In this document: positions 1-64,000 of the stretch, one piece after another | Layout: the number at the start of each line of letters is the position of its first letter | Position numbering within the stretch: the stretch's first letter is position 1 | Source: Chloroflexota bacterium | GTDB lineage: Bacteria > Chloroflexota > Dehalococcoidia > Lucifugimonadales > JADFKI01 | Assembly (NCBI GenBank): GCA_009840355.1 | Contig: VXNZ01000023.1 | Coordinates: 1 to 64,000 of the forward strand | Reading direction: 5' to 3' | DNA: 64,000 nucleotides | Position numbers and translations under genes: made by a program | The notes under the pieces: model-generated | The model's input: only the letters and a program-made list of their open reading frames with translations | What the model was told of the DNA's origin: nothing | The model's database searches: none

Positions 1-121
1 GTTATCAGTTTTCAGTTCCCCACATTGCTTACCGGGGGCTGACAGGGCTTGAGTGCGTGAAATCATATGTTCTGATTATAGGGGTGAGTGTTTGGGTTGT
101 CAAGGGGAGGATGTGGATTCA

Positions 122-273
122 AAGACGATTTCACAAATGCTCTTCGACTACTAGGTTCGCCTTTCCCACGAAAGCGGAAATCCAGAAATCTAGGAATTAC
201 AGGCGTCCTGATGCTTTTCACCCCCACCCTAACCCTCCCCCGTCAAGGGGGAGGGGATTTGTGAAATCGTCTT
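122..273. mobile_element. Family A MITE-like element with target duplication
   Basis: A 152-bp non-coding element. It begins AAGACGATTTCACAAAT and ends with the exact reverse complement of those 17 bases. The 9 bases GTGGATTCA occur immediately before it (113-121) and immediately after it (274-282), a perfect direct repeat as left by a transposase. The interior holds one family C palindromic unit (about 217-258). There is no ORF of its own, so it would be mobilised in trans; no matching transposase is in this window. Confidence 0.8.
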
Positions 274-287
274 GTGGATTCAGGGTA

Positions 288-576
288 TTTCGGTTGTCAC
301 CTTGAACGAAGTGAAGGGTCTAAAATCGCTGTGTGGAAATAAGCCTGTCCGTAGTAAACGCGTTAAGATTTCTCGCTTCGCTCGAAATGACAAGAGTAAA
401 TTGCAAATGACAGGAATAAATGGTATTGCTAATAGGCGTTGGTGTCACATTCAACATTGCTTTTCATGTAGGCTTCACCCCCATCCTAACCTTCCCCCAT
501 CGAGGGGGAAGGGACAAAATGCCTCACTTCAACACGTGTAAGCAATACCGAATAAATTGCATTTGTGAAATCGTCT
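288..576. repeat. Composite family A-related repeat block
   Basis: This non-coding stretch starts with a segment (TTTCGGTTGTCACCTTGAACG) seen again near 31775 and 56608. It carries the common TTTCTCGCTTCGCTCGAAATG segment and a family C unit (about 476-517). It ends with the family A right terminus ATTTGTGAAATCGTCT. The left end does not match the family A terminus, so this is a composite or a variant subfamily. The block ends about 45 bases before the aminotransferase ribosome site and may separate that gene from upstream DNA. Confidence 0.6.
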
Positions 577-635
577 CAAAGATAATACACTTGTTTGAGT
601 AGCCATATTTGGCGGATATTAAGGAGGACATACCA

Positions 636-1841
636 ATGGCTGACGCCAAACCGTTTAGCTTCAAAAATCTCTTCGCGAAGAACGCGCCCGAAGGCAGGGA
701 CGCTCCCGTCGTTAAGCGCGGCAAGTATGACTTCGCGGTGGCGTATCCGGACCCGAAGTCGATGCCGCTCGACGGGCTGGTGGATGCGCTCAGGCAAGGG
801 CTTTCCGAAGAGGGAGACGACCTCGCCATCTACGCGAACCAGAGCGGCTATGCGCCGCTTCGCCAGTTCGTTGCGGATAAGCTGGCGCGCGACAGGGGCA
901 TTAACATCGGGATTGACGACCTCATCATCGGGGACGGCTCCGGACAGCCCATCCACATGATATGCGAAGCGCTGTTGGATCCGGGCGATGTCGTGCTGGT
1001 GGAGAACTTCGTGTACTCCGGCACGCTGGGGCAGCTACGGCGCTTCCACACGGACATCCGCGGCGTCGAGTGCGACGACGAAGGCATGCTGCCGGACGCC
1101 CTGGAAAGCGCGATTGTCAAGGCGACAAGCGAGGGCAAGCGACCTAAGTTCATCTACACGATTCCCACATTCCAGAATCCGCAGGGCTGGACGATGACGC
1201 TTGAGCGGCGCAAAGAGATGGTGCGCTTGTCGCAGAAGCACGGCGTGCCTATCCTCGAAGACGACTGCTATGTTGACCTGCGCTACGAAGGCGAGGATGT
1301 TACATCCATCCACTCGCTAGACGACACGGGCAGCGTGATGTACGCGGCGTCGTTCTCCAAGATTATCGCGCCGGGCATGCGGCTGGGCTATCTGACTGCG
1401 CCGCGCGAGGTGCTGGATGTGGCGCGCGTGGTGAAGAGCGGTGGCGCGGCGAACCAGTTCGCGTCTTGGGCCGTGCACCGCTATTCGGCGGAAAATCTGG
1501 ACGAGCACATCGTGGAGATTAACGACATACAGCGCGCGAAGCGGGACGCAATGCTGGCGGCGCTGGGCGAAAACTTCGGCGGCGCGGCGACTTGGAGCAA
1601 GCCCGAAGGCGGGTTGTTCATCTGGCTGCGTATGCCCGAAGAGGCGGACATCACCGCCATACGCGACAAGGTGCTGGATACGGCGGATGTGGGCTATCAG
1701 GCTGGACCCTTGTTTGCGCCGGATGGCGTATCGGGGCGCAACTACGCGCGCCTGTGCTTCGGCTACAATACGCCGGATGAAATCCATGAAGGCATAGCGC
1801 GGCTCGCCGAGGCGTTTGAACGCGAGGGCGTGATGGGGTAG
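636..1841 (+). CDS. PLP-dependent aminotransferase, class I / MocR-like fold
   Basis: The 401-aa product is a fold-type I aminotransferase of the group that includes 2-aminoadipate and valine-pyruvate transaminases. The pyridoxal phosphate lysine is Lys242 in the motif SFSKIIAPGMRLGY. Upstream are the family motif TIPTFQNPQG and the cofactor-anchoring ILEDDCY. No DNA-binding domain precedes the enzyme, so it is the stand-alone form and not a MocR regulator. The start is set by a strong AAGGAGG at 621-627, nine bases before the ATG; a TTG at 609 lies upstream of that site and is unlikely. The amino-group substrate cannot be told from sequence alone. The gene sits alone between repeat blocks. 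Confidence 0.9.
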   Translation: MADAKPFSFKNLFAKNAPEGRDAPVVKRGKYDFAVAYPDPKSMPLDGLVDALRQGLSEEGDDLAIYANQSGYAPLRQFVADKLARDRGINIGIDDLIIGDGSGQPIHMICEALLDPGDVVLVENFVYSGTLGQLRRFHTDIRGVECDDEGMLPDALESAIVKATSEGKRPKFIYTIPTFQNPQGWTMTLERRKEMVRLSQKHGVPILEDDCYVDLRYEGEDVTSIHSLDDTGSVMYAASFSKIIAPGMRLGYLTAPREVLDVARVVKSGGAANQFASWAVHRYSAENLDEHIVEINDIQRAKRDAMLAALGENFGGAATWSKPEGGLFIWLRMPEEADITAIRDKVLDTADVGYQAGPLFAPDGVSGRNYARLCFGYNTPDEIHEGIARLAEAFEREGVMG

Positions 1842-1861
1842 GTAGGTTGTCAGTTTTCAGT

Positions 1862-1875
1862 TTGTCAATTGACAA
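1862..1875. repeat. Perfect 14-bp palindrome TTGTCAATTGACAA
   Basis: A perfect palindrome 20 bases after the aminotransferase stop. There is no following T-run, so it is not a standard terminator. It could be a weak 3' hairpin or a binding site; nothing further can be said. Confidence 0.4.
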
Positions 1876-1885
1876 CTCTATATTA

Positions 1886-2061
1886 GGTTGTGTTGACTTT
1901 GCGCCTAGCGCTCTGTTTTCGCTCGTCATTTCGAGCGGAGCGAGAAACCTAAACTCGGAAACGGGCTTGCAAGCAACGACTTTAGATTGAGAGTGTTCGG
2001 AGCAACGGATTAAGGGCGTTATTCAAGGCAGGTGCGCTTGTTTTCAAATGTCCGCAGAACC
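1886..2061. mobile_element. Degenerate family B MITE-like element
   Basis: Left end GGTTGTGTTGACTTTG follows a TA at 1884-1885. Right end CAAATGTCCGCAGAACC is its imperfect inverted repeat, followed by CA where TA would be expected. The interior holds the family-wide CATTTCGAGCGGAGCGAGAAA segment. About 176 bp, non-coding, and clearly decayed compared with the copies at 10508 and 60275. Confidence 0.5.
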
Positions 2062-2142
2062 CAGATTCGATACCATCCGTATGAATTGAGTAATCTATAC
2101 CACCGACTGACAAACTGACAACTGACGGACTGAAAGACTCCT

Positions 2143-3054
2143 ATGCGTATTTGTTCTTTCTTGCCAAGCGGGACGGAGATTGTGTTTGCGCTGGGGCTGG
2201 GCGACTCGCTTGGCGCGGTTAGCCACGAGTGCGACTATCCCGCGGCGGCGCTCGACAAGCCGAAGATTGTGCGCAGCAAGTTCGACGCGAATGCGCTGAG
2301 CAGCCAAGAGATCGACCGCATCGTAACGGAGATGTACAGGCGCGGCGAACGCATCTATGAAGTGGACGAAGATGTGCTGCGCGATGCTGCGCCGGACCTC
2401 GTCATCACGCAGGAGCTTTGCGATGTGTGCGCCGTGTCATATGAGGATGTGCGGCACGCGGCGTCTCGCCTGCCCTACCCGCCGAATGTGATTTCGCTCG
2501 ACCCGGCGTCGCTGCCCGACATGCTTGACGACATACGGATGGTTGGCGACCTTTGCGGCGTGCCGGATGCGGCGGCTGCGTTTGTCGCAGAACTTCGCGG
2601 GCGTATGGATGCCGTGCAATCACGCGCGTCAGCGGCTGAAGATACGCCGCGCGTGGCGTGCATCGAATGGCTGGATCCGCCAATTGTGGCGGGGCATTGG
2701 ATACCGCAGATGGTCGAGCTTGCCGGTGGCGTTGACGCGCTCGCCAAACCGGGCGCGCCGTCTCGCCGCATTACAATGGAGGAACTTGCCGAATCGCAGC
2801 CCGATGTGCTGGCGCTCATGCCCTGCGGTATGGACGCGGCGCGCGCACGCGAAGAATTTGAGCGCTTGGGCAATCTCGACGAATGGCGCAAACTGCCGGC
2901 GGTCGCCAACGGGCGCGCCTACTTCGTAGATTCCGGGTCGTACTTCAGCCGCAGCGGTCCGCGCCTAGTGGACGGGCTGGAGCAGATAGCGGAGATGCTG
3001 CGTCCGGGCGAGTTCCCTAGCGCGGCGGCTGAGATTGTGCGGGCTGACTACTAA
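2143..3054 (+). CDS. BtuF-like cobalamin/siderophore-type binding protein (PF01497 fold)
   Basis: The 303-aa product matches the periplasmic-binding-protein fold of BtuF and FhuD (opening RICSFLPSGTEIVFALGLGD; central APDLVITQELCDVCAVS). It has no signal peptide or lipobox, so it would be cytoplasmic. This fits the group often labelled 'cobalamin-binding protein', whose role is not well defined. No ABC permease or ATPase gene is adjacent, so transport is not supported by context. A CTGAC-rich tract (about 2103-2136) precedes the ATG and there is no clear ribosome site. It converges with gyrB, with 37 bases between the stops. Confidence 0.75.
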   Translation: MRICSFLPSGTEIVFALGLGDSLGAVSHECDYPAAALDKPKIVRSKFDANALSSQEIDRIVTEMYRRGERIYEVDEDVLRDAAPDLVITQELCDVCAVSYEDVRHAASRLPYPPNVISLDPASLPDMLDDIRMVGDLCGVPDAAAAFVAELRGRMDAVQSRASAAEDTPRVACIEWLDPPIVAGHWIPQMVELAGGVDALAKPGAPSRRITMEELAESQPDVLALMPCGMDAARAREEFERLGNLDEWRKLPAVANGRAYFVDSGSYFSRSGPRLVDGLEQIAEMLRPGEFPSAAAEIVRADY

Positions 3055-3091
3055 TTTACATCTATGTACACGATGATGGGCAGGATGGGGA

Positions 3092-5158
<2,067 letters not shown>

Positions 5159-5372
5159 AAGCTTGGGCGCAGGCGTGCATGCCGGGGACTTGGCGCCAAA
5201 ACACAAGCAGGTGGAAGGCGAACACGCGATAAAGATGGGATAAACGCCCAGTTCAAGTGGACAACAAAATGCGGAAATCATCAAGGTTTTCTATGACCAC
5301 ATTTTATCATTTTCCAAGACATAGTTCAAGCGCGAGAAACACATGTGTTCGCGCAGGATTGACATGGATATA

Positions 5373-5418
5373 GAGGATATTCAGGATGGAACGGGCGCGC
5401 CAAATTCTGAATATCCTC
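5373..5418. repeat. 12-bp perfect inverted repeat downstream of the agmatinase gene
   Basis: GAGGATATTCAG (5373-5384) and CTGAATATCCTC (5407-5418) pair perfectly around a 22-base loop that holds GGCGCGCC. The repeat begins 11 bases past the end of the agmatinase-family gene. There is no T-run on either strand, so it may be an RNA 3'-end stabiliser or a protein site; a classical terminator is unlikely. Confidence 0.45.
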
Positions 5419-5428
5419 GTCATCCTTG

Positions 5429-6418
5429 TCAGTTAGAACGGCGGCGGTTGGCTAACGCGCTGATGATTTCCAGACCGATGCGGCTGGCGACTTCTGCGGT
5501 GATTGCAGCCGGTCCTTCGTAGTGCGGCGCGACTTCCACGATGTCCGCGCCGACAAGTTCCACAGACGACACTATGGTTCGCACCGCCTTGAGCAGCTGC
5601 GCCGATGTCATGCCGCCGGGTTCGGGCGTGCCGGTCGCAGGCGCGAACGCCGGGTCGAGCACATCAATATCCACGGACAGGTATATCACCTCAGGTCCGT
5701 CGAGCGCCTCGCTGATGGCGTCTTCCAGCACTGCCTCGAATCCCCTATCTACGATTTCCGCCATCAGGTGCCAGCGCATGCCCTGCTGCTTCATCCACTC
5801 GAACAGCGGTCGGTCGGGCCAGTATCCGCGCAGTCCAATCTGTATGAAATTGCGACCGGGAATTGCGCCGCTTTCCAGCAGGCGGCGCATCGGGCTGCCG
5901 TGCGCGATAAGCACGCCGCCATAGCCGGATTCGCCGGTATCCGCGTGCGCATCGAAGTGGATCATTCCCACGCGACCGTATCCGTGATGCTGCGCGACCG
6001 CCGTCGCAGCGGGCAGCGTGATGGAATGGTCGCCGCCCAGCACGAGCGGTATCGCGCCCGTTTGCAATGCCTGCATCGTCTTCATTCGCACCGCTTCGTG
6101 GCTGAGTTCGAGCGAGCTTGGCGGGCAGTTCGCATCGCCGAAATCCACGACTTTCACTTCCTGCGTCGGGTAAAGCTCGTACTCCATGTGGTAGAAGGTG
6201 TCGTTGGGCGCGCCGGAGTATCCCGCCTGCCTGATGGCGCGCGGACCAAAGCGCGCACCGGGACGGTTGACCACGCCCATATCCACCGGCGCGCCAATAA
6301 CGGCGACATCTGCTTGCATTTCGGCAAGCTCTTCCTGTGACAACGCAAGCGGCGAGTGGATGTAAGTAGGTATGCCAAGAAACGCCGGCTGGCGGTCGGG
6401 TCCACGAAGGTCAGGCAT
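5429..6418 (-). CDS. Agmatinase / arginase-family ureohydrolase
   Basis: The 329-aa binuclear manganese ureohydrolase hydrolyses a guanidino compound to urea and an amine; agmatine to putrescine is the commonest annotation. Metal ligands are visible at His131 (GGDHS), Asp156, His158 and Asp160 (FDAHADT), and Asp250 and Asp252 (SVDIDVLDP), followed by the family signature FAPATGTPEPGG. Length is normal for the family. Exact substrate (agmatine, guanidinobutyrate, other) cannot be fixed. No polyamine genes are adjacent. The ATG at 6418 has AGGTTTTCC only, a weak ribosome site. Confidence 0.88.
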   Translation of the reverse strand: MPDLRGPDRQPAFLGIPTYIHSPLALSQEELAEMQADVAVIGAPVDMGVVNRPGARFGPRAIRQAGYSGAPNDTFYHMEYELYPTQEVKVVDFGDANCPPSSLELSHEAVRMKTMQALQTGAIPLVLGGDHSITLPAATAVAQHHGYGRVGMIHFDAHADTGESGYGGVLIAHGSPMRRLLESGAIPGRNFIQIGLRGYWPDRPLFEWMKQQGMRWHLMAEIVDRGFEAVLEDAISEALDGPEVIYLSVDIDVLDPAFAPATGTPEPGGMTSAQLLKAVRTIVSSVELVGADIVEVAPHYEGPAAITAEVASRIGLEIISALANRRRSN

Positions 6419-6599
6419 AGGAAAACCTCGCTTTGCTGATAGGTATTCTGCGGAGTGTCGCCCGAGTGTCGAATGTAGTTCTTACACCCATTCTACCTGA
6501 TTGACATCATTGACATTGGGCATCCCACCATCTCCCAGCCTTCCCACATCAAGGGGCAGACAAGGGTAGGTAAATGGTGAATTCAATGCAAAAACTTAC

Positions 6600-6722
6600 T
6601 CTTTCTGCCATTCTGAACGCAGCGGAGTGAGGAATCTAAAATAACTGCCATAAGACAACCCCTTTCGTAGTCAAGGATGTTAGATTCCTCACTCCGTTCG
6701 GAATGACAAGGAAAAACTGCCA
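6600..6722. repeat. Large inverted repeat of the 'TTCCGAACGCAGTGAGGAATCT' type
   Basis: The 490-bp gap between the agmatinase and flavin reductase genes holds two opposed copies of one segment. One reads CATTCTGAACGCAGCGGAG...GAGGAATCT (about 6611-6641); the other reads AGATTCCTCACTCCGTTCGG (about 6682-6701). Together they form a long imperfect hairpin. These are the internal segments of families A and B without clear outer ends. A degenerate family C unit lies at about 6525-6565. No gene is seen in the gap. Confidence 0.55.
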
Positions 6723-6909
6723 AAGCTCCGTTAATCAAGTACCTACCCCTGTCAGCACATCAAGGGGGAAGGGACGCATCCTACCCATCCCGCACATCCT
6801 GTTGAATGACAGTGGGAACGGCGCAATCGCCAGGTCTTTCATTATTGCGGATGTCATTTTATAATCGCTCTAGCTTATGAATAATAGTGAAAGGAGTGAG
6901 GTGAGGTTT

Positions 6910-7407
6910 ATGGGTGAACAAGAAGCGTCTCTGGAAGCATTTCTGCAAGCTTGGGGGAACTACCCTACCGGCGTATCCGTGGTTACTTCGATCGAGCCGG
7001 ACGGCAGCGTGCACGGTATGGCGGCGAACGGCATAAACTCCGTATCGCTGGACCCGCTGCTCGTGCTGGTGTCCGTTGGGCACAACCGCAATTCGTATCC
7101 GCTTATTAAGGATGCGGGCAGATTCGCAATCAATATACTGAGCGGCGAGCAGCGCGCAATTGCGAGCCACTACGCGTCTCCCGCAGAGCGGCGCAGCGCG
7201 GACTTTGATGTGTCGTTCACCTTCACCGAGAGCGGCGCAGCGTTCATAGACGGTAGCATCGCGTCTATGGATTGCCGCACCGTGCACGAACATGTCGAAG
7301 GCGACCATACTATCTTTATCGGTGCAGTGGAACGCATCGACCTTAACGACGGCGAGGCGCTCGCCTACTGCCAAGGCAAGTTCGGCCGCGTCGTGCTGGA
7401 CGGATAG
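6910..7407 (+). CDS. Flavin reductase-like domain protein
   Basis: The 165-aa product has the flavin reductase-like FMN-binding split barrel (PF01613): GNYPTGVSVVTS near the N-terminus, then NGINSVSLDPLLVLVSV, and FAINILSGEQRAIASHYAS. Such proteins reduce FMN or FAD with NAD(P)H for a partner monooxygenase. The ATG at 6910 is preferred because AAGGAGTGAGGTGAGG (6891-6906) precedes it; an upstream ATG at 6877 lies before that site. Two bases separate it from the RidA-family gene, so the two are very likely co-transcribed. No partner oxygenase is nearby, so the biological reaction is unknown. Confidence 0.85.
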   Translation: MGEQEASLEAFLQAWGNYPTGVSVVTSIEPDGSVHGMAANGINSVSLDPLLVLVSVGHNRNSYPLIKDAGRFAINILSGEQRAIASHYASPAERRSADFDVSFTFTESGAAFIDGSIASMDCRTVHEHVEGDHTIFIGAVERIDLNDGEALAYCQGKFGRVVLDG

Positions 7408-7409
7408 CC

Positions 7410-7922
7410 ATGACATACACACTAGCCGACCTGGACGCGATGAGCATCGACGAGGCGAACGCGCTGCCGTTCGACGCGCGGGACGGATTGCTGGATATGA
7501 TTATCGCCGACGGACGCAAGCAGACGACAGCGCTTGATTCGTATCGCATCGGCTTGTACGGCGACTACTTTGAGGAAGACATGCTGCGGATGCTGAAGGT
7601 GCGCGCCGTCAAGGTGTTCGTACGCGGCACGACGCCATCGGGCTTCGACGGCGAGATTGTCGGCGATACGGACGAAGAGCAGTACCGCGCCGCATTCCGC
7701 CACACGCAGATGTCTCTCGAAGCGGCAGGCACGGACTTCAGCCGCGTGGTTACGCTCGTCATATTCCTGACCGACATGAGCAAGTGGCAGCTGCTGAACG
7801 AAGTGTATCGCGAGTTCATACCAAATCCGCCGTGCAGAGCGGTCATCGGCACGACGGGACTCGCGCAGCCGCCGTTGCGCATCGAGATAGTGAACTGCAT
7901 CGCCTACCGTGTGGCAGCATAG
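7410..7922 (+). CDS. RidA/YjgF/YER057c/UK114-family protein
   Basis: The 170-aa product has a C-terminal RidA domain (about residues 60-170) with the conserved pattern FLTDMSKWQLLNEVYREFI, then PPCRAVIGTTGLAQPPLRIEI. The Arg of PPCRAV is the residue that binds imine or enamine substrates in active members. An N-terminal stretch of about 45 residues precedes the domain. It starts two bases after the flavin reductase stop. The pairing of a flavin reductase with a RidA protein recalls the RutF-RutC pair of pyrimidine breakdown, but no rutA, B or D homologue is here, so that remains only an analogy. Confidence 0.85.
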   Translation: MTYTLADLDAMSIDEANALPFDARDGLLDMIIADGRKQTTALDSYRIGLYGDYFEEDMLRMLKVRAVKVFVRGTTPSGFDGEIVGDTDEEQYRAAFRHTQMSLEAAGTDFSRVVTLVIFLTDMSKWQLLNEVYREFIPNPPCRAVIGTTGLAQPPLRIEIVNCIAYRVAA

Positions 7923-7937
7923 AAACTTACATCGATG

Positions 7938-8159
7938 AGACGATTTCACAATCCTTAATGTTGTCATTCCGAACGCAGTGAGGAATCTGAAGCATGTCCC
8001 TGCCTTCGCAGGGACCGTCGCATGCAAACCTGTTTCCGACTTTAGATTTCTCGCTTCGCTCGAAATGACAGGTATAAGTCGCAAATGACGGGAATAAGTC
8101 GCGAATGATAGGTGTAAGTCGCAAATGACGGGAATAAATTGCATTTGTGAAATCGTCTT
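7938..8159. mobile_element. Family A MITE-like element, near-perfect target duplication
   Basis: About 222 bp running from AGACGATTTCACAA to TTGTGAAATCGTCTT. The 9 bases before it (ACATCGATG, 7929-7937) match the 9 after it (ACATCGTTG, 8160-8168) at 8 positions. The interior carries the TTCCGAACGCAGTGAGGAATC segment, TTTCTCGCTTCGCTCGAAATG, and a short tandem array of AAATGACGGGAATAAGTCG-type units. It fills the gap between the RidA gene and the TIM-barrel gene. Confidence 0.75.
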
Positions 8160-8196
8160 ACATCGTTGGACAGCATAGGCAGGATAGGGGCAGAAG

Positions 8197-9012
8197 ATGA
8201 AACTCGGAGCGATAACAAACTCTTGGCGTGAGCGGCTGGAGAACGAGAGCGTAGAATCGCTGGTGGGACAGGCGGCAGAGCGCGGTGCGGCTCACATCGA
8301 GCTGCGGCAAACTTGCCTTGCCGCATGCGAGAGCGGCGAGGGCGATGCTTGGCGCCCGAACATCGGCAATTTGAAGGCGCTGGTCGCGCGGTATCCCGAC
8401 ATGTCCTTCAACCTCGCGGTGGCGTATCCGTGCTTGTCGCAATCCGCGCAACCGCAGTCCGCATTGTGGGAATCGATGCTGGACGCCGCGATTGCCGTGT
8501 CGCCCGACGCGCCGCACTTGCGAATGGTTGATCCCTCGCGCTTCGATGCGCTATGGGAATCGCCGGACGACATACCGCAGACCGCGATGAGCATTGCGGC
8601 ACTGGTACAATCGGCGGCTGAACGCGGCGTAACGCTGTCGATGGAAAACTCCGGTCAGCCGATACGCAGCCTGGCGATGCTGGTGCAGGCGGTCAGGGAC
8701 GCGCTGCCCGCAGAACAAGGGATAATGCTCGGCCTTTGCCCCGATCCCACGAACCAACTCCGCATCGACGCGGACAGCGACCCGGTTGGCGAGATAGAGG
8801 CGCTGCCGGTTGACATGATAAAGATCGCGCACTTCAAGCAGACGCGCGGCGGCGATGCAATTCCCACCGTGGACAGCGGCGATGTGGACTGCCATCGCAT
8901 GCTGCAAGCGCTGCAAGACAAGGGATACACCGGCGCCGCCATAATGGAAATCCCACCGCACGACGATGTGTTCGACAACCTGACCGCGAGCTTTGGCTAT
9001 TTGCGGGGCTGA
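8197..9012 (+). CDS. Sugar phosphate isomerase/epimerase-like TIM-barrel protein
   Basis: The 271-aa product fits the xylose-isomerase-like TIM barrel (AP endonuclease family 2 fold). Candidate metal ligands are spaced as in the family: Glu in HIELRQ, Glu in LSMENSG, Asp in GLCPDPTN, His in IAHFKQTR and Glu in AIMEIPP. Members interconvert ketoses or process inositol-type sugars; the substrate here is unknown and no pathway partners are adjacent. Ends close to a downstream AGGATGGATGGGATTAGGATG spacer tract. Confidence 0.78.
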   Translation: MKLGAITNSWRERLENESVESLVGQAAERGAAHIELRQTCLAACESGEGDAWRPNIGNLKALVARYPDMSFNLAVAYPCLSQSAQPQSALWESMLDAAIAVSPDAPHLRMVDPSRFDALWESPDDIPQTAMSIAALVQSAAERGVTLSMENSGQPIRSLAMLVQAVRDALPAEQGIMLGLCPDPTNQLRIDADSDPVGEIEALPVDMIKIAHFKQTRGGDAIPTVDSGDVDCHRMLQALQDKGYTGAAIMEIPPHDDVFDNLTASFGYLRG

Positions 9013-9066
9013 CAGGACAGATAGGATGGATGGGATTAGGATGAGTGCCTTATCTTGTCCGTCCCG

Positions 9067-10386
9067 TTAGTCAACATCTTTAACATCGGCGGCCGGTGTT
9101 TGGTCTGGCAGCAGGTCTTCCATTAGGCGGATGCGGCGGGTTAGGGCGGATACGGCAACTAGCGTGATGAGCATGAGGCCGGCGACGATGTACATCAGCG
9201 CCATGCCGCGTCCCTCTCCCACGCCGATGAATGCGCCCACGCTTCCGGCGAGCGCGCCGCTTTCCGCCATCATAGGCTCGAACACATGCTGCGCCAGTGG
9301 CCCCGCCACAAGCACGCCAAGCGACTGCGCGCCGATGCCCAACGCCACACGCAGCGAGAATATACGACCGAGCACTTCCGGCGCTGCTTTTTCTTGCCAT
9401 ATAACTCTGTTCAGCCCGAACATGAACATGAATGTAACGCCGAGCAGGAACACGCCTGCCGCCATCAGCGGTATGCTCTCACGCACGCCTATCAGCATGC
9501 TCGCAAGTCCGGCAAGTGTCAGGCTGACAAGCATGCCGGTCATACGGCGCTTTGGCCCGCCCCACGCAGTCAGCAGGAAGCCCGAAACCATCGCGCCTGC
9601 GCCGAACGCGGAGAGTATCAGTCCCGCCGCGGTTTCGTCCGCCACGCTCAGCGCGATGGGTGTCGATAGCGCGTAGCCGATTCCGGGCATCAGGAACATG
9701 GTGATGGTGATGAAGACCATCAAATACACGAACGACGGTCGCTGTCCGATGTATCGCAGCCCGAACACGAAGCCGTCCAGCAGGTTCGCGCCACGGTCGG
9801 CACTGACCACCGGGCGCGGTATCACAGATACAGCGAGCGCTATGACGCTCACGCCGAATGTCACGAAGTCCACGATGAAGATGATGCCAAGCCCTGCGGA
9901 CGCCACCAGCACGCCGGCGAGCGCAGGCGCGAGGATTATCTCCAGCGATACGGTCATCTGCGTGAGTCCCGCCGCTCTGCCGAGGTTCTCGCGCTTAACG
10001 AGCAGCGGTACGCTCGCCTCGAAGGACGGGATGACAAATGCGTTTGCAAGCCCGTTCACGGCGAGCGCGACATACAGGTGCCATATCGCCAGCGTGTCGG
10101 TGAAGAACAGGATTGCTACGACAAGCGTACTCAGGCTTGCGACAACATTGCCCAGCAGCATCACGATACGGCGATCCCAGATGTCGATGAGCGTGCCGGT
10201 GAATATGGACGCCAGCCCCAAAGGAAGCACGGCGAAGAAGAGCATCGCAGTGTACGCGGTGGCGTCGCCAATCTCCAGCAAGACCCAGATGCCCAGCCCG
10301 AACCGCGTCATGCCAGAGCCAACAAGCGATATAAGCTGCCCAAATGTGATGGCGTAAAACGCCTTTTGTCCGGAGAATCTCGACAT
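9067..10386 (-). CDS. MFS exporter (MFS_3 / EntS-like), paralogue 1
   Basis: A 439-aa integral membrane protein with about 12 hydrophobic segments. It has the MFS loop motif GTLIDIWDRRIVM after helix 2 and a helix 4-5 region typical of the enterobactin-exporter-like MFS_3 group. It is closely similar along its whole length to the next gene (openings MSRFSGQKAFYAITFGQ and MSRFFGQRAFYAVTFGQ), so the two are tandem duplicates. The start at 10386 was chosen because it aligns with the paralogue; the ribosome site is weak. Substrate unknown. Confidence 0.85.
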   Translation of the reverse strand: MSRFSGQKAFYAITFGQLISLVGSGMTRFGLGIWVLLEIGDATAYTAMLFFAVLPLGLASIFTGTLIDIWDRRIVMLLGNVVASLSTLVVAILFFTDTLAIWHLYVALAVNGLANAFVIPSFEASVPLLVKRENLGRAAGLTQMTVSLEIILAPALAGVLVASAGLGIIFIVDFVTFGVSVIALAVSVIPRPVVSADRGANLLDGFVFGLRYIGQRPSFVYLMVFITITMFLMPGIGYALSTPIALSVADETAAGLILSAFGAGAMVSGFLLTAWGGPKRRMTGMLVSLTLAGLASMLIGVRESIPLMAAGVFLLGVTFMFMFGLNRVIWQEKAAPEVLGRIFSLRVALGIGAQSLGVLVAGPLAQHVFEPMMAESGALAGSVGAFIGVGEGRGMALMYIVAGLMLITLVAVSALTRRIRLMEDLLPDQTPAADVKDVD

Positions 10387-10435
10387 GAAGAGGCTAATGT
10401 AGAAGATAAATGTATAAGGTGTGTATCAGTTAGTA

Positions 10436-10476
10436 TAGCAAAAATTGCTATTGGACGCCTGAGATTCTTTGTCTCA
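10436..10476 (-). promoter_or_regulatory. Conserved two-hairpin leader of MFS paralogue 1
   Basis: Two inverted repeats 50-90 bases upstream of the start: TAGCAA-AAA-TTGCTA (10436-10450) and TGAGA-TTCTTTG-TCTCA (10460-10476). Both recur in front of MFS paralogue 2 with paired compensatory changes. On the coding strand the inner repeat runs into TATACT, a plausible -10 box, so an operator overlapping the promoter is possible. Confidence 0.55.
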
Positions 10477-10507
10477 TATTATGTGTTGTGGCTAGGTGTT
10501 GTGGCTA

Positions 10508-10705
10508 GGTGCTGTGGACAATTGGAGCATTCCCGTGAAGCATGTCCTCGTGAAAACGGGAATCCGGAATCCCTGAATCTTAAAATATAGCAGTTTTTGT
10601 CATATTGGCGCCGCCTGAAGGCGCTGGATTCCCCTGTTTGCACAGGGGAACAGGCTCTGCTTCCCCAGGAATGCCTGGACGCAGTTGTGAATTGTCCACA
10701 GAACC
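10508..10705. mobile_element. Family B MITE-like element between the two MFS genes
   Basis: A 198-bp non-coding element with ends GGTGCTGTGGACAATT and AATTGTCCACAGAACC (15 of 16 bases paired), flanked by TA at 10506-10507 and 10706-10707. TA duplication is typical of IS630/Tc1-mariner-type movement. The stop codon of MFS paralogue 2 (10705-10707, minus strand) is made of the flanking TA plus the first G of the element. The interior has the hairpin GGCGCCGCCTGAAGGCGC and CCCCTGTTTGCACAGGGG. Confidence 0.7.
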
Positions 10706-12027
10706 TAATTGACATTCTTAACATTGACGGACGGTGTTTGGTCTGGCAGCAGGTCTTCCATTAGGCGGATGCGGCGGGTTAGGGCGGATACGGCAACTAG
10801 CGTGATGAGCATCAGTCCTTCGATGATATATATCAGTGCCATGCCACGTCCATCGCCCACGCCGATAATTGGACCGAAGCTTCCGGCAAGCGCACCCCCT
10901 TCCGCCATCATAGGCTCGAATACATGCTGTGCCAGCGGGCCTGCGACGAGCACTCCGATAGATGAGGCGCCGCTCCCTAGCGCCATGCGAAGGGAGGATA
11001 TCCGACCGAGCACTTCGGGCGCTGCCTTGACCTGCCAGATAACCCTGTTCATCCCGAACATGAACATGAAGGTTACGCCAATGCAGAACGTGCCCGCCGC
11101 CATCAGCGGTATGCTCTCACGCGCGCCAATCAGAATGCTCGCCAGCCCCGCGATCGCTAAGCTTGCCAACACGCCGTACATTCGGCGCTTGGGACCGCCC
11201 CACGCCGTTAGTAGTATTCCTGAAATCATCGCTCCGGCACCGAAGCTCGACCGTATCAGTCCAGCAGCTCTTTCATCGGCGACGCTTAGCGCCAGAGGCG
11301 TGGAGAGCGCGTATCCGATGCCTGGCATGAGGAAAAATGCCAAAGTGACTAAGGTCATTAGGTACACGAAAGGTGGCCGCTCCGCAATGTAGCGAAAGCC
11401 GAAGATGAACTCGCCCAGCAGACTGGTGCGCTCATGGTCGGGGTCGGAGGCAGGCTGCGGGATCGCGGATAGGGCAAGCGCAATTACGCACGCACCGAAG
11501 GTTACGAAGTCCACGATGAAAATGAAGCCTAATCCGGATGAGACAAGAAGTATGCCTGCCAGAGCCGGAGACACGATAAGCTCCAGGGAAGTGGTCAGCT
11601 GCGTCAGACCTACTGCCCGTCCAAGATTTTCCTTCTTGACAAGCATCGGCACGCTGGCTTCCATCGAAGGAATCACGAATGCGTTCGCAATGCCATTGAC
11701 GGTTAGTACAATGTACAGGTGCCATATCTCCAGCGCGCCGCCAAAGAACAGCAGCGCTGCGACCAGCGTGCTCAGGCTGGCGACGGTATTGCCGGCGAGC
11801 ATGACTACGCGGCGGTTCCACCTGTCCACCAGTGTGCCGGTGAATATCGAACCAAGTCCCACGGGAAGCACGGCGAAAAACAGCAGCGCGCTGTATGCGG
11901 TAGTGTCTCCGGTTTCGCGCAGAACCCAGATGCCCAGCCCGAACCGCGTCATCCCAGAGCCAAGAAGCGATATAAACTGTCCAAATGTGACGGCGTAAAA
12001 CGCCCTTTGCCCAAAGAATCTCGACAT
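10705..12027 (-). CDS. MFS exporter (MFS_3 / EntS-like), paralogue 2
   Basis: A 440-aa, roughly 12-helix protein, duplicate of the preceding MFS gene, with GTLVDRWNRRVVM at the helix 2-3 loop. The open frame extends 22 codons upstream, but the ATG at 12027 aligns exactly with the start of paralogue 1, and the upstream codons cover the conserved leader hairpins. The C-termini still match (DLLPDQTP followed by a short variable tail). The TAG stop is shared with a family B element. Two diverged copies with duplicated control regions suggest either dosage or different substrates. Confidence 0.85.
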   Translation of the reverse strand: MSRFFGQRAFYAVTFGQFISLLGSGMTRFGLGIWVLRETGDTTAYSALLFFAVLPVGLGSIFTGTLVDRWNRRVVMLAGNTVASLSTLVAALLFFGGALEIWHLYIVLTVNGIANAFVIPSMEASVPMLVKKENLGRAVGLTQLTTSLELIVSPALAGILLVSSGLGFIFIVDFVTFGACVIALALSAIPQPASDPDHERTSLLGEFIFGFRYIAERPPFVYLMTLVTLAFFLMPGIGYALSTPLALSVADERAAGLIRSSFGAGAMISGILLTAWGGPKRRMYGVLASLAIAGLASILIGARESIPLMAAGTFCIGVTFMFMFGMNRVIWQVKAAPEVLGRISSLRMALGSGASSIGVLVAGPLAQHVFEPMMAEGGALAGSFGPIIGVGDGRGMALIYIIEGLMLITLVAVSALTRRIRLMEDLLPDQTPSVNVKNVN

Positions 12028-12070
12028 TGAGTGGTTATTGTGTAAAGTAAATGTGGAAAGTGTATTAGTA

Positions 12071-12111
12071 TAGCGGAAATCGCTATTGGACACTTGAGGT
12101 TCTTTGCCTCA
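12071..12111 (-). promoter_or_regulatory. Conserved two-hairpin leader of MFS paralogue 2
   Basis: TAGCG-GAAAT-CGCTA (12071-12085) and TGAGG-TTCTTTG-CCTCA (12095-12111) stand 44-84 bases before the start. Compared with paralogue 1, one pair in each stem changed from A-T to G-C on both arms together, so the symmetry has been kept. Confidence 0.55.
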
Positions 12112-12161
12112 TACTAACCTTCCCGCACAAAAGGAAGGTAGCAGGGTGCATTGCCGCGCGA

Positions 12162-13802
12162 CTAGGATTCGTACTTCCTGCCCAGCTCTTCCTCCCAGCG
12201 CAGGTAGTTCATCATGTCAGCGAAGCCGCGGTCGGTGCCTGCCGGCACCACATCGGCGGGTGTGGACATTACGCCTGATAAGCCTTGCTCTACGCCTCTG
12301 CCGGCTTGACGCCATGCGCTCATGCCGCCTTGCAGCACGGCGACTTCGGAGTAGCCTTCGTCGGCAAGCGTGGCGGCGGCGAAGGTGGACGCAATGCCGT
12401 CCGCGCAGGTTGCGACTACGGGCGCAGACTTGTCCGGCGCGAAGTCGGCTATTTGCGCCTCAAGCCAGCCGCGAGGCACCCAGCGTGCGCCGGGAATATG
12501 CCCTTCGGCGAACTGCTGGCTCGTGCCGACGAAGATGATGGTCGCGTCAGTTTTTTCTTGGATGTACGCTGCTGTTCCACCACTTGTATCCACAAGCGTT
12601 GTGGATGTGTCGGACGCTGACGGCACATCGGAGGGCGCGAGCATTCGAACCTTGTTTTGCGCATCGTCCCAGCCGAGTGGCTTTGCTTGCGAATGTCCTC
12701 GCTCTAGCGAATGTCCGGCGCGCTGCCATTCGCCCGTGCCGCCATGCACGGCGTACACATGCTCATGCCCCATCTGCCTGTACCACGACGCGGTGATTGC
12801 CGCGCGCGCCCGTCCGTCGCAGCAGAACACGATGGGACAGTTCTTCACGACGGCGACTTCATCGGAACGCTGCACAGCCTGCCCGCCTGCGAACCAGCGG
12901 AAGCCGGGGATATGCCCATCCGCATACTCGCCTTCGGTTCGCACATCCACAAGATACACGGTCTCGTCATCGTGCCGCGCCATAAGCGCCTGTAATTCAC
13001 CCGCGTCGATGTACTGCACGCCGTCTTCTTCGGCTATGCGGTCTGCGTATGCCTCGGCGGCGGCGATGCCTTCTTCGGACAGGTCGGGCAGTTCAAGACG
13101 GTCTGCACCTGATTCGAGCGAGTATCCGGCGAGCGACCAGCCCGCCGTACCGTTCTTCAGCCCCACCACGTTCGGCATGCCCATGCGCTGCAAGACGCGC
13201 GTGCCGATGATGCTGCGTGTGCGCCCCGCGCAGTTGATGACGACCGTTGCGTCGTCGCTGAGGTCTTTGGTGATGTCGGTGATTCGGAGCGCAAGCTCCG
13301 CGCCCGGCACGCTTCTGCCGCCGGGGATGCAGAGGCGCTGATACTCTTCGGGCGTGCGCGTGTCGAGTATGACCAGATCGTCGCCGCGCTCGATGCGCTC
13401 GCGCAGTTCCACTGCGTCTATTTCGGGGACATGATGCACGACCTCAACCTTTTCGCCGAAGTCTTTGCTCGGCACATTCACGCCCCACTCGGTCAAGTAT
13501 TCCTGTGTAACCCAGCGGTTGATGCCACCGTCCAGCACGGACACATCGGAGTAGCCGAGCCGTCTCAGCGTGTCGGCGGACAGCGCAGCGCGGCGCGAGT
13601 CGTCGTCACAAAGCACGACCGGCGTTGCGGTATGCGGCACGGCGTCGGCAATCTGCGCCTCGAGATCACGGCGCGGGATCAGGCTCGCGCCAGGGATGTG
13701 GGCGTTGTTATACTCGCCCGTCTCGCGCACATCTATCAGCGCGAACGGCGAGCCACCCTTCAGCAGCGCGTCAAGGTCTTGCGGGGAGATTGTTGCGGAC
13801 AC
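12162..13802 (-). CDS. Four-domain rhodanese sulfurtransferase
   Basis: The 546-aa product contains four rhodanese domains in tandem, with candidate active-site cysteines Cys65, Cys191, Cys327 or Cys328, and Cys466. Each domain shows the family landmarks: LIDVRETGEY..HIPGA, ILDTRTPEEY, LVDVRTEGEYADGHIPG, and the final FAEGHIPGARWVPRG. Domain 4 has a degenerate loop (CADGIAST) and may not be catalytic. No signal peptide, so it is cytoplasmic. The GTG start at 13802 follows AAGGTGA at five bases. Such multi-rhodanese proteins move sulfane sulfur, but the acceptor is unknown. Confidence 0.88.
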   Translation of the reverse strand: MSATISPQDLDALLKGGSPFALIDVRETGEYNNAHIPGASLIPRRDLEAQIADAVPHTATPVVLCDDDSRRAALSADTLRRLGYSDVSVLDGGINRWVTQEYLTEWGVNVPSKDFGEKVEVVHHVPEIDAVELRERIERGDDLVILDTRTPEEYQRLCIPGGRSVPGAELALRITDITKDLSDDATVVINCAGRTRSIIGTRVLQRMGMPNVVGLKNGTAGWSLAGYSLESGADRLELPDLSEEGIAAAEAYADRIAEEDGVQYIDAGELQALMARHDDETVYLVDVRTEGEYADGHIPGFRWFAGGQAVQRSDEVAVVKNCPIVFCCDGRARAAITASWYRQMGHEHVYAVHGGTGEWQRAGHSLERGHSQAKPLGWDDAQNKVRMLAPSDVPSASDTSTTLVDTSGGTAAYIQEKTDATIIFVGTSQQFAEGHIPGARWVPRGWLEAQIADFAPDKSAPVVATCADGIASTFAAATLADEGYSEVAVLQGGMSAWRQAGRGVEQGLSGVMSTPADVVPAGTDRGFADMMNYLRWEEELGRKYES

Positions 13803-13820
13803 TACTTCACCTTTTCGATT

Positions 13821-14203
13821 TCATTCTATGTTCCAACTTGCATGAATTGGCAGCGCGCGCGTCCGAACGCGAAACTCTTCCACAATAGCTATGACACCTG
13901 ACACAACGGCGTCTTCTAATGTCGGTAGTGCAAGTTCCAACATTCGGTTGACATTGTCCACTCTAGAATCAGTTAAGCGAATCTGAACAATCGACGGTTC
14001 CATCCTGCCAGACAGCGCGACTAACTCCGAGAAGTCCAGATCTTGCGTAAGCACTACCCGTTGCAACTCGATTGCCTTCGGCACAATCTCTTCATCCGCA
14101 GAAGTAGCTGCCATTACGGAGACAACCGGAATGCGTCATGCCCAATCTCGTTAAGAAACTGCACAGTGCGCGGCGAGATATGAATGTCGGTCAGTAATCT
14201 CAC
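13821..14203 (-). pseudogene. DUF5615 (PIN-like) toxin-type gene, frameshifted
   Basis: The first 29 codons, from a GTG at 14203, read as the DUF5615 N-terminus (RLLTDIHISPRTVQFLNEIG) and then hit TAA at 14114-14116. The rest of the family (TSADEEIVPKAIELQ, then VLTQDLDFSELVALSGR) continues in another frame to 13821. A single base lost near the CCGG at about 14120 would explain it. The TAA overlaps an ATG (TAATG), so split translation by reinitiation is possible. The GTG overlaps the stop of the DUF433 gene (GTGA), the usual toxin-antitoxin arrangement. Sequencing error cannot be excluded. Confidence 0.72.
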
Positions 14204-14421
14204 CCGATGCTCACTGTCTTCTGGCTAGCGAGCCACGCGCCATACGCAGTGCACTGATGAACATCCTCTAGTTCAAGGATGGGATATTCCCGCAGGATGT
14301 CGTTTGCCGTATAGCCATTGCCAATAAGCTTGAGCACGAATTCAACCGTGATCCGCATGCCTCTAACCGTGGCCTTGCCCTGACACACGCTTGGATTAAT
14401 CGTTATGCGATCGAATGTCAT
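14200..14421 (-). CDS. DUF433 antitoxin-like protein
   Basis: The 73-aa protein is a DUF433 member: RITINPSVCQGKATVRGMRITVEFVL, a helix-turn-helix-like fold, and REYPILELEDVHQCTAYGAWLA. DUF433 genes commonly pair with DUF5615 PIN-like genes and are thought to act as their antitoxins. Here the stop overlaps the DUF5615 start by four bases. Because the partner is frameshifted, this antitoxin may be an orphan. Confidence 0.82.
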   Translation of the reverse strand: MTFDRITINPSVCQGKATVRGMRITVEFVLKLIGNGYTANDILREYPILELEDVHQCTAYGAWLASQKTVSIG

Positions 14422-14445
14422 CGTTCTGACCCTGCGCGATGCTTG

Positions 14446-15024
14446 TTAGCAGTTGCTGAACTTCGTCGTCGCGAAGTGCTTTATCTCGCCGGTTTCTAGG
14501 TTGAAGGCGCTGCGCTCCAAGCCGCGCAGGTCGTTGCCATAGACGTGGATCTCGACAGTCGGGCGGGCGGTGTGGTTGTCCATCTGGTGGATTTCGTCCA
14601 CATTGGGTATGAGAAGCGACACATCGCCCGGCTTGACGAGCGTCTCGCGGTCGCGCTCGAGCACAGCGTAGTCGTCGCGGTCGCGGTCATCGACGCGTCG
14701 GAATCGCGTCTCTGTGATGCCGTTGCCGACGACACCAATCATGCCCCAAGTGCAGTGGTCGTGCGGTCCGATGTGGTCGCCCGGTCCCCAGACGACCGAA
14801 GTTACCAGCAAGCCGTTGTCGCCGTCGTAGTGCAGCAGATATGTGCCGTGGTTCTTGCCGGGCATCGGCATGCTGTATTCTTCGGGAATGGCGGCGGGGT
14901 TGTTTATTAGCCGCTCCAGATACACCGAGCCGCGGTCGAACAGCGTCTCTTGATCAGGCTTCTCATCGACTAGAGCGGACATTTCGTGAACGAACTCTTC
15001 CAGTGCGTAAGTAGCGATAGTCAT
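14446..15024 (-). CDS. Cysteine-dioxygenase-like cupin
   Basis: The 192-aa product belongs to the cysteine dioxygenase type I-like double-stranded beta-helix group. The iron ligands appear as His88 and His90 (GPHDHCTWG) and His146 (NVDEIHQMDN). Real cysteine dioxygenases oxidise cysteine to its sulfinate; related enzymes act on mercaptopropionate, so the thiol substrate is not certain. Start choice: ATG at 15024 lies 12 bases after GGAGG, while a TTG at 15033 is only three bases after it. Its neighbour is the rhodanese gene about 640 bases away, hinting at sulfur metabolism only loosely. Confidence 0.75.
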   Translation of the reverse strand: MTIATYALEEFVHEMSALVDEKPDQETLFDRGSVYLERLINNPAAIPEEYSMPMPGKNHGTYLLHYDGDNGLLVTSVVWGPGDHIGPHDHCTWGMIGVVGNGITETRFRRVDDRDRDDYAVLERDRETLVKPGDVSLLIPNVDEIHQMDNHTARPTVEIHVYGNDLRGLERSAFNLETGEIKHFATTKFSNC

Positions 15025-15132
15025 AGTGTCCAAATACCTCCAATAGAATTAAGAGTAGCATAGCGAAGGAAAGCGGATTAGACAAGCACAGCCATAACCT
15101 AATCATCAGCCTATCCAGCCTGTATATCGATG

Positions 15133-18100
15133 TTAAACTCCATCCCGCACGCGATATATCGCCGTCTCGCCGTTATCGAATACTTTGTCTAACGCGCCGC
15201 CTAGGTTGTCTGCGAACTTTGCCATGCCTTCGGGGAAGTATATGCGCTCTAGGCGACCCAGATATACATACTTGACGTTGTAGGTTCGCATTAGCGCCAG
15301 GGCTTGCGCGGCGTCCTGCGTTGAGTAGATTGTGCGCACGGCTTCGGTGCGGCGGCCGACTTCGTAGGCGTAGCCGGCGCGCTGCTGCTCTTGATGCCAC
15401 TGCCAGCCGATGACGCTCGGCAAGCCGGTGTACATCGACACGCGCCCAGCCCAGCGATACGACGGCGTTACCGCTTCCAAGACGATGGGCGATCCTTGCA
15501 CATTTCGCTGCAACCAGCGGATGCCTTCGGAGTCTGTCGCGAGGTCTATCAACTCACCGTTGTGCTCTCGGAACGACGAGCCTTCCATGAAGGCGATGCC
15601 GTTCAGCGTCAGCGGCGTAACATAGCCCTCGAACCTGTCGCGCAGCCTGTCCTGTGTGCCCAGCGCCGGGTATATCGCCGCGCTCAGCACCAGCACGGCA
15701 AGCGCAAACTTCCACGCCTGCCTCACGGACGGCATGCGGGCAAGGAAACTGCGCTGCGCGCGGAACAGCCGCCACAGCAGATACGCGGACGCGATGCCAA
15801 GCATCACCCACACTTGCAGGTAGAACTTGAAGATGCTGTTCAGCCGGTCGATGTCGCCTTCCACGCGCAGGAAGTCCAGCCCGACCACGAGCGACAGCGA
15901 CACCAGTGCCAGCATCAGCACGAACCCCAGCTGCGCCCCATCCGGCCTGTCCTTCAGCAGCACGCCCACGCCAACAGCGGCAAGCAGCACTGCCAGCGCG
16001 AAGACGAACGGCACGGTGCTGCCGACGACCCCGGTGAACGCCGCCGTCAGCGCAAGCCCAACCAGCAGCGCGCCGCTAATCACGGCGATGAGCCAGCCAA
16101 CGCTGACAGGTGCGGCCTCCTCGCCGTCCAGCACGTCATAAAGGCGTCCGAACTTGCGCCGGAGCGCAGCGAATTGCCCGCGCACGCCCTCCGCAAGCTC
16201 ATCCACGGCGAACGCGCCGATGATGAACACGAACAACCCAGAAATCGCGAGGAACTGCCACAGCACGGTCGTATTCGTCGTGGACTCCACGCTGTTGTAG
16301 AACGTCTCCCCCGCAAGGTGATACGGCAGGAACGCCGCGAATCCCACTACGACCACGAGTGCCGTCTTGACGCCCGCACGCAGCAACACGAGCAGCGTTA
16401 AGCCGCCGTGTGACAGGAACTCCGCGAAGGTTATTGCGGCAGCGGCGATGATGAGGTATGTGGGCAGGTCCCATGTGTTCAGCGGGGCAAGAGAGCCGAC
16501 GGCGATGCCGAGAATTGCAAGGCGCAGTGTTCCGACGGATACTATTGCGCTGGCAATGCGAGACACCCCCATCCTAACCTTCCCCCATCGAGGGGGAAGG
16601 AACTTTGATGATTCGGATGCAGAGAGCACAACCGCAAGCGACAGTCCCAACACCAGCACCGTGAACGGTATCGCCATCAAGTGCGCGTGCAGGTCCGCGA
16701 ACAAAAATGTGAAGAACGGGAACTCCGTAATCTCATGACCGGGCGGGTCGGGCGGCATCATGCGGCTGCTGCGCCAGAAATCGAACTCGCCGAAAGGCTG
16801 ACCGGACAGCACATTGCCAGCGCCATGCCATACCTGTATTGCGCCGTCCAAATTGCCCAGCACGACCACGAACGCCACACCGACAAGCCCCATTAACACA
16901 GGGGACCACCTCGGCGCGCTGCTCAGAATACCCATGCTCTCGTCCAAGCGGCGCGACGCGGACCGCACTAAGTTGTACACGATGGTGTACACGCCGCCCA
17001 CCGTCAGCGCGAAGAATGTCGGCACTGCGAGGTTGAAAGCGACCACCGGCTCGATGGCGGTCGCGCGGACGAGCAGCGCCGTCAGGAACTGCCCCCAATA
17101 GTAGTAGTTCAGGTAGCCGCCGCCGAACCACGGGTCATACGGCGGCATGATTGTCGAGCGCAGCACCGCGTTGAGATACGCGAAGTCCATCGGCTTCTCA
17201 CCGCCGCGGAACGGATGCCACAGGTCCGGGTTCGCCATTCGTACCAGCACGAACACCAGGAACGCCGCGATGAACACGACCTCCGCCACCACCAGCGCGC
17301 GCCAACGCATCCGCACAAAGTCGATTATCTCGTTCCCACGCACCGCGAATACGCCAAGCGACGCCATGCCCAGTAGCAACATCGCCAGCACAATGGACTG
17401 CCGCGAGAACGCCGCCAGTTGCGTGCTTGCCAGCAGCCAGACGATTAGCCCGACCAGCAGCAGCCCCAGCGCCTTGCCGAACAGGTAGCCCCTGTCCGAC
17501 AGAGGCCGAAATACGACGAATGTCAGCGGCAGCGTGACCAGCGCGATGAGTTCCAGCACGCCAAGCCATGCCAGCACGGGCAAGCGATTCGTCCAGCTGT
17601 CCGTGTGGATGATGCTCGTCCATGTGCCGCCGCTCTGCTGTATCGCCAAGTCCTCCGGCGAGTACACGAGACCCAGCGAGGACTGCCGTTCCCTTGCCGG
17701 CACGTCGTAAGCGTCGGACGGCGCGCTCTGCTCTATCAGCCGCTGTATCTCCTCCGCGCCGAGTCGCCCCGTATTGCGGAATATCAGCACCTTGGGATGG
17801 TCGTACACCGAGAAACTCTCGTCCGCCCAGCCCAGATTCAGGGCGATCGGCGCGGTTGTGTGTCTCTGCAATGCGGCAGGCGCAGGCAGGCTTGGGCGAT
17901 CGAGCGTGTCGTCCACGAATGCGATGCCGAACATCTCAGGATACGATGTCTGCACATTTTCCAGCGTGTATCCGAGCCGTTCCGCGAATAGCAGATTGTA
18001 ATACGCGGTCGATATGGGATAGCGCTCCGGCAAGCGCGGTATCGTACCGTACAGACGGTTGCTGAATAACACCAGATAGTCCGCGTCCGCGAGCGATTCG

Positions 18101-19716
18101 GCTATGAGCGCGGTCTTGGCGTATCGGTCGTTCTCGTACATCGGCAGCTCGCCGAACCGGAAATCTCGCCGCTGATTGGGCAGCGACTCCTCCCAATGTT
18201 CCTTGAGCACGGTCGCTCCTTGGGGCGCGCTGCGGTTCAGCCATTCGCTCGCTCGCACCGCCGTGTGAGTTTGCCCGTACACGCCGTTGAGATACGCCAG
18301 CGCGTAGAACGCCGTGCCGGCGAGTATCAGCGCAATCAGCGCGCCTATTAGGAAGCGTTGTAGTCTGACCTTCACCCCCATCCTAACCTTCCCCCATCGA
18401 GGGAGAAGGGACTTATCATTTGCGGCATCCCACAGTGTCCACAGCAAGCGCGCGCCGAACAGCGTCAGAAGCGGCGCGATGGGCAGCATGTAGCGCATGA
18501 ACTTCACATGGAAGCCGCCGGTTACTATCAAGTACGGCACGACCCAGCAGAGCAACAGCACTTCGATCTGCGTGTGCTTGGAGCGCACGGGCAGCGTGGC
18601 GAGCAGCGCAAGCAGCGATATGCCTGCCGCCGCCGCGACCGCGACCGCGCCGTGCGACACGAATAGGATGCCCGCCGGCAGCACCCAGCCGACAAGCAGG
18701 TATGCGACGCCAATCTTTAACGGCATGCCGCGCAACGATATGTACAGAAGCCCAGCCCACGCAGCCACGCCCAGCGGCAAGCCATACCCCCACACGGCGA
18801 GCTGGCGGATGTGATACAGATACGGCAGCGTATCCGAGTATTGCCGCGTGTACGGGTAGTCGCGGATGCCGCGTATCATCTCGGACTGCTCGCTGACATG
18901 GGTGAAGAAGGTGCTCCAGTCCAACAGCGTGTACGGCTGCGCGATTAGCAATGCGACGACCGCCATCGCGCCGCCGCCTACGACGCCTCGCAATGCCGTC
19001 CGCAAGCGCGTCTCGAAATTATCCGTGTGCGTGCTGCCGTTCAGCGTGCTGCCGTTCAGCGCGAGCGCGAACATGAGATGCGCGATGACGAACGGCGCGA
19101 TGATGGGCAGTTGGCTCGCTTTCGTCGCAAGCCCAAGTCCGATGAGCGCGCCCGCAAGCAGCGAGTCGCGCAGCCTGCCTTCCCGCGCAACCCTGACCAT
19201 GAAGTACAGCGCGGCTATGGCGAGCATCGCCTGCAGCGTGTCCACCGCGAAGTAGTGGCTGAGCTGGATGTGTATGACGGCGAGCGCGGTCAGAGCGGCG
19301 GCGAGCAAGCCCGTCCTGCGGTCGAACACCAGCGTGGCGATACCATAGACGGCGAGTATCGTCAGGATGTCCGCAAGCCCGGATACGGCACGACCGAGCA
19401 CGCGAATATCATTGGCATCATCGAGGAACGGCGCATCGGCAATCTGCACCGCCTTCAGCACATAGAGCGGGAAGCTGCCGTAGTTGAACCAGCGCGGGTT
19501 CCAAGGGCTTTGCTCCGCGTCAAACAGCAGGCGAATATCGCCAAGCGCCGGCGGCGAAACGCCGATAACTCTGTCCAGAATGGCGCGCTCGTCCGGATGC
19601 GGGGTATAAGAGAAGCCCGCATCCCATGCCAGCCCGTAAAAGCGCAATGCGAGGGCAACCGCGAGTATGGCGATGAGCAGGACGCGGTGAGTCAGCAGGC
19701 GGCGGAGACTGGACAT
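15133..19716 (-). CDS. Giant GT39-like plus DUF2298 (YYY) membrane protein
   Basis: A 1527-aa polytopic membrane protein in two halves. Residues 1 to about 660 look like a GT39/PMT-type glycosyltransferase: RFYGLAWDAGFSYTPHPDER opens it, with the Asp-Glu of the first loop in place, then many helices. Residues from about 680 onward are a DUF2298 'YYY' domain with GGGYLNYYYWGQFLTALL. This pairing is known mainly from Chloroflexota and Archaea and probably handles lipid-linked sugars at the cell surface. Two family C repeats are embedded in frame, each giving LPRWGKVRMGV or a near copy (about residues 435-449 and 1038-1052). A short 15-bp tandem duplication encodes LNGSTLNGST. The ATG at 19716 is preferred over a TTG at 19746. 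Confidence 0.85.
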   Translation of the reverse strand: MSSLRRLLTHRVLLIAILAVALALRFYGLAWDAGFSYTPHPDERAILDRVIGVSPPALGDIRLLFDAEQSPWNPRWFNYGSFPLYVLKAVQIADAPFLDDANDIRVLGRAVSGLADILTILAVYGIATLVFDRRTGLLAAALTALAVIHIQLSHYFAVDTLQAMLAIAALYFMVRVAREGRLRDSLLAGALIGLGLATKASQLPIIAPFVIAHLMFALALNGSTLNGSTHTDNFETRLRTALRGVVGGGAMAVVALLIAQPYTLLDWSTFFTHVSEQSEMIRGIRDYPYTRQYSDTLPYLYHIRQLAVWGYGLPLGVAAWAGLLYISLRGMPLKIGVAYLLVGWVLPAGILFVSHGAVAVAAAAGISLLALLATLPVRSKHTQIEVLLLCWVVPYLIVTGGFHVKFMRYMLPIAPLLTLFGARLLWTLWDAANDKSLLPRWGKVRMGVKVRLQRFLIGALIALILAGTAFYALAYLNGVYGQTHTAVRASEWLNRSAPQGATVLKEHWEESLPNQRRDFRFGELPMYENDRYAKTALIAESLADADYLVLFSNRLYGTIPRLPERYPISTAYYNLLFAERLGYTLENVQTSYPEMFGIAFVDDTLDRPSLPAPAALQRHTTAPIALNLGWADESFSVYDHPKVLIFRNTGRLGAEEIQRLIEQSAPSDAYDVPARERQSSLGLVYSPEDLAIQQSGGTWTSIIHTDSWTNRLPVLAWLGVLELIALVTLPLTFVVFRPLSDRGYLFGKALGLLLVGLIVWLLASTQLAAFSRQSIVLAMLLLGMASLGVFAVRGNEIIDFVRMRWRALVVAEVVFIAAFLVFVLVRMANPDLWHPFRGGEKPMDFAYLNAVLRSTIMPPYDPWFGGGYLNYYYWGQFLTALLVRATAIEPVVAFNLAVPTFFALTVGGVYTIVYNLVRSASRRLDESMGILSSAPRWSPVLMGLVGVAFVVVLGNLDGAIQVWHGAGNVLSGQPFGEFDFWRSSRMMPPDPPGHEITEFPFFTFLFADLHAHLMAIPFTVLVLGLSLAVVLSASESSKFLPPRWGKVRMGVSRIASAIVSVGTLRLAILGIAVGSLAPLNTWDLPTYLIIAAAAITFAEFLSHGGLTLLVLLRAGVKTALVVVVGFAAFLPYHLAGETFYNSVESTTNTTVLWQFLAISGLFVFIIGAFAVDELAEGVRGQFAALRRKFGRLYDVLDGEEAAPVSVGWLIAVISGALLVGLALTAAFTGVVGSTVPFVFALAVLLAAVGVGVLLKDRPDGAQLGFVLMLALVSLSLVVGLDFLRVEGDIDRLNSIFKFYLQVWVMLGIASAYLLWRLFRAQRSFLARMPSVRQAWKFALAVLVLSAAIYPALGTQDRLRDRFEGYVTPLTLNGIAFMEGSSFREHNGELIDLATDSEGIRWLQRNVQGSPIVLEAVTPSYRWAGRVSMYTGLPSVIGWQWHQEQQRAGYAYEVGRRTEAVRTIYSTQDAAQALALMRTYNVKYVYLGRLERIYFPEGMAKFADNLGGALDKVFDNGETAIYRVRDGV
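16563..16602 (-). repeat. Family C unit in frame inside the DUF2298 gene
   Basis: Plus-strand text is ACACCCCCATCCTAACC then TTCCCCCATCGAGGGGGAA, matching the intergenic copies at about 476-517. Read on the coding strand it gives SSKFLPPRWGKVRMGVSR with no stop or frameshift. It lies in a loop between two hydrophobic stretches of the DUF2298 half. Confidence 0.85.
18371..18413 (-). repeat. Second family C unit in frame inside the DUF2298 gene
   Basis: Plus-strand text TTCACCCCCATCCTAACC followed by TTCCCCCATCGAGGGAGAAG. The coding strand reads DKSLLPRWGKVRMGVKVR, in the same reading frame of the repeat as the copy 1.8 kb away, in a loop of the GT39-like half. Confidence 0.85.
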
Positions 19717-19939
19717 AAAGGAGTTCGTGGGATACTTGATGTTCAACCTGATGTGTAAAGCCTGATGTGTAGAGAAAGATGTCAGGCAGTTACAACCCTT
19801 GACACTAAATTACAACATTAGGTAATCTGCGTTCAAGAAATACTGCCCGGCATTACTTCTATGCCACTATGGCAATCTATGCGTATCCCGATTGGGCGAA
19901 TTTTATAGGCTGCATTATTCTTTTAGTAGGCGCATGCCA

Positions 19940-20104
19940 ATGGCAACAATCGAAGAGCGCACAACGCGCAATGAGGCGCAAATCGAAGAGATACGGACGC
20001 ATTTTGCTACTAAGGCCGACTTGTACAAGGTTGCCCTCTGGCAAGCAGGGTTCACGGCTGTCGCCATCAGCATTGCAGTAGGCATTATTTTACGATTCGG
20101 CTAG
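19940..20104 (+). CDS. Small coiled-coil/membrane-anchored protein
   Basis: The 54-aa product (ATIEERTTRNEAQIEEIR, then HFATKADLYKV, then a hydrophobic segment AVAISIAVGIIL) has a short heptad-like helix and one C-terminal membrane helix. It has the same plan as the 77-aa protein at 52199, including the shared ATKADL. No function is known. The start at 19940 lies nine bases after AGTAGG; an ATG at 19934 is also possible. Confidence 0.5.
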   Translation: MATIEERTTRNEAQIEEIRTHFATKADLYKVALWQAGFTAVAISIAVGIILRFG

Positions 20105-20151
20105 GCGCTATCGACCGCTAACGCTCGGACAATGGCATTTGCCCGCCTCCC

Positions 20152-20739
20152 CTACCGATTGCGGACGACAAGCGTGCCGAGCAGCTTATCATGCAGCGTC
20201 TGCATTTTCTCCGCCCTATCCCACAGGGGCCACAGGTTGTCCACCAGCCAGACGATACCGGAAGTGGCGCCGGACAGAGTTCTTACCAGCAGTCCCTTAA
20301 TGACGAACTCGCGTAGGAAAGTGTAGCCCCAGCCGGAAGGTTCACCGTCGTCTTTTATGACGCGGATGCCGACAATCCGCTTGCCCGGCGTCTGCCCCCG
20401 CCTCAGCGCGAACAGCCACCACACGATATAGCCGACGAAGATTATCGCAGAGGCAATCATCACGCCGATAAATAACTTATCTATCGCGTGCAGTTCGGGT
20501 TCCTCAATGATTTCCTCTGTAACCACTGTGCCAGACGGTGTATATACAGTTGTCGTGACGCTTGTTGTACCGAGGACTCCGGAAGAAAAGACAAAAATCC
20601 CAAAAATTAGTAATATCACCGGCAAGGTGAAGCCCACAAAGTCCAGCGCCCATGCGCCCATTCTTCGCACGTAGGTCGCCAGTTCCCAATCGAGTTTTTG
20701 CTGCTGATCGCCATCAGAAGGGTTTAGGTCTTGCTGCAT
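20152..20739 (-). CDS. RDD-family membrane protein, paralogue 1
   Basis: A 195-aa protein with an RDD domain: RRMGAWALDFVGFTLPVILLIFG for helix 1, then a loop, then VGYIVWWLFALRRGQTPGKRIVGIRVI. The RxxxxxxD pair of helix 1 that names the family is present. It is highly similar to the next gene, including the C-terminal LHDKLLGTLVVRNR. ATG at 20739 has AGGGA seven bases upstream. Function is unknown; RDD proteins are proposed transporters or anchors. Confidence 0.85.
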   Translation of the reverse strand: MQQDLNPSDGDQQQKLDWELATYVRRMGAWALDFVGFTLPVILLIFGIFVFSSGVLGTTSVTTTVYTPSGTVVTEEIIEEPELHAIDKLFIGVMIASAIIFVGYIVWWLFALRRGQTPGKRIVGIRVIKDDGEPSGWGYTFLREFVIKGLLVRTLSGATSGIVWLVDNLWPLWDRAEKMQTLHDKLLGTLVVRNR

Positions 20740-20796
20740 CAATATTCCCTAATATCACTCCCTATATCAGTCGGCTCAATCTCCTGCGGCTTCTGA

Positions 20797-21396
20797 TTAT
20801 CTTGCCCTAATCACCAGTGTGCCAAGCAACTTATCATGCAGCGTTTGCATTTTCTTCGCTCTGTCCCACAGTGGCCATAGATAGTCCACCAACCGCGCTA
20901 TGCCCAGAGTGGGTTCGGACACAAGTCCCAGCAGCAGGAACTTGATGACGAACTCGCGCAGGAATGTGTAGCCCCAGCCAGAAGGTTCACCGTTGTCCTT
21001 TATGACGCGGATGCCGACAATCTGCTTGCCCGGTGTCTGCCCTCGCCCCAGCGCGAACAGCCACCACACGATATAGCCTACTAGGACTATAAGCGCCGCG
21101 AGAATTATGACAGCGCCTATGCCGCTAAAGATCGATCCGAGCAACCAGGATTCCAATATCGTTTCTTCGGTGACAATCGTTCCGAACGATGTAGTTATAG
21201 AATCCTCGGCGACTGTCGTGGAAAAGACAAGCCCGAGAATCACGAGCACAATCGCGATAATCAGAAGAAGCAGAGGCAAGGTAAATCCGACGCAGTCCAA
21301 CGCCCAAGCGCCCATACGCCGTCCATAGGACGCCAGCTCCCAATCAGGTTCTTGCTGTTCGCCGTTATTTGTCGGGGTTGTATCTTGCTGCTGCAT
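20797..21396 (-). CDS. RDD-family membrane protein, paralogue 2
   Basis: A 199-aa duplicate of the preceding RDD gene, with RRMGAWALDCVGFTLPLLLL and WWLFALGRGQTPGKQIVGIRVI. The ATG at 21396 is fixed by AAGAAGGTGG four bases upstream and by alignment with paralogue 1; eight further upstream codons are excluded. The gene lies just downstream of the terminator of the DUF3500 gene, so the two RDD genes form their own unit. Confidence 0.85.
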   Translation of the reverse strand: MQQQDTTPTNNGEQQEPDWELASYGRRMGAWALDCVGFTLPLLLLIIAIVLVILGLVFSTTVAEDSITTSFGTIVTEETILESWLLGSIFSGIGAVIILAALIVLVGYIVWWLFALGRGQTPGKQIVGIRVIKDNGEPSGWGYTFLREFVIKFLLLGLVSEPTLGIARLVDYLWPLWDRAKKMQTLHDKLLGTLVIRAR

Positions 21397-21421
21397 CCGA
21401 CCACCTTCTTGGCAAGCCAAA

Positions 21422-21447
21422 ACGGGGCAGTCAATTGACCGCCCCGT
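21422..21447 (-). terminator. Rho-independent terminator after the DUF3500 gene
   Basis: ACGGGGC (21422-21428) pairs with GCCCCGT (21441-21447) around GTCAATTGAC, itself a palindrome. Read on the minus strand the stem is followed by TTTT. It lies about 100 bases past the DUF3500 stop and 26 bases before the RDD start. Confidence 0.7.
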
Positions 21448-21549
21448 GCCTCCTAGGTCGTATTCACATTTCCGTCATTCCCGAGGAGGCAAGAATCCGG
21501 AAGTTATCAATGTAAATCCGCTCCAAACTGACCGAAAGATATGGAACGA

Positions 21550-22557
21550 CTATAGTACGTGGTAGAGCAACAGGTGTTCGCGCAGCACGTCGTTGGCGAA
21601 GTCGTTTTCTTCGTCGCGCAGGACGGAGTGGATGTGGTTCGCGTCGTTCTGGCGGTTGTCGTACTCGACGACGAAGTTGCCGCCGTGGATGCGATAGTAG
21701 TGCTTGCTGAAGCGCTCTTTACCACCGCCCCAAGCGAAGTAGAAGTCGTCCAAGCCTTGCTCGCGTATCGCGGACATCTTGTCCTGCGCCACATCGTCTC
21801 GCACGGTGGACACATACTCGCTGATGATGGACATCATCATCTCGCGCTGTGAGCCGTTCATCTGCGAGCCGGGCAAGCCTTCTTGCTGCGGGAACAAGGC
21901 GCGGGACGAGTTGTATGTCAGGATGTCATACGGCGCTTCGGCGTAGATGACCGCGCGGCGTTCCTGCTCGGAGCTCAGCCCGTTGATAAGCTCCAATGCG
22001 AGGTCTTCCCTATCGCCCAGGATACGCTTGCCCTGATCGGGGCCAGCCAGCACCTCTGCCGGATTTGATCCGAAGAAGAACGGCGTGGTAGAGATGACCT
22101 TGTCGCCCCAGATGCTGTAGTGCAGCGATACATGGTGTCCTTCGACACGCCATGCCCACGGGTTCTCGGAATCGCGCGGGTCGCCGAACACGGTGAAGTA
22201 GTAGAGTTCCGGGTCGCGCCGGAAGCTGACGATGCCGGCGTCCTTCTCGACCTTGCCGAGCGTGGTTTCGAGGTCGATAATCTGCGCCGCCTGCTTATAC
22301 GCGCGCTCGGTCAAGCCGCTCTCCATGATGGAGTACGCGAGCTTGCGCTGGTTGTCGTCCATGTCGCGCAGTGGCAAGCCGTGCCTGTTCAGTGGCGGGT
22401 AGTACCAGAAGACGCGCTCGCCGTCCATATACTCGTAAGTAGCCTTGTCCCGCTGCTCCGCCGAGAGGCTGTCGAGCCAGTTCGCCGCCGCGTCCGCCAT
22501 CTGCCCCGTCGCGTGAGAGTGGGTATGTCCGTTGGAGTGGGTATGTTCCGTTGCCAT
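21550..22557 (-). CDS. DUF3500-family protein
   Basis: The 335-aa product fits DUF3500 (PF12006): WLDSLSAEQRDKATYEY, then RHGLPLRDMDDNQRKLAYSI, VWRVEGHH-like WAWRVEGHHVSLHYSI, and the C-terminal HYYRIHGGNFVVEYDNRQND..HIHSVLRD. Members are described as uncharacterised and often occur in degradation contexts. The N-terminus has a His-rich tract (THSNGHTHSHATG) that could bind metal. ATG at 22557 follows AAAGGAG by six bases. A terminator follows at 21422. Confidence 0.85.
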   Translation of the reverse strand: MATEHTHSNGHTHSHATGQMADAAANWLDSLSAEQRDKATYEYMDGERVFWYYPPLNRHGLPLRDMDDNQRKLAYSIMESGLTERAYKQAAQIIDLETTLGKVEKDAGIVSFRRDPELYYFTVFGDPRDSENPWAWRVEGHHVSLHYSIWGDKVISTTPFFFGSNPAEVLAGPDQGKRILGDREDLALELINGLSSEQERRAVIYAEAPYDILTYNSSRALFPQQEGLPGSQMNGSQREMMMSIISEYVSTVRDDVAQDKMSAIREQGLDDFYFAWGGGKERFSKHYYRIHGGNFVVEYDNRQNDANHIHSVLRDEENDFANDVLREHLLLYHVL

Positions 22558-22655
22558 CTGCGCTCCTTTCCGATTGTCGCATTGTCCCGTGTGTCCTTGC
22601 CATTACGGATCACTGTCTAGTGTACATCAATTCGTCAAATCGCACATTATAGGGA

Positions 22656-22838
22656 AAGACGATTTCATAAATCCCCAATGTTGTCATTCCGAACGCAGTT
22701 AGGAATCTGAAGCTTGTCCCTGCGAAGGCAGGGATCGTTGCATTCAAACCTGTTTCCGACTTTAGATTTCTCGCTTCGCTCGAAATGACAGGTATAAATT
22801 GCAAATGACAGGTATGTATTGCATTTGTGAAATCGTCT
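22656..22838. mobile_element. Family A MITE-like element upstream of pheS
   Basis: 183 bp from AAGACGATTTCATAAAT to CATTTGTGAAATCGTCT, with the shared internal segments. No target duplication is visible (TTATAGGGA against ATCCATCCA), so it is older or recombined. It occupies most of the 450-bp gap between the DUF3500 gene and pheS. Confidence 0.7.
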
Positions 22839-23018
22839 ATCCATCCAAGTAAGCAAGCAATCGCATGAATCCTGTCCATCCTGTCTATACATGTCCCAAT
22901 GTCAGCCACTCCCCACGCCTTTCTTCCTTGACCGCTTTCAGAACACATACCTATAATTGACGCCATCACATTTCGCAATCACTATCCCCCACCACACCAC
23001 TCATTGAAAGGTAGCAGC

Positions 23019-24077
23019 ATGCCCGAAAATGCCAGCGTTAGTCAGGTTGAATCATCACGAGATGCGGCTCTTGCGGAGCTTGCCGCTGCTCAGACGGACG
23101 AGCAGATTGAGGCGTGGCGCATCGCTTGGCTCGGACGGCGCGGGCAGCTGACGCAAGTGCTGCGCGGCATTCGCGATCTGTCACCGGACGAACGCCGCAG
23201 CGTTGGCGCCGCCGCCAATCGCGCCAAGTCCATGCTCGAACAGCATCTCGCGCAGCGCCAAGACGACCTCGCGCGCGCCAAGTCCGAAGCCGAAGACCGC
23301 GCAGACGCCATCGATGTTACGCTGCCCGGCTGGCATACGCCCGTCGGCGGCTTGCACCCGACCACGCAGATGATCCGCGAGATTTGCGACGCATTCGGCT
23401 CTATGGGCTTCGATGTCGTCGAAGGTCCCGAAGTCGAGTGGGACCTGTACAACTTCGAGATGCTCAACATCCCCAGAGGACACGCGGCGCGCGATATGTG
23501 GGCGACCCTGTGGGTGGACGAGCCTGACGAAGACGGCGACTACCCGATGCTTATGCGCACCCAGACCTCTCCGATGCAGATTCGCACGATGCAGCAGCGC
23601 AAGCCACCCATCCGTGTCGTTGTGCCGGGCAAGTGCTACCGCTACGAAGCCACCGATGCAACCCATGAGTGGCACTTCTACCAGGTCGAGGGCCTGGCGG
23701 TGGACAAGGGCATCACCTTCGCCGACCTCAAGGGTACGCTGTACGAATTCGCGCGCCGCATATTCGGCGAAGAACGGCAGGTGCGCTTCCGTTGCGACTA
23801 CTTCCCGTTCGTCGAGCCGGGCGTGGACATGTCCATTTCCAACTTCAAAGACCCGCAGACCGGCAAGCGTCCCATCAACCGCGACGAAGACTGGATCGAA
23901 ATCCTCGGCGCGGGCATGGTGCATCCCAAAGTGCTTGAAGGCGTGGGGCTGGACCCGCAGATATACACCGGCTTCGCATTCGGCATGGGGCCCGAGCGCA
24001 TCTCAATGCTCAAGTACGGCATCGAAGACATCCGCCTGTTCTACTCCAACGACCTGCGCTTTCTAAGCCAGTTCTAG
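23019..24077 (+). CDS. pheS: Phenylalanine-tRNA ligase, alpha subunit
   Basis: The 352-aa catalytic subunit charges tRNA-Phe. An N-terminal coiled coil (about 1-100) is followed by the class II core: LHPTTQMIREICDAFGSMGF, motif 2 in KCYRYEATDATHEWHFYQVE, and motif 3 in GFAFGMGPERISMLKYGI. The ATG at 23019 has AAAGG just upstream; the preceding TTG at 23004 would place that site inside the gene. Its partner pheT is 886 bases downstream, separated by a Uma2 gene, an unusual split of the operon. Confidence 0.95.
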   Translation: MPENASVSQVESSRDAALAELAAAQTDEQIEAWRIAWLGRRGQLTQVLRGIRDLSPDERRSVGAAANRAKSMLEQHLAQRQDDLARAKSEAEDRADAIDVTLPGWHTPVGGLHPTTQMIREICDAFGSMGFDVVEGPEVEWDLYNFEMLNIPRGHAARDMWATLWVDEPDEDGDYPMLMRTQTSPMQIRTMQQRKPPIRVVVPGKCYRYEATDATHEWHFYQVEGLAVDKGITFADLKGTLYEFARRIFGEERQVRFRCDYFPFVEPGVDMSISNFKDPQTGKRPINRDEDWIEILGAGMVHPKVLEGVGLDPQIYTGFAFGMGPERISMLKYGIEDIRLFYSNDLRFLSQF

Positions 24078-24137
24078 TGTGAATGCTATACTAACGACAG
24101 ATTTACTCGGCGCTGTCCACGCGCCCGGAGGTGCCCA

Positions 24138-24914
24138 ATGGTTGTACAGCCTTCAGGCAAAAATATCGTTAAGCTGCAGGCAGAGTACGACGATCCCACA
24201 ATTGAATACCCATACGAGGACGATGAACTCTTGGCAGAAACTGAGTATCAGTATGAGCCGCTTACCTACGCCGTCGCCGCGCTGAAGGCTCATTTCAGCA
24301 GCCGGGATGATGTTTATGCCCAAGGCGACATGTTCGTGTACTACAGGATGAACGACCCGCACTCCGTCGTCGCTCCGGATGTGTTCGTGGTAATCGGTGC
24401 ATTGGGCAATCACAAGCGCAATTCGTGGTTCACTTGGCGCGAGGGCGACAGACAGCCAAACTTCGTCTTGGAGATAGCGTCCGAAAGCACCTGGCGGTGG
24501 GACGCGAGCGGAAAGCGCGACATATACGCGCGCATAGGCGTGGATGAGTACTGGCGCTTCGACCCCACCGGCGAATGCTTCAATCCCGTGCTCATAGGCG
24601 AGCGTCTGGTGAACGGGGAGTACCGCCCTATCGACGTTACCGACGACGACGGGATATTGCGCGGACGCAGCGATGTGCTGAATCTCGACATCTGCGTGCG
24701 CGATGAGCTGGAGCTGAGGCTGTACGATCCTGTGCGCGGCGAGTGGTTGATGTACTATCAGGAAGCGCAAGACGCGCTGCAAGCCAAAGGCGAAGCACTG
24801 CAGGCCGAACGCCAAGCGCTACAAGCCGAAAGAGCGGCACGCGAAGCCGCAGAGAGTCGCATACGCGAACTCGAAGCCCAACTTACCCGACAGCAGAACA
24901 ACGATTCATCCTGA
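24138..24914 (+). CDS. Uma2-family PD-(D/E)XK nuclease-like protein with coiled-coil tail
   Basis: The 258-aa product has the Uma2 (DUF820) nuclease-like core. Candidate active residues are Asp81 (VVAPDVFVV), Glu112 (NFVLEIASEST) and Lys126 (SGKRDIYARIG), followed by VDEYWRFDP. Residues about 205-258 form a charged coiled coil. GGAGGTG stands just before the ATG. It sits between pheS and pheT. Uma2 proteins are abundant in cyanobacteria and Chloroflexota; none has a proven role, though they are suspected selfish nucleases. It resembles the copy at 57878. Confidence 0.85.
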   Translation: MVVQPSGKNIVKLQAEYDDPTIEYPYEDDELLAETEYQYEPLTYAVAALKAHFSSRDDVYAQGDMFVYYRMNDPHSVVAPDVFVVIGALGNHKRNSWFTWREGDRQPNFVLEIASESTWRWDASGKRDIYARIGVDEYWRFDPTGECFNPVLIGERLVNGEYRPIDVTDDDGILRGRSDVLNLDICVRDELELRLYDPVRGEWLMYYQEAQDALQAKGEALQAERQALQAERAAREAAESRIRELEAQLTRQQNNDSS

Positions 24915-24963
24915 CCCTTCCCACCGCTGACCGACATACAGACTAAACTAAGGAACTACCCAA

Positions 24964-27465
24964 ATGCGCGTACCTCTTTCATGGCTCAAGAATTATGTCC
25001 CTTGCGATATTTCGGCACACGAATTGGCGCACCGCCTTACGATGGCGGGCAATGAAGTTGGCGATGTGGAGATTGTCGGCGCGGCGCTCGACCCCGAGCG
25101 CCTCGTTATAGGCCATGTGCTCAGCGTGGACCCGCATCCCAATGCCGACCGCCTGCGCCTGCCCACCGTGGACATCGGCGGCGGCGAGACCGCCACGGTC
25201 GTCTGCGGCGCGCCGAATGTCGCCGCAGGGCAGAAAATCGCGTTCGCCAAGGAAGGCGCGATGCTCTTCAGCCCGCGGTCCGGTAAGACAGAGGCGCTGC
25301 GGGCTGCCACCATTCGCGGCGTGCGCTCGTCCGGCATGGTCTGCTCCGTGCTAGAACTAGGGCTTGGCGACGACCACGAAGGCATACTCGTGCTCGACGA
25401 CGACGCTCCCGTTGGCACGCCGCTCGTCGAGTACATCGGCGATGCCGTGTTGGACATCGAAGTTACGCCTAACCGTCCTGACTGCCTTTCCATTCTCGGC
25501 ATCGCGCACGAAGTCGCGGCGCTCACCGGCGCGTCCGTAACGCATCCGGACCTGTCGTATCCCGAAGACGACACGCCCATCGAATCGCTGGCGAAGGTCG
25601 AAATTGCCGATCCCGACTTGTGCTTCCGCTACACCGCGACGCTGATTCACGACATTCAGATAGCCGAATCGCCGCAGTGGATGCAGGACGCGCTGACTAA
25701 GGCGGGCTTGCGCCCGATCAACAACATCGTGGACATTACGAACTATGTGATGCTTGAGTACGGTCAGCCGCTACACGCGTTCGACTTCGGCAAGGTGCGC
25801 GACGACACCATCATCGTGCGCTCTGCCCGTCCCGACGAGACGCTGGAGACACTGGACGGCGCGACCCGCACACTGCGACCGCCAATGCTCGTAATCGCGG
25901 ACACGCAGGACGCCATCGGGCTTGCAGGCGTGATGGGCGGCGCGAACACCGAGATCGACGAGTCCACAACCACCGTGCTGCTGGAATCTGCGAACTTCCA
26001 CGCCATCAACACGCGCCGCACACGGCTCGCAGCGCGCATGGACAGCGAGGCGTCGTATCGCTTCGAACGCGGAATTCGCCCTGAACTTGCGCCTCTTGCG
26101 CTGCGCCGCGCAACGCAGCTGATGATTCAACTCGCAGGCGGCACCGCGTCCAAGGGCATCCTGGACATCTACCCGGACGGCGAGCCGATGCCGTCCGTGC
26201 AAATCAGCCGGCAGCGCATCCGCCAAGTGCTCGGCGTGGACTACACGATGGAGCGCATCGAACGCACGCTTGAGGCGCTAGGCTTCCGGCGCGACCGCGA
26301 CCCGGAGAGCATCATGCCCACGATGGATGCATTCTCCGTCGGCGGCGCGCCGGAGAACGACAACATGGTGTTTATGAAGCCACCGTACTGGCGCTCGGAC
26401 ATCACCATCGAAGACGACATCGTGGAAGAATTGGCACGCATCATCGGTTACGAAAGCATCCCGACGACGATGATTTCCACGCCCATACCGCACGGACAGC
26501 CGCAAGCGCAGCGCGTCTTTCGAGAGCGCGTCAAGGACATCCTGACCGCGACGGGCATGCGCGAGACCATATCGTACTCACTCGTCAGCGAGAACATGCT
26601 TGAGCGCGTCGGAGTCGCAACCGGCGAGACGGATGCGATGCGCATCGCCAACCCGATGAGAAGCGAGTTCACTTTGCTGCGCACCAGCCTGCGCGCCAGC
26701 GTGCTGAACACGCTCGCCAACAATCGCCGCGTGTCACAAGTCGAAGGCATCCGCATCTACGAAATCGGCAGCGTCTATCTGCCCAAAGAGGAAGCCCGCG
26801 AGCGCGACCTGCCGGACGAGCGCGAGATGCTTGTCGGCGTGCTGTGCGGTCCGCGCTTCCCGTTGTCATGGAACGCGCCGTCCGGCGATATGGGCTTCTA
26901 CGACGGCAAAGGCGTGCTAGAGTCGCTCTTCGCCGAACTTCGCGCGGAAGTCCGTTACGAAGCATACGACGACGACCCGATCCTGCGGCGTGGCAGGACG
27001 GCGCGCATAATCTGTCACCACCCGGGCGGGGGCGGCGACACGCCCATCGGCGTCATCGGCGAAGTGGGGCGTCCCACGCTAGAGCGCTTCGACATAGACG
27101 GCGCGACCACAGCCATGTTCGAGATAGACTTAGCGTCACTGAGAGCGGCGCTTCCTGAAGAGACACGCCAGCACATTCCGGCGAACCCGTACCCGCAGTC
27201 GTACCGCGACCTCGCGCTCATCGTCGATGCCGAAGTAACATCGGCGCGCATACAGGCGATAATGGAACGCCACCGGATGGTCGCGCGCAGCATCCCGTTC
27301 GACATATACGAAGGCGAAGGCGTCCCGGATGGCAAGCGTTCGCTCGCCTACCGCATCGTATTCCAGTCGCCGCGCGGCACGCTCACATCGGAGCAAGTGG
27401 ACGGTTATCAGTCTAACATCTTGCAGCAGTTGCAGCGGGAGTTGGGCGTGGAGCTGCGGGACTAA
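24964..27465 (+). CDS. pheT: Phenylalanine-tRNA ligase, beta subunit
   Basis: The 833-aa subunit has the standard order: N-terminal MRVPLSWLKNYV, the EMAP-like tRNA-binding domain (HVLSVDPHPNADRLRLPTVD), the B3/B4 editing domain, a B5 domain, the catalytic-like core and a C-terminal anticodon-binding FDX-ACB domain (NPYPQSYRDLALIVDAEV). Normal length. ATG at 24964 has AAGGAACTACCCAA upstream. Co-directional with pheS and flanked on both sides by Uma2 genes. Confidence 0.95.
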   Translation: MRVPLSWLKNYVPCDISAHELAHRLTMAGNEVGDVEIVGAALDPERLVIGHVLSVDPHPNADRLRLPTVDIGGGETATVVCGAPNVAAGQKIAFAKEGAMLFSPRSGKTEALRAATIRGVRSSGMVCSVLELGLGDDHEGILVLDDDAPVGTPLVEYIGDAVLDIEVTPNRPDCLSILGIAHEVAALTGASVTHPDLSYPEDDTPIESLAKVEIADPDLCFRYTATLIHDIQIAESPQWMQDALTKAGLRPINNIVDITNYVMLEYGQPLHAFDFGKVRDDTIIVRSARPDETLETLDGATRTLRPPMLVIADTQDAIGLAGVMGGANTEIDESTTTVLLESANFHAINTRRTRLAARMDSEASYRFERGIRPELAPLALRRATQLMIQLAGGTASKGILDIYPDGEPMPSVQISRQRIRQVLGVDYTMERIERTLEALGFRRDRDPESIMPTMDAFSVGGAPENDNMVFMKPPYWRSDITIEDDIVEELARIIGYESIPTTMISTPIPHGQPQAQRVFRERVKDILTATGMRETISYSLVSENMLERVGVATGETDAMRIANPMRSEFTLLRTSLRASVLNTLANNRRVSQVEGIRIYEIGSVYLPKEEARERDLPDEREMLVGVLCGPRFPLSWNAPSGDMGFYDGKGVLESLFAELRAEVRYEAYDDDPILRRGRTARIICHHPGGGGDTPIGVIGEVGRPTLERFDIDGATTAMFEIDLASLRAALPEETRQHIPANPYPQSYRDLALIVDAEVTSARIQAIMERHRMVARSIPFDIYEGEGVPDGKRSLAYRIVFQSPRGTLTSEQVDGYQSNILQQLQRELGVELRD

Positions 27466-27481
27466 CCACAAGGAGGCACAC

Positions 27482-28036
27482 ATGACCACAGCCACGAAAA
27501 TCATGACCGCGGACGAACTGCTGGCGATGCCCGACGACCGCTCACACCTCTACGAACTTGTAAAGGGAGAACTCATAACCATGCCACCTGCCGGCGGAGA
27601 ACATGGCGCAATCGGAATTAGGGCGGCAGTAAGAATTGGCGTCTTCGTCGAACGGAACGACTTGGGTGTAATCTTCAATTCTGATACGGGCTTCATAGTC
27701 GAAACGGACCCTGACACCGTTCGCGCACCCGACGTCTCTTTCGTGCGAAAGGAACGCATCCTTGCAGAAGGCATCCCCAAAGGCTTTATCCCCGGCGCGC
27801 CCGACCTTGCCGTAGAGGTCATATCGCCCTCCGACTCATACACAGAAGTCGCCGAAAAAGTTGTCCAGCTTCTCGAAGCGGGAACGCTGCTGGTTGTGCT
27901 GATAGACCCGCGCACGCGAACAATCACGCTGCGCCACCGGAGCGGAGAGACGACTACGCTGACCGAAGCTGATACGCTGACACTGGGGGATGTGCTGCCG
28001 GGGTTTGAGTGCGCGGTGGGGGAGTTGTTTGTGTGA
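27482..28036 (+). CDS. Uma2-family PD-(D/E)XK nuclease-like protein, short form
   Basis: 184 aa, the compact Uma2 type without the coiled-coil tail. Candidate active residues are Asp84 (VRAPDVSFV), Glu112 (DLAVEVISPSDS) and Lys126 (EVAEKVVQLLEAG). The family start YELVKGELITMPPAGGEHG is intact. The ATG at 27482 follows a perfect AAGGAGG; upstream codons in frame are excluded. It begins 17 bases after pheT, so it is probably co-transcribed with it. Confidence 0.88.
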   Translation: MTTATKIMTADELLAMPDDRSHLYELVKGELITMPPAGGEHGAIGIRAAVRIGVFVERNDLGVIFNSDTGFIVETDPDTVRAPDVSFVRKERILAEGIPKGFIPGAPDLAVEVISPSDSYTEVAEKVVQLLEAGTLLVVLIDPRTRTITLRHRSGETTTLTEADTLTLGDVLPGFECAVGELFV

Positions 28037-28154
28037 CTTAAATCGACAGCATAGTAGAAGGCACTGAATTTGTGATTGTTTGGCGAAAGCCTAGAACATG
28101 GTACTGGAAGAAACTAAAAAGCTAACGCGTCTGACCGCAGACACCTAACCCACC

Positions 28155-29381
28155 ATGCCCTACCAAACACTTACCAACATTCGAGTTATTGACGCCTCTA
28201 CCGGCATCGCGGGACCGTATTGCGGCAAGATGCTGGCGGATTATGGCGCCGAGGTTATTAAGCTTGAACTGCCTGATTCGCCGGATATGTCGCGCGATGT
28301 GGGCGCGTTCCCGGACGGCGTGCGCCATCCGGAAAAGAGTGCGCTATTTTTGCACCTGAACGCGGGCAAGAAGGGTATCACGCTCGATCCGTCAACTCCG
28401 GACGGCAGGCGCATTTTCATGCAGATAGCGGCGCAGGCTGATGTCGTTATCGAGAGCTATCGCCCCGGACAAATGGCGGATTGGCGCATCGGCTACCACG
28501 ACCTGCGCGGCGTGCGGGACGACATCGTTATGACCTCGGTTACCCCATACGGGCAGTCCGGCCCGCACAAGGACTATGAATATACCGAACTGACGATATT
28601 CGCGGCGGGCGGCGGCATGCACCGCGAAGGCTTACCCGAACGTGAGCCGCTGCGATACGGCGCGGAAATAGCGCAGTACTTCAGCGGCACGACGGCGGCG
28701 GCGGCAACAATGATCGCCCTGTTCGGTGTCGCGATGAACGGCGAAGGTGAATGGCTGGACATATCCATCCAAGAGTGCATGGCAGGGCATCCGCACCAGA
28801 TTGGACGCCGCACGCCTTGGATATACGGCGGTGAACCGGATCCGCGCAAGCCACCGCGTCTCGCAGCCGCCGGCATGCGCGAACCCTACGCAGTCGGCAC
28901 ATTCCGCTGCAAGGACGGCTATGTCAGCTTCCTGCCGCTCGGTTCGCGCATGTGGCCGCAGCTCGCGCGGATGATAGACCGCGCCGACCTCATCGGTGAC
29001 GCGCGTTTCGCAACGCCGGACGACCGCACGAAGAGGCGCGAGGAGCTGGAAGCGATATTTCAGGCGTGGTTCAACGAGCATACACGCATGGAGATATTCG
29101 CCGCCGGACAGAGGGAGATGCTGCCTTGCGCGCCGATTATGGAGACGCATGAGGCGTTCGATAATCCACAATTCCGTGAGCGCGACTACTTCGTGGATTT
29201 GATGCACCCGGACGCCGGCGAACTCACCTACACGGGGCTGCCGTTCCGCCTGTCCGACACGCCGGTATCCACGAACACGCCCGCGCCGCGTCTGGGACAG
29301 CACAACGCCGAAATCTACGACGACTTGCTAGACATAGACGCGCCGCTACTTGCCGAACTACGCGCAAAGGGTGTAGTTTAG
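28155..29381 (+). CDS. Class III (CaiB/BaiF) CoA-transferase 1
   Basis: The 408-aa family III CoA-transferase moves CoA between carboxylic acids through an aspartyl-CoA intermediate. The probable catalytic Asp is in GEWLDISIQECMA. The N-terminal signature (IDASTGIAGPYCGKMLADYGAEVIK, split across the Rossmann-like fold) and the C-terminal LGQHNAEIYDDLL are typical. Length is normal. A second member follows after 43 bases, and the pair is co-directional with an EamA gene. The acids are unknown; formyl, carnitine, succinyl-malate or steroid-type substrates are all possible. Confidence 0.88.
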   Translation: MPYQTLTNIRVIDASTGIAGPYCGKMLADYGAEVIKLELPDSPDMSRDVGAFPDGVRHPEKSALFLHLNAGKKGITLDPSTPDGRRIFMQIAAQADVVIESYRPGQMADWRIGYHDLRGVRDDIVMTSVTPYGQSGPHKDYEYTELTIFAAGGGMHREGLPEREPLRYGAEIAQYFSGTTAAAATMIALFGVAMNGEGEWLDISIQECMAGHPHQIGRRTPWIYGGEPDPRKPPRLAAAGMREPYAVGTFRCKDGYVSFLPLGSRMWPQLARMIDRADLIGDARFATPDDRTKRREELEAIFQAWFNEHTRMEIFAAGQREMLPCAPIMETHEAFDNPQFRERDYFVDLMHPDAGELTYTGLPFRLSDTPVSTNTPAPRLGQHNAEIYDDLLDIDAPLLAELRAKGVV

Positions 29382-29424
29382 TTCCCACGAAAGTTGCCGG
29401 CCCTAGTGGGAGAAAAGATTGGGT

Positions 29425-30780
29425 ATGAAAAATCCGCCGCTGCGTGGCATACGCGCGCTTGAACTTGCAGAGATTTGGGCGGGACCCTTCTGCGGCGTGA
29501 TGCTCGGAGACATGGGCGCGGAGATTATCAAGGTCGAGGCGTTGCAGCGTATCGCGCGCGGTCCATTACGACCCGAACCGAATACGCCCGGCTATCCTGA
29601 CTACGACCCCGGCGAACGCCCGTGGAACCGGCAGGGCAACTTCAACGCCACCAATCGCAACAAACTCGGCTTGACGCTCGACCTCACCAGCGAACAGGGC
29701 GTTGACGCCTTCAAGGAACTTGTCGCTATCAGCGATGTGGTGTTCACCAACTACGCATTCGGCGTTATGGACAGGCTTGGCATCGGGCAGGACGTGCTGC
29801 GCGCAATCAAGCCGGACCTCATCGTGCTGTTCACGCCGGGGTACGGCAACACGGGCCCCTATCGGGGGCACCGCAGCATGGGCATGGCGATAGACGCGAT
29901 GACGGGGCATTCGGCGCTGCGCGGCTACCCGGACCTCGATCTGTCGCACAACTCGCTGGTGCATCATCCGGACGCGGTGGGCGCCGCAACCGCCGCATTC
30001 GCGATATGCACTGCACTGCACTATCGCGCACGCACCGGCAAGGGGCAGTTCATCGATCTGTCGCAGGCGGAAGCGTTTATGCCGCACATGGGCGAGACAT
30101 TCTTGGAAAACCAGATGAGCGGCGAGTCGCGGGAACGGCGCGGCAACAGCCATCCGCGAATGTCGCCGCACGGCTGTTATCGCTGCCTTGGCGACGACGC
30201 ATGGGTTGCCATCGCCGTCCGCAACGACGACGAATGGCGGCGCTTCTGCGATGTCATCGGGCAGCCGAACCTTGCCGCAGACGCGCGTTTCACATCGCCG
30301 GACGGTCGCGTCGCCAACCGCGCGGCGCTCGACGATATTGTCAGCGAGTGGACGGCGCAGAGCACGCGCCAAGACATCGCCACGCAGTTGCAGGAGCAAT
30401 CCATACCAGCCGCGCCGGTGCTGGACTGCGGCCCTGACACTTACGACGATCCGCACTTGCAAGCGCGCCAGTATTTCCAGCTAGTAACACACGCCGACGC
30501 CGGCACATTCCCTATGAGCGGTCCCGTGTGGAGCACGCTGTCGCACACATCGCCGGACTTGGCGCCCGAAGACGCGCCGCGCCTGCCCGACCGTCATAGG
30601 CCCGCGCCCGGTCTAGGCGAGCACAACGAATACCTGCTGCGCGACATGCTGGGCTACTCGGTCGATATGCTGCACGACTTGGAGCGCGCGAAAGTTATCG
30701 GCACGGTGCCGCTCGAAGGCGCGGATATGGGCGGTGTTCGCCGCTTCGCCCGCGAGCGCCGGAACACGGCAGCGTCCTAG
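29425..30780 (+). CDS. Class III (CaiB/BaiF) CoA-transferase 2
   Basis: The 451-aa paralogue has the family opening RALELAEIWAGPFCGVMLGD and the probable catalytic Asp in GKGQFIDLSQAEAFM. The end is GLGEHNEYLLRDMLGY with a 55-residue extension. It is more diverged from CoA-transferase 1 than a recent duplicate would be, so the two may form a heteromer or act on different acids. GGGAG precedes a TTG (29419) by six bases and this ATG by twelve, so the start is uncertain by two codons. Confidence 0.87.
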   Translation: MKNPPLRGIRALELAEIWAGPFCGVMLGDMGAEIIKVEALQRIARGPLRPEPNTPGYPDYDPGERPWNRQGNFNATNRNKLGLTLDLTSEQGVDAFKELVAISDVVFTNYAFGVMDRLGIGQDVLRAIKPDLIVLFTPGYGNTGPYRGHRSMGMAIDAMTGHSALRGYPDLDLSHNSLVHHPDAVGAATAAFAICTALHYRARTGKGQFIDLSQAEAFMPHMGETFLENQMSGESRERRGNSHPRMSPHGCYRCLGDDAWVAIAVRNDDEWRRFCDVIGQPNLAADARFTSPDGRVANRAALDDIVSEWTAQSTRQDIATQLQEQSIPAAPVLDCGPDTYDDPHLQARQYFQLVTHADAGTFPMSGPVWSTLSHTSPDLAPEDAPRLPDRHRPAPGLGEHNEYLLRDMLGYSVDMLHDLERAKVIGTVPLEGADMGGVRRFARERRNTAAS

Positions 30781-30781
30781 T

Positions 30782-31687
30782 ATGCACTGGATAGTCCTGT
30801 CACTCGGCAGCGCGTTCGGCTTCGCCATCGTATCCGCACTGGACAAGATTCTCATACAGCGATACATGCCCACGCCCTTGGTGTTCATCGTCATCGTGGG
30901 TCTGTGCCAACTGGGACTCGCCGCCGTGACCGTGCCATTTGCCACATTCAGCGGCTATGGCGTGGATACGCTGCTCATCGCTATCGGCGGTGGCTTGCTG
31001 TCGGGCATCTATCTGGCGATGATGTTCTGGGTGATGCGAACGCAAGATGTGTCGCGCGTAGTGCCGGTAACGACCACGCATACGATATTCGTCGCCATTC
31101 TCGCGATGGTCTTCCTGGCGGAGTTCATATCGCTAATCGCGTGGATTGGCATTCTCGCCACAGTGGTCGGTGCGGCGCTGATGTCGCTGGGACCAACGAT
31201 GCGCGAATCCGAGCGCGATCAGAACCGCATCATACCGTTCATGCTGCTACTGGTCGCCAGTTTAGCCTTCGGAATCAACCAATTTCTGACCAAGCTCATA
31301 TCGGTCGATATGGATGTGTGGACGCTGTTTATGTGGCGCGCGCTGGGTATGGGAATAGCCTGCACCGCGTTCATAGTTACGCCGAGGATAATACCCGATC
31401 TGATAAACACGCTCCGCTCGCCAATCTCAATGGGGCTGACTATCCTAGTCGAAGGTGTGCTAGTGCTGGGCACGGTGTACATCACGCTAGAGGCAATCTA
31501 CGCGGGCCCGGTATCGCTGGTAACCGCAGTAATGGCAACGCGCCCAATGTTTGTATTCATGCTAGGCATAGTCCTGAGCCTAGGCATCTCCCGCGTCCTA
31601 GACGAACCTCTAGGCGGTAAAATCCTCGCAGTCAAACTAGCCGCGATTGTGCTGACAGTGGGCGGCGTGATAGCGGTGTCGGTGTGA
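30782..31687 (+). CDS. EamA/DMT-superfamily transporter
   Basis: A 301-aa protein with about ten hydrophobic helices in two EamA repeats. The ATG lies one base after the CoA-transferase 2 stop, so it is translationally coupled; longer upstream frames overlap that gene and are rejected. Drug/metabolite transporters move small amino or organic compounds. Linkage with the two CoA-transferases suggests it imports or exports the same acid or its product; this is inference. Confidence 0.82.
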   Translation: MHWIVLSLGSAFGFAIVSALDKILIQRYMPTPLVFIVIVGLCQLGLAAVTVPFATFSGYGVDTLLIAIGGGLLSGIYLAMMFWVMRTQDVSRVVPVTTTHTIFVAILAMVFLAEFISLIAWIGILATVVGAALMSLGPTMRESERDQNRIIPFMLLLVASLAFGINQFLTKLISVDMDVWTLFMWRALGMGIACTAFIVTPRIIPDLINTLRSPISMGLTILVEGVLVLGTVYITLEAIYAGPVSLVTAVMATRPMFVFMLGIVLSLGISRVLDEPLGGKILAVKLAAIVLTVGGVIAVSV

Positions 31688-31769
31688 TGGACAGGCGATG
31701 CGGCGTAGCGATTGTATGGCGATGACATGGTGACTATTTCGCGCATCTCAAGTCTTCCCGCCATCCTAC

Positions 31770-32022
31770 CAGCGCATTTCGGTTGTCACTCTGAACGAAG
31801 TGAAGGGTCTAAAATCGCTGTGTGGAAACAAGCCCGCCCGTGAGACGATTTCACAAATCCCTAGTGTTGTCATCTCACGCTGTCTTTGTCATTCGGCGCT
31901 CTTTTTTGTCATTCCGAACGCAGTGAGGAATCTGAAGCATGTCCTTGCGAAGGCAGGGATCGTTGCATGCAAACCTGTTTCCGACTTTAGATTTCTCGCT
32001 TCGCTCGAAATGACATGAGCAA
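31770..32022. repeat. Composite family A-type repeat block
   Basis: It begins with TTTCGGTTGTCACTCTGAACG and GTGGAAACAAGCCCGCC, then a family A left end (AGACGATTTCACAAAT at 31843) and the shared internal segments. No right terminus is found before the permease gene. The gap of 380 bases between convergent genes holds no other feature. Confidence 0.6.
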
Positions 32023-32067
32023 TCGAAAGACCCTAACCCTGTCCATCGATGTCAATTACTCGCCTCT

Positions 32068-33867
32068 TTACCCGTTTGGCGGCGCAACGCGCACCGTTAT
32101 CAGGTCGGCGCCGCTGAACTGTTGGTGGCGGACGGATGAGGCGTAGGCGCGCAGCAGTTGCAGCGATAGTTCGTTTTCCACTACATAGTCGATGTCGTGC
32201 TGCTGCAATTGGCGAGCGCGGTCTTCGATGTTCATCTCGTCGCTGCTGCCGCCTATGAACTCCAGCTCCGCTATCTGCCCTTCGCTCGCCGCGACTACCA
32301 CCAACTGCCCCGTTTCCTTGTCGCCGCCGCTGCCATCCAAGTCGTCCAAGTCTAGCGGCGCGAGCGTCAGCAGCGTCTCTTCTGCGACCGCCGTCAGCCG
32401 GTTCTTCATCGCGTCGTCCCAGCCACGACGCTCTGCGAAGCGTGCCATGAATTCGTTCAGGTCCGGCAACGCGTCTATGTGCAGCGCCGATTCGAAGCGC
32501 ATTCGACGCGGATTCGTCAGCTCCAAATACAGTATCATCGCTATCGCCGCGAAGCCGCCGGTCGTTATGCCGCTCTTCATAAGCGCGTTCACCACGGGAC
32601 CCAAGTCCGGCAGGTTGAACAGCCCAAATTGGAACGATGCGCCAATCCAGAAGCACACGCCCGCGACTGCGACTTTGTTTCCATTCGTCTCACTCTGGAT
32701 GACCGTGCGCGCGCCATCTACGAACAGGCTGCCCGTAACCATCACGAGATAGCCTGTCATCACTGGTCCCGGTATCGTGCTGAGCAAGCCGGACACCTTA
32801 GGCACGAACGCCAGTGCGATGAATATCAGCCCGATGCAGTAACCCATGCCGCGCGCCGCAACGCCTGTTGTCTGCACGAACGACAGTGTGCCGGGGTTGA
32901 TGACATTCGGCACCGCGCCGAACACGCTGGCAATCACATTCGTTACGCCGCCGCCCGCCAGTGTCGCCTGCACCTGTCGGAAGTCTATCGCCTTGTCTTC
33001 GCGCCAAGACGCGCGCTGCAGCGCGACGGACGCGCCGTTCGCCTGTATGGATATTACGATGCCTAAAAACACGAACGACGGCAAGAGCGTCCAGAACGGT
33101 ATGCCTAAGTTGAAGCCCAATTCAGGCAGCTCGGCAGGCACGCCAACCCACGCCGATTGCGTAACCCTGTCGAAGTCGTATATGCCGACTGCAAATGCGA
33201 CCAAACCGCCTATCACGATGCCGATGAGCGGTCCCCATAGGCGCAGTATCGCAGACCCCCGCAGGCTCAGCGCGGCGATGACGACAAGCGTTACTAACGC
33301 AGTGAGTGTCGCGGGGATAGGCTCGACGATCGATGCACTGTCGAGCAGGTCGAAAACGACCGACGCCAGCGTGATGGACAGTATCATGATGATTGTGCCG
33401 CCGACGATTGGCGTAACGAGCCGCCTCAGTAGGAACAGCCACCGCGATATGGCGAGCTGCGTAATGGCGGAAATCAACACGAGCGCGCCGAGCGTGCCGG
33501 GTCCGCCGTCCACCACTGCCGCGATGCAGAACGGTATGGAAAACGCCGCCGTGAACATCGGCAGCACCATTCCGCCGCCGACCGGTCCAAATCGCCGCAC
33601 CTGAATCAGCGTGGACACGCCAACCACCAGCAGCGACGCGAACACCATCCATGTGAGATATGAGTCGTCCAGCCCGGACGCATTGGCGACCACAACCGGA
33701 GTAACCAGCAGAGTCGCAGATGCAATCAAGCTAAACTGTGCGCCATTCCCCAGCGTCGAAAGCAGTGGCGGCCGCTCGTCCACCTCAAACCGTGGGCTGT
33801 CACTGCTCTGTGAGCCTGACGTAGCCAGAATCGCCTCCCATCTAATTCCCGCCGCAAGTTGCAGCAT
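32068..33867 (-). CDS. NCS2-type nucleobase permease fused to an RsbW-like domain
   Basis: 599 aa. Residues about 35-450 form a polytopic xanthine/uracil permease with about 12-14 helices and the family stretch GGGVTNVIASVFGAVPNVINPG. Residues about 455-599 are soluble. They read FAERRGWDDAMKNRLTAVAEE and end VVENELSLQLLRAYASS then FSGADLITVRV, the layout of the HATPase_c_2 domain of RsbW-like anti-sigma kinases. The clear ATP-lid glycine box is not seen, so the domain may only bind a partner. A promoter-like TTGCCA-N16-TATTAT lies upstream. Substrate among purines or pyrimidines is unknown. Confidence 0.78.
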   Translation of the reverse strand: MLQLAAGIRWEAILATSGSQSSDSPRFEVDERPPLLSTLGNGAQFSLIASATLLVTPVVVANASGLDDSYLTWMVFASLLVVGVSTLIQVRRFGPVGGGMVLPMFTAAFSIPFCIAAVVDGGPGTLGALVLISAITQLAISRWLFLLRRLVTPIVGGTIIMILSITLASVVFDLLDSASIVEPIPATLTALVTLVVIAALSLRGSAILRLWGPLIGIVIGGLVAFAVGIYDFDRVTQSAWVGVPAELPELGFNLGIPFWTLLPSFVFLGIVISIQANGASVALQRASWREDKAIDFRQVQATLAGGGVTNVIASVFGAVPNVINPGTLSFVQTTGVAARGMGYCIGLIFIALAFVPKVSGLLSTIPGPVMTGYLVMVTGSLFVDGARTVIQSETNGNKVAVAGVCFWIGASFQFGLFNLPDLGPVVNALMKSGITTGGFAAIAMILYLELTNPRRMRFESALHIDALPDLNEFMARFAERRGWDDAMKNRLTAVAEETLLTLAPLDLDDLDGSGGDKETGQLVVVAASEGQIAELEFIGGSSDEMNIEDRARQLQQHDIDYVVENELSLQLLRAYASSVRHQQFSGADLITVRVAPPNG

Positions 33868-33892
33868 GCAAAGTGTCGTTCCAGTACGATAA

Positions 33893-33939
33893 ATAATAGC
33901 ATATATATAAGGGATGGCAATGCGCGCATCCTATTGCCA
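33893..33939 (-). promoter_or_regulatory. Promoter and dyad upstream of the NCS2 permease
   Basis: On the minus strand TTGCCA (33915-33920) and TATTAT (33893-33898) are spaced by 16 bases, about 20-45 bases before the ATG. The -35 box overlaps an inverted repeat, TGGCAAT (33915-33921) with ATTGCCA (33933-33939), a possible operator. Function inferred from layout only. Confidence 0.45.
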
Positions 33940-34055
33940 ATCTGGAACATGCACAGGATAGGGAAGAGCGGCTTAGCGTTGCGGATCCGGCGTGCGCATT
34001 CTTGCCCCCAACCTGTCTATCCACGTTAATTTCCGTGGAAGAGGGGCTTGCGTCA

Positions 34056-35522
34056 TCAGCGAGGCGAATCCGCTATCATCCTGTTCAGCACATTGGCGGT
34101 GATCGCCCGCGTCATAGGGTTTACACCGAATGTGCCGGGGCTGCTGCCTACGCTTACGGAGTTGATTGCGAGGCGCGCCGGGATGTGGCCGGGCGGGTTG
34201 GACAAGCCTTCGGGCCACCAAATCGTGCCGGCGTTGAACACCCAGTTGCCGCGCTCGCACGGGTACACGACCGCCGCGTGCGCCGGTTCTCGCGGTTCTT
34301 TATAGCCCTGAAACAACTCGCTGCTCGCCACCACTTCCAGCCCGTCTATATCCGCCGGCGTGCCGTGGTATTCCCAGCCCACAATCGCAGGGATGGTATC
34401 GCCCGCGCTCACGCCCATGCCGTCGAATATCCAGTGCGACGGGTTCGTAATCGTCCAGTCGCCGTAGCCGGGACCGTAGCTTTTCACGCCCATCAGCGAG
34501 GCTTCCTCGCCGCCGAACAGCCGCTTGCGCGAGAACACCCGGCAAGGCGCGTCCGTAACCTCACTTTCGTGGAACTCTATCTCCCAATAGACCGAGTTGC
34601 CGGAGAAGAAGCCGATGCTCATGCCCGCGTCCCGCGCCGACATCATGTTGTCGAACATCTCGCGCGACCAGTATTCGTCGTGTCCGACGGACAGGAACGC
34701 CTTGCACTTGTCCAACACTTGCGGGTCGAGATGCAAGTCCATATTCGAGCAGTACGCGACATCGTAGCCCTGCTCTTCAAGCCAGAACGCCATCGGATGC
34801 TCCCACAGCAGAAACTCGCCCGACCCAAGCGACAGCGGCGCGTCCAAAATCTGGCAATACTTCGTGTATGGACGGTCGAAGCTCGCGCGCGTCTCGGTGC
34901 CTTGATACCACACATTCGGCGTGCCATCGGTGTATATTGAGTCGTTACCGGGCCACTTGTTGTACGCCTGCCATGTGATGTCGCTCACCTGAAATAGCAG
35001 GTCGCACTCGCGGCGCGACTTCACTACGAAGGTGATGTAGCTCTGCACGCCGTAGTCCGGAGCGTCCGGCGCAGCGCCCGGCTCCACGCGAGACAGCTTC
35101 GCCAGATACACGCCGCTCTGCCAATCGTCCGGAATCGTCAGGCGCGCGCTGGCTTCCCACACGCACTCACGCAGCCGCTGCACGGACATCATAGGCACGG
35201 GCTGCGTCCTGCCGCGGTACGGCCCCATCCTGCCCATGAGCCTGCCGCCTAGCCCGCCGTACCAGCCGAGCCGATAGATGCTGATGCTGAACTCGCCTTC
35301 CGGTTCCATGCTGACCATAAGGTCTATGGATTCGCCCGGGTACACGCTCGTCTTCGATGCGTAGCCCTGTATCGCGGACGAAGTCAGATTGCGCACCAGC
35401 GGAAACGCCGCCAGCGTAGCCGGGCTATCGAACCGCACGTTCCGCAGTTGCCACTCCGGCGTCCCCTGCTTGCGATTTTCCTCAACCGTCGGGTTGTCCT
35501 GTGCCGTGCCGCCTGTAGTCAT
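34056..35522 (-). CDS. N,N-dimethylformamidase beta-subunit-like protein
   Basis: 488 aa with the dimethylformamidase large-subunit fold. Family landmarks are LGWYGGLGGRLM (84-96), DITWQAYNKWPG (181-192), NVWYQGTE and FLSVGHDEYWSREMF (276-290). True dimethylformamidase converts N,N-dimethylformamide to dimethylamine and formate with a small alpha subunit; that subunit is not seen here. An amide or other C-N substrate is likely but not proven. No signal peptide is evident. It lies within the nitrogen block between the NarK gene and the permease. Confidence 0.78.
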   Translation of the reverse strand: MTTGGTAQDNPTVEENRKQGTPEWQLRNVRFDSPATLAAFPLVRNLTSSAIQGYASKTSVYPGESIDLMVSMEPEGEFSISIYRLGWYGGLGGRLMGRMGPYRGRTQPVPMMSVQRLRECVWEASARLTIPDDWQSGVYLAKLSRVEPGAAPDAPDYGVQSYITFVVKSRRECDLLFQVSDITWQAYNKWPGNDSIYTDGTPNVWYQGTETRASFDRPYTKYCQILDAPLSLGSGEFLLWEHPMAFWLEEQGYDVAYCSNMDLHLDPQVLDKCKAFLSVGHDEYWSREMFDNMMSARDAGMSIGFFSGNSVYWEIEFHESEVTDAPCRVFSRKRLFGGEEASLMGVKSYGPGYGDWTITNPSHWIFDGMGVSAGDTIPAIVGWEYHGTPADIDGLEVVASSELFQGYKEPREPAHAAVVYPCERGNWVFNAGTIWWPEGLSNPPGHIPARLAINSVSVGSSPGTFGVNPMTRAITANVLNRMIADSPR

Positions 35523-35680
35523 GACGCCTCCCTTTCGCGTGCGAGCGCGGATGTGTAGTCGTAAGTCTCGCTTAATCTATCACATCCGCTATATGGCGCG
35601 CGTCAACTAACGGAATGCACAGGAAAGGCAGGATGAGGACTAATCCCCTATCCTGCCTTAGTTATAGTCTAGTTATAGTC

Positions 35681-37039
35681 CTAATCCGCCGCCACGACCG
35701 CACCCTGCCTAGCTGCCAGCGCGGCTTCCATTGTGCGCTTTTCCTCGGCTTCGGTTTCGGGGGAGAAGCGGACTAGGAAGACTAGCGCGGACGCCAATAT
35801 CACGGCTACGCCTGCGAACAGCAGCCCTTCCTGATACGATATGCTCTCCGCGCGGAATAGGAAGCCGAACAGCACCGCGCCTGCGTTTCCGCCCGCGCCG
35901 ACGATGCCCGCCACCGATCCGAGCGCCCTGCGGTTTATGAACGGCACCACCGAGTATGACGCGCCCTCGGACATCTGCACGAACAGGCTGAACACTATCA
36001 TCGCGCCCACCGCGAGCACCAGCGTCGCCATCTGCGAGAAGACTATCAGCGCGATACCCTCCGCCAGCAGCACCGCGCCGAGGAACATCACGCGCCCCTT
36101 CAGCCCGAACTTGATGCCGAACTTGTCGCCGAAGATGCCGCCAAGCGTCCGCGCGAACAGGTTCATCGCGCCGAATAGTCCGGCTATCAGCCCCGCCGTC
36201 CGCAAGTCCAAGTCGAAGCGGTCGAAGTAGTACAGCGCCGCGATGTTGTTGATGGTCAGTTCCACACCGAAGCACGCACCGTATATGACGAACAACGCCC
36301 ACACGCGGTAGTCTCTAGCCGCCGCCATGAAGCCGCCGCGCGCCTGCGAATCCTGCGGCATCATCCCCTTTGCACGCAAGTCCTTGTAGTTGCCAAGCGG
36401 CGCGTCCTGCGTGAAGAAATAGTACGCGATGCCCACGATGAACAGCGCAACGCCCGGCACGACCATCGCCAGCCGCCAGCCCAGCGTCTCGCCCACTCCG
36501 AACATCAGCACGCCGGCGAGCACCAGCGGCATTACCATCTGCGTTACGCCGCCGCCCAGGTTGCCCCAGCCCGCAGTAGTCGCGTTCGCCGTGCCCACGA
36601 CGTTCGAGGAGAACATCACGGATGTGTGATACTGCGTGATGACGAAAGATGCGCCGATGACGCCGATTGCGAGACGGAAAAGCAGGAACGATTCGTAGGT
36701 CTGCGCGAACCCGATGCACATCACCGGGATGGAGCCGATGACCAGCAAGCCCGAGTATGCGAGGCGAGGTCCGATCTTGTCGCACAGCCAGCCGATGGCA
36801 AGCCGCGCCACGATGGTGATGGCGACGGACGCGATTATGGTGTTGCCAATCTGCGCCTTCGTCAGCAGCAGGTCTTCACGCACCAGCGCCATCAGCGGCG
36901 CAATGCCAAACCAGCCGAAGAATGCCAAGAAGAATGCGAACCATGTTAGGTGGAATGTCCGCATATGCGGCGACCGCAAGCTAAATAAGTTGATGCGGGT
37001 CGCTTTGCTGCTCTCCCAAACGCTATTTCCTGCGTTCAT
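35681..37039 (-). CDS. narK: MFS nitrate/nitrite transporter (NarK/NNP type)
   Basis: A 452-aa, roughly 12-helix transporter. The NNP-family nitrate signatures are present: GWGNLGGGVTQMVMPL in helix 5 and GAGGNAGAVLFGFLF in helix 11. In this context it would import nitrate or export nitrite. ATG at 37039 follows GGGAG at eight bases; upstream codons lack a site. It is last in the row nasA, nirB, nirD, narK, all on the minus strand. Confidence 0.88.
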   Translation of the reverse strand: MNAGNSVWESSKATRINLFSLRSPHMRTFHLTWFAFFLAFFGWFGIAPLMALVREDLLLTKAQIGNTIIASVAITIVARLAIGWLCDKIGPRLAYSGLLVIGSIPVMCIGFAQTYESFLLFRLAIGVIGASFVITQYHTSVMFSSNVVGTANATTAGWGNLGGGVTQMVMPLVLAGVLMFGVGETLGWRLAMVVPGVALFIVGIAYYFFTQDAPLGNYKDLRAKGMMPQDSQARGGFMAAARDYRVWALFVIYGACFGVELTINNIAALYYFDRFDLDLRTAGLIAGLFGAMNLFARTLGGIFGDKFGIKFGLKGRVMFLGAVLLAEGIALIVFSQMATLVLAVGAMIVFSLFVQMSEGASYSVVPFINRRALGSVAGIVGAGGNAGAVLFGFLFRAESISYQEGLLFAGVAVILASALVFLVRFSPETEAEEKRTMEAALAARQGAVVAAD

Positions 37040-37212
37040 ATCATCGTCTCCCAATGTAAGTCCCGACAGCCGCTCTTTACGACTCGAGAACAATGTTAGG
37101 GAGCAACCTTTACAGCGCAGTTACACCAGCGTTAAAGAAATATGACAATCATGTTAAGTTTATGTAACAACAGAACAGTATTACAAATGCGAATAAAAGG
37201 TATAAGGGAAGG

Positions 37213-37548
37213 TTAAGACGCGGGCGACATAGAAATCACCACATCGCCATTATCATCAAGCGCGGCGGCGTATGTTTGCAGCGCGGGGCAGTCGTTGCCG
37301 GTGGGCTTGCCGGTTGCCAGATCGAACTTGTAGGCGTGCAGCGGGCATACTATTTGTCCGCCGGCGATGATGCCGTCCGCGAGCGGTCCGCGCTTGTGTG
37401 GACATGCCGACTGCGTGGCGAACACATCGCCCTGCCGCGAGCGGAACACCGCTACCGGCGTGCCTTCCACATAAAACACGCGCCCTTCGCCCAGGGGTAT
37501 CCGCTCCGCCGGCGCCAGCCTGTACGCTTGTCCCATCTTTGCCGTCAT
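37213..37548 (-). CDS. nirD: Nitrite reductase [NAD(P)H] small subunit, Rieske type
   Basis: The 111-aa Rieske protein has ligands Cys49-Pro-His51 and Cys68-Pro-Leu-His71. It pairs with NirB to reduce nitrite to ammonium with NADH. ATG at 37548 has CAGGA nine bases upstream; an earlier ATG at 37581 would leave a gap of only 12 bases after nirB but lacks a ribosome site. Length matches short NirD. Confidence 0.9.
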   Translation of the reverse strand: MTAKMGQAYRLAPAERIPLGEGRVFYVEGTPVAVFRSRQGDVFATQSACPHKRGPLADGIIAGGQIVCPLHAYKFDLATGKPTGNDCPALQTYAAALDDNGDVVISMSPAS

Positions 37549-37593
37549 CGCTGTTGTTCCTGACTTGTCCATCCTGTACATCCTGTTAGCGAA

Positions 37594-40029
37594 TTACCCC
37601 GCGACGCTGACGAACTGGTTCGGGTGAACGGGAATCTCGGCTTCTTGCCACGGGTCTTTGTAATCGTCCACCGCCGCCTGTATATCCGCGTCCAGCCGGT
37701 CGCAGATGCCTTCGCTGTCGTCCAGTAATACCGATTTTATGTGGTCGATGCCCACACGCTCTACGAAGCCGTAAGTGCGCTCGAGATATTTGGCGTTCTC
37801 GCGGTAGTACTGCATAAAGCGCCCCATAAACTTCAGCACATCGTCGTGGCTGTCCACGACGCACAGCACATCGCCCTTTCGCACCTGCGAGCCTGCCGCG
37901 CCGCCGATATATATTTCCCACTTGCCGCCTTCGATGGCGACTACACCCAAGTCTTTCGTCGTAGATTCGGCGCAGTTGCGCGGGCAGCCGGATGCCGCCA
38001 GCTTCATCTTGTGCGGCGACTCTACGCCCTGGAAGCGCTTCTCGATTTCGATGCCCAGCTTCACGCTGTCGCCCACACCGTAGCGGCAGAACTCCGTGCC
38101 GACGCATGTCTTGCAAGTGCGGAACGCCTTCGTGTAGGCGTGACCGGACGGCATCTTCAGCTCGCGCCAGACATCGGGCAGGTGCGTCTTCGGTATGCCC
38201 AGCAGGTCGATGCGCTGCCCGCCGGTAACCTTGACCATCTTCGCTTCGTACTTCTCGGCGACATCCGCGAGCCGCCGCAGTTCGTCCGGCGATGTTACGC
38301 CGCCGAATATGCGCGGCACGACGCTGAAAGTGCCGTCGCGCTGTATGTTCGCGTGCACGCGGTCGTTGATGAAGCGCGCGTCCCGTTCGTCCTCGTACTC
38401 GTCCGCCCATATCGTCTTCAGCAGCGACGCCAAGCCCATCTTGCTCGGCGCGTCCTCTTTGCCGCCCGCGAACTCGCTCAGCACGGCAGACACGCTGCGC
38501 AGCCCATGCGCTTTGATAGCCGCCACAAGCTCCGGCTTGGTCATCGGTATCGCGGGTACATAGTAGTGCTCGGAGGGGTCTTCCGCCACCAGCCCGTCCG
38601 CCGCGAGTTCTAGAATCGCCTGTACTTGCGGGATGCACGAGCCGCAGCCGGTGCCTGCCCTTGTCGCGTCGCAGACCGCCTTCATGCTGCGGCAGCCCGC
38701 GCCAACTGCGGCGACGATGTTGCCCTTGGACACGCCGTTGCAGTTGCACACTTGCGCGTCGTCCGGCATGTCCGATATGTCCAATGACTCGGCTTCGCCC
38801 GACAGCGGGAATAGCAGTTCGGCGCGATTCTGCGGCAATGCTTCGCCGCGGTCGAACGCTTGCAGCAGGCGCGGCGCGGCTGCGCCGTCTCCCAGCAATA
38901 TCGCGCCGGCGACCTTGCCTTGCCGCACGATGAGCTTCTTATAGACCCCGCGGTTCGGCTCTACATAAGACACCACTTCGTCGTCATCGCCGACGGGGTC
39001 TTTGTCGCCTGCGACGGCGAGTTCCACACCCATGACCTTGAGTTTCGTGGATACTTTAGAGCCGGTGTATGTCGCGTTGGATTCTTCGCTTGTCAGCCGC
39101 TCGGCGAGTGTGCGCGCCTGATCCCACAGCGGCGCGACTAATCCGTATGTTCGCCCGCGGTGCTCGGCGCACTCGCCTATCGCGTAGATGTCGCGGTCGT
39201 TGCGGCAGGACAAGTCGTCGTTCACCAGAATGCCGCGCCGTATGTTTAGCCCAGACATCCGCGCGAGGTCGATGTTCGGGCGAATACCGGCGGATATGAC
39301 AAGCATCTCGCAGTCCAGCGAATCGCCGTCGCGGAATCCTACGCCGGTGACCTTGCCGTTGCCGTGCACGGTCGTGGTGAGCTTTTCGAGGTGGAAGCGC
39401 ACGCCCATGTCTTCAAGCAAGTCCTTGAGCATGTCGCCGGATGATGCGTCCAATTGCTGGTCCATAATGTACGGCGTCAGATGTACCACATCCACATCGA
39501 CTCCGCGGTTCATCAGCCCGCGCGCCGCCTCAAGACCGAGCAAGCCGCCGCCTATCACGGTCGCCCTGCGCGCGTCTTCGGAATACTCGACCATCTCGTT
39601 GCAGTCGTCGAGTGTGCGGAATGGGAAGATGCCGTTGCGCAGGCTGCCGTCGTCGCTGTGAAGCCCGTCCATCGGCGGGATAAACGGCGAGCTGCCAGTA
39701 GCGACTACAAGCTTGTCATACGGCACGAGCAGCCCGCCCGCGCCGTAAGCCGTCTTCGACTTGCGGTCGATGCCGATGACGCGGACGCCCGCGTGCAGCG
39801 TGATGCCGTTCTTCTCGTACCATGACAGCGGGTTGATGAAGATGTCCTTCTCGTCGTGTGTACCCGCGAGCACGCCCGACAGCAGGATGCGGTTGTAATT
39901 GCCATAAGGCTCTTCGCCGAACACAGTGATGTCGTACTGCTCCTGGCCGCCGAGCGCCAGCACCTCTTCCACAAAGCGCGCGCCCGCCATCCCATTGCCA
40001 ACCACAACAAGCTTCTTCTTCGTAGCCAT
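37594..40029 (-). CDS. nirB: Nitrite reductase [NAD(P)H] large subunit
   Basis: The 811-aa assimilatory nitrite reductase gives ammonium from nitrite. The N-terminus binds FAD and NADH (VVVGNGMAGARF; VIGGGLLGLEAA). A [2Fe-2S] BFD-like domain holds Cys428, Cys430, Cys462 and Cys465. The siroheme-[4Fe-4S] domain holds Cys642, Cys648, Cys682 and Cys686 (C-x5-C and C-x3-C). GGGAG is five bases before the ATG at 40029. It is the second gene of the nitrate cluster, with 380 bases of repeats between it and nasA. Confidence 0.95.
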   Translation of the reverse strand: MATKKKLVVVGNGMAGARFVEEVLALGGQEQYDITVFGEEPYGNYNRILLSGVLAGTHDEKDIFINPLSWYEKNGITLHAGVRVIGIDRKSKTAYGAGGLLVPYDKLVVATGSSPFIPPMDGLHSDDGSLRNGIFPFRTLDDCNEMVEYSEDARRATVIGGGLLGLEAARGLMNRGVDVDVVHLTPYIMDQQLDASSGDMLKDLLEDMGVRFHLEKLTTTVHGNGKVTGVGFRDGDSLDCEMLVISAGIRPNIDLARMSGLNIRRGILVNDDLSCRNDRDIYAIGECAEHRGRTYGLVAPLWDQARTLAERLTSEESNATYTGSKVSTKLKVMGVELAVAGDKDPVGDDDEVVSYVEPNRGVYKKLIVRQGKVAGAILLGDGAAAPRLLQAFDRGEALPQNRAELLFPLSGEAESLDISDMPDDAQVCNCNGVSKGNIVAAVGAGCRSMKAVCDATRAGTGCGSCIPQVQAILELAADGLVAEDPSEHYYVPAIPMTKPELVAAIKAHGLRSVSAVLSEFAGGKEDAPSKMGLASLLKTIWADEYEDERDARFINDRVHANIQRDGTFSVVPRIFGGVTSPDELRRLADVAEKYEAKMVKVTGGQRIDLLGIPKTHLPDVWRELKMPSGHAYTKAFRTCKTCVGTEFCRYGVGDSVKLGIEIEKRFQGVESPHKMKLAASGCPRNCAESTTKDLGVVAIEGGKWEIYIGGAAGSQVRKGDVLCVVDSHDDVLKFMGRFMQYYRENAKYLERTYGFVERVGIDHIKSVLLDDSEGICDRLDADIQAAVDDYKDPWQEAEIPVHPNQFVSVAG

Positions 40030-40119
40030 CATCGCTCCCTTATTGGTATATCAGTCGGTCAGTTAGTCAGTCGGTTGGTGATTTAGCTCGTAAGCGGCGA
40101 TTGCGCCACAGCATTCGAG

Positions 40120-40319
40120 CATTTCCTCTGTCATTCCGCGCAGCCATCCCCATCTGTCATTCCGAAACGCAGTGAGGAATCTAAATTCGTTGCATTTTCA
40201 GCCTGTTTCAGACTTTAGATTTCTCGCTTCGCTCGAAATGACAAGGATGAATTGCCGAAATGACAGGTATAAATTGCATTTGTGAAATCGTTTTTTTGAT
40301 TAGGTTCTGTTGACATTCC
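40120..40319. repeat. Family A right end and family B left end between nirB and nasA
   Basis: The shared internal segments (TCATTCCGAAACGCAGTGAG; TTTCTCGCTTCGCTCGAAATG) lead to a family A right terminus (CATTTGTGAAATCG, about 40278-40291). Ten bases later a family B left terminus GGTTCTGTTGACATTCC follows TA (40301-40302). Its right end is missing, so it is truncated. No gene lies in the gap between nirB and nasA. Confidence 0.55.
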
Positions 40320-40423
40320 TGCATCACATCCCATCATTCTTGCGAAAGCAGGAATCCAGTGCTTGCAAACGGTGTTAATGAGACAAGAATGGCTACGTTC
40401 ATCTACTCGCGCAAATCACGCTA

Positions 40424-42541
40424 TCAGTTCACCGGCTCTATCTTCGCGCCGCACACTTTGAACTCCGGCATTCTGCTTATCGGGTCCAGGGCGGCGCTGG
40501 TAAGCTTATTCGCGGCACGGATGCCGCCCCAGTGGAATGGGACGAACAGCGTGTCTTCGCGGATGCTTGCCGTGATGCGCACCTTGAACTCTGCGTTGCC
40601 GCGCCTGCTGCATATCATCGCCTTGCCGCCGTTCAGCAAGCCGTACTGCCGCGCCGTTGTGGGATGCACTTCGACCGCTGGCTCCGGCGCGATGCCTGCC
40701 AGCTCTTCCACGCGCCGCGTCTGATTGCCCGACTGGTATTGCGCCAATAGCCTGCCCGTCGTCAGGTACAGCGGGAATGCGGCGTCCGGCGGCTCTGCGG
40801 GCTGACGGTGCCGCACCGCGTGGAACTTTGCCTTGCCGTCGGGCGTGGCGAATCGCTGCGTGAACATGCGCGGCGTGCCGGGATGTTCCTCGCCCGGGCA
40901 GGGCCAGAACACGCCGTCGTTCGCCGCTATCTTGTCGTATGTGATGCCGGAGTAGTCTGCCGGACCGCCCGCGCTCGCACGCCGCAGCTCGCCGAACACA
41001 TCCTCCGCGCCGTCGTACTCGAAGTATTGCCCTTTGCCCAGCCGCTCCGCGAGATCGCAGATGACGCGCATATCGTCGCGGACGCCGGCCGGCGGGTCGT
41101 ATGCGCGATTTCGCATAATGACGCGGCCCTCGAGGTTCGTCATAGTGCCTTTTTCTTCCGCCCACTGCGCCGCGGGCAGCACGACATCCGCGAGCATCGC
41201 CGTCTCCGACAGGAAGAAGTCGGACACGACCAGAAAGTCCAGCGAGCGCAACCTATCTTCCACATGTGACGCATTCGGAGCAGAGACGACCGGGTTCGAC
41301 CCCAGCACCAGCAGCGACCGCACGCCGCCGTCGCGTCCCAGGGAATCCAGCAGTTCGTATGCGGACTTGCCCGGCGCGGGCAGCGCATCCGGGTCGATGC
41401 CCCATACACCGGCGACATGCTCTCGCGCGGCAGGGTCGGCAAGCAGGCGATAGCCCGGCAGCTGGTCAGCCTTCTGCCCGTGCTCTCTTCCTCCTTGTCC
41501 ATTGCCCTGCCCGGTCAGGCAGCCGTAGCCGCTGTTCGGCTTGCCCACTAGACCGAGCGCCAGCGCGATGTTGATGAACGACAGCGTGTTGTTCACACCT
41601 TGCGCCTGCTGCTCCGCGCCGCGCGCCGTCAGCACCATCGCCGTGTGCGCCTCGCCAAGCATGCGCGCCGCCTTCACGATGTCCGACTCCGACACGCCGG
41701 TGATACGCTCCACACGCTCGGGCCAGTATGTGGAAACGCTACCGCGCACCGCGCCAAAGTCGTCCGTGCGCGTGTTGATGTAGTCAGTGTCTATCAGCCC
41801 GTCGCGCACCAGAATGTGCAGGATGCCGTTGGCGAGCGCGGCGTCCGTGCCGGGAGTCAGGCGCAAATGCAGGTCTGCGCGCTGCGCCGTCGGAGTCAGG
41901 CGCGGGTCTGCGACGATGAGCCTACCGCCGCTGTTGCGCTGCGCCTCGAAGTACTGCATTATGGGCGGCATAGTCTCCGATGCGTTGCTGCCCACGAGCA
42001 ATATCGTCTCCGCGTTCGCTATGTCCGCGACGGGAAACGGCAGCCCGCGGTCGATGCCGAACGACCTGATGCTCGCAGCCGCAGCGGACGACATGCAGAA
42101 TCGCCCGTTGTAGTCGATGTTGGATGTGCCGAGCGCGACCCGTGCGAATTTGCCCAGCAGGTATGACTTTTCATTTGTCAGCGAGCCGCCGCCGAACACG
42201 CCCACCGCATCCGCCCCATACAAGTCCTGCGAGCTGCGGAACTCGCTGGCTATCCGCCCCATAACCGCATCCCAACTCGCCGGTGCGAGCGTGCCGTCGT
42301 CGCCGCGCATCAGCGGAGACAGCAGCCTATCCGGATGCTTCAGCGTTGATGCCGCCGTCCAGCCCTTGATGCACAGCGCGCCCTTGTTCACGGGGAATGC
42401 GTCGTCGCCGGCAATCGCCGCGTTGTCCGCGCGCGCGCCATCGATCACCATCCCGCACTGAAAGGCGCAGTACGGGCAGTGAGTCCGCGTGCCGGCGCGA
42501 GAGCCGGTACTTGGCGCATCAAGCGCGATTTCCGTAGCCAG
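40424..42541 (-). CDS. nasA: Assimilatory nitrate reductase, molybdopterin catalytic subunit
   Basis: A 705-aa molybdopterin-guanine-dinucleotide oxidoreductase reducing nitrate to nitrite. The [4Fe-4S] ligands Cys22, Cys25, Cys29 and Cys57 (HCPYCAFQCGM; KGALCIKG) lie partly upstream of the first ATG (42451). No ATG, GTG or TTG exists in frame before that cluster. GGGGAGG at 42549-42555 stands seven bases before a CTG at 42539-42541, so CTG is the likely start. The frame is open from a TAA further upstream. Later motifs (GRFCMSSAAAASIRSFG; LTGQGNGQGGREHGQKADQLPG, split) fit NasA/NarB. Confidence 0.85.
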   Translation of the reverse strand: MATEIALDAPSTGSRAGTRTHCPYCAFQCGMVIDGARADNAAIAGDDAFPVNKGALCIKGWTAASTLKHPDRLLSPLMRGDDGTLAPASWDAVMGRIASEFRSSQDLYGADAVGVFGGGSLTNEKSYLLGKFARVALGTSNIDYNGRFCMSSAAAASIRSFGIDRGLPFPVADIANAETILLVGSNASETMPPIMQYFEAQRNSGGRLIVADPRLTPTAQRADLHLRLTPGTDAALANGILHILVRDGLIDTDYINTRTDDFGAVRGSVSTYWPERVERITGVSESDIVKAARMLGEAHTAMVLTARGAEQQAQGVNNTLSFINIALALGLVGKPNSGYGCLTGQGNGQGGREHGQKADQLPGYRLLADPAAREHVAGVWGIDPDALPAPGKSAYELLDSLGRDGGVRSLLVLGSNPVVSAPNASHVEDRLRSLDFLVVSDFFLSETAMLADVVLPAAQWAEEKGTMTNLEGRVIMRNRAYDPPAGVRDDMRVICDLAERLGKGQYFEYDGAEDVFGELRRASAGGPADYSGITYDKIAANDGVFWPCPGEEHPGTPRMFTQRFATPDGKAKFHAVRHRQPAEPPDAAFPLYLTTGRLLAQYQSGNQTRRVEELAGIAPEPAVEVHPTTARQYGLLNGGKAMICSRRGNAEFKVRITASIREDTLFVPFHWGGIRAANKLTSAALDPISRMPEFKVCGAKIEPVN

Positions 42542-42733
42542 AGCAATTCCTCCCCAAAGTGGGCCCGCTTCGTCGTGAACTTACACTAACGCCCAACCGT
42601 TGCCGTTGTGTTGCAAGCGTGTTAAAAGTCTGTGACATTGCGGGGAGGAGGAATTGACATCAATGGACAGGGCGGGGCGGACGGGCAGGATGTTGTCTTT
42701 CCCCGGTCAAGAGACTGACAGGGGTATGGTATA

Positions 42734-42772
42734 GTCCCTTCCCCCCTGAGGGGGAAGGTTGGGATGGGGGCG
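42734..42772. repeat. Family C palindromic unit, reverse orientation
   Basis: TCCCTTCCCCCCTGAGGGGG followed by AAGGTTGGGATGGGGGCGA is the reverse-oriented family C unit. It lies in the 346-bp gap between nasA and the foldase gene; nothing else is seen there apart from this unit. Confidence 0.65.
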
Positions 42773-42887
42773 AAAATCGTTGCCCGCCAACCATTATCGC
42801 TTCCCGCAAGTGCTTGAAATCCTAGCACATACCCCTGTCAGCCCATTGATTGGGAAAAGGGGGACTTGCGCAACCGCGATGTTCTCG

Positions 42888-44024
42888 CTAACTGCCGCCT
42901 AGGAACTGCTGGAAGGGGCTGGCGGGTTGGGGGGATGGCGTTATGGCGGTGGAAATGCCAAGCTGCTGGATCATCCACGCGTAGATGTCGGAGTTGAACA
43001 CGGCGTAAACGTCGTGCTCGCGGCGCTGCTCGTTTATCCAACGCTCTAAGGCGCGCGTCTTCAGCGCTTCGTGGTTTACCGGGTCAAGCTCGCGCAGTTC
43101 GTCGATTTCAGACACCATGAAGATGAACGCCTGCTGACGCTGGTCGCGGTTGGGAATGGGCGTGCTTAGCTCGCCTACCTCTACGGTGGCGATGACATCG
43201 TCGTAGTCTTCCAGCACGCCTAGCGGCACCCAGCCGATCTCGCCGCCGCGCCGCACAAGCTCCGGAGCCTCTCGCGAGAACTCGCGCGTTATCGCTTTGA
43301 ACGCCTCATGCAATATCACAGGGTCGGCGCTGTTCTTCACATAGTCGTCGTACTTCGTAAACAGGATGTCTATCTCGTCTTCCTGCCCTACGGCGAGCCG
43401 ATAGACGTGGTACTGCTTGGCGACATTCGGCACGGATTCGCCGACATACTGCCGCACCTTCGAGCGCAGCAACGTGCGGCGCACGATGTCGCGGTGTTCG
43501 TCCTCGCTTATCTGCGAAGCGTTCAGGAAGTTCGAGTAGAGTTCCTTGAATTCGCGGTCGAGCTGATCTTCCGATTTGCCCGCTAATTGCCCGCCGGCCT
43601 GGAAGATGATGGTCGCCTGAATCTGCGTATCAACCTCTTCGTCCGAAACGGTGATGCCGAGGCTCGGCGCGGACTGGGCGATGATTTCGTTCTCGACGAT
43701 GAGTTGCAGCGCCTGGAATATGTCGCTGCTGGTGTCGAGTCGCTGCCCTTGGTCTTCTTGCAGGCGCTGGCGTATGCGGAGCATTTTCACCATATCGCCG
43801 CGCGTGTATGTAACCTCGTTGACGCTGACTACGCGCTCTTGCGGCGGGCGCACGAAGATGAACACATAACCGGCGAAGAGTATGCCGAGCACGAGCAGCA
43901 GCATGACGCCGATAGCGCCGAACGCGACACGACGCCTGCGCTGAATCTGCCGTATGCGGCGGCTTTCGCGGCGGCGGTCGGTCGGGCCGGCGTGGTCCTG
44001 TTCTTGAGACGGGTCGTTCACCAC
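42888..44024 (-). CDS. SurA/PpiC-type peptidyl-prolyl isomerase, membrane anchored
   Basis: 378 aa. A basic cytoplasmic tail (RRRESRRIRQIQRRRR) leads into one membrane helix (about 33-58), then a SurA-N-like helical domain with VNEVTYTRGDMVKMLRIRQR, then a parvulin-like region (about 235-310: ITREFSREAPELVRRGGEIGWV and GELSTPIPNRDQRQQAFIFMV). It would fold exported proteins on the outer face. The gene is downstream of rpsR (66 bases) in the rpsF-ssb-rpsR row and may be co-transcribed. Confidence 0.85.
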   Translation of the reverse strand: MVNDPSQEQDHAGPTDRRRESRRIRQIQRRRRVAFGAIGVMLLLVLGILFAGYVFIFVRPPQERVVSVNEVTYTRGDMVKMLRIRQRLQEDQGQRLDTSSDIFQALQLIVENEIIAQSAPSLGITVSDEEVDTQIQATIIFQAGGQLAGKSEDQLDREFKELYSNFLNASQISEDEHRDIVRRTLLRSKVRQYVGESVPNVAKQYHVYRLAVGQEDEIDILFTKYDDYVKNSADPVILHEAFKAITREFSREAPELVRRGGEIGWVPLGVLEDYDDVIATVEVGELSTPIPNRDQRQQAFIFMVSEIDELRELDPVNHEALKTRALERWINEQRREHDVYAVFNSDIYAWMIQQLGISTAITPSPQPASPFQQFLGGS

Positions 44025-44089
44025 TTGCGTAATCTCTCGTACTACTGGAAGTTTACGGACAGCAGAAGGCTACGGTCGGGTAAGCGACG

Positions 44090-44518
44090 CTACGCTGCGT
44101 AGCCGCCGCCGGGCATCTTGTGGTCGGGGCTGAACGGGATGAGCGCGAGAACGCGGGCGCGCTTGACGGCACGCGACAGCGCGCGCTGGTGCTTCGCGCA
44201 GACGCCGGTCTTGCGCCGGGCTTCCATCTTGTAGCGGTCGGATAGGAAGCGCCGCAGCCTTGGCACATCCTTGTAGTCGATGTACTTCACTTTGTCCACG
44301 CAGAAGGTGCAGATTTTTCGCCGCGCGTAATAGCGAGGCCTGCCGCGCCGTCGCTGAAAGCCGCCCTGTCCGCCTCCGCCGCCTCTGAATGGTGGTCTGC
44401 CGCCTCCGCCTGGTCGCGGTGCGCCGCCGGGTCCCCCCGTTCGTGGCGCGCCGGGAGCGGCAGGGCGAGCAGCCGGTGCCGCTGCGGGTGCTGGGCTTGA
44501 GGATGTTTCCGTGGTCAT
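44090..44518 (-). CDS. rpsR: 30S ribosomal protein S18 with long N-terminal extension
   Basis: 142 aa. The S18 core (about 63-135) is clear: [20 protein letters not shown], then [18 protein letters not shown], then [21 protein letters not shown]. It is preceded by a roughly 60-residue Ala/Pro/Gly-rich tail with [18 protein letters not shown]. The usual length is about 75-100, so the tail is an extra. Follows ssb by 72 bases in the standard rpsF-ssb-rpsR order. Confidence 0.95.
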
Positions 44519-44590
44519 GTTTCTCCCTCTTTTAGTTAATCGGTTTTTCTCCGCTTTGGTTAGTTAGTCAGAAGGCACGCGCTATCATCA

Positions 44591-45073
44591 CTACCAAGGC
44601 AGGTCGTCCGCGTCAGACGGCTCGCCCGGAGCCCCGCCGTACTCGCCATCCGCGCCGTAGCCACCACCGCCGCCGCCATATCCGGCGCCGCCGCCGTAGC
44701 CGCCCGGCTCGCCACCGGGAGGAGGTCCGCCGTAGCCGCCGCCAGCACCGCGCGGTGTTAGGAAAGTGACTGTGCTTGCGACAATCTCGTTTCGGAAGCG
44801 TGTCTGACCGTCTTGGCCGACCCACGAACGACTTCGCAGCCTGCCTTCAACATACACCTTCATGCCTCGCGTGACATAGTTGTTGCAGGTCTCTGCCAGG
44901 CGGTTCCAAGCTGTCACATCGAACCACTCGGTTTCCTCCTGCATTTCACCACCTTGCGGCGTGTAGCGTCGATTCACGGCGAGACTGAAGGAAGTTACAG
45001 CGCTGCCGCTCGGCGTATAGCGCATCTCAGGGTCTCTGCCCACGTTGCCAATCAATAGCATTTTGTTCAGCAT
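44591..45073 (-). CDS. ssb: Single-stranded DNA-binding protein
   Basis: 160 aa. The OB fold starts MLNKMLLIGNVGRDPEMRYT and includes YVEGRLRSRSWVGQDGQTR. A Gly/Tyr-rich linker (about 118-150) leads to the acidic tip DADDLPW, the partner-binding tail. The ATG at 45073 has GAAGAG upstream; 23 upstream codons are excluded. Lies between rpsF and rpsR. Confidence 0.95.
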   Translation of the reverse strand: MLNKMLLIGNVGRDPEMRYTPSGSAVTSFSLAVNRRYTPQGGEMQEETEWFDVTAWNRLAETCNNYVTRGMKVYVEGRLRSRSWVGQDGQTRFRNEIVASTVTFLTPRGAGGGYGGPPPGGEPGGYGGGAGYGGGGGGYGADGEYGGAPGEPSDADDLPW

Positions 45074-45244
45074 AGACTCTTCTCTCTCGCTTCCTCTTGG
45101 CGGTGTGCGCCATTCGTGGTGGGCATGATTTACGATTGTCACGCAACTCCAAATGTCCCGTTATTCGAGAGAATGCGGGGGACGGCTAGAATTAACGCGG
45201 GCATAACGCCTTGCCGCGCCAATTCGATGGGCGCGCCGGTGGTT

Positions 45245-45553
45245 CTAATCTACGACTACGGCTTTGGTGATGAGATGCCTGATGACATCCTCGGAAGTCG
45301 TCAGAGTGCGGTCTAGTTCGAGCACATCGGTGGCGTCTAGGCTGAAGTGCGCGAGCACATATATGCCTTCCATGAACTTGTTGATGGGGTATGCGAGACG
45401 CCGCAAGCCCCAGATGTCATGGTCGGTAAAGTCGCCGCCGCGCTCCGTAACGAAGTCGTTGAGTCGCTGTATCGCATCAGCGACCTCGCCTTCGTTCGCC
45501 TCGGGCGTCATTATGAATACAATCTCGTAGTCCCGTAGTCGCTGAGCTACCAC
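45245..45553 (-). CDS. rpsF: 30S ribosomal protein S6
   Basis: 102 aa with the S6 pattern RLRDYEIVFIMTPEANEG, then FTDHDIWGLRRLAYPINKF and GIYVLAHFSLDATDVLELDRTL. The start is GTG at 45553, six bases after AGGAG. First gene of the rpsF-ssb-rpsR row; 171 bases separate it from ssb, longer than usual. Confidence 0.95.
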   Translation of the reverse strand: MVAQRLRDYEIVFIMTPEANEGEVADAIQRLNDFVTERGGDFTDHDIWGLRRLAYPINKFMEGIYVLAHFSLDATDVLELDRTLTTSEDVIRHLITKAVVVD

Positions 45554-45645
45554 TCTATGCTCCTGTGAATCGTCTGTGCCTGCGAAAAATCACGCATTTG
45601 TCATTATATCACGATTGCTTGAAACGGGCATGAATTGCAGATTGC

Positions 45646-45861
45646 AAGACGATTTCACAAATGCAATTTATACCTGTCATTTGCGGTCTATACCTGTCAT
45701 TTCGGGTGAAGCGAGAAATCTGGAGTCGGAAACAGGTTTGCATGCGACGAATTTCAGATTCCTCACTGCGTTCGGAATGACAACAATGGGGTTTCGGAAT
45801 GACAGGGAAACTGCGTTCGGAATGACATTATAAGCGTATCTGGTGAAATGTCCACAGAACC
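45646..45861. mobile_element. Hybrid element with a family A left end and a family B right end
   Basis: Left end AAGACGATTTCACAAATGC is family A. Right end GAAATGTCCACAGAACC followed by TA (45862-45863) is family B. The right half matches the family B element at 60275 (shared ATAAGCGTATCTGGTGAAATG). It lies just upstream of rpsF. Either one family inserted into the other or the two recombined through the shared interior. Confidence 0.6.
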
Positions 45862-45889
45862 TAGGCTATGGCGGTGGTAAGCCCGCATA

Positions 45890-45922
45890 AGCCCTCCACG
45901 GTAGTTGCCGTGGAGGGCTTTT
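45890..45922 (+). terminator. Strong intrinsic terminator
   Basis: AGCCCTCCACGG (45890-45901) pairs perfectly with CCGTGGAGGGCT (45908-45919) around TAGTTG, followed by TTTTCCGTTTT. The T-run points to plus-strand transcripts, yet the nearest genes on both sides are on the minus strand. On that strand it lies 28 bases after the methyltransferase stop with only a weak T-run and may still end that transcript. Confidence 0.7.
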
Positions 45923-45949
45923 CCGTTTTGCGTCGCTCCGTCCGGTGGC

Positions 45950-46777
45950 TCACCCCTTCCGCGCCACAGCCCTGCACCCGCCGGTCGCCGCCAGCGTTCC
46001 CGGCTGCGCCGCCCACTCCCGCATCTCTACGCACATCGCGTCCAGCTCGTCACGCGTGGTCAGCCCTTCTTCGATCACCCTGTCGAACAGCGGCAGGTTT
46101 TCTATCCACTCCGCCCAGCCGCCTACCATCGCATTTCCGGGGGCAGGAGTGTACGCGCCGCTCATCGCCACCAGAACGTCGTCGCCAACGGTCAGCCCCG
46201 CTTCCTGCAGCATCCTGGGCAGGTTCTTGCCACCGAACATCGTAGCGCCCTGCGTCGAGAAACCACGCTCGAACAACTCTATGAACCGTTCCGCGGCAGG
46301 ACACGGCGGCGCGAACAGGCTCGCGCTCCAGTCCGTCCGCGTTATGCCCACTACGCCGCCCTGCTTTGCCACGCGCCCCAGCTCGCTCATAGCCTTCACC
46401 GGCTCGCTCAGGTGCTCCGTAACGGCGCACGACAGCACAACGTCGAATGTGTTGTCCTCGAAGGGCAGGTCGAGGATGTTGCCTACCTGAAAACTCAGGT
46501 TGTCGAGTCCCTTGCCCTCTGCGAGTGCTGAAGCCCGCGCCACCATGCCCGGCTCCAGGTCGCAGCCGATTACCTTGCCCGGCGCCGCGATTTCCGCAAG
46601 CCCCTGCGTTATCGTCCCGGGGCCGCATCCGACGTCCAGCACGCTCATGCCCGGCTTGACATGTGGAAGCAGGAAGTCCACAACTCCCACAGCCCCACGC
46701 CCCGCGTACTGGTTCTGTATCGCAGCCACGTTATACCCGTAAAACGGGCTGTCGTTGTGCATTGGCATTTCGGTCAT
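45950..46777 (-). CDS. Class I SAM-dependent methyltransferase
   Basis: 275 aa with motif I VLDVGCGPG (about 46-54), the acidic motif II GCDLEPGMVARA, and DVVLSCAVTEHLSEP. The general UbiE/COQ5-like Methyltransf_11 core gives no specific substrate. The start ATG at 46777 follows AAGGAGA by five bases. Not clearly in an operon: the lipoprotein gene is 54 bases upstream. Confidence 0.87.
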   Translation of the reverse strand: MTEMPMHNDSPFYGYNVAAIQNQYAGRGAVGVVDFLLPHVKPGMSVLDVGCGPGTITQGLAEIAAPGKVIGCDLEPGMVARASALAEGKGLDNLSFQVGNILDLPFEDNTFDVVLSCAVTEHLSEPVKAMSELGRVAKQGGVVGITRTDWSASLFAPPCPAAERFIELFERGFSTQGATMFGGKNLPRMLQEAGLTVGDDVLVAMSGAYTPAPGNAMVGGWAEWIENLPLFDRVIEEGLTTRDELDAMCVEMREWAAQPGTLAATGGCRAVARKG

Positions 46778-46831
46778 AAATCTCTCCTTCAGTTTAATGT
46801 TTGGCAGCTTAATGTTTGGCTAGTCTGCCCG

Positions 46832-48040
46832 TTAGTTGCTCAGATTCTCCAACAATCCTACTGCGGACATCGCTTCCGCGCATCCCTCATCCGTGACCCA
46901 CTCCCGCAACTCCGCGATTTCGTCGTCCGTATAGACGCGTCCATAATGAAGCATATCCCAGTCCGCTACCCGCTTCTCGTAGTACATCCACGATAGGCAG
47001 TATTCGTAGTTTGGATTATCTGCCCCGCTATCGAGAAGTGCGTATATCTCCGCTATCGATTCTCGCACATTCGACAGTGCGAATATGGACTGCCACGGTC
47101 GCCCTGCATACGGACCGGTCGTAAAGTGCCACTCGTCGGAGAGAGCATCATCCTCACTGACGAAAGCGACCGACGGCATCCACGCAGCCTGATAGGGCGA
47201 ACCCTGCCGCCCCTCACCTATAAATGCGTACTCGCTGCGCTGCGCTGCGCCCGTTGCCGGCACTACGGACGGATACGGTTTATCCTGCACAAGGAATATC
47301 AGCCATTCCTCTCCGTAAATGATGTTATCTCCAATTTCCCACAAATGAAGGCACCGCCCGCTCCTTCTTATACCCTCGACCGAAGGCTCATCACAATCCG
47401 GATCGTTCACGATGTCCTTGCTCATGTGGTTGGTCATCCTTTCGGCTGTGGAGAGCGCGAGATTCAGCATGGACTGCTGGCTCACGCTGGTAGGATTACC
47501 GAAAAAACTCGTCGCAACAGCTATTTCGTCGCTGCCGCTCCCCTTCAGATACTCCGAAACCTCATAAACGAACTCAACCACCGGGCGATAATGCCGCTCA
47601 CCCTCTTGCTCGTGCGAATACGCCGCACCGACATACGCAGACCGCAGCCGCGCCCTGGCAATAGTGTCCGATTCGATGATTCTCTCCTCAGGTGACCAGG
47701 GCCCGTGGTATCGGGACACGAAAGCCGGCTTCGTTTCTTGGGCACGGACGCCATCTTCGGCTTTGGTAGTCTGCGCCAAGGCGGGTACGATTGCATCGCC
47801 GCCGCCCATTGACGGCGGCGGCGTGAACCCGGATACCTCACCAAAAAACAACTCCTCCGTTCCGACAGGAGTAGCCGTTTCGCGATCAGCCGTTTCGCTA
47901 TCAGACATCTCGGGCGCCTGACTATCCGCGGCCTGCATCTCCGCCTGAAACAAATCGCATGCCACCAAAAGCATCGAGCAGACCACCAGCGCCGTTATGG
48001 TGACGCAAGCCCATATTAATCTGGTCTCTACCACTGACAC
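46832..48040 (-). CDS. Predicted lipoprotein of unknown function
   Basis: 402 aa. A signal helix (about 8-26, WACVTITALVVCSMLLVAC) ends in a lipobox-like LLVAC, so it is probably lipid anchored at the outer face of the membrane. An acidic, low-complexity linker (about 30-60) follows. The folded part (about 110-390) has four Cys pairs or more (for example DPDCDE, GRCLHLW, YEYCLSW, DEGCAEA) and no family I recognise. GTG start at 48040; the preceding tract is CTGAC-rich. Confidence 0.7.
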   Translation of the reverse strand: MSVVETRLIWACVTITALVVCSMLLVACDLFQAEMQAADSQAPEMSDSETADRETATPVGTEELFFGEVSGFTPPPSMGGGDAIVPALAQTTKAEDGVRAQETKPAFVSRYHGPWSPEERIIESDTIARARLRSAYVGAAYSHEQEGERHYRPVVEFVYEVSEYLKGSGSDEIAVATSFFGNPTSVSQQSMLNLALSTAERMTNHMSKDIVNDPDCDEPSVEGIRRSGRCLHLWEIGDNIIYGEEWLIFLVQDKPYPSVVPATGAAQRSEYAFIGEGRQGSPYQAAWMPSVAFVSEDDALSDEWHFTTGPYAGRPWQSIFALSNVRESIAEIYALLDSGADNPNYEYCLSWMYYEKRVADWDMLHYGRVYTDDEIAELREWVTDEGCAEAMSAVGLLENLSN

Positions 48041-48065
48041 ACTGACCGACTGACATACTGATGAA

Positions 48066-48920
48066 CTATATCAAACTATACCCGCTGCCTTCGCGGCCAT
48101 TGGGCGTGCCTGTGCCGCGCGCTTCGTCAATCCAGCCGTATTCCTTGAGGATTTGCTGGCTGTAGGTAACGCGCCCGGTAACATCGTCAAGCGGCTCGGT
48201 CGCCAGCAGCAGCGACGCCTTTGCCATAAGCTCGGGATGTTCGCCGCGCGGGTCGTCGATGCCGGTTACGAGGTTATGGAACACCGTGCCGGGTGTAGGC
48301 ACGACCTGCGACGGCGACACGGCGGTTACGGATATGCCGTACTGATAGACTTCCTGCGCGAGTCCTTGCGTGAAGCGTTCGAGCGCCGCCTTTTCCGCGC
48401 CGTAGCATGTGCCGCCGCTGTTTGGCGGGACATCCTGATACGGTCCACGCCCGGGACCGATAGCCGCGCCGGACGAAATGTTGACGATGCTGCCGCTGCC
48501 TCTGGGAATCATGTCTTCGAGGACATGCTGGCTGAGGATGAAGGGCGCGTGGAAATTGACCGCCCACGAGCGCATCCAGCGGTTGAGCGCGTAGTCTTTG
48601 ACAGGGATGAAGTATGTGAGAGCGGCGTTGTTCACCAGCACATCGACGGGACCGTATGTGTCGCGCGCAGTCTGCACTAGCGCTTCGCAGTCTTCCGGAA
48701 GCGATATGTTCGCGGCGGCAGCGGTCGCCTCGCCGCCTGCGTCGCGGATTTCCTGCACAGTCGTGTTCAGCGAGCCTTCGAGCGGATGCGAGCCTTCTTC
48801 GACGGTGCGCGCCGCGCAGATGACCTTGCCGCCCTCCGCGGCGAACAGCACGGCGATGTCCTTGCCGATGCCCCTGCTCGCGCCCGTAACGATAACTACT
48901 TTGTCGTCAAGTCTGCCCAT
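48066..48920 (-). CDS. Short-chain dehydrogenase/reductase
   Basis: 284 aa classical SDR with TGASRGIG (12-19) for NAD(P), NNAA (97-100), and the active residues Ser149/150, Tyr173 and Lys177 (CYGAEKAAL). An ARTVEEG motif after strand 2 suggests NADP preference. The insert GPGRGPYQDVPPNSGG before the active Tyr is longer than in typical members. The substrate is unknown. Confidence 0.88.
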   Translation of the reverse strand: MGRLDDKVVIVTGASRGIGKDIAVLFAAEGGKVICAARTVEEGSHPLEGSLNTTVQEIRDAGGEATAAAANISLPEDCEALVQTARDTYGPVDVLVNNAALTYFIPVKDYALNRWMRSWAVNFHAPFILSQHVLEDMIPRGSGSIVNISSGAAIGPGRGPYQDVPPNSGGTCYGAEKAALERFTQGLAQEVYQYGISVTAVSPSQVVPTPGTVFHNLVTGIDDPRGEHPELMAKASLLLATEPLDDVTGRVTYSQQILKEYGWIDEARGTGTPNGREGSGYSLI

Positions 48921-49054
48921 GTAAAGCCTCCGGTATCCGGTGTTGAGTTGTCAGTAATCAGTTTTCTGCCGTCAGTGGGATGGTTGCTTCAACAAAGCGG
49001 TAGCCAACCCCTGTATTTCCAATCGAGAAAGGTCTGCGAGCTTGCTGCCGTCGG

Positions 49055-49195
49055 TTATCTCTCTATTCCGACTATGCCATTGTCCTTGTCATAATCCAGA
49101 ACGATGCAGGGCGCAACTTCTTCAGACACCACGCTTGTGCGCGAGTGCAATCCGATGTAAAGCATATCGCTTGCGGTGTCGTATTGTATTTCCAA
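49055..49195 (-). CDS. DUF2283 protein, short
   Basis: 46 aa: EIQYDTASDMLYIGL, then VVSEEVAPCIVLDYDKDNGIVGIER. This is the DUF2283 core but stops at GIER where family members usually run on a few residues. TTG at 49195 is preferred because GAGGG lies seven bases upstream; longer upstream frames overlap the restriction gene. Third gene of the restriction-modification row; DUF2283 proteins have no established role. Confidence 0.65.
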   Translation of the reverse strand: MEIQYDTASDMLYIGLHSRTSVVSEEVAPCIVLDYDKDNGIVGIER

Positions 49196-49208
49196 ATCAT
49201 GCCCTCGT

Positions 49209-49982
49209 TCATTCGATTGCGAGAAGGCGCGCATGCACATCCTCAATAATCTCTAATAGCTCTGTGTATGTTCCTGCACCGCCAATCATGTCCCAAAGTT
49301 CGCTGCCCATCAGCACCTGCCGCTCCATGTCCATAATCTGCTTGGTGAAGCTATGGGCGTAATCTTCGCGTCTGATGTAGGGATTATATGTCAGTCCGAG
49401 ATGCGCTTGCGCGCCAGCGACACCCTTCCTGCCCATAATCAGCAGGTAGTACAGAATCTTCCTTTTCGACTCTGCCGCTATATCAAGGTTGGGCAGTGGA
49501 CTTTTCAATTCTACAAACAGAGGTCCGCCGTGAAAGTCCTCGATGTACAAGTCCGCCGTTACTGCTCTATTCGTCCGTCCGCCGCCGCGTGAATTGAGAA
49601 TATCCGATAATTCATCGTCATGGTTTGGTTCGCGTGGAGTTTCACGCCGCCTTCTTGGGGTGCGAAGTTCCGTTACGATTTGCTCAATCATATTGCAAGC
49701 AGCGTCGTTCACCTCACCTTCAATCGTGTATTCCGTGAATACTTGCCCAAACCTATCCTCGGCTATCGTTCTTGCGATTGACGGGTAGAGTGTATTCCCC
49801 ATAGATGTAACGACGCTTCTTTCAACTCGCGCTCCTAGAATCGCTTCCTCCGAGAAGAGAAGCCTGTGAAAGGGATAAGCAAGCCTGATGTCTTCAGGAG
49901 TCCATCTACTCCTCTTCGGCAGCTGCTCCATGGCAAAGTCATACAGCACATGCCACAGGCGTTCTCGGGTTTCCCGCCGCAT
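49209..49982 (-). CDS. TdeIII-family type II restriction endonuclease
   Basis: 257 aa matching the TdeIII family, whose prototype recognises GGNCC. The PD-(D/E)XK site shows Asp144 (VTADLYIED), Glu158 and Lys160 (LFVELKSPLPNLD). The ATG at 49982 is four bases after the last base of the methyltransferase gene; a TTG at 49985 is adjacent to it. Tight linkage with the methyltransferase makes a restriction-modification system. Site specificity here is not testable by eye. Confidence 0.85.
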   Translation of the reverse strand: MRRETRERLWHVLYDFAMEQLPKRSRWTPEDIRLAYPFHRLLFSEEAILGARVERSVVTSMGNTLYPSIARTIAEDRFGQVFTEYTIEGEVNDAACNMIEQIVTELRTPRRRRETPREPNHDDELSDILNSRGGGRTNRAVTADLYIEDFHGGPLFVELKSPLPNLDIAAESKRKILYYLLIMGRKGVAGAQAHLGLTYNPYIRREDYAHSFTKQIMDMERQVLMGSELWDMIGGAGTYTELLEIIEDVHARLLAIE

Positions 49983-49985
49983 CAA

Positions 49986-51206
49986 TCAGCAATCCTTCCA
50001 TATAAGCACGCTCTCGAAGAACGCGCCCGCGCGCCTACCCGTCCGTCGGTTCACATGCCGCTCAACGCGAGCCTCAAGCCGCATCCCGACGCGCTCGCGG
50101 ATTTCGTCATACAGGTCGCGCTTGTCATTCACAATCACCACCATCCGCCCGCCCGGATTCAGACTCTTGCGAACATTCAGGAATGTCTCGGAAATGCCCT
50201 CAACATATTCTGCCTGTGCTCTCTTTGAGCTACCCTTCGACGCGCGCCCAATCTCGGATTTTTCCCGCCACGGCAGTTCCAGCAGTTCGTAAGCGTAGCG
50301 ATGCTGCTCGTGATAGTCGATTAACCCAACATACGGAGGCGAGGTTATAACTAAGTCATGAGCGGGGAACTCGACAGCGCGGCTGTCTCCCGTAATAACG
50401 GATATGTCCGCTTCTCGGCGAATGGATGCGAACTCGCGAATGCGCTTGAAAGTATCGGCGCTGTACCGTTTGAGAAACTTCGCCGAGTCCTCCGTAGGTC
50501 TGCATGTACGCCCGTGCTTGTAGCACCAGTAGGGCCCGATCTGCGGCTTCTTCGGAAAATCCAGGTCGTAATGAGTCGTCAAGCGGGCAGACCGCGCCGA
50601 CCGCGACAGTATCAGCCGCAGCACGTCTTGGTAAGTGTACTCCGAGATGAGCGCCCTGTAAGCAAGCAGCGACTCCAACGCCGGCGGCGCGAACCACGAA
50701 ATCAGATACTCGCTTGCGCCATAGGGAACTGCGCGCTCCAGTAAAAGCAATTGCGACTCGGCCGTCGCCTTGTGAACTATGTCCTTGATTTCGCGTTCTA
50801 GCAAGTCTATGTCGTAAGTCCCCGTCTTCACGCGCGCAATCAGGGAGTTGAATTCCGATATATCGCAGCCGACGGCGTTGATGCCCTGCGCCCCCGCCTC
50901 CACAAGCGTCGTCCCCGAACCAGAAAAAGGATCGCACACCGCGGCAGGCTGAAACTTCCGCAAGAATATCTCTACCAACTGCGGGATGAATTTGCCAAGA
51001 TACGGATGCAGCCGATGAACATGCTTCGTCCTGACGCGCTCAGGCAAGTCCTGCTCCCGCCAATTGAGATTAAGTTCTTCCAGCGGCGTGTCAGGGTTAA
51101 CCGCGCTCGCGTCCGTCAAAGGCATGTCCGGATACTGCGGAGAGTAGCCACCGGATTGCTCCAAAGTGGCTACTGTTGCCTTATTCCCCGTGTCAACGGC
51201 ATTCAT
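49986..51206 (-). CDS. DNA methyltransferase of the TdeIII-type system
   Basis: 406 aa. Motif I DPFSGSGTT (92-100) comes before motif IV TSPPY (288-292), so it is an amino-methyltransferase (N4-cytosine or N6-adenine) with motif I first. Pro-Pro-Tyr is intact. A region with two Cys pairs (YWCYKHGRTCRPT) lies between. It protects host DNA from the adjacent TdeIII-type enzyme. The HAD gene ends 37 bases upstream, so the row may start there. Confidence 0.88.
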   Translation of the reverse strand: MNAVDTGNKATVATLEQSGGYSPQYPDMPLTDASAVNPDTPLEELNLNWREQDLPERVRTKHVHRLHPYLGKFIPQLVEIFLRKFQPAAVCDPFSGSGTTLVEAGAQGINAVGCDISEFNSLIARVKTGTYDIDLLEREIKDIVHKATAESQLLLLERAVPYGASEYLISWFAPPALESLLAYRALISEYTYQDVLRLILSRSARSARLTTHYDLDFPKKPQIGPYWCYKHGRTCRPTEDSAKFLKRYSADTFKRIREFASIRREADISVITGDSRAVEFPAHDLVITSPPYVGLIDYHEQHRYAYELLELPWREKSEIGRASKGSSKRAQAEYVEGISETFLNVRKSLNPGGRMVVIVNDKRDLYDEIRERVGMRLEARVERHVNRRTGRRAGAFFESVLIWKDC

Positions 51207-51243
51207 ACTCGTGTACCTGTTAGGACTCTCAGATTTATCCTAC

Positions 51244-51966
51244 CTACACCCCCAACTTCACCGCAAGGTCATTGAAGTCCGTAGCGTACACATCCAGCCA
51301 GTCTTCGTTGGTGGTGTCCACCTCGACATCGGGACCATGCTCGCCCGGGCGGGGGACGAACGCGGTTCTGAGACCGGCTTCCTTAGCGGACTTCAGGTCG
51401 AACTTGTGCGCTGCGACCATCATCACTTGATTGAAGGGCAAGCCGAGCAGGTTCGCCGCGCCCTGATAGACCTTCGGGTCGCGCTTGTACGCCTTGAACA
51501 GCTCGGCGGACAGGATGCAGTCCCACGGCAGCCCACCCCACTTCGCCATGTTCGTCAGCAGCGCGACATTGCCGTTGGAAAGCGTGGATATGACATAGCC
51601 CTTCTTAAGGCGCGTGAGGCCCGGCGCGGAGTCTGGCCATGGGTCGAGACGATGCCATGCCTTATTGAAGTCCTGCTTTTCGTCCTCGGACAGCCCGGTG
51701 ATGTTGAACTCTTCGAGCAGGTCGTCGAGAATCATGCGGTGCAGGGTGTCTATATTCGTCCACGGCAGCTCGCCGGTGCGGACGCGCTCCATAGACGGCC
51801 CGTATCCGCCACGCCACCTGTCCGCGAACGCCGCCCAATCGACATCCACGCCCTTCGCCTTCGACAGTTTCACTCCCTCTCGGATAATACTGCTGCGCCA
51901 GTCCACCACCGTGCCGAACACGTCGAATGTAAGCGCCTTCACCTGTGTGATGTCAAAGTCAGTCAT
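51244..51966 (-). CDS. HAD-superfamily, haloacid dehalogenase type II-like
   Basis: 240 aa. Motif I FDVFGTVVDW with nucleophile Asp15, motif II STLSNGN, motif III Lys in FKAYKRDPKVY and motif IV VMMVAAHKFDLKSAKEAG. This matches the L-2-haloacid dehalogenase group, which hydrolyses C-halogen bonds, though many members act on phosphate esters. Ends 37 bases before the methyltransferase start. No clear partner. Confidence 0.85.
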   Translation of the reverse strand: MTDFDITQVKALTFDVFGTVVDWRSSIIREGVKLSKAKGVDVDWAAFADRWRGGYGPSMERVRTGELPWTNIDTLHRMILDDLLEEFNITGLSEDEKQDFNKAWHRLDPWPDSAPGLTRLKKGYVISTLSNGNVALLTNMAKWGGLPWDCILSAELFKAYKRDPKVYQGAANLLGLPFNQVMMVAAHKFDLKSAKEAGLRTAFVPRPGEHGPDVEVDTTNEDWLDVYATDFNDLAVKLGV

Positions 51967-52198
51967 CGGGGAAATTGAGCCTCCTGCTTGTTTGTTGTAG
52001 GTGCTAATTCTATACCACCAGAATGTTACGGGGATGCGTGTAGGCTGTCAAACAGCATTTGCGCGCATCCGCGCCGAATTCGTTTCGGCAATAGGCAGAG
52101 CGCAGCCGCAGCCGTTCAGGTTTGGCTGAAGGACTGTTATCGCTATGGTATAATTCAGCCACACCGAACTTATCAAGCCAAATCAACAAGGCAGGAAT

Positions 52199-52432
52199 AT
52201 GGTAACCAGCGAAGAAGCCAGAGATCTCAACGACAAAATCCAAGGTATAGATACCCGCGTAAGCCGCTTGGAAGGCGGCTACCAGCATCTTGCCACGAAA
52301 GCCGACTTGCAAGAAGTAAAAGGCGAATTGAAAGCCGACATGAAAGACCTCGAAAATCGGCTGTTCGTGCGCCTTGGACTGCTGATTATCGTAGTGGGAG
52401 CGGCCGTCGCTGTTTTACAGCGCCTATGGTGA
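52199..52432 (+). CDS. Small coiled-coil protein with C-terminal membrane helix
   Basis: 77 aa: heptad-like EEARDLNDKIQGIDTRVSRLE, ATKADLQEVKGELKADMKDLENR, and one helix (LGLLIIVVGAAVAVLQRL). It shares the plan and the ATKADL block with the 54-aa protein at 19940. GGCAGGAAT precedes the ATG. Function unknown; TATAAT at about 52147-52152 could be its -10 box. Confidence 0.6.
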   Translation: MVTSEEARDLNDKIQGIDTRVSRLEGGYQHLATKADLQEVKGELKADMKDLENRLFVRLGLLIIVVGAAVAVLQRLW

Positions 52433-52464
52433 ACGGCGCAACACATCAATCATCATATCCACGC

Positions 52465-52494
52465 TAGACACAACCCGATCCCAAATGATATAAT
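52465..52494 (+). promoter_or_regulatory. Promoter of the riboswitch transcript
   Basis: TAGACA (52465-52470) and TATAAT (52489-52494) are separated by 18 bases. Transcription would begin near 52500, right where the first riboswitch stem starts. Confidence 0.55.
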
Positions 52495-52498
52495 TTCG

Positions 52499-52609
52499 CC
52501 AACAATCGAATATGCGCGGGGGGAGCTTGGTTTGCCAGGCTGAGAGGCTCCGATTTTTTGGAGCGACCCCAATAACCTGATCTGGGTAATTCCAGCGTAG
52601 GGATGTTGG
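52499..52609 (+). promoter_or_regulatory. TPP (thiamine pyrophosphate) riboswitch
   Basis: Core conserved blocks are in order: GGGGGGAGC, GGCTGAGAGGCTCC, GACCCC, ACCTGATCTGGGTAATTCC and CAGCGTAGGGA. P1 is CCAACA (52499-52504) with TGTTGG (52604-52609). P3 is extended by GGCTCC pairing with GGAGC around TTTTTT. These are the hallmarks of the THI element. A terminator follows at 52630, so TPP would switch off the downstream symporter gene by transcription termination. Confidence 0.95.
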
Positions 52610-52629
52610 TTCTCTTATTATTTTGCAAG

Positions 52630-52665
52630 GCTGCCCCAGATGTTGAGGGGCGGCTATTCTTTTTG
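52630..52665 (+). terminator. Riboswitch-linked intrinsic terminator
   Basis: GCTGCCCC (52630-52637) pairs with GGGGCGGC (52647-52654) with one G-U wobble, then TATTCTTTTT. It lies 20 bases after the riboswitch and 58 bases before the symporter ATG, the expected place for an expression platform. Confidence 0.8.
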
Positions 52666-52723
52666 CCCTTCGCATCTTCTTCCTTCCGCATGCGCCTCAC
52701 ACGCATGTAAGGAGGACATTACC

Positions 52724-54199
52724 ATGCTGGGCACAACCGTCGGGCTGGCGACGCTGATTATCGTTGGCGTGGCATTTCTAATCTTGGGCATCGCGCGTAT
52801 CGGACGCCGCAGGCAGAGCGTCGAGGACTATACTATTTCGCGCAATCACGCGCCGACGAATGTGGGCATCGCGACTCTCGTCGCGTCCATGTTTGGCACT
52901 TGGGTGCTGATGAGCCCGGGCGAGACCGGCGCGAACTTCGGCATCGTCTCGCTGATAGGCTACGCGCTCGGCATGGCGGGCATCCCCGTGATGTTCATGT
53001 TCGTGGGTCCGCGCATTCGCCAACTTATGCCCAACGGACACTCGGTTACCGAATACGTCAGACACCGCTTTGGCGCCGTCCCCTTCGTCTCCATCGCCAT
53101 CGTCATCATCTTCGTGATGGGCATCTTCATCGCGGCGGAGATGACCGCGATAACCAACGCAGTGTCCATACTCACGGGCATTCCCAAGTGGACTACCGCA
53201 TTGGGCGTGGGCATCGTCGTGGTCATATACACCGCTTACGGCGGGTTGCGCGCGTCCATCTTCACCGACACCATCCAGTTCTGGGTGCTTATGCCCGCGC
53301 TGCTGCTTATTGTGGTAGTCGCCGCCGTGCTGATTGGCGATAGCGGCGCATGGGGCAAGGCGGGCGAAACGGGTTTGCTCTCATTTGGCAGCAGCGGCAG
53401 CTACTACTTCGCCATCGTGTTAATCATAGGCATTGTGGCGTCCAACGCCTTCCATCCCGGTATGTGGCAGCGCGTTTACACCGTGAAAGACCAGCAGGCG
53501 CTCAATCGCAGCCTCTGGACGGCAGCCGCCATATCCATTCCCATCACCTTCCTGATGGGTTTGGCAGGAATTGCGGCGGTGTCAAACGGCTCTGTGGGGC
53601 CGTTCCAGTATCCCGAAGTTGCCGCGGCATTGTTCGCGCTTGGCAGCGACATATTCCCAATCTGGATGCACTTCCTAATGCTGATATGCGCCCTCTTGCT
53701 TGCCATGAGTACGCTGGACACGCTGATGAACGGACTGGCAAGCAATGTGGCGACCGACCTCGCAGACACGCACATCAGCACAGAAGGCAACGCATTGATG
53801 TGGATTGCGCGTTCCATCACAGTGATAGTGGCGATACCCTCGATATTCATCGCGTCACAGTTCAGCAGTGTGTTGTATGTGTTTCTCGTTGCGGACTTGC
53901 TGGGGGCGGCAATCGCGGTACCGATGCTCATAGGATTGTACTCGCGGCGCATGTCCGGCTGGGGCGTCATCGTCGCCGGCGGCGTGGGTATTGTCGTGGG
54001 CGCGCTATACTACCCGATGCCCGACTTGGTGTCGCCGATGATTCTTGCCGCGCCGTTCGGCACGCAGATGTTCTTCGCCTTCGCATCCGCGCTGGTTGTG
54101 TCAGCGGTGATAAGCGTAGTGGTGATATTGCTGCGCCAACCCGCGCAAGACTACAATTTCGCAAGGCTGAGCGAAGAAGTGGAGTTGATTGAAGGGTAG
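52724..54199 (+). CDS. Sodium:solute symporter under TPP riboswitch control
   Basis: 491 aa with about 13 hydrophobic helices and the SSF pattern RRRQSVEDYTISRNHAPT, then MAGIPVMFMFVGPRIR and TLDTLMNGLASNVATDL. The SSF family covers many solutes. Because a TPP riboswitch controls it, thiamine or a precursor such as hydroxymethylpyrimidine is the likely substrate. SSF members in THI regulons have been predicted before (ThiV). ATG at 52724 follows AAGGAGGACATTACC; the 28 upstream in-frame codons overlap the terminator and are excluded. Confidence 0.85.
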   Translation: MLGTTVGLATLIIVGVAFLILGIARIGRRRQSVEDYTISRNHAPTNVGIATLVASMFGTWVLMSPGETGANFGIVSLIGYALGMAGIPVMFMFVGPRIRQLMPNGHSVTEYVRHRFGAVPFVSIAIVIIFVMGIFIAAEMTAITNAVSILTGIPKWTTALGVGIVVVIYTAYGGLRASIFTDTIQFWVLMPALLLIVVVAAVLIGDSGAWGKAGETGLLSFGSSGSYYFAIVLIIGIVASNAFHPGMWQRVYTVKDQQALNRSLWTAAAISIPITFLMGLAGIAAVSNGSVGPFQYPEVAAALFALGSDIFPIWMHFLMLICALLLAMSTLDTLMNGLASNVATDLADTHISTEGNALMWIARSITVIVAIPSIFIASQFSSVLYVFLVADLLGAAIAVPMLIGLYSRRMSGWGVIVAGGVGIVVGALYYPMPDLVSPMILAAPFGTQMFFAFASALVVSAVISVVVILLRQPAQDYNFARLSEEVELIEG

Positions 54200-54273
54200 G
54201 TAATTAGACAGAATGGGGCGGACGGGTAGGATGGATTACTGCTAGACTCACATTGATGGCGGGATGGGGGTTA

Positions 54274-54312
54274 TTTTACCCCCATCCTAACCTTCCCACT
54301 CAGGAGAACGGG
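54274..54312. repeat. Family C unit
   Basis: TTTTACCCCCATCCTAACC then TTCCCACTCAGGAGAACGGG, a partly decayed family C unit after the symporter gene. The stretch 54200-54524 otherwise holds one small ORF (54323-54460) and a CTATCCTAT-type tandem (about 54461-54500). Confidence 0.55.
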
Positions 54313-54322
54313 GCATCTGGGG

Positions 54323-54460
54323 CTAGGCAAGCGTTTGGGTCATCATGAGAGTTACGCCGCGCTCGGCAGCTTCCCGCTCTAGTGAGGCGTTCGGCGTAAT
54401 ATAGTACAGTAATGGATGCGCATCGCTGTCCGGAAATAACCTGCGGATGTAGTTGTCCAT
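54323..54460 (-). CDS. Possible 45-aa small protein
   Basis: An ATG-started frame encoding MDNYIRRLFPDSDAHP and ending RGVTLMMTQTLA. Third-position use looks coding-like, and it fills much of an otherwise empty gap, but there is no convincing ribosome site and no family is recognised. It could be a remnant. Low confidence. Confidence 0.3.
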   Translation of the reverse strand: MDNYIRRLFPDSDAHPLLYYITPNASLEREAAERGVTLMMTQTLA

Positions 54461-54524
54461 CTATATCCTATCTATCCTATCTATCCTGTCTATCCTGTTA
54501 ATTCCCGGCGAGGCGGTGCCCCGT

Positions 54525-55112
54525 TCACGCGATGGCGAAGAGGCGGGCTGCCTTGATTACGGCTACTAGCAGGGGCATTAGCAGGTCGCGGAGGCGAAGG
54601 GTGAGCGCGGTTACGATGACGGCGATGACAGCACCGCCTAGGATGTCTGCCGGGTAGTGGACGCCGACGTAGATTCGTGAAAAGCCGTACACCGCCGCCG
54701 CGACGAATAACACAACGCCCAAGCGCCGGTTGATGCACCAGACGCCGGCGGCTATGGCAAACGCGACTGCGGCGCTGTTCGATGGGAACGACGAGTCGGT
54801 GGGCATGTAGAACAGCAGGCTGACATCGTCCAAGCCGTCGAATGGGCGCGGGCGGAAGAACAGCGCGTTGCAGATGAATACGACCAGGCTGGACAATGCC
54901 ATCGCCGTCAGCGCGGTGAACATGCCAATCTGATAGCGCATCCGCTCGCGATCGTCGCTGCCCACGAACCAGAGCGCGACCAGCGTCAAGCCCATGCCCA
55001 CAGGCACGAGGTAGTCGCTGGCGAGACGGCTCATCATCGCGTCAATGACGGGCGCATGCCCTACCAGCGCGTTTATCCAGAGAAATAGCGCTTTATCTGC
55101 GTCCGCCAGCAT
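54525..55112 (-). CDS. PAP2-family phosphatase with altered motifs
   Basis: 195 aa, about six hydrophobic segments. Motif C1 reads NALFFRPRP (Asn82 in place of Lys), motif C2 reads PSNS (110-113, Ser in place of the catalytic His), and motif C3 SRIYVGVHYPADI is intact (His152, Asp156). It resembles undecaprenyl-pyrophosphatase-like PAP2 enzymes, but loss of the C2 His may mean altered or no phosphatase action. ATG at 55112 follows AGGGA. It overlaps the next gene by 40 bases, so they are probably coupled. Confidence 0.78.
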   Translation of the reverse strand: MLADADKALFLWINALVGHAPVIDAMMSRLASDYLVPVGMGLTLVALWFVGSDDRERMRYQIGMFTALTAMALSSLVVFICNALFFRPRPFDGLDDVSLLFYMPTDSSFPSNSAAVAFAIAAGVWCINRRLGVVLFVAAAVYGFSRIYVGVHYPADILGGAVIAVIVTALTLRLRDLLMPLLVAVIKAARLFAIA

Positions 55113-55579
55113 TTCGCGTCCCTGTACCAGTAGCGGTAATTTTGTGTCATCGCCTGCCACCAGCTGCTATATCGCAGCGCTCCAAGGCCGGGGAGTGGCG
55201 CGTGTGTCGCATCGTGCCGAGCATCGTCTGCGTTCTGCGCATCGCCCGATTGTCGCGCATCACGGTTGCGGCGCAGGCGCTTGTTTAGGGGGGATGTTAG
55301 AGCGCAGGTCAGTATGCCGGCGGCGGCTACGGCTAGGAAGAAGAAGATGCCTTGCTGATTGGAGTCTAGCCCGCCTTCGTAGTCGTTGATGTTGCGCTCG
55401 GCTACGGCGAAGAACCATACGATTGCGCCTATCGCGAGGGCGATGCCAAGCGTGCGGGCAATTCGAGGATGCTTGAAGACCAGCAGCCCGCGCAAACCGC
55501 CGATTGACGCGGCAGCCTGTATCACGCCCAGGCTCGCGACGAACACCATTATGAAGTAATCGGCGGCGAATGAGATCAT
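55073..55579 (-). CDS. Hypothetical three-helix membrane protein
   Basis: 168 aa. Three hydrophobic segments (about 5-22, 44-60, 77-97), a NINDYEGGLDSNQQGIFFF loop, and a polar Arg/Asp-rich C-terminal tail. I do not recognise a family. It sits between ilvE (15 bases upstream) and the PAP2 gene (40-base overlap), so the three are likely co-transcribed. A longer start at 55618 would overlap ilvE and is not favoured. Confidence 0.6.
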   Translation of the reverse strand: MISFAADYFIMVFVASLGVIQAAASIGGLRGLLVFKHPRIARTLGIALAIGAIVWFFAVAERNINDYEGGLDSNQQGIFFFLAVAAAGILTCALTSPLNKRLRRNRDARQSGDAQNADDARHDATHAPLPGLGALRYSSWWQAMTQNYRYWYRDAKCWRTQIKRYFSG

Positions 55580-55593
55580 CGACGACTTGGCGG

Positions 55594-56520
55594 CTACTCC
55601 AGCGGCACCGCGGCGCACCAGTCCGCATACTTCGGATTATTGCCCGCGATGATGTCCACATACATATCGTTAATCTTCTGCGTAATGGGACCTACACCGC
55701 CCTCGCCTATAGGACGCATGTCCAGCTCGCCCACCGGCGTAACATGCGCTGCCGTGCCGGTCAGGAATATCTCGTCCGCGAGGTAGAGTTCGCTGCGTCT
55801 TATCCGCCGCTCCACGATGTCCAAGCCAAGCTCGTCGGTGGCGATTTTCATTGCGGAGTCTCGCGTGATGCCGGTCAGGTTATTGTCCGCGACCAAGGGC
55901 GTATGGATAACCCCCTTAGACACGAGGAACAGGTTCTCGCCGCTGCCCTCGGACACATCGCCATCCTGCGTCAGCATAATCGCCTCGTCGAAACCGGACA
56001 GCGTCGCCTCTGTCTTGGCGAGGATGCTGTTCACATAGTGGCCCGAAATCTTCACGCGCGGCGGGATGATGGTGTCGTCCACGCGCCGCCAAGACGAAGT
56101 GCAGCAGCGTATCGCGCCTTCTGCCTCTATGTAGCTACCGAAAGGCACGACTATCAAGGTGAAGTCGCTGTCGAGTTCTTGCAGCTTCAGGTTGGCAACC
56201 AGTTCCTGGCTCTTGTAGGCGAGCGGTCGAATGTACAGGTCTTGCTTGTAGCCGCAGCGCTGCAGCAAGTCGAGCGTGATGTTGCACAGGTCGTCCACAT
56301 CATACGGAATATCCATCATCATGATGCGGCAGCCTTGTATCAGCCGCTCGTAATGCTCGCGCATCCGGAAGACATAAAGCTTGTCGTGGTCGGCGTTCCA
56401 GTTGCCCCGTATGCCCTCGAAGACGGCGGTGCCGTAATGTAGGGCGTGGGTCGTAACGCTCACCTTCGCCTCGGATAGAGGAACGACTTGTCCGCGGAAG
56501 AAGGCAAGGGCTTCAGGCAT
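55594..56520 (-). CDS. ilvE: Branched-chain amino acid aminotransferase
   Basis: 308 aa fold-type IV PLP enzyme; makes Leu, Ile and Val from their keto acids. Landmarks: HALHYGTAVFEGIRGN (25-40), the PLP lysine Lys169 in NSILAKTEATL, EGSGENLFLV and the C-terminal FLTGTAAHVTPV. Length is normal. ATG at 56520 has AAGGAGTTTGCTCAA just upstream. First gene of a short minus-strand row with the hypothetical membrane protein and PAP2. Confidence 0.93.
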   Translation of the reverse strand: MPEALAFFRGQVVPLSEAKVSVTTHALHYGTAVFEGIRGNWNADHDKLYVFRMREHYERLIQGCRIMMMDIPYDVDDLCNITLDLLQRCGYKQDLYIRPLAYKSQELVANLKLQELDSDFTLIVVPFGSYIEAEGAIRCCTSSWRRVDDTIIPPRVKISGHYVNSILAKTEATLSGFDEAIMLTQDGDVSEGSGENLFLVSKGVIHTPLVADNNLTGITRDSAMKIATDELGLDIVERRIRRSELYLADEIFLTGTAAHVTPVGELDMRPIGEGGVGPITQKINDMYVDIIAGNNPKYADWCAAVPLE

Positions 56521-56605
56521 TTGAGCAAACTCCTTAACATTATTTAATCAAGCACATATTATAATCCCAACGCGAGAAGAATGCACATAGTTTTGAAATA
56601 ATCTT

Positions 56606-56764
56606 GGGATCTTTCGGTTGTCCCCCTGAACGAAGTGAAGGGTCTAAAATCGTGTGGAAACAAGCCTGTCCATAGTCAACGCGTTTAGATTTCTCGCTTC
56701 GCTCGAAATGACAAGGATGAATTGCCGAAATGACAGGTATAGATCGCATCTGTGAAATCGTCTC
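56606..56764. repeat. Family A-related repeat
   Basis: Left part TTTCGGTTGTCCCCCTGAACG, shared with 288 and 31775, then TTTCTCGCTTCGCTCGAAATG and a right terminus CATCTGTGAAATCGTCT. The left end again lacks the family A terminus, supporting a separate subfamily. Found between ilvE and the VOC gene. Confidence 0.6.
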
Positions 56765-56869
56765 GGAATAATCTAACATGGATGGACAGGAAAGGCGGGA
56801 CGCAGCGCGGGAACTCTCGTCTTGTCCATCCTGTATAGCCTGTCAGAATCTGTGATTAGGAGGGATGCT

Positions 56870-57247
56870 ATGCCATTGCAGTTAGACCACACTATCGTAC
56901 CGGCGTATGACAAGGAGAAGTCCGCGAAGTTTTTTGCGCGCATATTCGGGTTGGAGTACAACGGCACTTGGGGGCATTTCGCGCCCGTCAAGGTCAACGA
57001 TACGCTGACGCTCGACTTTGACAACTCCGATAATCCGCGCTCCAACCACTACGCCTTTCTCGCATCGGACGAGGAGTTCGACGCCGTGCTGCAGCGCGTC
57101 AAGGACGAGGGCATCGCGTTCGGCAGCGGGCCCGGCTCTCGCACCGACGGCGAGATTAACCACAAGCACAACGGACGCGGTTTCTACTTCGACTGCGAGG
57201 ATGGGCATGTGTGGGAAGTCATAACCCACACTTACATCACGGACTAA
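56870..57247 (+). CDS. VOC-superfamily (glyoxalase-like) protein
   Basis: 125 aa with the beta-alpha-beta-beta-beta metal-binding fold: MPLQLDHTIVPAYDKEKSAKF, LTLDFDNSDN, and FYFDCEDGHVWEVITHTY. The His7 and Glu of HVWEVITH are the likely metal ligands. Members act as glyoxalases, dioxygenases or resistance proteins; no specific role can be given. ATG at 56870 follows TAGGAGG by six bases; an upstream frame is excluded. Confidence 0.85.
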   Translation: MPLQLDHTIVPAYDKEKSAKFFARIFGLEYNGTWGHFAPVKVNDTLTLDFDNSDNPRSNHYAFLASDEEFDAVLQRVKDEGIAFGSGPGSRTDGEINHKHNGRGFYFDCEDGHVWEVITHTYITD

Positions 57248-57320
57248 ACTGACATGTACGGACAGGATGAGCAGGATGGGACCCGATCATCCCATCTCGT
57301 CTATCCTATATATCGATTGT

Positions 57321-57505
57321 AAGACGATACCCGATCGCAGTCGGGCACATGCTTCACAAATGCAATTTATACTTGTCGTTTCGCCTTTCATCTGTCATTT
57401 CGAGCGAAGCGAGAAATCTAAAGTCGTAAACAAGTTTGCATGCAACGATTTCAGATTCCTCACTGCGTCCGGAATGACAACATTAGGGAATTGTGAAATC
57501 GTCTT
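57321..57505. mobile_element. Family A MITE-like element with a hairpin insert in one end
   Basis: The left terminus is split: AAGACGAT (57321-57328) and TTCACAAATGC (from 57353) flank exactly 24 bases that contain CCCGA-TCGCAG-TCGGG. The right terminus is intact (TTGTGAAATCGTCTT). Flanks ATCGATTGT and ATCGATGTA are near-duplicates. The target motif is the reverse complement of that used by the copy at 7938. Confidence 0.7.
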
Positions 57506-57521
57506 ATCGATGTAAGACAGC

Positions 57522-57872
57522 CTACCCGCCGCGTTGCATTTTGGCTTCTTCTAGCAGGCGCTCTAGTAGGTCGAAGGATGCTTCGTTGGTGTAGTCTAGT
57601 TCGGCTATGCTCAGGGCGCGGAATAGTACGGCGGTGGTTACCAGCGCCTCTACGCTTTCGCCGAGCGGTGGGATTTGCACACCCAGCGCCTGCGCCATGA
57701 AGCCGCTCGCTGCCATGCCCTCGCGCGTCAGCGGGCATCGTACTAGCGCCTTGTCGTCGTGCGACAGCGTCACGCCCGCGTCCACCTGCGCCAATTCGAG
57801 ACGCAGACGCGCGCGCGGCACACTAATTAGCTCGTCCGCGTACTCCGTAACTTCTACACTCTTCTCGCTCAC
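57522..57872 (-). CDS. Hypothetical protein
   Basis: 116 aa, soluble, without recognised domains. LRLELAQVDAGVTLSHDDKALVR and LGVQIPPLGESVEALVTTAVL suggest a mixed fold. It ends in an acidic helix (SFDLLERLLEEAKM). It follows the third Uma2 gene by five bases on the same strand, so it is likely a partner of that gene. Confidence 0.6.
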   Translation of the reverse strand: MSEKSVEVTEYADELISVPRARLRLELAQVDAGVTLSHDDKALVRCPLTREGMAASGFMAQALGVQIPPLGESVEALVTTAVLFRALSIAELDYTNEASFDLLERLLEEAKMQRGG

Positions 57873-57877
57873 CGGCG

Positions 57878-58648
57878 CTATTCCTCACCTCGTCGCAGCC
57901 GCTCCAGTTCTGCCTGAAGCTCACGATTTCGCGCCTCTGCGTCCTGCGCCCTTGCCTCTGCCGCCCGGCGCGCGGCTTCAGTTTGCGCGTGCGCTGCGAC
58001 TTCTTCGCCCAAGTCGCCCAGCCATTCGCCGGTAACGCTGTCCCGCAGCTTGAAGGTGCTTAAATTGCCCTCCGACCTTTGGTAAAAATCCACGCCCAGA
58101 ACTTCGCTGCGCGACCATGTATCTCCGTTAGGCTCCGTATGCAACTCGAACCGCACGTACTCGCCGTTCACCAATCGCTCGCCCACCAGCGGCTCACCAT
58201 AGTAGCCGTGCTTGTCCAGCCGCCAGTATTCCTGCGCCCCCATTCGCGCGTATATCTCACGCTTCTCCGTCAAGTCCCTGCGCGCCGTGCTCTCGGACGC
58301 AACCTCCAGCACAAAATCCGGCGGCTTGCCCCATTCATCTATGCGGTAGCTGCGTCGCTCAGTCTCGATAAATCTTGCCGGCACGCCGAATACAAAGTAG
58401 CCGTCAGGCTCGACGACTGAGCCAGGCGTCTCGGAGTCATAGATAACATTGGACTGACTCGACCAGAGTACAGTGGGATCGTTCTCATAGCGCGCCTTGA
58501 GTATTGCCATCACATACAGAATTGTATCGGCTTGCTGCATTGCGTCCTCAGGCGGCTTCGGCACGTCGCTTATAAGCTCATACCAGGGCATTTCTGCGGC
58601 ATCTGTAGCAGATGCCGCAGACGGCGCATCGATTCTGCGTGTCGTCAT
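57878..58648 (-). CDS. Uma2-family PD-(D/E)XK nuclease-like protein with coiled-coil tail, copy 3
   Basis: 256 aa. Candidate active residues are Asp82 (VVEPDGYFV), Glu115 (DFVLEVASEST) and Lys129 (TEKREIYARMG), then AQEYWRLDKHG. Residues about 205-256 form an Ala/Arg/Glu coiled coil. Its layout matches the copy at 24138 and not the short copy at 27482. ATG at 58648 has GGAGG seven bases upstream. Five bases separate it from the following hypothetical gene. Confidence 0.87.
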   Translation of the reverse strand: MTTRRIDAPSAASATDAAEMPWYELISDVPKPPEDAMQQADTILYVMAILKARYENDPTVLWSSQSNVIYDSETPGSVVEPDGYFVFGVPARFIETERRSYRIDEWGKPPDFVLEVASESTARRDLTEKREIYARMGAQEYWRLDKHGYYGEPLVGERLVNGEYVRFELHTEPNGDTWSRSEVLGVDFYQRSEGNLSTFKLRDSVTGEWLGDLGEEVAAHAQTEAARRAAEARAQDAEARNRELQAELERLRRGEE

Positions 58649-58654
58649 GCTCAA

Positions 58655-59012
58655 GCCTCCGGTGCGGCATGTTCATACTTGGGCCGTTCGGGCTATTCTA
58701 GCATAGATTTACAGGTGGACCAGGCAGTAAGAAAAATAGGATGAGGTGTATAAGTTGGAAACGGCGTGTATGCAAGAATGGGGATAGGTGTGTCAGCAAG
58801 AAGCGGTGCATTAGGCGGCTAGGACTAGGCGGAACAGGATTGGATGTAGCCGTTACTGCAATGATTTCAGGTTCAGGCGAATAACACGCAAAGATAAGAA
58901 CGATAAGACAATGGCAAAACGCATAAAGATGTCCCTTCGTGTACGGGATGGGTAGGATAAATGCGCTCCGCTTCGTTATACTTGTCTGCAATACGATACG
59001 CAGAGGTTGACA
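58655..59012. other. Gap with no recognised gene
   Basis: The 358-bp stretch between the third Uma2 gene and serS shows no convincing ORF, repeat family member or hairpin. It presumably carries the divergent promoters of both genes, but I cannot point to clear -35/-10 pairs. Confidence 0.5.
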
Positions 59013-60275
59013 TTGATAAACATCCAGCTTATACGAAACCGGCAGGACGAAGTGCGCGATGCTATGCGACGGCGCAGCGAGGACGCGCCGCTAGACCGCA
59101 TCGCCGAACTTGACGCGATGCGGCGCAGTACCATCGTGGAGGCGGACGAACTCCGCGCGCGCCGCAACGAAGTCAGCCGTGAGATTGGACGCACTCGCGA
59201 ACGCCCACAAGAACTTATCGACGAGATGCGCCAAGTCAGCGCGCGTATCCGCGAACTCGAAGAGAGCATCCGCGCGACCGAAGGTGAGGTGAACACGCTG
59301 CTGCTCGGCATCCCGAACATGCCGCTTGCGGATGTGCCGGACGGCGCGGACGAATCCGCGAACGTCGTCGTGCGCACCGAGGGCGAGCCGCGCAAGTTCG
59401 ACTTCGAGCCGCTGCCGCACTGGGAATTGGGCGAACGGCTGGGTATTATCGACTTCCAGCGCGGCGCGAAGATGGCAGGTTCGCGGTTTTTCGTGCTGAA
59501 GGGCAAGGGCGCCCGTCTGCAGCGCGCGCTGATAGACTGGATGCTGGACACGCACACGCGCGAGCACGGCTACACCGAGCTGTACCTGCCGAATATCGTT
59601 ACAACCGAATCCGCGACCGCGAACAGCAACCTGCCGAAGTTTTCGGACACGATGTACCGCGACGACGAAGACGACCTCTGGCTGCTGCCCACCGCGGAAA
59701 TGGCGATAACGAATATGCACCGCGACGAGATACTGCCTCCGGATTCGCTGCCGCTGCGGTATGTGGCGCACACGCCTTGCTTCCGCCGCGAGAAGGCAGC
59801 CGCCGGACGCGACACGCGCGGCATCAAGCGCGTCCACCAGTTCGAGAAGGTGGAGATGTACCGCTTCGTGGAGCCGCAAGATTCCGACGACGCGCTGGCG
59901 AGCCTGCTGAATGAGGCGGAGACGATATGCGCTCGCTTGGGCATACAATACCGCCTGCTGCAGTTATGCACGGGCGACTTGGGCTTCCAGTCCGCGAAGA
60001 CATACGACATTGAGATGTGGGCGCCCGGCTGCGACGAGTGGCTGGAAGTGAGCTCATGCTCCACATGCACGGACTTCCAAGCACGCCGCGCCTCGATACG
60101 CTACCGCCCGGCGCAAGGCGCCAGACCGCGCTTCGTGCACACGCTCAACGGCTCGGGCCTCGCGCTGCCCCGCGTAATCATCGCAATCTTGGAGAATTAT
60201 CAGCAGGCGGACGGGTCGGTGGTCATCCCCGATGTTCTCCGGCCCTATACCGGCTTCGACGCTATTGAATGCTAG
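59013..60275 (+). CDS. serS: Serine-tRNA ligase
   Basis: 420 aa. An N-terminal coiled-coil arm (about 1-105: RRSTIVEADELRARRNEVSRE) binds tRNA-Ser. The class II core shows motif 2 (HTPCFRREKAAAGRDTRG) and motif 3 (NGSGLALPRVIIAILENYQQ). Length is normal. The TTG at 59013 is preferred because AGAGG lies six bases before it; a TTG at 59007 is adjacent to that site. The TAG stop is formed partly by the family B element that begins at 60275. Confidence 0.95.
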   Translation: MINIQLIRNRQDEVRDAMRRRSEDAPLDRIAELDAMRRSTIVEADELRARRNEVSREIGRTRERPQELIDEMRQVSARIRELEESIRATEGEVNTLLLGIPNMPLADVPDGADESANVVVRTEGEPRKFDFEPLPHWELGERLGIIDFQRGAKMAGSRFFVLKGKGARLQRALIDWMLDTHTREHGYTELYLPNIVTTESATANSNLPKFSDTMYRDDEDDLWLLPTAEMAITNMHRDEILPPDSLPLRYVAHTPCFRREKAAAGRDTRGIKRVHQFEKVEMYRFVEPQDSDDALASLLNEAETICARLGIQYRLLQLCTGDLGFQSAKTYDIEMWAPGCDEWLEVSSCSTCTDFQARRASIRYRPAQGARPRFVHTLNGSGLALPRVIIAILENYQQADGSVVIPDVLRPYTGFDAIEC

Positions 60276-60433
60276 GCTCTGTGGACATTTCGAAGATAGC
60301 TCTAATTTCCTTGTCATTTCGAGCGAAAGCGAGAAATCTAAAGTCTAAAATAGGCCTATATGCAACTATTTTAGATTCCTCACTGCGTTCGGAATGACAT
60401 AATAAGCGTATCTGGTGAAATGTCCACATATGC
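60275..60433. mobile_element. Family B MITE-like element at the serS stop
   Basis: Left end GGCTCTGTGGACATTTC follows TA at 60273-60274; right end GAAATGTCCACATATGC is followed by TA at 60434-60435. 159 bp, non-coding, with CATTTCGAGCGAAAGCGAG and TTCCTCACTGCGTTCGGAAT inside. The serS stop codon TAG uses the flanking TA and the first G of the element. Confidence 0.65.
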
Positions 60434-60444
60434 TAGTCAGTCCA

Positions 60445-60528
60445 GTACCCTCTCCCTTTGGAAGAGGGTTAGGGTGAGGGTAAAACCCCTTCCCTCCTTG
60501 ATGGGATAAGGTTAGGATGGGGATGAAG
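60445..60528. repeat. Two family C-like units, head to head
   Basis: ACCCTCTCCCTTTGGAAGAGG with GTTAGGGTGAGGG, then CCCCTTCCCTCCTTGATGGG with AAGGTTAGGATGGGGATG. Both are C-type palindromes and lie between the serS element and the DUF2339 gene. Confidence 0.5.
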
Positions 60529-60563
60529 TGTTCGATGCCCAGCCCCCACAATAGGAGTCACCA

Positions 60564-62870
60564 TTGGCAGAAGGTCAGGACGACGACAGGCAGGACATCC
60601 CGGAGGAGCTCGCGTCTCTCCGTAGGCAGGTTACTGAAGCCACCACCAATCTCGCCAATCTCAGCCTGCGCCTGACTCAGCTGGAAGACCGCGTGCGGGA
60701 AGACTCCGGCGCTCCACAGCCTGACTCGACACCCGAAGCCGCCATAGCCGAGACGCAGGAAGCGGTCCCCGCCGCCGTTATTCCCGAAATAACCATTGAA
60801 GAGCCGGCACCTGTCGTACAGCCCACCGCATCGTCAGGCCCCGACTGGGAGTTCCTGCTTGGAAGAAACTGGTTCGCCATCATCGGCGGCATCGCCATCG
60901 TGCTCGGCATCGGATTCTTCCTCAAACTCGCCTTCGACAACAACTGGATAAGCGACACGGGCCGCGTCATTCTCGGTATCGTCGTGGGACTGGCTTTCCT
61001 CGGCGGCGGCGAATACGCGCAGCGCAGGGTGCCTCGTTGGGCGCAGGCAGTAACCGCAAGCGGCGCGGCTATCCTCTACCTCTCCATCTACGCCGCATTC
61101 GGACTCTACCGGCTCATCCCGGCCGAACTCTCTTTCATCCTGCTGGCGGTCGTAGTAACAGCAGCAGTCCTTCTCGCCCTCCGCTACGAGTCCATAGTCA
61201 TCGCCCTTCTCGGAGTCGTCGGCGCATTCATCTCTCCAGTGCTTCTGGGCACCGACCTGCCGGACGTGCGGTTCGTGCTGGCTTACATCCTGCTCGTTGA
61301 CATCGGTATTCTGGCAATCTCCGCGTTCCGCAACTGGAGATGGCTCACACTCGTCGGATGGGTCGGATCCTACGGCATTTTCAGCTACTGGCTCATCGAC
61401 CTCCCCGGCTACGACCCTGTCTTCGCGCATCTCGCCCTAACAGGCATATTCCTATCATTCGCCGCCGCCATGCCGCTGTACCATATCCTCTGGCGGCGAA
61501 CGCCCGGAGCCGCCGACCTCACGCTCATGACCATCAACGCCGCCGGGTACTCCCTGCTGACGCCCGCTGTTCTCTGGGCAGACTACGAGGGTTGGTTCGG
61601 ACTCATCGCCGTGAGCCTCGCGCTGCTCTACGGCATATTCGCCCTCGCCGCCCACCTGAGGAAAGGCGTGCCCTTCACGGTCACGGTATTTTCGCTGGCA
61701 TTCGCCTCCGTGTTCCTTGCGCTGGCATTCCCGCTGCAATTCAGCGGGCACTCGGTCGCGCTCGGCTGGGCAGCGCAGGGCGCAGCTACGGTCTGGCTCG
61801 GTTTTTACATCCGGCGCTGGCAGACTCGCGCCTTTGGTATCGCCGCGCTCCTTCTCGCTGCCCTGCACCTGCTCATCTTCGACTTATGGGTTGACCCGGA
61901 CGCATACATCGCCATCATCAACCTGCGCTTCGTCACGATGGCATTCGTCATAGCCGCTTTCAGCGTCACCGCGCTAATCTACCACCGCTACCGGGAATCC
62001 GAAGGTAGGCTCAAGATCGAAGTCGGCGCTATGCCCGCCATGCTGGGCATGGCGAATCTCGTTGCCATCGGACTTCTCAGCCTCGAAGCCGTCAACATTC
62101 TGGACGCGGACAGCCGCAGGTGGGATTCGCTCCTCGACCTGATAGAGCGGCTCGACCGCCTCGGAAACGGAGCGACCGTGGCGATTACGGCGCTGTGGGC
62201 GATATACGGCGCTGCAGTGGCGGGCGTCGGCTTACTCAGGCGTTACGAGCCTGCGCGCTGGGCGGGCGTCGCCCTGCTCGCTCTGGCAGTCTGGAAGCTC
62301 ATCACCTACGACTCGGTCAACGTCTATATCGACCCGCAGGACTTCACGCCCGTACTCAACATCCGCTTCCTCTGCTTCGCGCTCGTACTCGGTCTGCTCT
62401 CCGCGCTCGCCGTCCGGTTCGGGCGCAGCAGGTCCGACCTAGGCGAAAACGAGAATATCCTCTTTCTGGGCGTACTGATAGCCGCCAACGCCGTCGCCCT
62501 TTGGATGCTCAGCCAAGAGGTCTATTACTACTTCGACAGCCTGGGCATCCGCAACGGCGCAGACTACGAGGACGCGATGCACCTCACTCTGACCGTACTC
62601 TGGGCGCTTTACGCGATGGCAGTAATCGGCGCGGGCATTGCCAGCGGACATAGCCGCGTAAGGCTTGCGGGGATAGCCCTGCTTGCAGTCCCGGTCGCCA
62701 AGCTCTTCGTCTTCGACGTCTTCCTGCTGGAAATGGCATTCAGGGTCGTCGCATTCATCACGCTCGGCTGCCTGCTGCTCGGCATGGGCCTGGTGTACCA
62801 GCGATACAGCCTCGTCGTGCGAGGCTTCCTGTTCGGCTCACGCTCCGAAGCCATCGCGCAGGACGACTAG
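60564..62870 (+). CDS. DUF2339 large membrane protein
   Basis: 768 aa. An N-terminal coiled coil (about 1-45) leads to a Pro/Glu linker and then DWEFLLGRNWFAIIGGIAIVLGIGFFLK-type first helices, followed by some 20 more hydrophobic segments. This is the DUF2339 pattern, a predicted membrane protein without known role. The TTG at 60564 follows AGGAG at seven bases. The codon use here is somewhat richer in CTC/ATC than in neighbours, which may reflect the hydrophobic content. Confidence 0.8.
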   Translation: MAEGQDDDRQDIPEELASLRRQVTEATTNLANLSLRLTQLEDRVREDSGAPQPDSTPEAAIAETQEAVPAAVIPEITIEEPAPVVQPTASSGPDWEFLLGRNWFAIIGGIAIVLGIGFFLKLAFDNNWISDTGRVILGIVVGLAFLGGGEYAQRRVPRWAQAVTASGAAILYLSIYAAFGLYRLIPAELSFILLAVVVTAAVLLALRYESIVIALLGVVGAFISPVLLGTDLPDVRFVLAYILLVDIGILAISAFRNWRWLTLVGWVGSYGIFSYWLIDLPGYDPVFAHLALTGIFLSFAAAMPLYHILWRRTPGAADLTLMTINAAGYSLLTPAVLWADYEGWFGLIAVSLALLYGIFALAAHLRKGVPFTVTVFSLAFASVFLALAFPLQFSGHSVALGWAAQGAATVWLGFYIRRWQTRAFGIAALLLAALHLLIFDLWVDPDAYIAIINLRFVTMAFVIAAFSVTALIYHRYRESEGRLKIEVGAMPAMLGMANLVAIGLLSLEAVNILDADSRRWDSLLDLIERLDRLGNGATVAITALWAIYGAAVAGVGLLRRYEPARWAGVALLALAVWKLITYDSVNVYIDPQDFTPVLNIRFLCFALVLGLLSALAVRFGRSRSDLGENENILFLGVLIAANAVALWMLSQEVYYYFDSLGIRNGADYEDAMHLTLTVLWALYAMAVIGAGIASGHSRVRLAGIALLAVPVAKLFVFDVFLLEMAFRVVAFITLGCLLLGMGLVYQRYSLVVRGFLFGSRSEAIAQDD

Positions 62871-62883
62871 CATTCTCCTGTTC

Positions 62884-64000
62884 CTACTCCACCACTACGG
62901 GATAGCTATACTCTTCCTTCAGGATCCGCTTCAGCACCTTCCCCATCTGGTTGCGCGGCAGTTCTTGGCAGAACACCACTGACTCCGGCTTCTTGAAACT
63001 GGCTAGGCGCTGCCGGCAGTATTCGGAAATATCATCCTCGCTTGCCTGCTCGCCGTCCTTTAGCACGACCAGCGCGCGCACCCGCTCGCCCCAGTCTAGG
63101 TCGGGGACGCCGATTATCGCCGCCTCTTCTACCGCTTCGTGAGACAGTATTACCTGCTCTACCTCTTCGGGCGATACCATCTCGCCGCCGCGCTTGATGA
63201 AGTCCTTCGCGCGTCCCGCCAAGTAGATGTAGCCGTCTTCGTCCTGATAGCCCAAGTCACCCGTGAACAGCCATCCGCCGCGTATCGTCTCCGCAGTCGC
63301 GTCTTCCTGATTCCAGTATCCCTTCATCAGCCGCGCGCCGCGCGCCGCAATCTCGCCCGTCTCGCCCAGAGCGGCAGGTTCGCCGTCCTCGTCGAAAATC
63401 CGCACATCCACATCTTCCAGCGGCTTGCCGATAGAACCCAGATGCTTCAGCTTCCGCTCAATCTCCTCTTCGTCGCCTTCCAGCACATGGTCGTCAGGTG
63501 GCAGCATTGTGATAGTCGCCGCCGTCTCCGTCTGCCCGAATGCGTTGATGAACGAAGTCCCGGGGAACTCCTTGATCGCCTGCCGTATCACAGGCACGGG
63601 CATCGGGGCTGCGCCGTAAGTTATCACCTCGAGGCTGCTCAGGTCGTGCGCGTGAAACTCCGGATGATCCATCAGCATCTTCAGCATCGTGGGCACCATC
63701 ATCGCGCGGTTGACGCTCTCTCGCTCCACCAGTTCCATCCACTGCTTCGCCTCGAACTGCCTCTGTATAATCAGCGTGCGCCCCGCGAATATAGCCGCCA
63801 TCACCGACTGCACCCCAGCGATATGATACAGCGGCACAGTCAGGATATTGCTCGTCTCTTCAACAGGGTCAGCCGGCGTTACGGTAGCCAGGATGTACGA
63901 TGCAAAACTGTCGTGTGATAGCATCACGCCCTTTGGGAAACTCGTCGTCCCCGATGTGAACAGAATCATCGTCAGGTCGTCGTCGTCGTCTTCCGGCACA
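62884..64000 (-). CDS. AMP-dependent acyl-CoA synthetase/ligase, partial
   Basis: At least 372 aa of the C-terminal two-thirds; the N-terminus lies beyond the window. The ANL core motifs are clear: LFTSGTTSFPKGVMLSH (P-loop), NAFGQTET, GWLFTGDLGYQDEDGYIYLAGR with the hinge, IKRGGEMVSPEEVE, and the C-terminal catalytic Lys in NQMGKVLKR. It makes acyl-CoA from a carboxylate, ATP and CoA; chain type is unknown. Convergent with the DUF2339 gene (13 bases between stops). Confidence 0.9.
   Translation of the reverse strand, partial: VPEDDDDDLTMILFTSGTTSFPKGVMLSHDSFASYILATVTPADPVEETSNILTVPLYHIAGVQSVMAAIFAGRTLIIQRQFEAKQWMELVERESVNRAMMVPTMLKMLMDHPEFHAHDLSSLEVITYGAAPMPVPVIRQAIKEFPGTSFINAFGQTETAATITMLPPDDHVLEGDEEEIERKLKHLGSIGKPLEDVDVRIFDEDGEPAALGETGEIAARGARLMKGYWNQEDATAETIRGGWLFTGDLGYQDEDGYIYLAGRAKDFIKRGGEMVSPEEVEQVILSHEAVEEAAIIGVPDLDWGERVRALVVLKDGEQASEDDISEYCRQRLASFKKPESVVFCQELPRNQMGKVLKRILKEEYSYPVVVE

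Follow-up and report, generated by a model that had tools for sequence, protein, structure and literature searches.

The DUF2298 gene of a marine Chloroflexota bacterium carries two copies of a short hairpin repeat, here termed family C, which are both read in the same frame, encode the peptide PRWGKVRMGV and leave the gene uninterrupted. This situation is in all likelihood explained by a spreading hairpin repeat, two in-frame copies of which are tolerated in variable loops of the protein. The gene is located in the window, as the complete analysed stretch of 64,000 nucleotides will be called; the genome to which it belongs is designated G000, its congeners are G001, G002, G003 and G004, and G008 belongs to another family of the same order. 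Among named homologues, those nearest to the host protein come from SAR202/Dehalococcoidia MAGs.

The host ORF may start either with an ATG at position 19716 or with a TTG further upstream at 19746, yielding products of 1527 or 1537 amino acids, respectively, and its frame is open throughout. The product is a large membrane protein with a PMT_2-like N-terminal half and a DUF2298/TIGR03662 (Chlor_Arch_YYY) C-terminal half. As judged from a Pfam profile search, it matches PF10060 (DUF2298) with 365.6 bits (E 6e-109), well above the cut-off of 27.8, as well as PMT_2, while its NCBIfam score for TIGR03662 amounts to 553.8 bits at a curated cut-off of 300.25. The N-terminal half is modelled with a GT-C glycosyltransferase fold, oligosaccharyltransferases being its nearest structural relatives in a Foldseek search of the AlphaFold model (E 3e-10, at low TM-scores of about 0.4); the same kind of search with the model of the DUF2298 half gave no significant match among solved structures.

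With a length of about 44 bp, the REP/MITE-like family C repeat has the consensus TTCACCCCCATCCTAACCTTCCCCC-ATCRA-GGGGGAAGGGACTT. It consists of a conserved, unpaired head (TTCACCCCCATCCTAA) and a 9-bp hairpin with the arms CCTTCCCCC and GGGGGAAGG and a 5-nt loop, which folds as DNA at -11.1 kcal/mol; a recognisable right arm is kept in 80 of the 87 copies examined. In both G000 and G046 the conserved core spans about 44 bp, and in G004 at most about 85 bp. As regards the terminal inverted repeats and target-site duplications typical of MITEs, a hairpin was all that was seen, and the tetramers GTAG and CGTC are absent from both strands of the consensus. A search of the window against Rfam returned no family covering the repeat; the window also contains a TPP riboswitch at 52509-52620 (RF00059, 66.8 bits).

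Using a 19-mer core with up to two mismatches, 91 copies were counted genome-wide in G000, a number that varies with the mismatch limit chosen, and a reversed-pattern control gave 0. The distribution within the order is patchy: the repeat is present in 28 of 60 relatives, reaching about 250 copies in G004 and 202 in G046, whereas G003, a member of the window's genus, has 0. Exact cores were found in 8 of 400 genomes sampled across the phylum, with few copies apiece outside G000. A dense run of about 25 exact copies in a single orientation occurs in G004 (L197-L200, G004:C1:12528-76325), part of it arranged in 229-bp tandem units. The intergenic copies of the window (Table 1) had been placed at 217, 476, 42734, 54274 and 60445 in the first-pass annotation; the first four positions stand, while the element at 60445 turned out to be a weaker, related variant adjoining the copy at 60507. 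Further dispersed repeat families of the AGATTTCTCGCTTCGCTCGAAATGACA and GACGATTTCACAAAT types are present in the window and are often joined in arrays.

Table 1. Coordinates of the host gene, repeats and associated features (positions refer to the window unless another locus is named).
Feature	Position	Strand	Remarks
Host gene, DUF2298 ORF	15133-19746	minus	ORF list, Pfam, NCBIfam, AlphaFold, Foldseek
Family C, site 1	18370-18412	+	Gene reads reverse complement; encodes KSLLPRWGKVRMGV; loop near residues 444-458
Family C, site 2	16561-16603	+	Encodes FLPPRWGKVRMGV; loop near residues 1049-1061
Family C, intergenic	473-515	+	Perfect 35-nt core
Family C, intergenic variant	214-258	+	CCCCACCCTAACCCTCCCCC...
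Family C, intergenic	42732-42774	-	
Family C, intergenic	54274-54316	+	Degraded right arm
Family C, intergenic	60486-60527	-	
Related palindrome (CCTCACCCTAACCCTCT type)	60445-60484	-	Adjoins 60486 copy; 3 mismatches to family C core
Dispersed repeats, AGATTTCTCGCTTCGCTCGAAATGACA/GACGATTTCACAAAT types	361-401, 6677-6717, 8039-8079, 22759-22799, 31984-32024		
Dispersed repeats, AGATTTCTCGCTTCGCTCGAAATGACA/GACGATTTCACAAAT types	40212-40252, 45751-45791, 56682-56722, 57448-57488, 60368-60408		
L083 ORF, multi-copy family member	L083 2312-3445 (G000:C56:121111-122241)		
G004 unit of multi-copy gene family	L205 15745-16738		

Regarding the two copies inside the DUF2298 gene, initially reported at 16563 and 18371, the one at site 2 has a perfect 35-nt core and the one at site 1 deviates from it by a single mismatch; matches to this core are not expected by chance (none in 100 shuffles). 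PRWGKVRMGV is encoded in the same frame at residues 449-458 (window 18373-18402) and 1052-1061 (window 16564-16593) as counted from the TTG start, or 10 residues less from the ATG at 19716, and the residues given previously (about 435-449 and 1038-1052) are consistent with these values once the offset is taken into account. In AlphaFold2 models built from 34-row alignments, both inserts appear as low-pLDDT segments flanked by confident helices (pLDDT of the block about 63 at site 1 and below 50 at site 2), and their predicted placement is in loops, as had been proposed from the sequence, here between membrane helices.

Several other family C copies occupy contig ends in the G000 assembly, which raises the question of whether a repeat-driven misassembly may have put the element into the gene. 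Such an artefact is extremely improbable, since both copies are interior to a 186-kb contig, the 1537-residue ORF remains open and the flanks of each insert align with homologues on either side; moreover, chance joins would rarely keep the frame twice.

The insert at site 1 is missing in the relatives, as had been anticipated. When the window protein was aligned with 66 loci, among them the window gene itself (L086), the block NDKSLLPRWGKVRMG proved to be a 14-residue addition carried by the window protein alone, and in G001, G003 and G004 the motif LWDRAA runs directly into the next helix with 14 residues fewer. Both inserts together occur in one genome, G000. The congener loci are too diverged to mark the exact insertion ends or a target-site duplication. 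Congeners share only about 74-79% identity in the host protein, and because the inserted copies are nevertheless near the consensus, the insertions look recent, and probably are.

The genomic distribution of the repeat shows a strong depletion in coding sequence. Sorted with a simple home-made codon-usage gene finder, 77 of the 91 copies in G000 are intergenic, 7 are partial at an ORF edge and 7 lie within ORFs, at a coding density of about 80%. Three of the latter are at ORF 5' ends and one is in a spacer between phage-type genes, and these four were rejected as apparent coding copies; about three are truly internal, two of them in the DUF2298 gene and one in the L083 ORF. In G004, all 66 copies in the 400 kb examined are intergenic, and in G046 this applies to 83 of 93, with 5 partial copies and 5 in ORFs, four of which lie at most 7 residues into the ORF, the fifth being at residue 47. 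The binomial probabilities for this depletion are below 1e-40, with the copies being not fully independent of each other. The rejected spacer copy belongs to L020 2-2089 (G000:C50), where genes for a phage-type head protease and a major capsid protein form one ORF across the repeat-bearing spacer; these genes are separate ORFs in several relatives, e.g., G001 and G004, and the counterpart of the spacer in G003 contains a CCTTCAACAAGCTCAGGACAGG-type repeat and is likewise open.

These data are consistent with a scheme in which family C spreads within the genomes of one Dehalococcoidia order and inserts widely, presumably mobilised by a putative enzyme or factor acting in trans. Most coding insertions would be harmful and purged by selection, so that the repeat is almost confined to intergenic DNA, and the survivors would be rare insertions in variable loops that have an open frame and a length divisible by three. 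In the G000 lineage, two copies probably entered the DUF2298 gene where it encodes variable loops, presumably between membrane helices, each resulting in a longer loop rather than a frameshift because its orientation and register were open and a multiple of three bases was added. We infer that the DUF2298 inserts are neutral. Against this scheme, no transposase was linked to the repeat, and two copies in the same gene, among so few coding copies overall, are more clustered than uniform insertion would predict. As for the mobilising factor, RAYT was rejected as a candidate, since Y1_Tnp is missing in G000 and in the copy-rich G004 and G046; no Y1_Tnp/RAYT was found in G000, G001, G004, G012 and G046, and any such gene was present in 6 of 60 relatives. 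A replication-strand polarity of the repeat was dismissed because exact copies occur on both strands of G046 in local runs, and a role as terminator because a preference of the copies for positions downstream of genes, seen in G046, is missing in G004.

Repeats have landed more than once at the second site, referred to as loop 2, where unrelated ones are found in related species. The span between LHAH and NTWD comprises 64-74 residues in all five congeners, compared with a median of 51 in other homologues. In G001, loop 2 contains NSPHPDPLPRGEG, which is derived from a different palindrome with 28 copies in that genome and without any in G000, G003, G004 and G008 at up to one mismatch. The loop of G008 contains SFDKLRTSG, encoded by CCTTCGACAAACTCAGGACGA, a third type of repeat with 3 copies in this genome including the one in loop 2 (up to one mismatch). 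The loops of G002 and G003 are also long, but their sequences were rejected as repeats, being single-copy in their own genomes. Different repeats may have been acquired by related species at this position because loop 2 accepts very different sequences.

Loop 2 of G004 contains KSHLPQGGKVRA, whose DNA shares 25 of 32 positions with the family C consensus, in the frame and with the internal spacing of G000, compared with at most 20 matches in 30 codon-shuffled genes and at most 18 in other homologues. This C-like insert (L089) is decayed and split in frame by about 24 nt with the inverted repeat TTGGCATGCGCTTGCCGAA, of which no close copies were found in 400 kb of G004. The presence of the same peptide in homologues from repeat-free genomes, regarded beforehand as evidence against an insertion, was not observed, and the sole C-like homologue is that of G004 with its many copies. 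The G004 insert could go back to one old insertion shared with G000, which leads to a different timing of the proposed insertions: a single ancestral insertion into loop 2 that decayed in G004, was kept in G000 and disappeared or gave way to other sequence in G001, G002 and G003. Shared place, frame and internal spacing agree with this course of events, and gene conversion from other copies could have renewed an old copy. However, the G000 copy has the perfect core of young copies, although the proteins of G000 and G004 diverge by about 25%; in addition, a tree built on the host protein alone (one gene) shows G004 as basal in the genus and pairs G000 with G002, whose loop 2 has no C sequence, and G001 holds another family. 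A single ancestral event is therefore possible, but rather unlikely. From the tree topology, at least the loop-2 insertions of G000 and G001 are separate events.

Since the protein tolerates the inserts, it had been suggested that the repeat was selected for a stop-free frame, which the data do not support. Three of six frames are open in the consensus, while shuffled versions have a mean of 3.6 and random genomic 44-mers one of 4.2, so there is no sign of open-frame selection, and few of the 91 copies are in genes, as against about 80% expected by chance. Moreover, at least two different frames of family C are in use within genes, the second one occurring in the multi-copy gene family to which the L083 ORF belongs. 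This uncharacterised family gave no Pfam match and has 16, 26, 2, 0 and 47 tblastn matches in G000, G001, G002, G003 and G004, respectively, its copy number tracking that of family C within the genus. Several of the G004 copies belong to scattered units, each about 1 kb long, which share about 92% identity and have no recognisable transposase; the family was rejected as carrier of the repeat, since the distances between them vary without constant linkage in G004. In its paralogues in G000 and G001, the C palindrome is translated into TPSPSTGEGWDGGE or a variant thereof. In intergenic copies this frame has a TAG, replaced by TGG or CAG in all five distinct coding copies seen, indicating that a stop-bearing frame turned coding after mutation of the stop; the hairpin is still intact in most of these paralogues (L083, L250, L253, L255 and L257).

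It may be argued that the repeat-encoded peptides are useful, e.g., for binding or regulation via the loops, and that family C has been selected for its coding frame. Domestication of this kind would account for the same-frame pair in the DUF2298 gene and for the palindrome being kept in frame, with TAG changed to TGG or CAG, in the multi-copy family of G000 and G001. Yet it appears improbable, as the site-1 peptide occurs in no other homologue, coding copies are rare, the consensus is no more open than shuffles, different frames are used, and the sequence of loop 2 is unrelated in most congeners. A broader proposal, which we consider doubtful at present, is that several unrelated short palindrome families time and again supply proteins of this order with new peptide segments, making repeat-borne loop growth an active route of protein change; if true, repeats would repeatedly enter one loop across species and, in the multi-copy gene family, become fixed once an internal stop had been lost.

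Palindromic repeats inserted in frame have been reported mainly in Rickettsia, Wolbachia, enterobacteria and certain REP-rich genomes, and are now also seen in uncultured Chloroflexota; no literature on family C in this phylum was found among the open-licence papers covered. Loop 2 offers a natural replicate experiment, with one site, several lineages and several repeat families. On the practical side, a peptide such as PRWGKVRMGV, PHPDPLPRGEG or FDKLRTSG within a predicted protein can stem from repeat DNA instead of being a conserved domain.

The likeness to Rickettsia palindromic elements (RPEs) noted in the first-pass annotation applies to the manner of working. RPEs have been described from Rickettsia and Wolbachia (PMC2229807, PMC3767692) as palindromes of 105-146 bp that are translated in frame as part of Rickettsia genes; a gmk product with an RPE insert was still active when tested (PMC2229807). 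One locus in orthologues can hold different RPE groups, and a substantial share of the RPE-1 to RPE-3 copies lies inside ORFs (PMC3767692). Family C likewise sits in frame within a protein gene without disrupting it, and loop 2 likewise holds different repeat groups in orthologues. In contrast, it is set apart from RPEs by its length of about 44 bp (up to about 85 bp in G004) with a 9-bp hairpin, instead of a long stem-loop of about 100-150 bp, by its scarcity in ORFs (7 of 91 copies, about three of them truly internal, and 0 of 66 in G004) and by its host, a member of the Dehalococcoidia (Chloroflexota) and not of the Rickettsiales. The GTAG and CGTC REPs resemble it in being short hairpins (stem of 8-9 bp and loop of 4-5 nt in CGTC REPs) with many, mainly extragenic copies and occasional in-frame ones. 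Intragenic REP units and double insertions in one ORF have already been reported, as have different REPs at about one site of Xanthomonas recB, and REP insertions in loops were suggested to be possibly neutral (PMC3733652). However, family C is without a GTAG or CGTC tag, and its conserved head is long and unpaired; unlike GTAG REPs, it is not accompanied by a RAYT in the carrier genomes examined, a feature shared with CGTC REPs, which also lack a dedicated RAYT. The enterobacterial RU-1/ERIC, RU-2 and RU-3 and the Correia/NEMIS elements of Neisseria (about 100-170 bp; PMC2759123, PMC2229807) are also small non-autonomous repeats found in frame in some genes, but they are larger and mostly have terminal inverted repeats, often with TA ends, whereas family C forms a single short hairpin. 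Since it works like RPEs and REPs but lacks defining features of each, family C should be regarded as a new repeat family within a kind already known, and the unusual feature of this case is the occurrence of unrelated repeats in one loop across related species.
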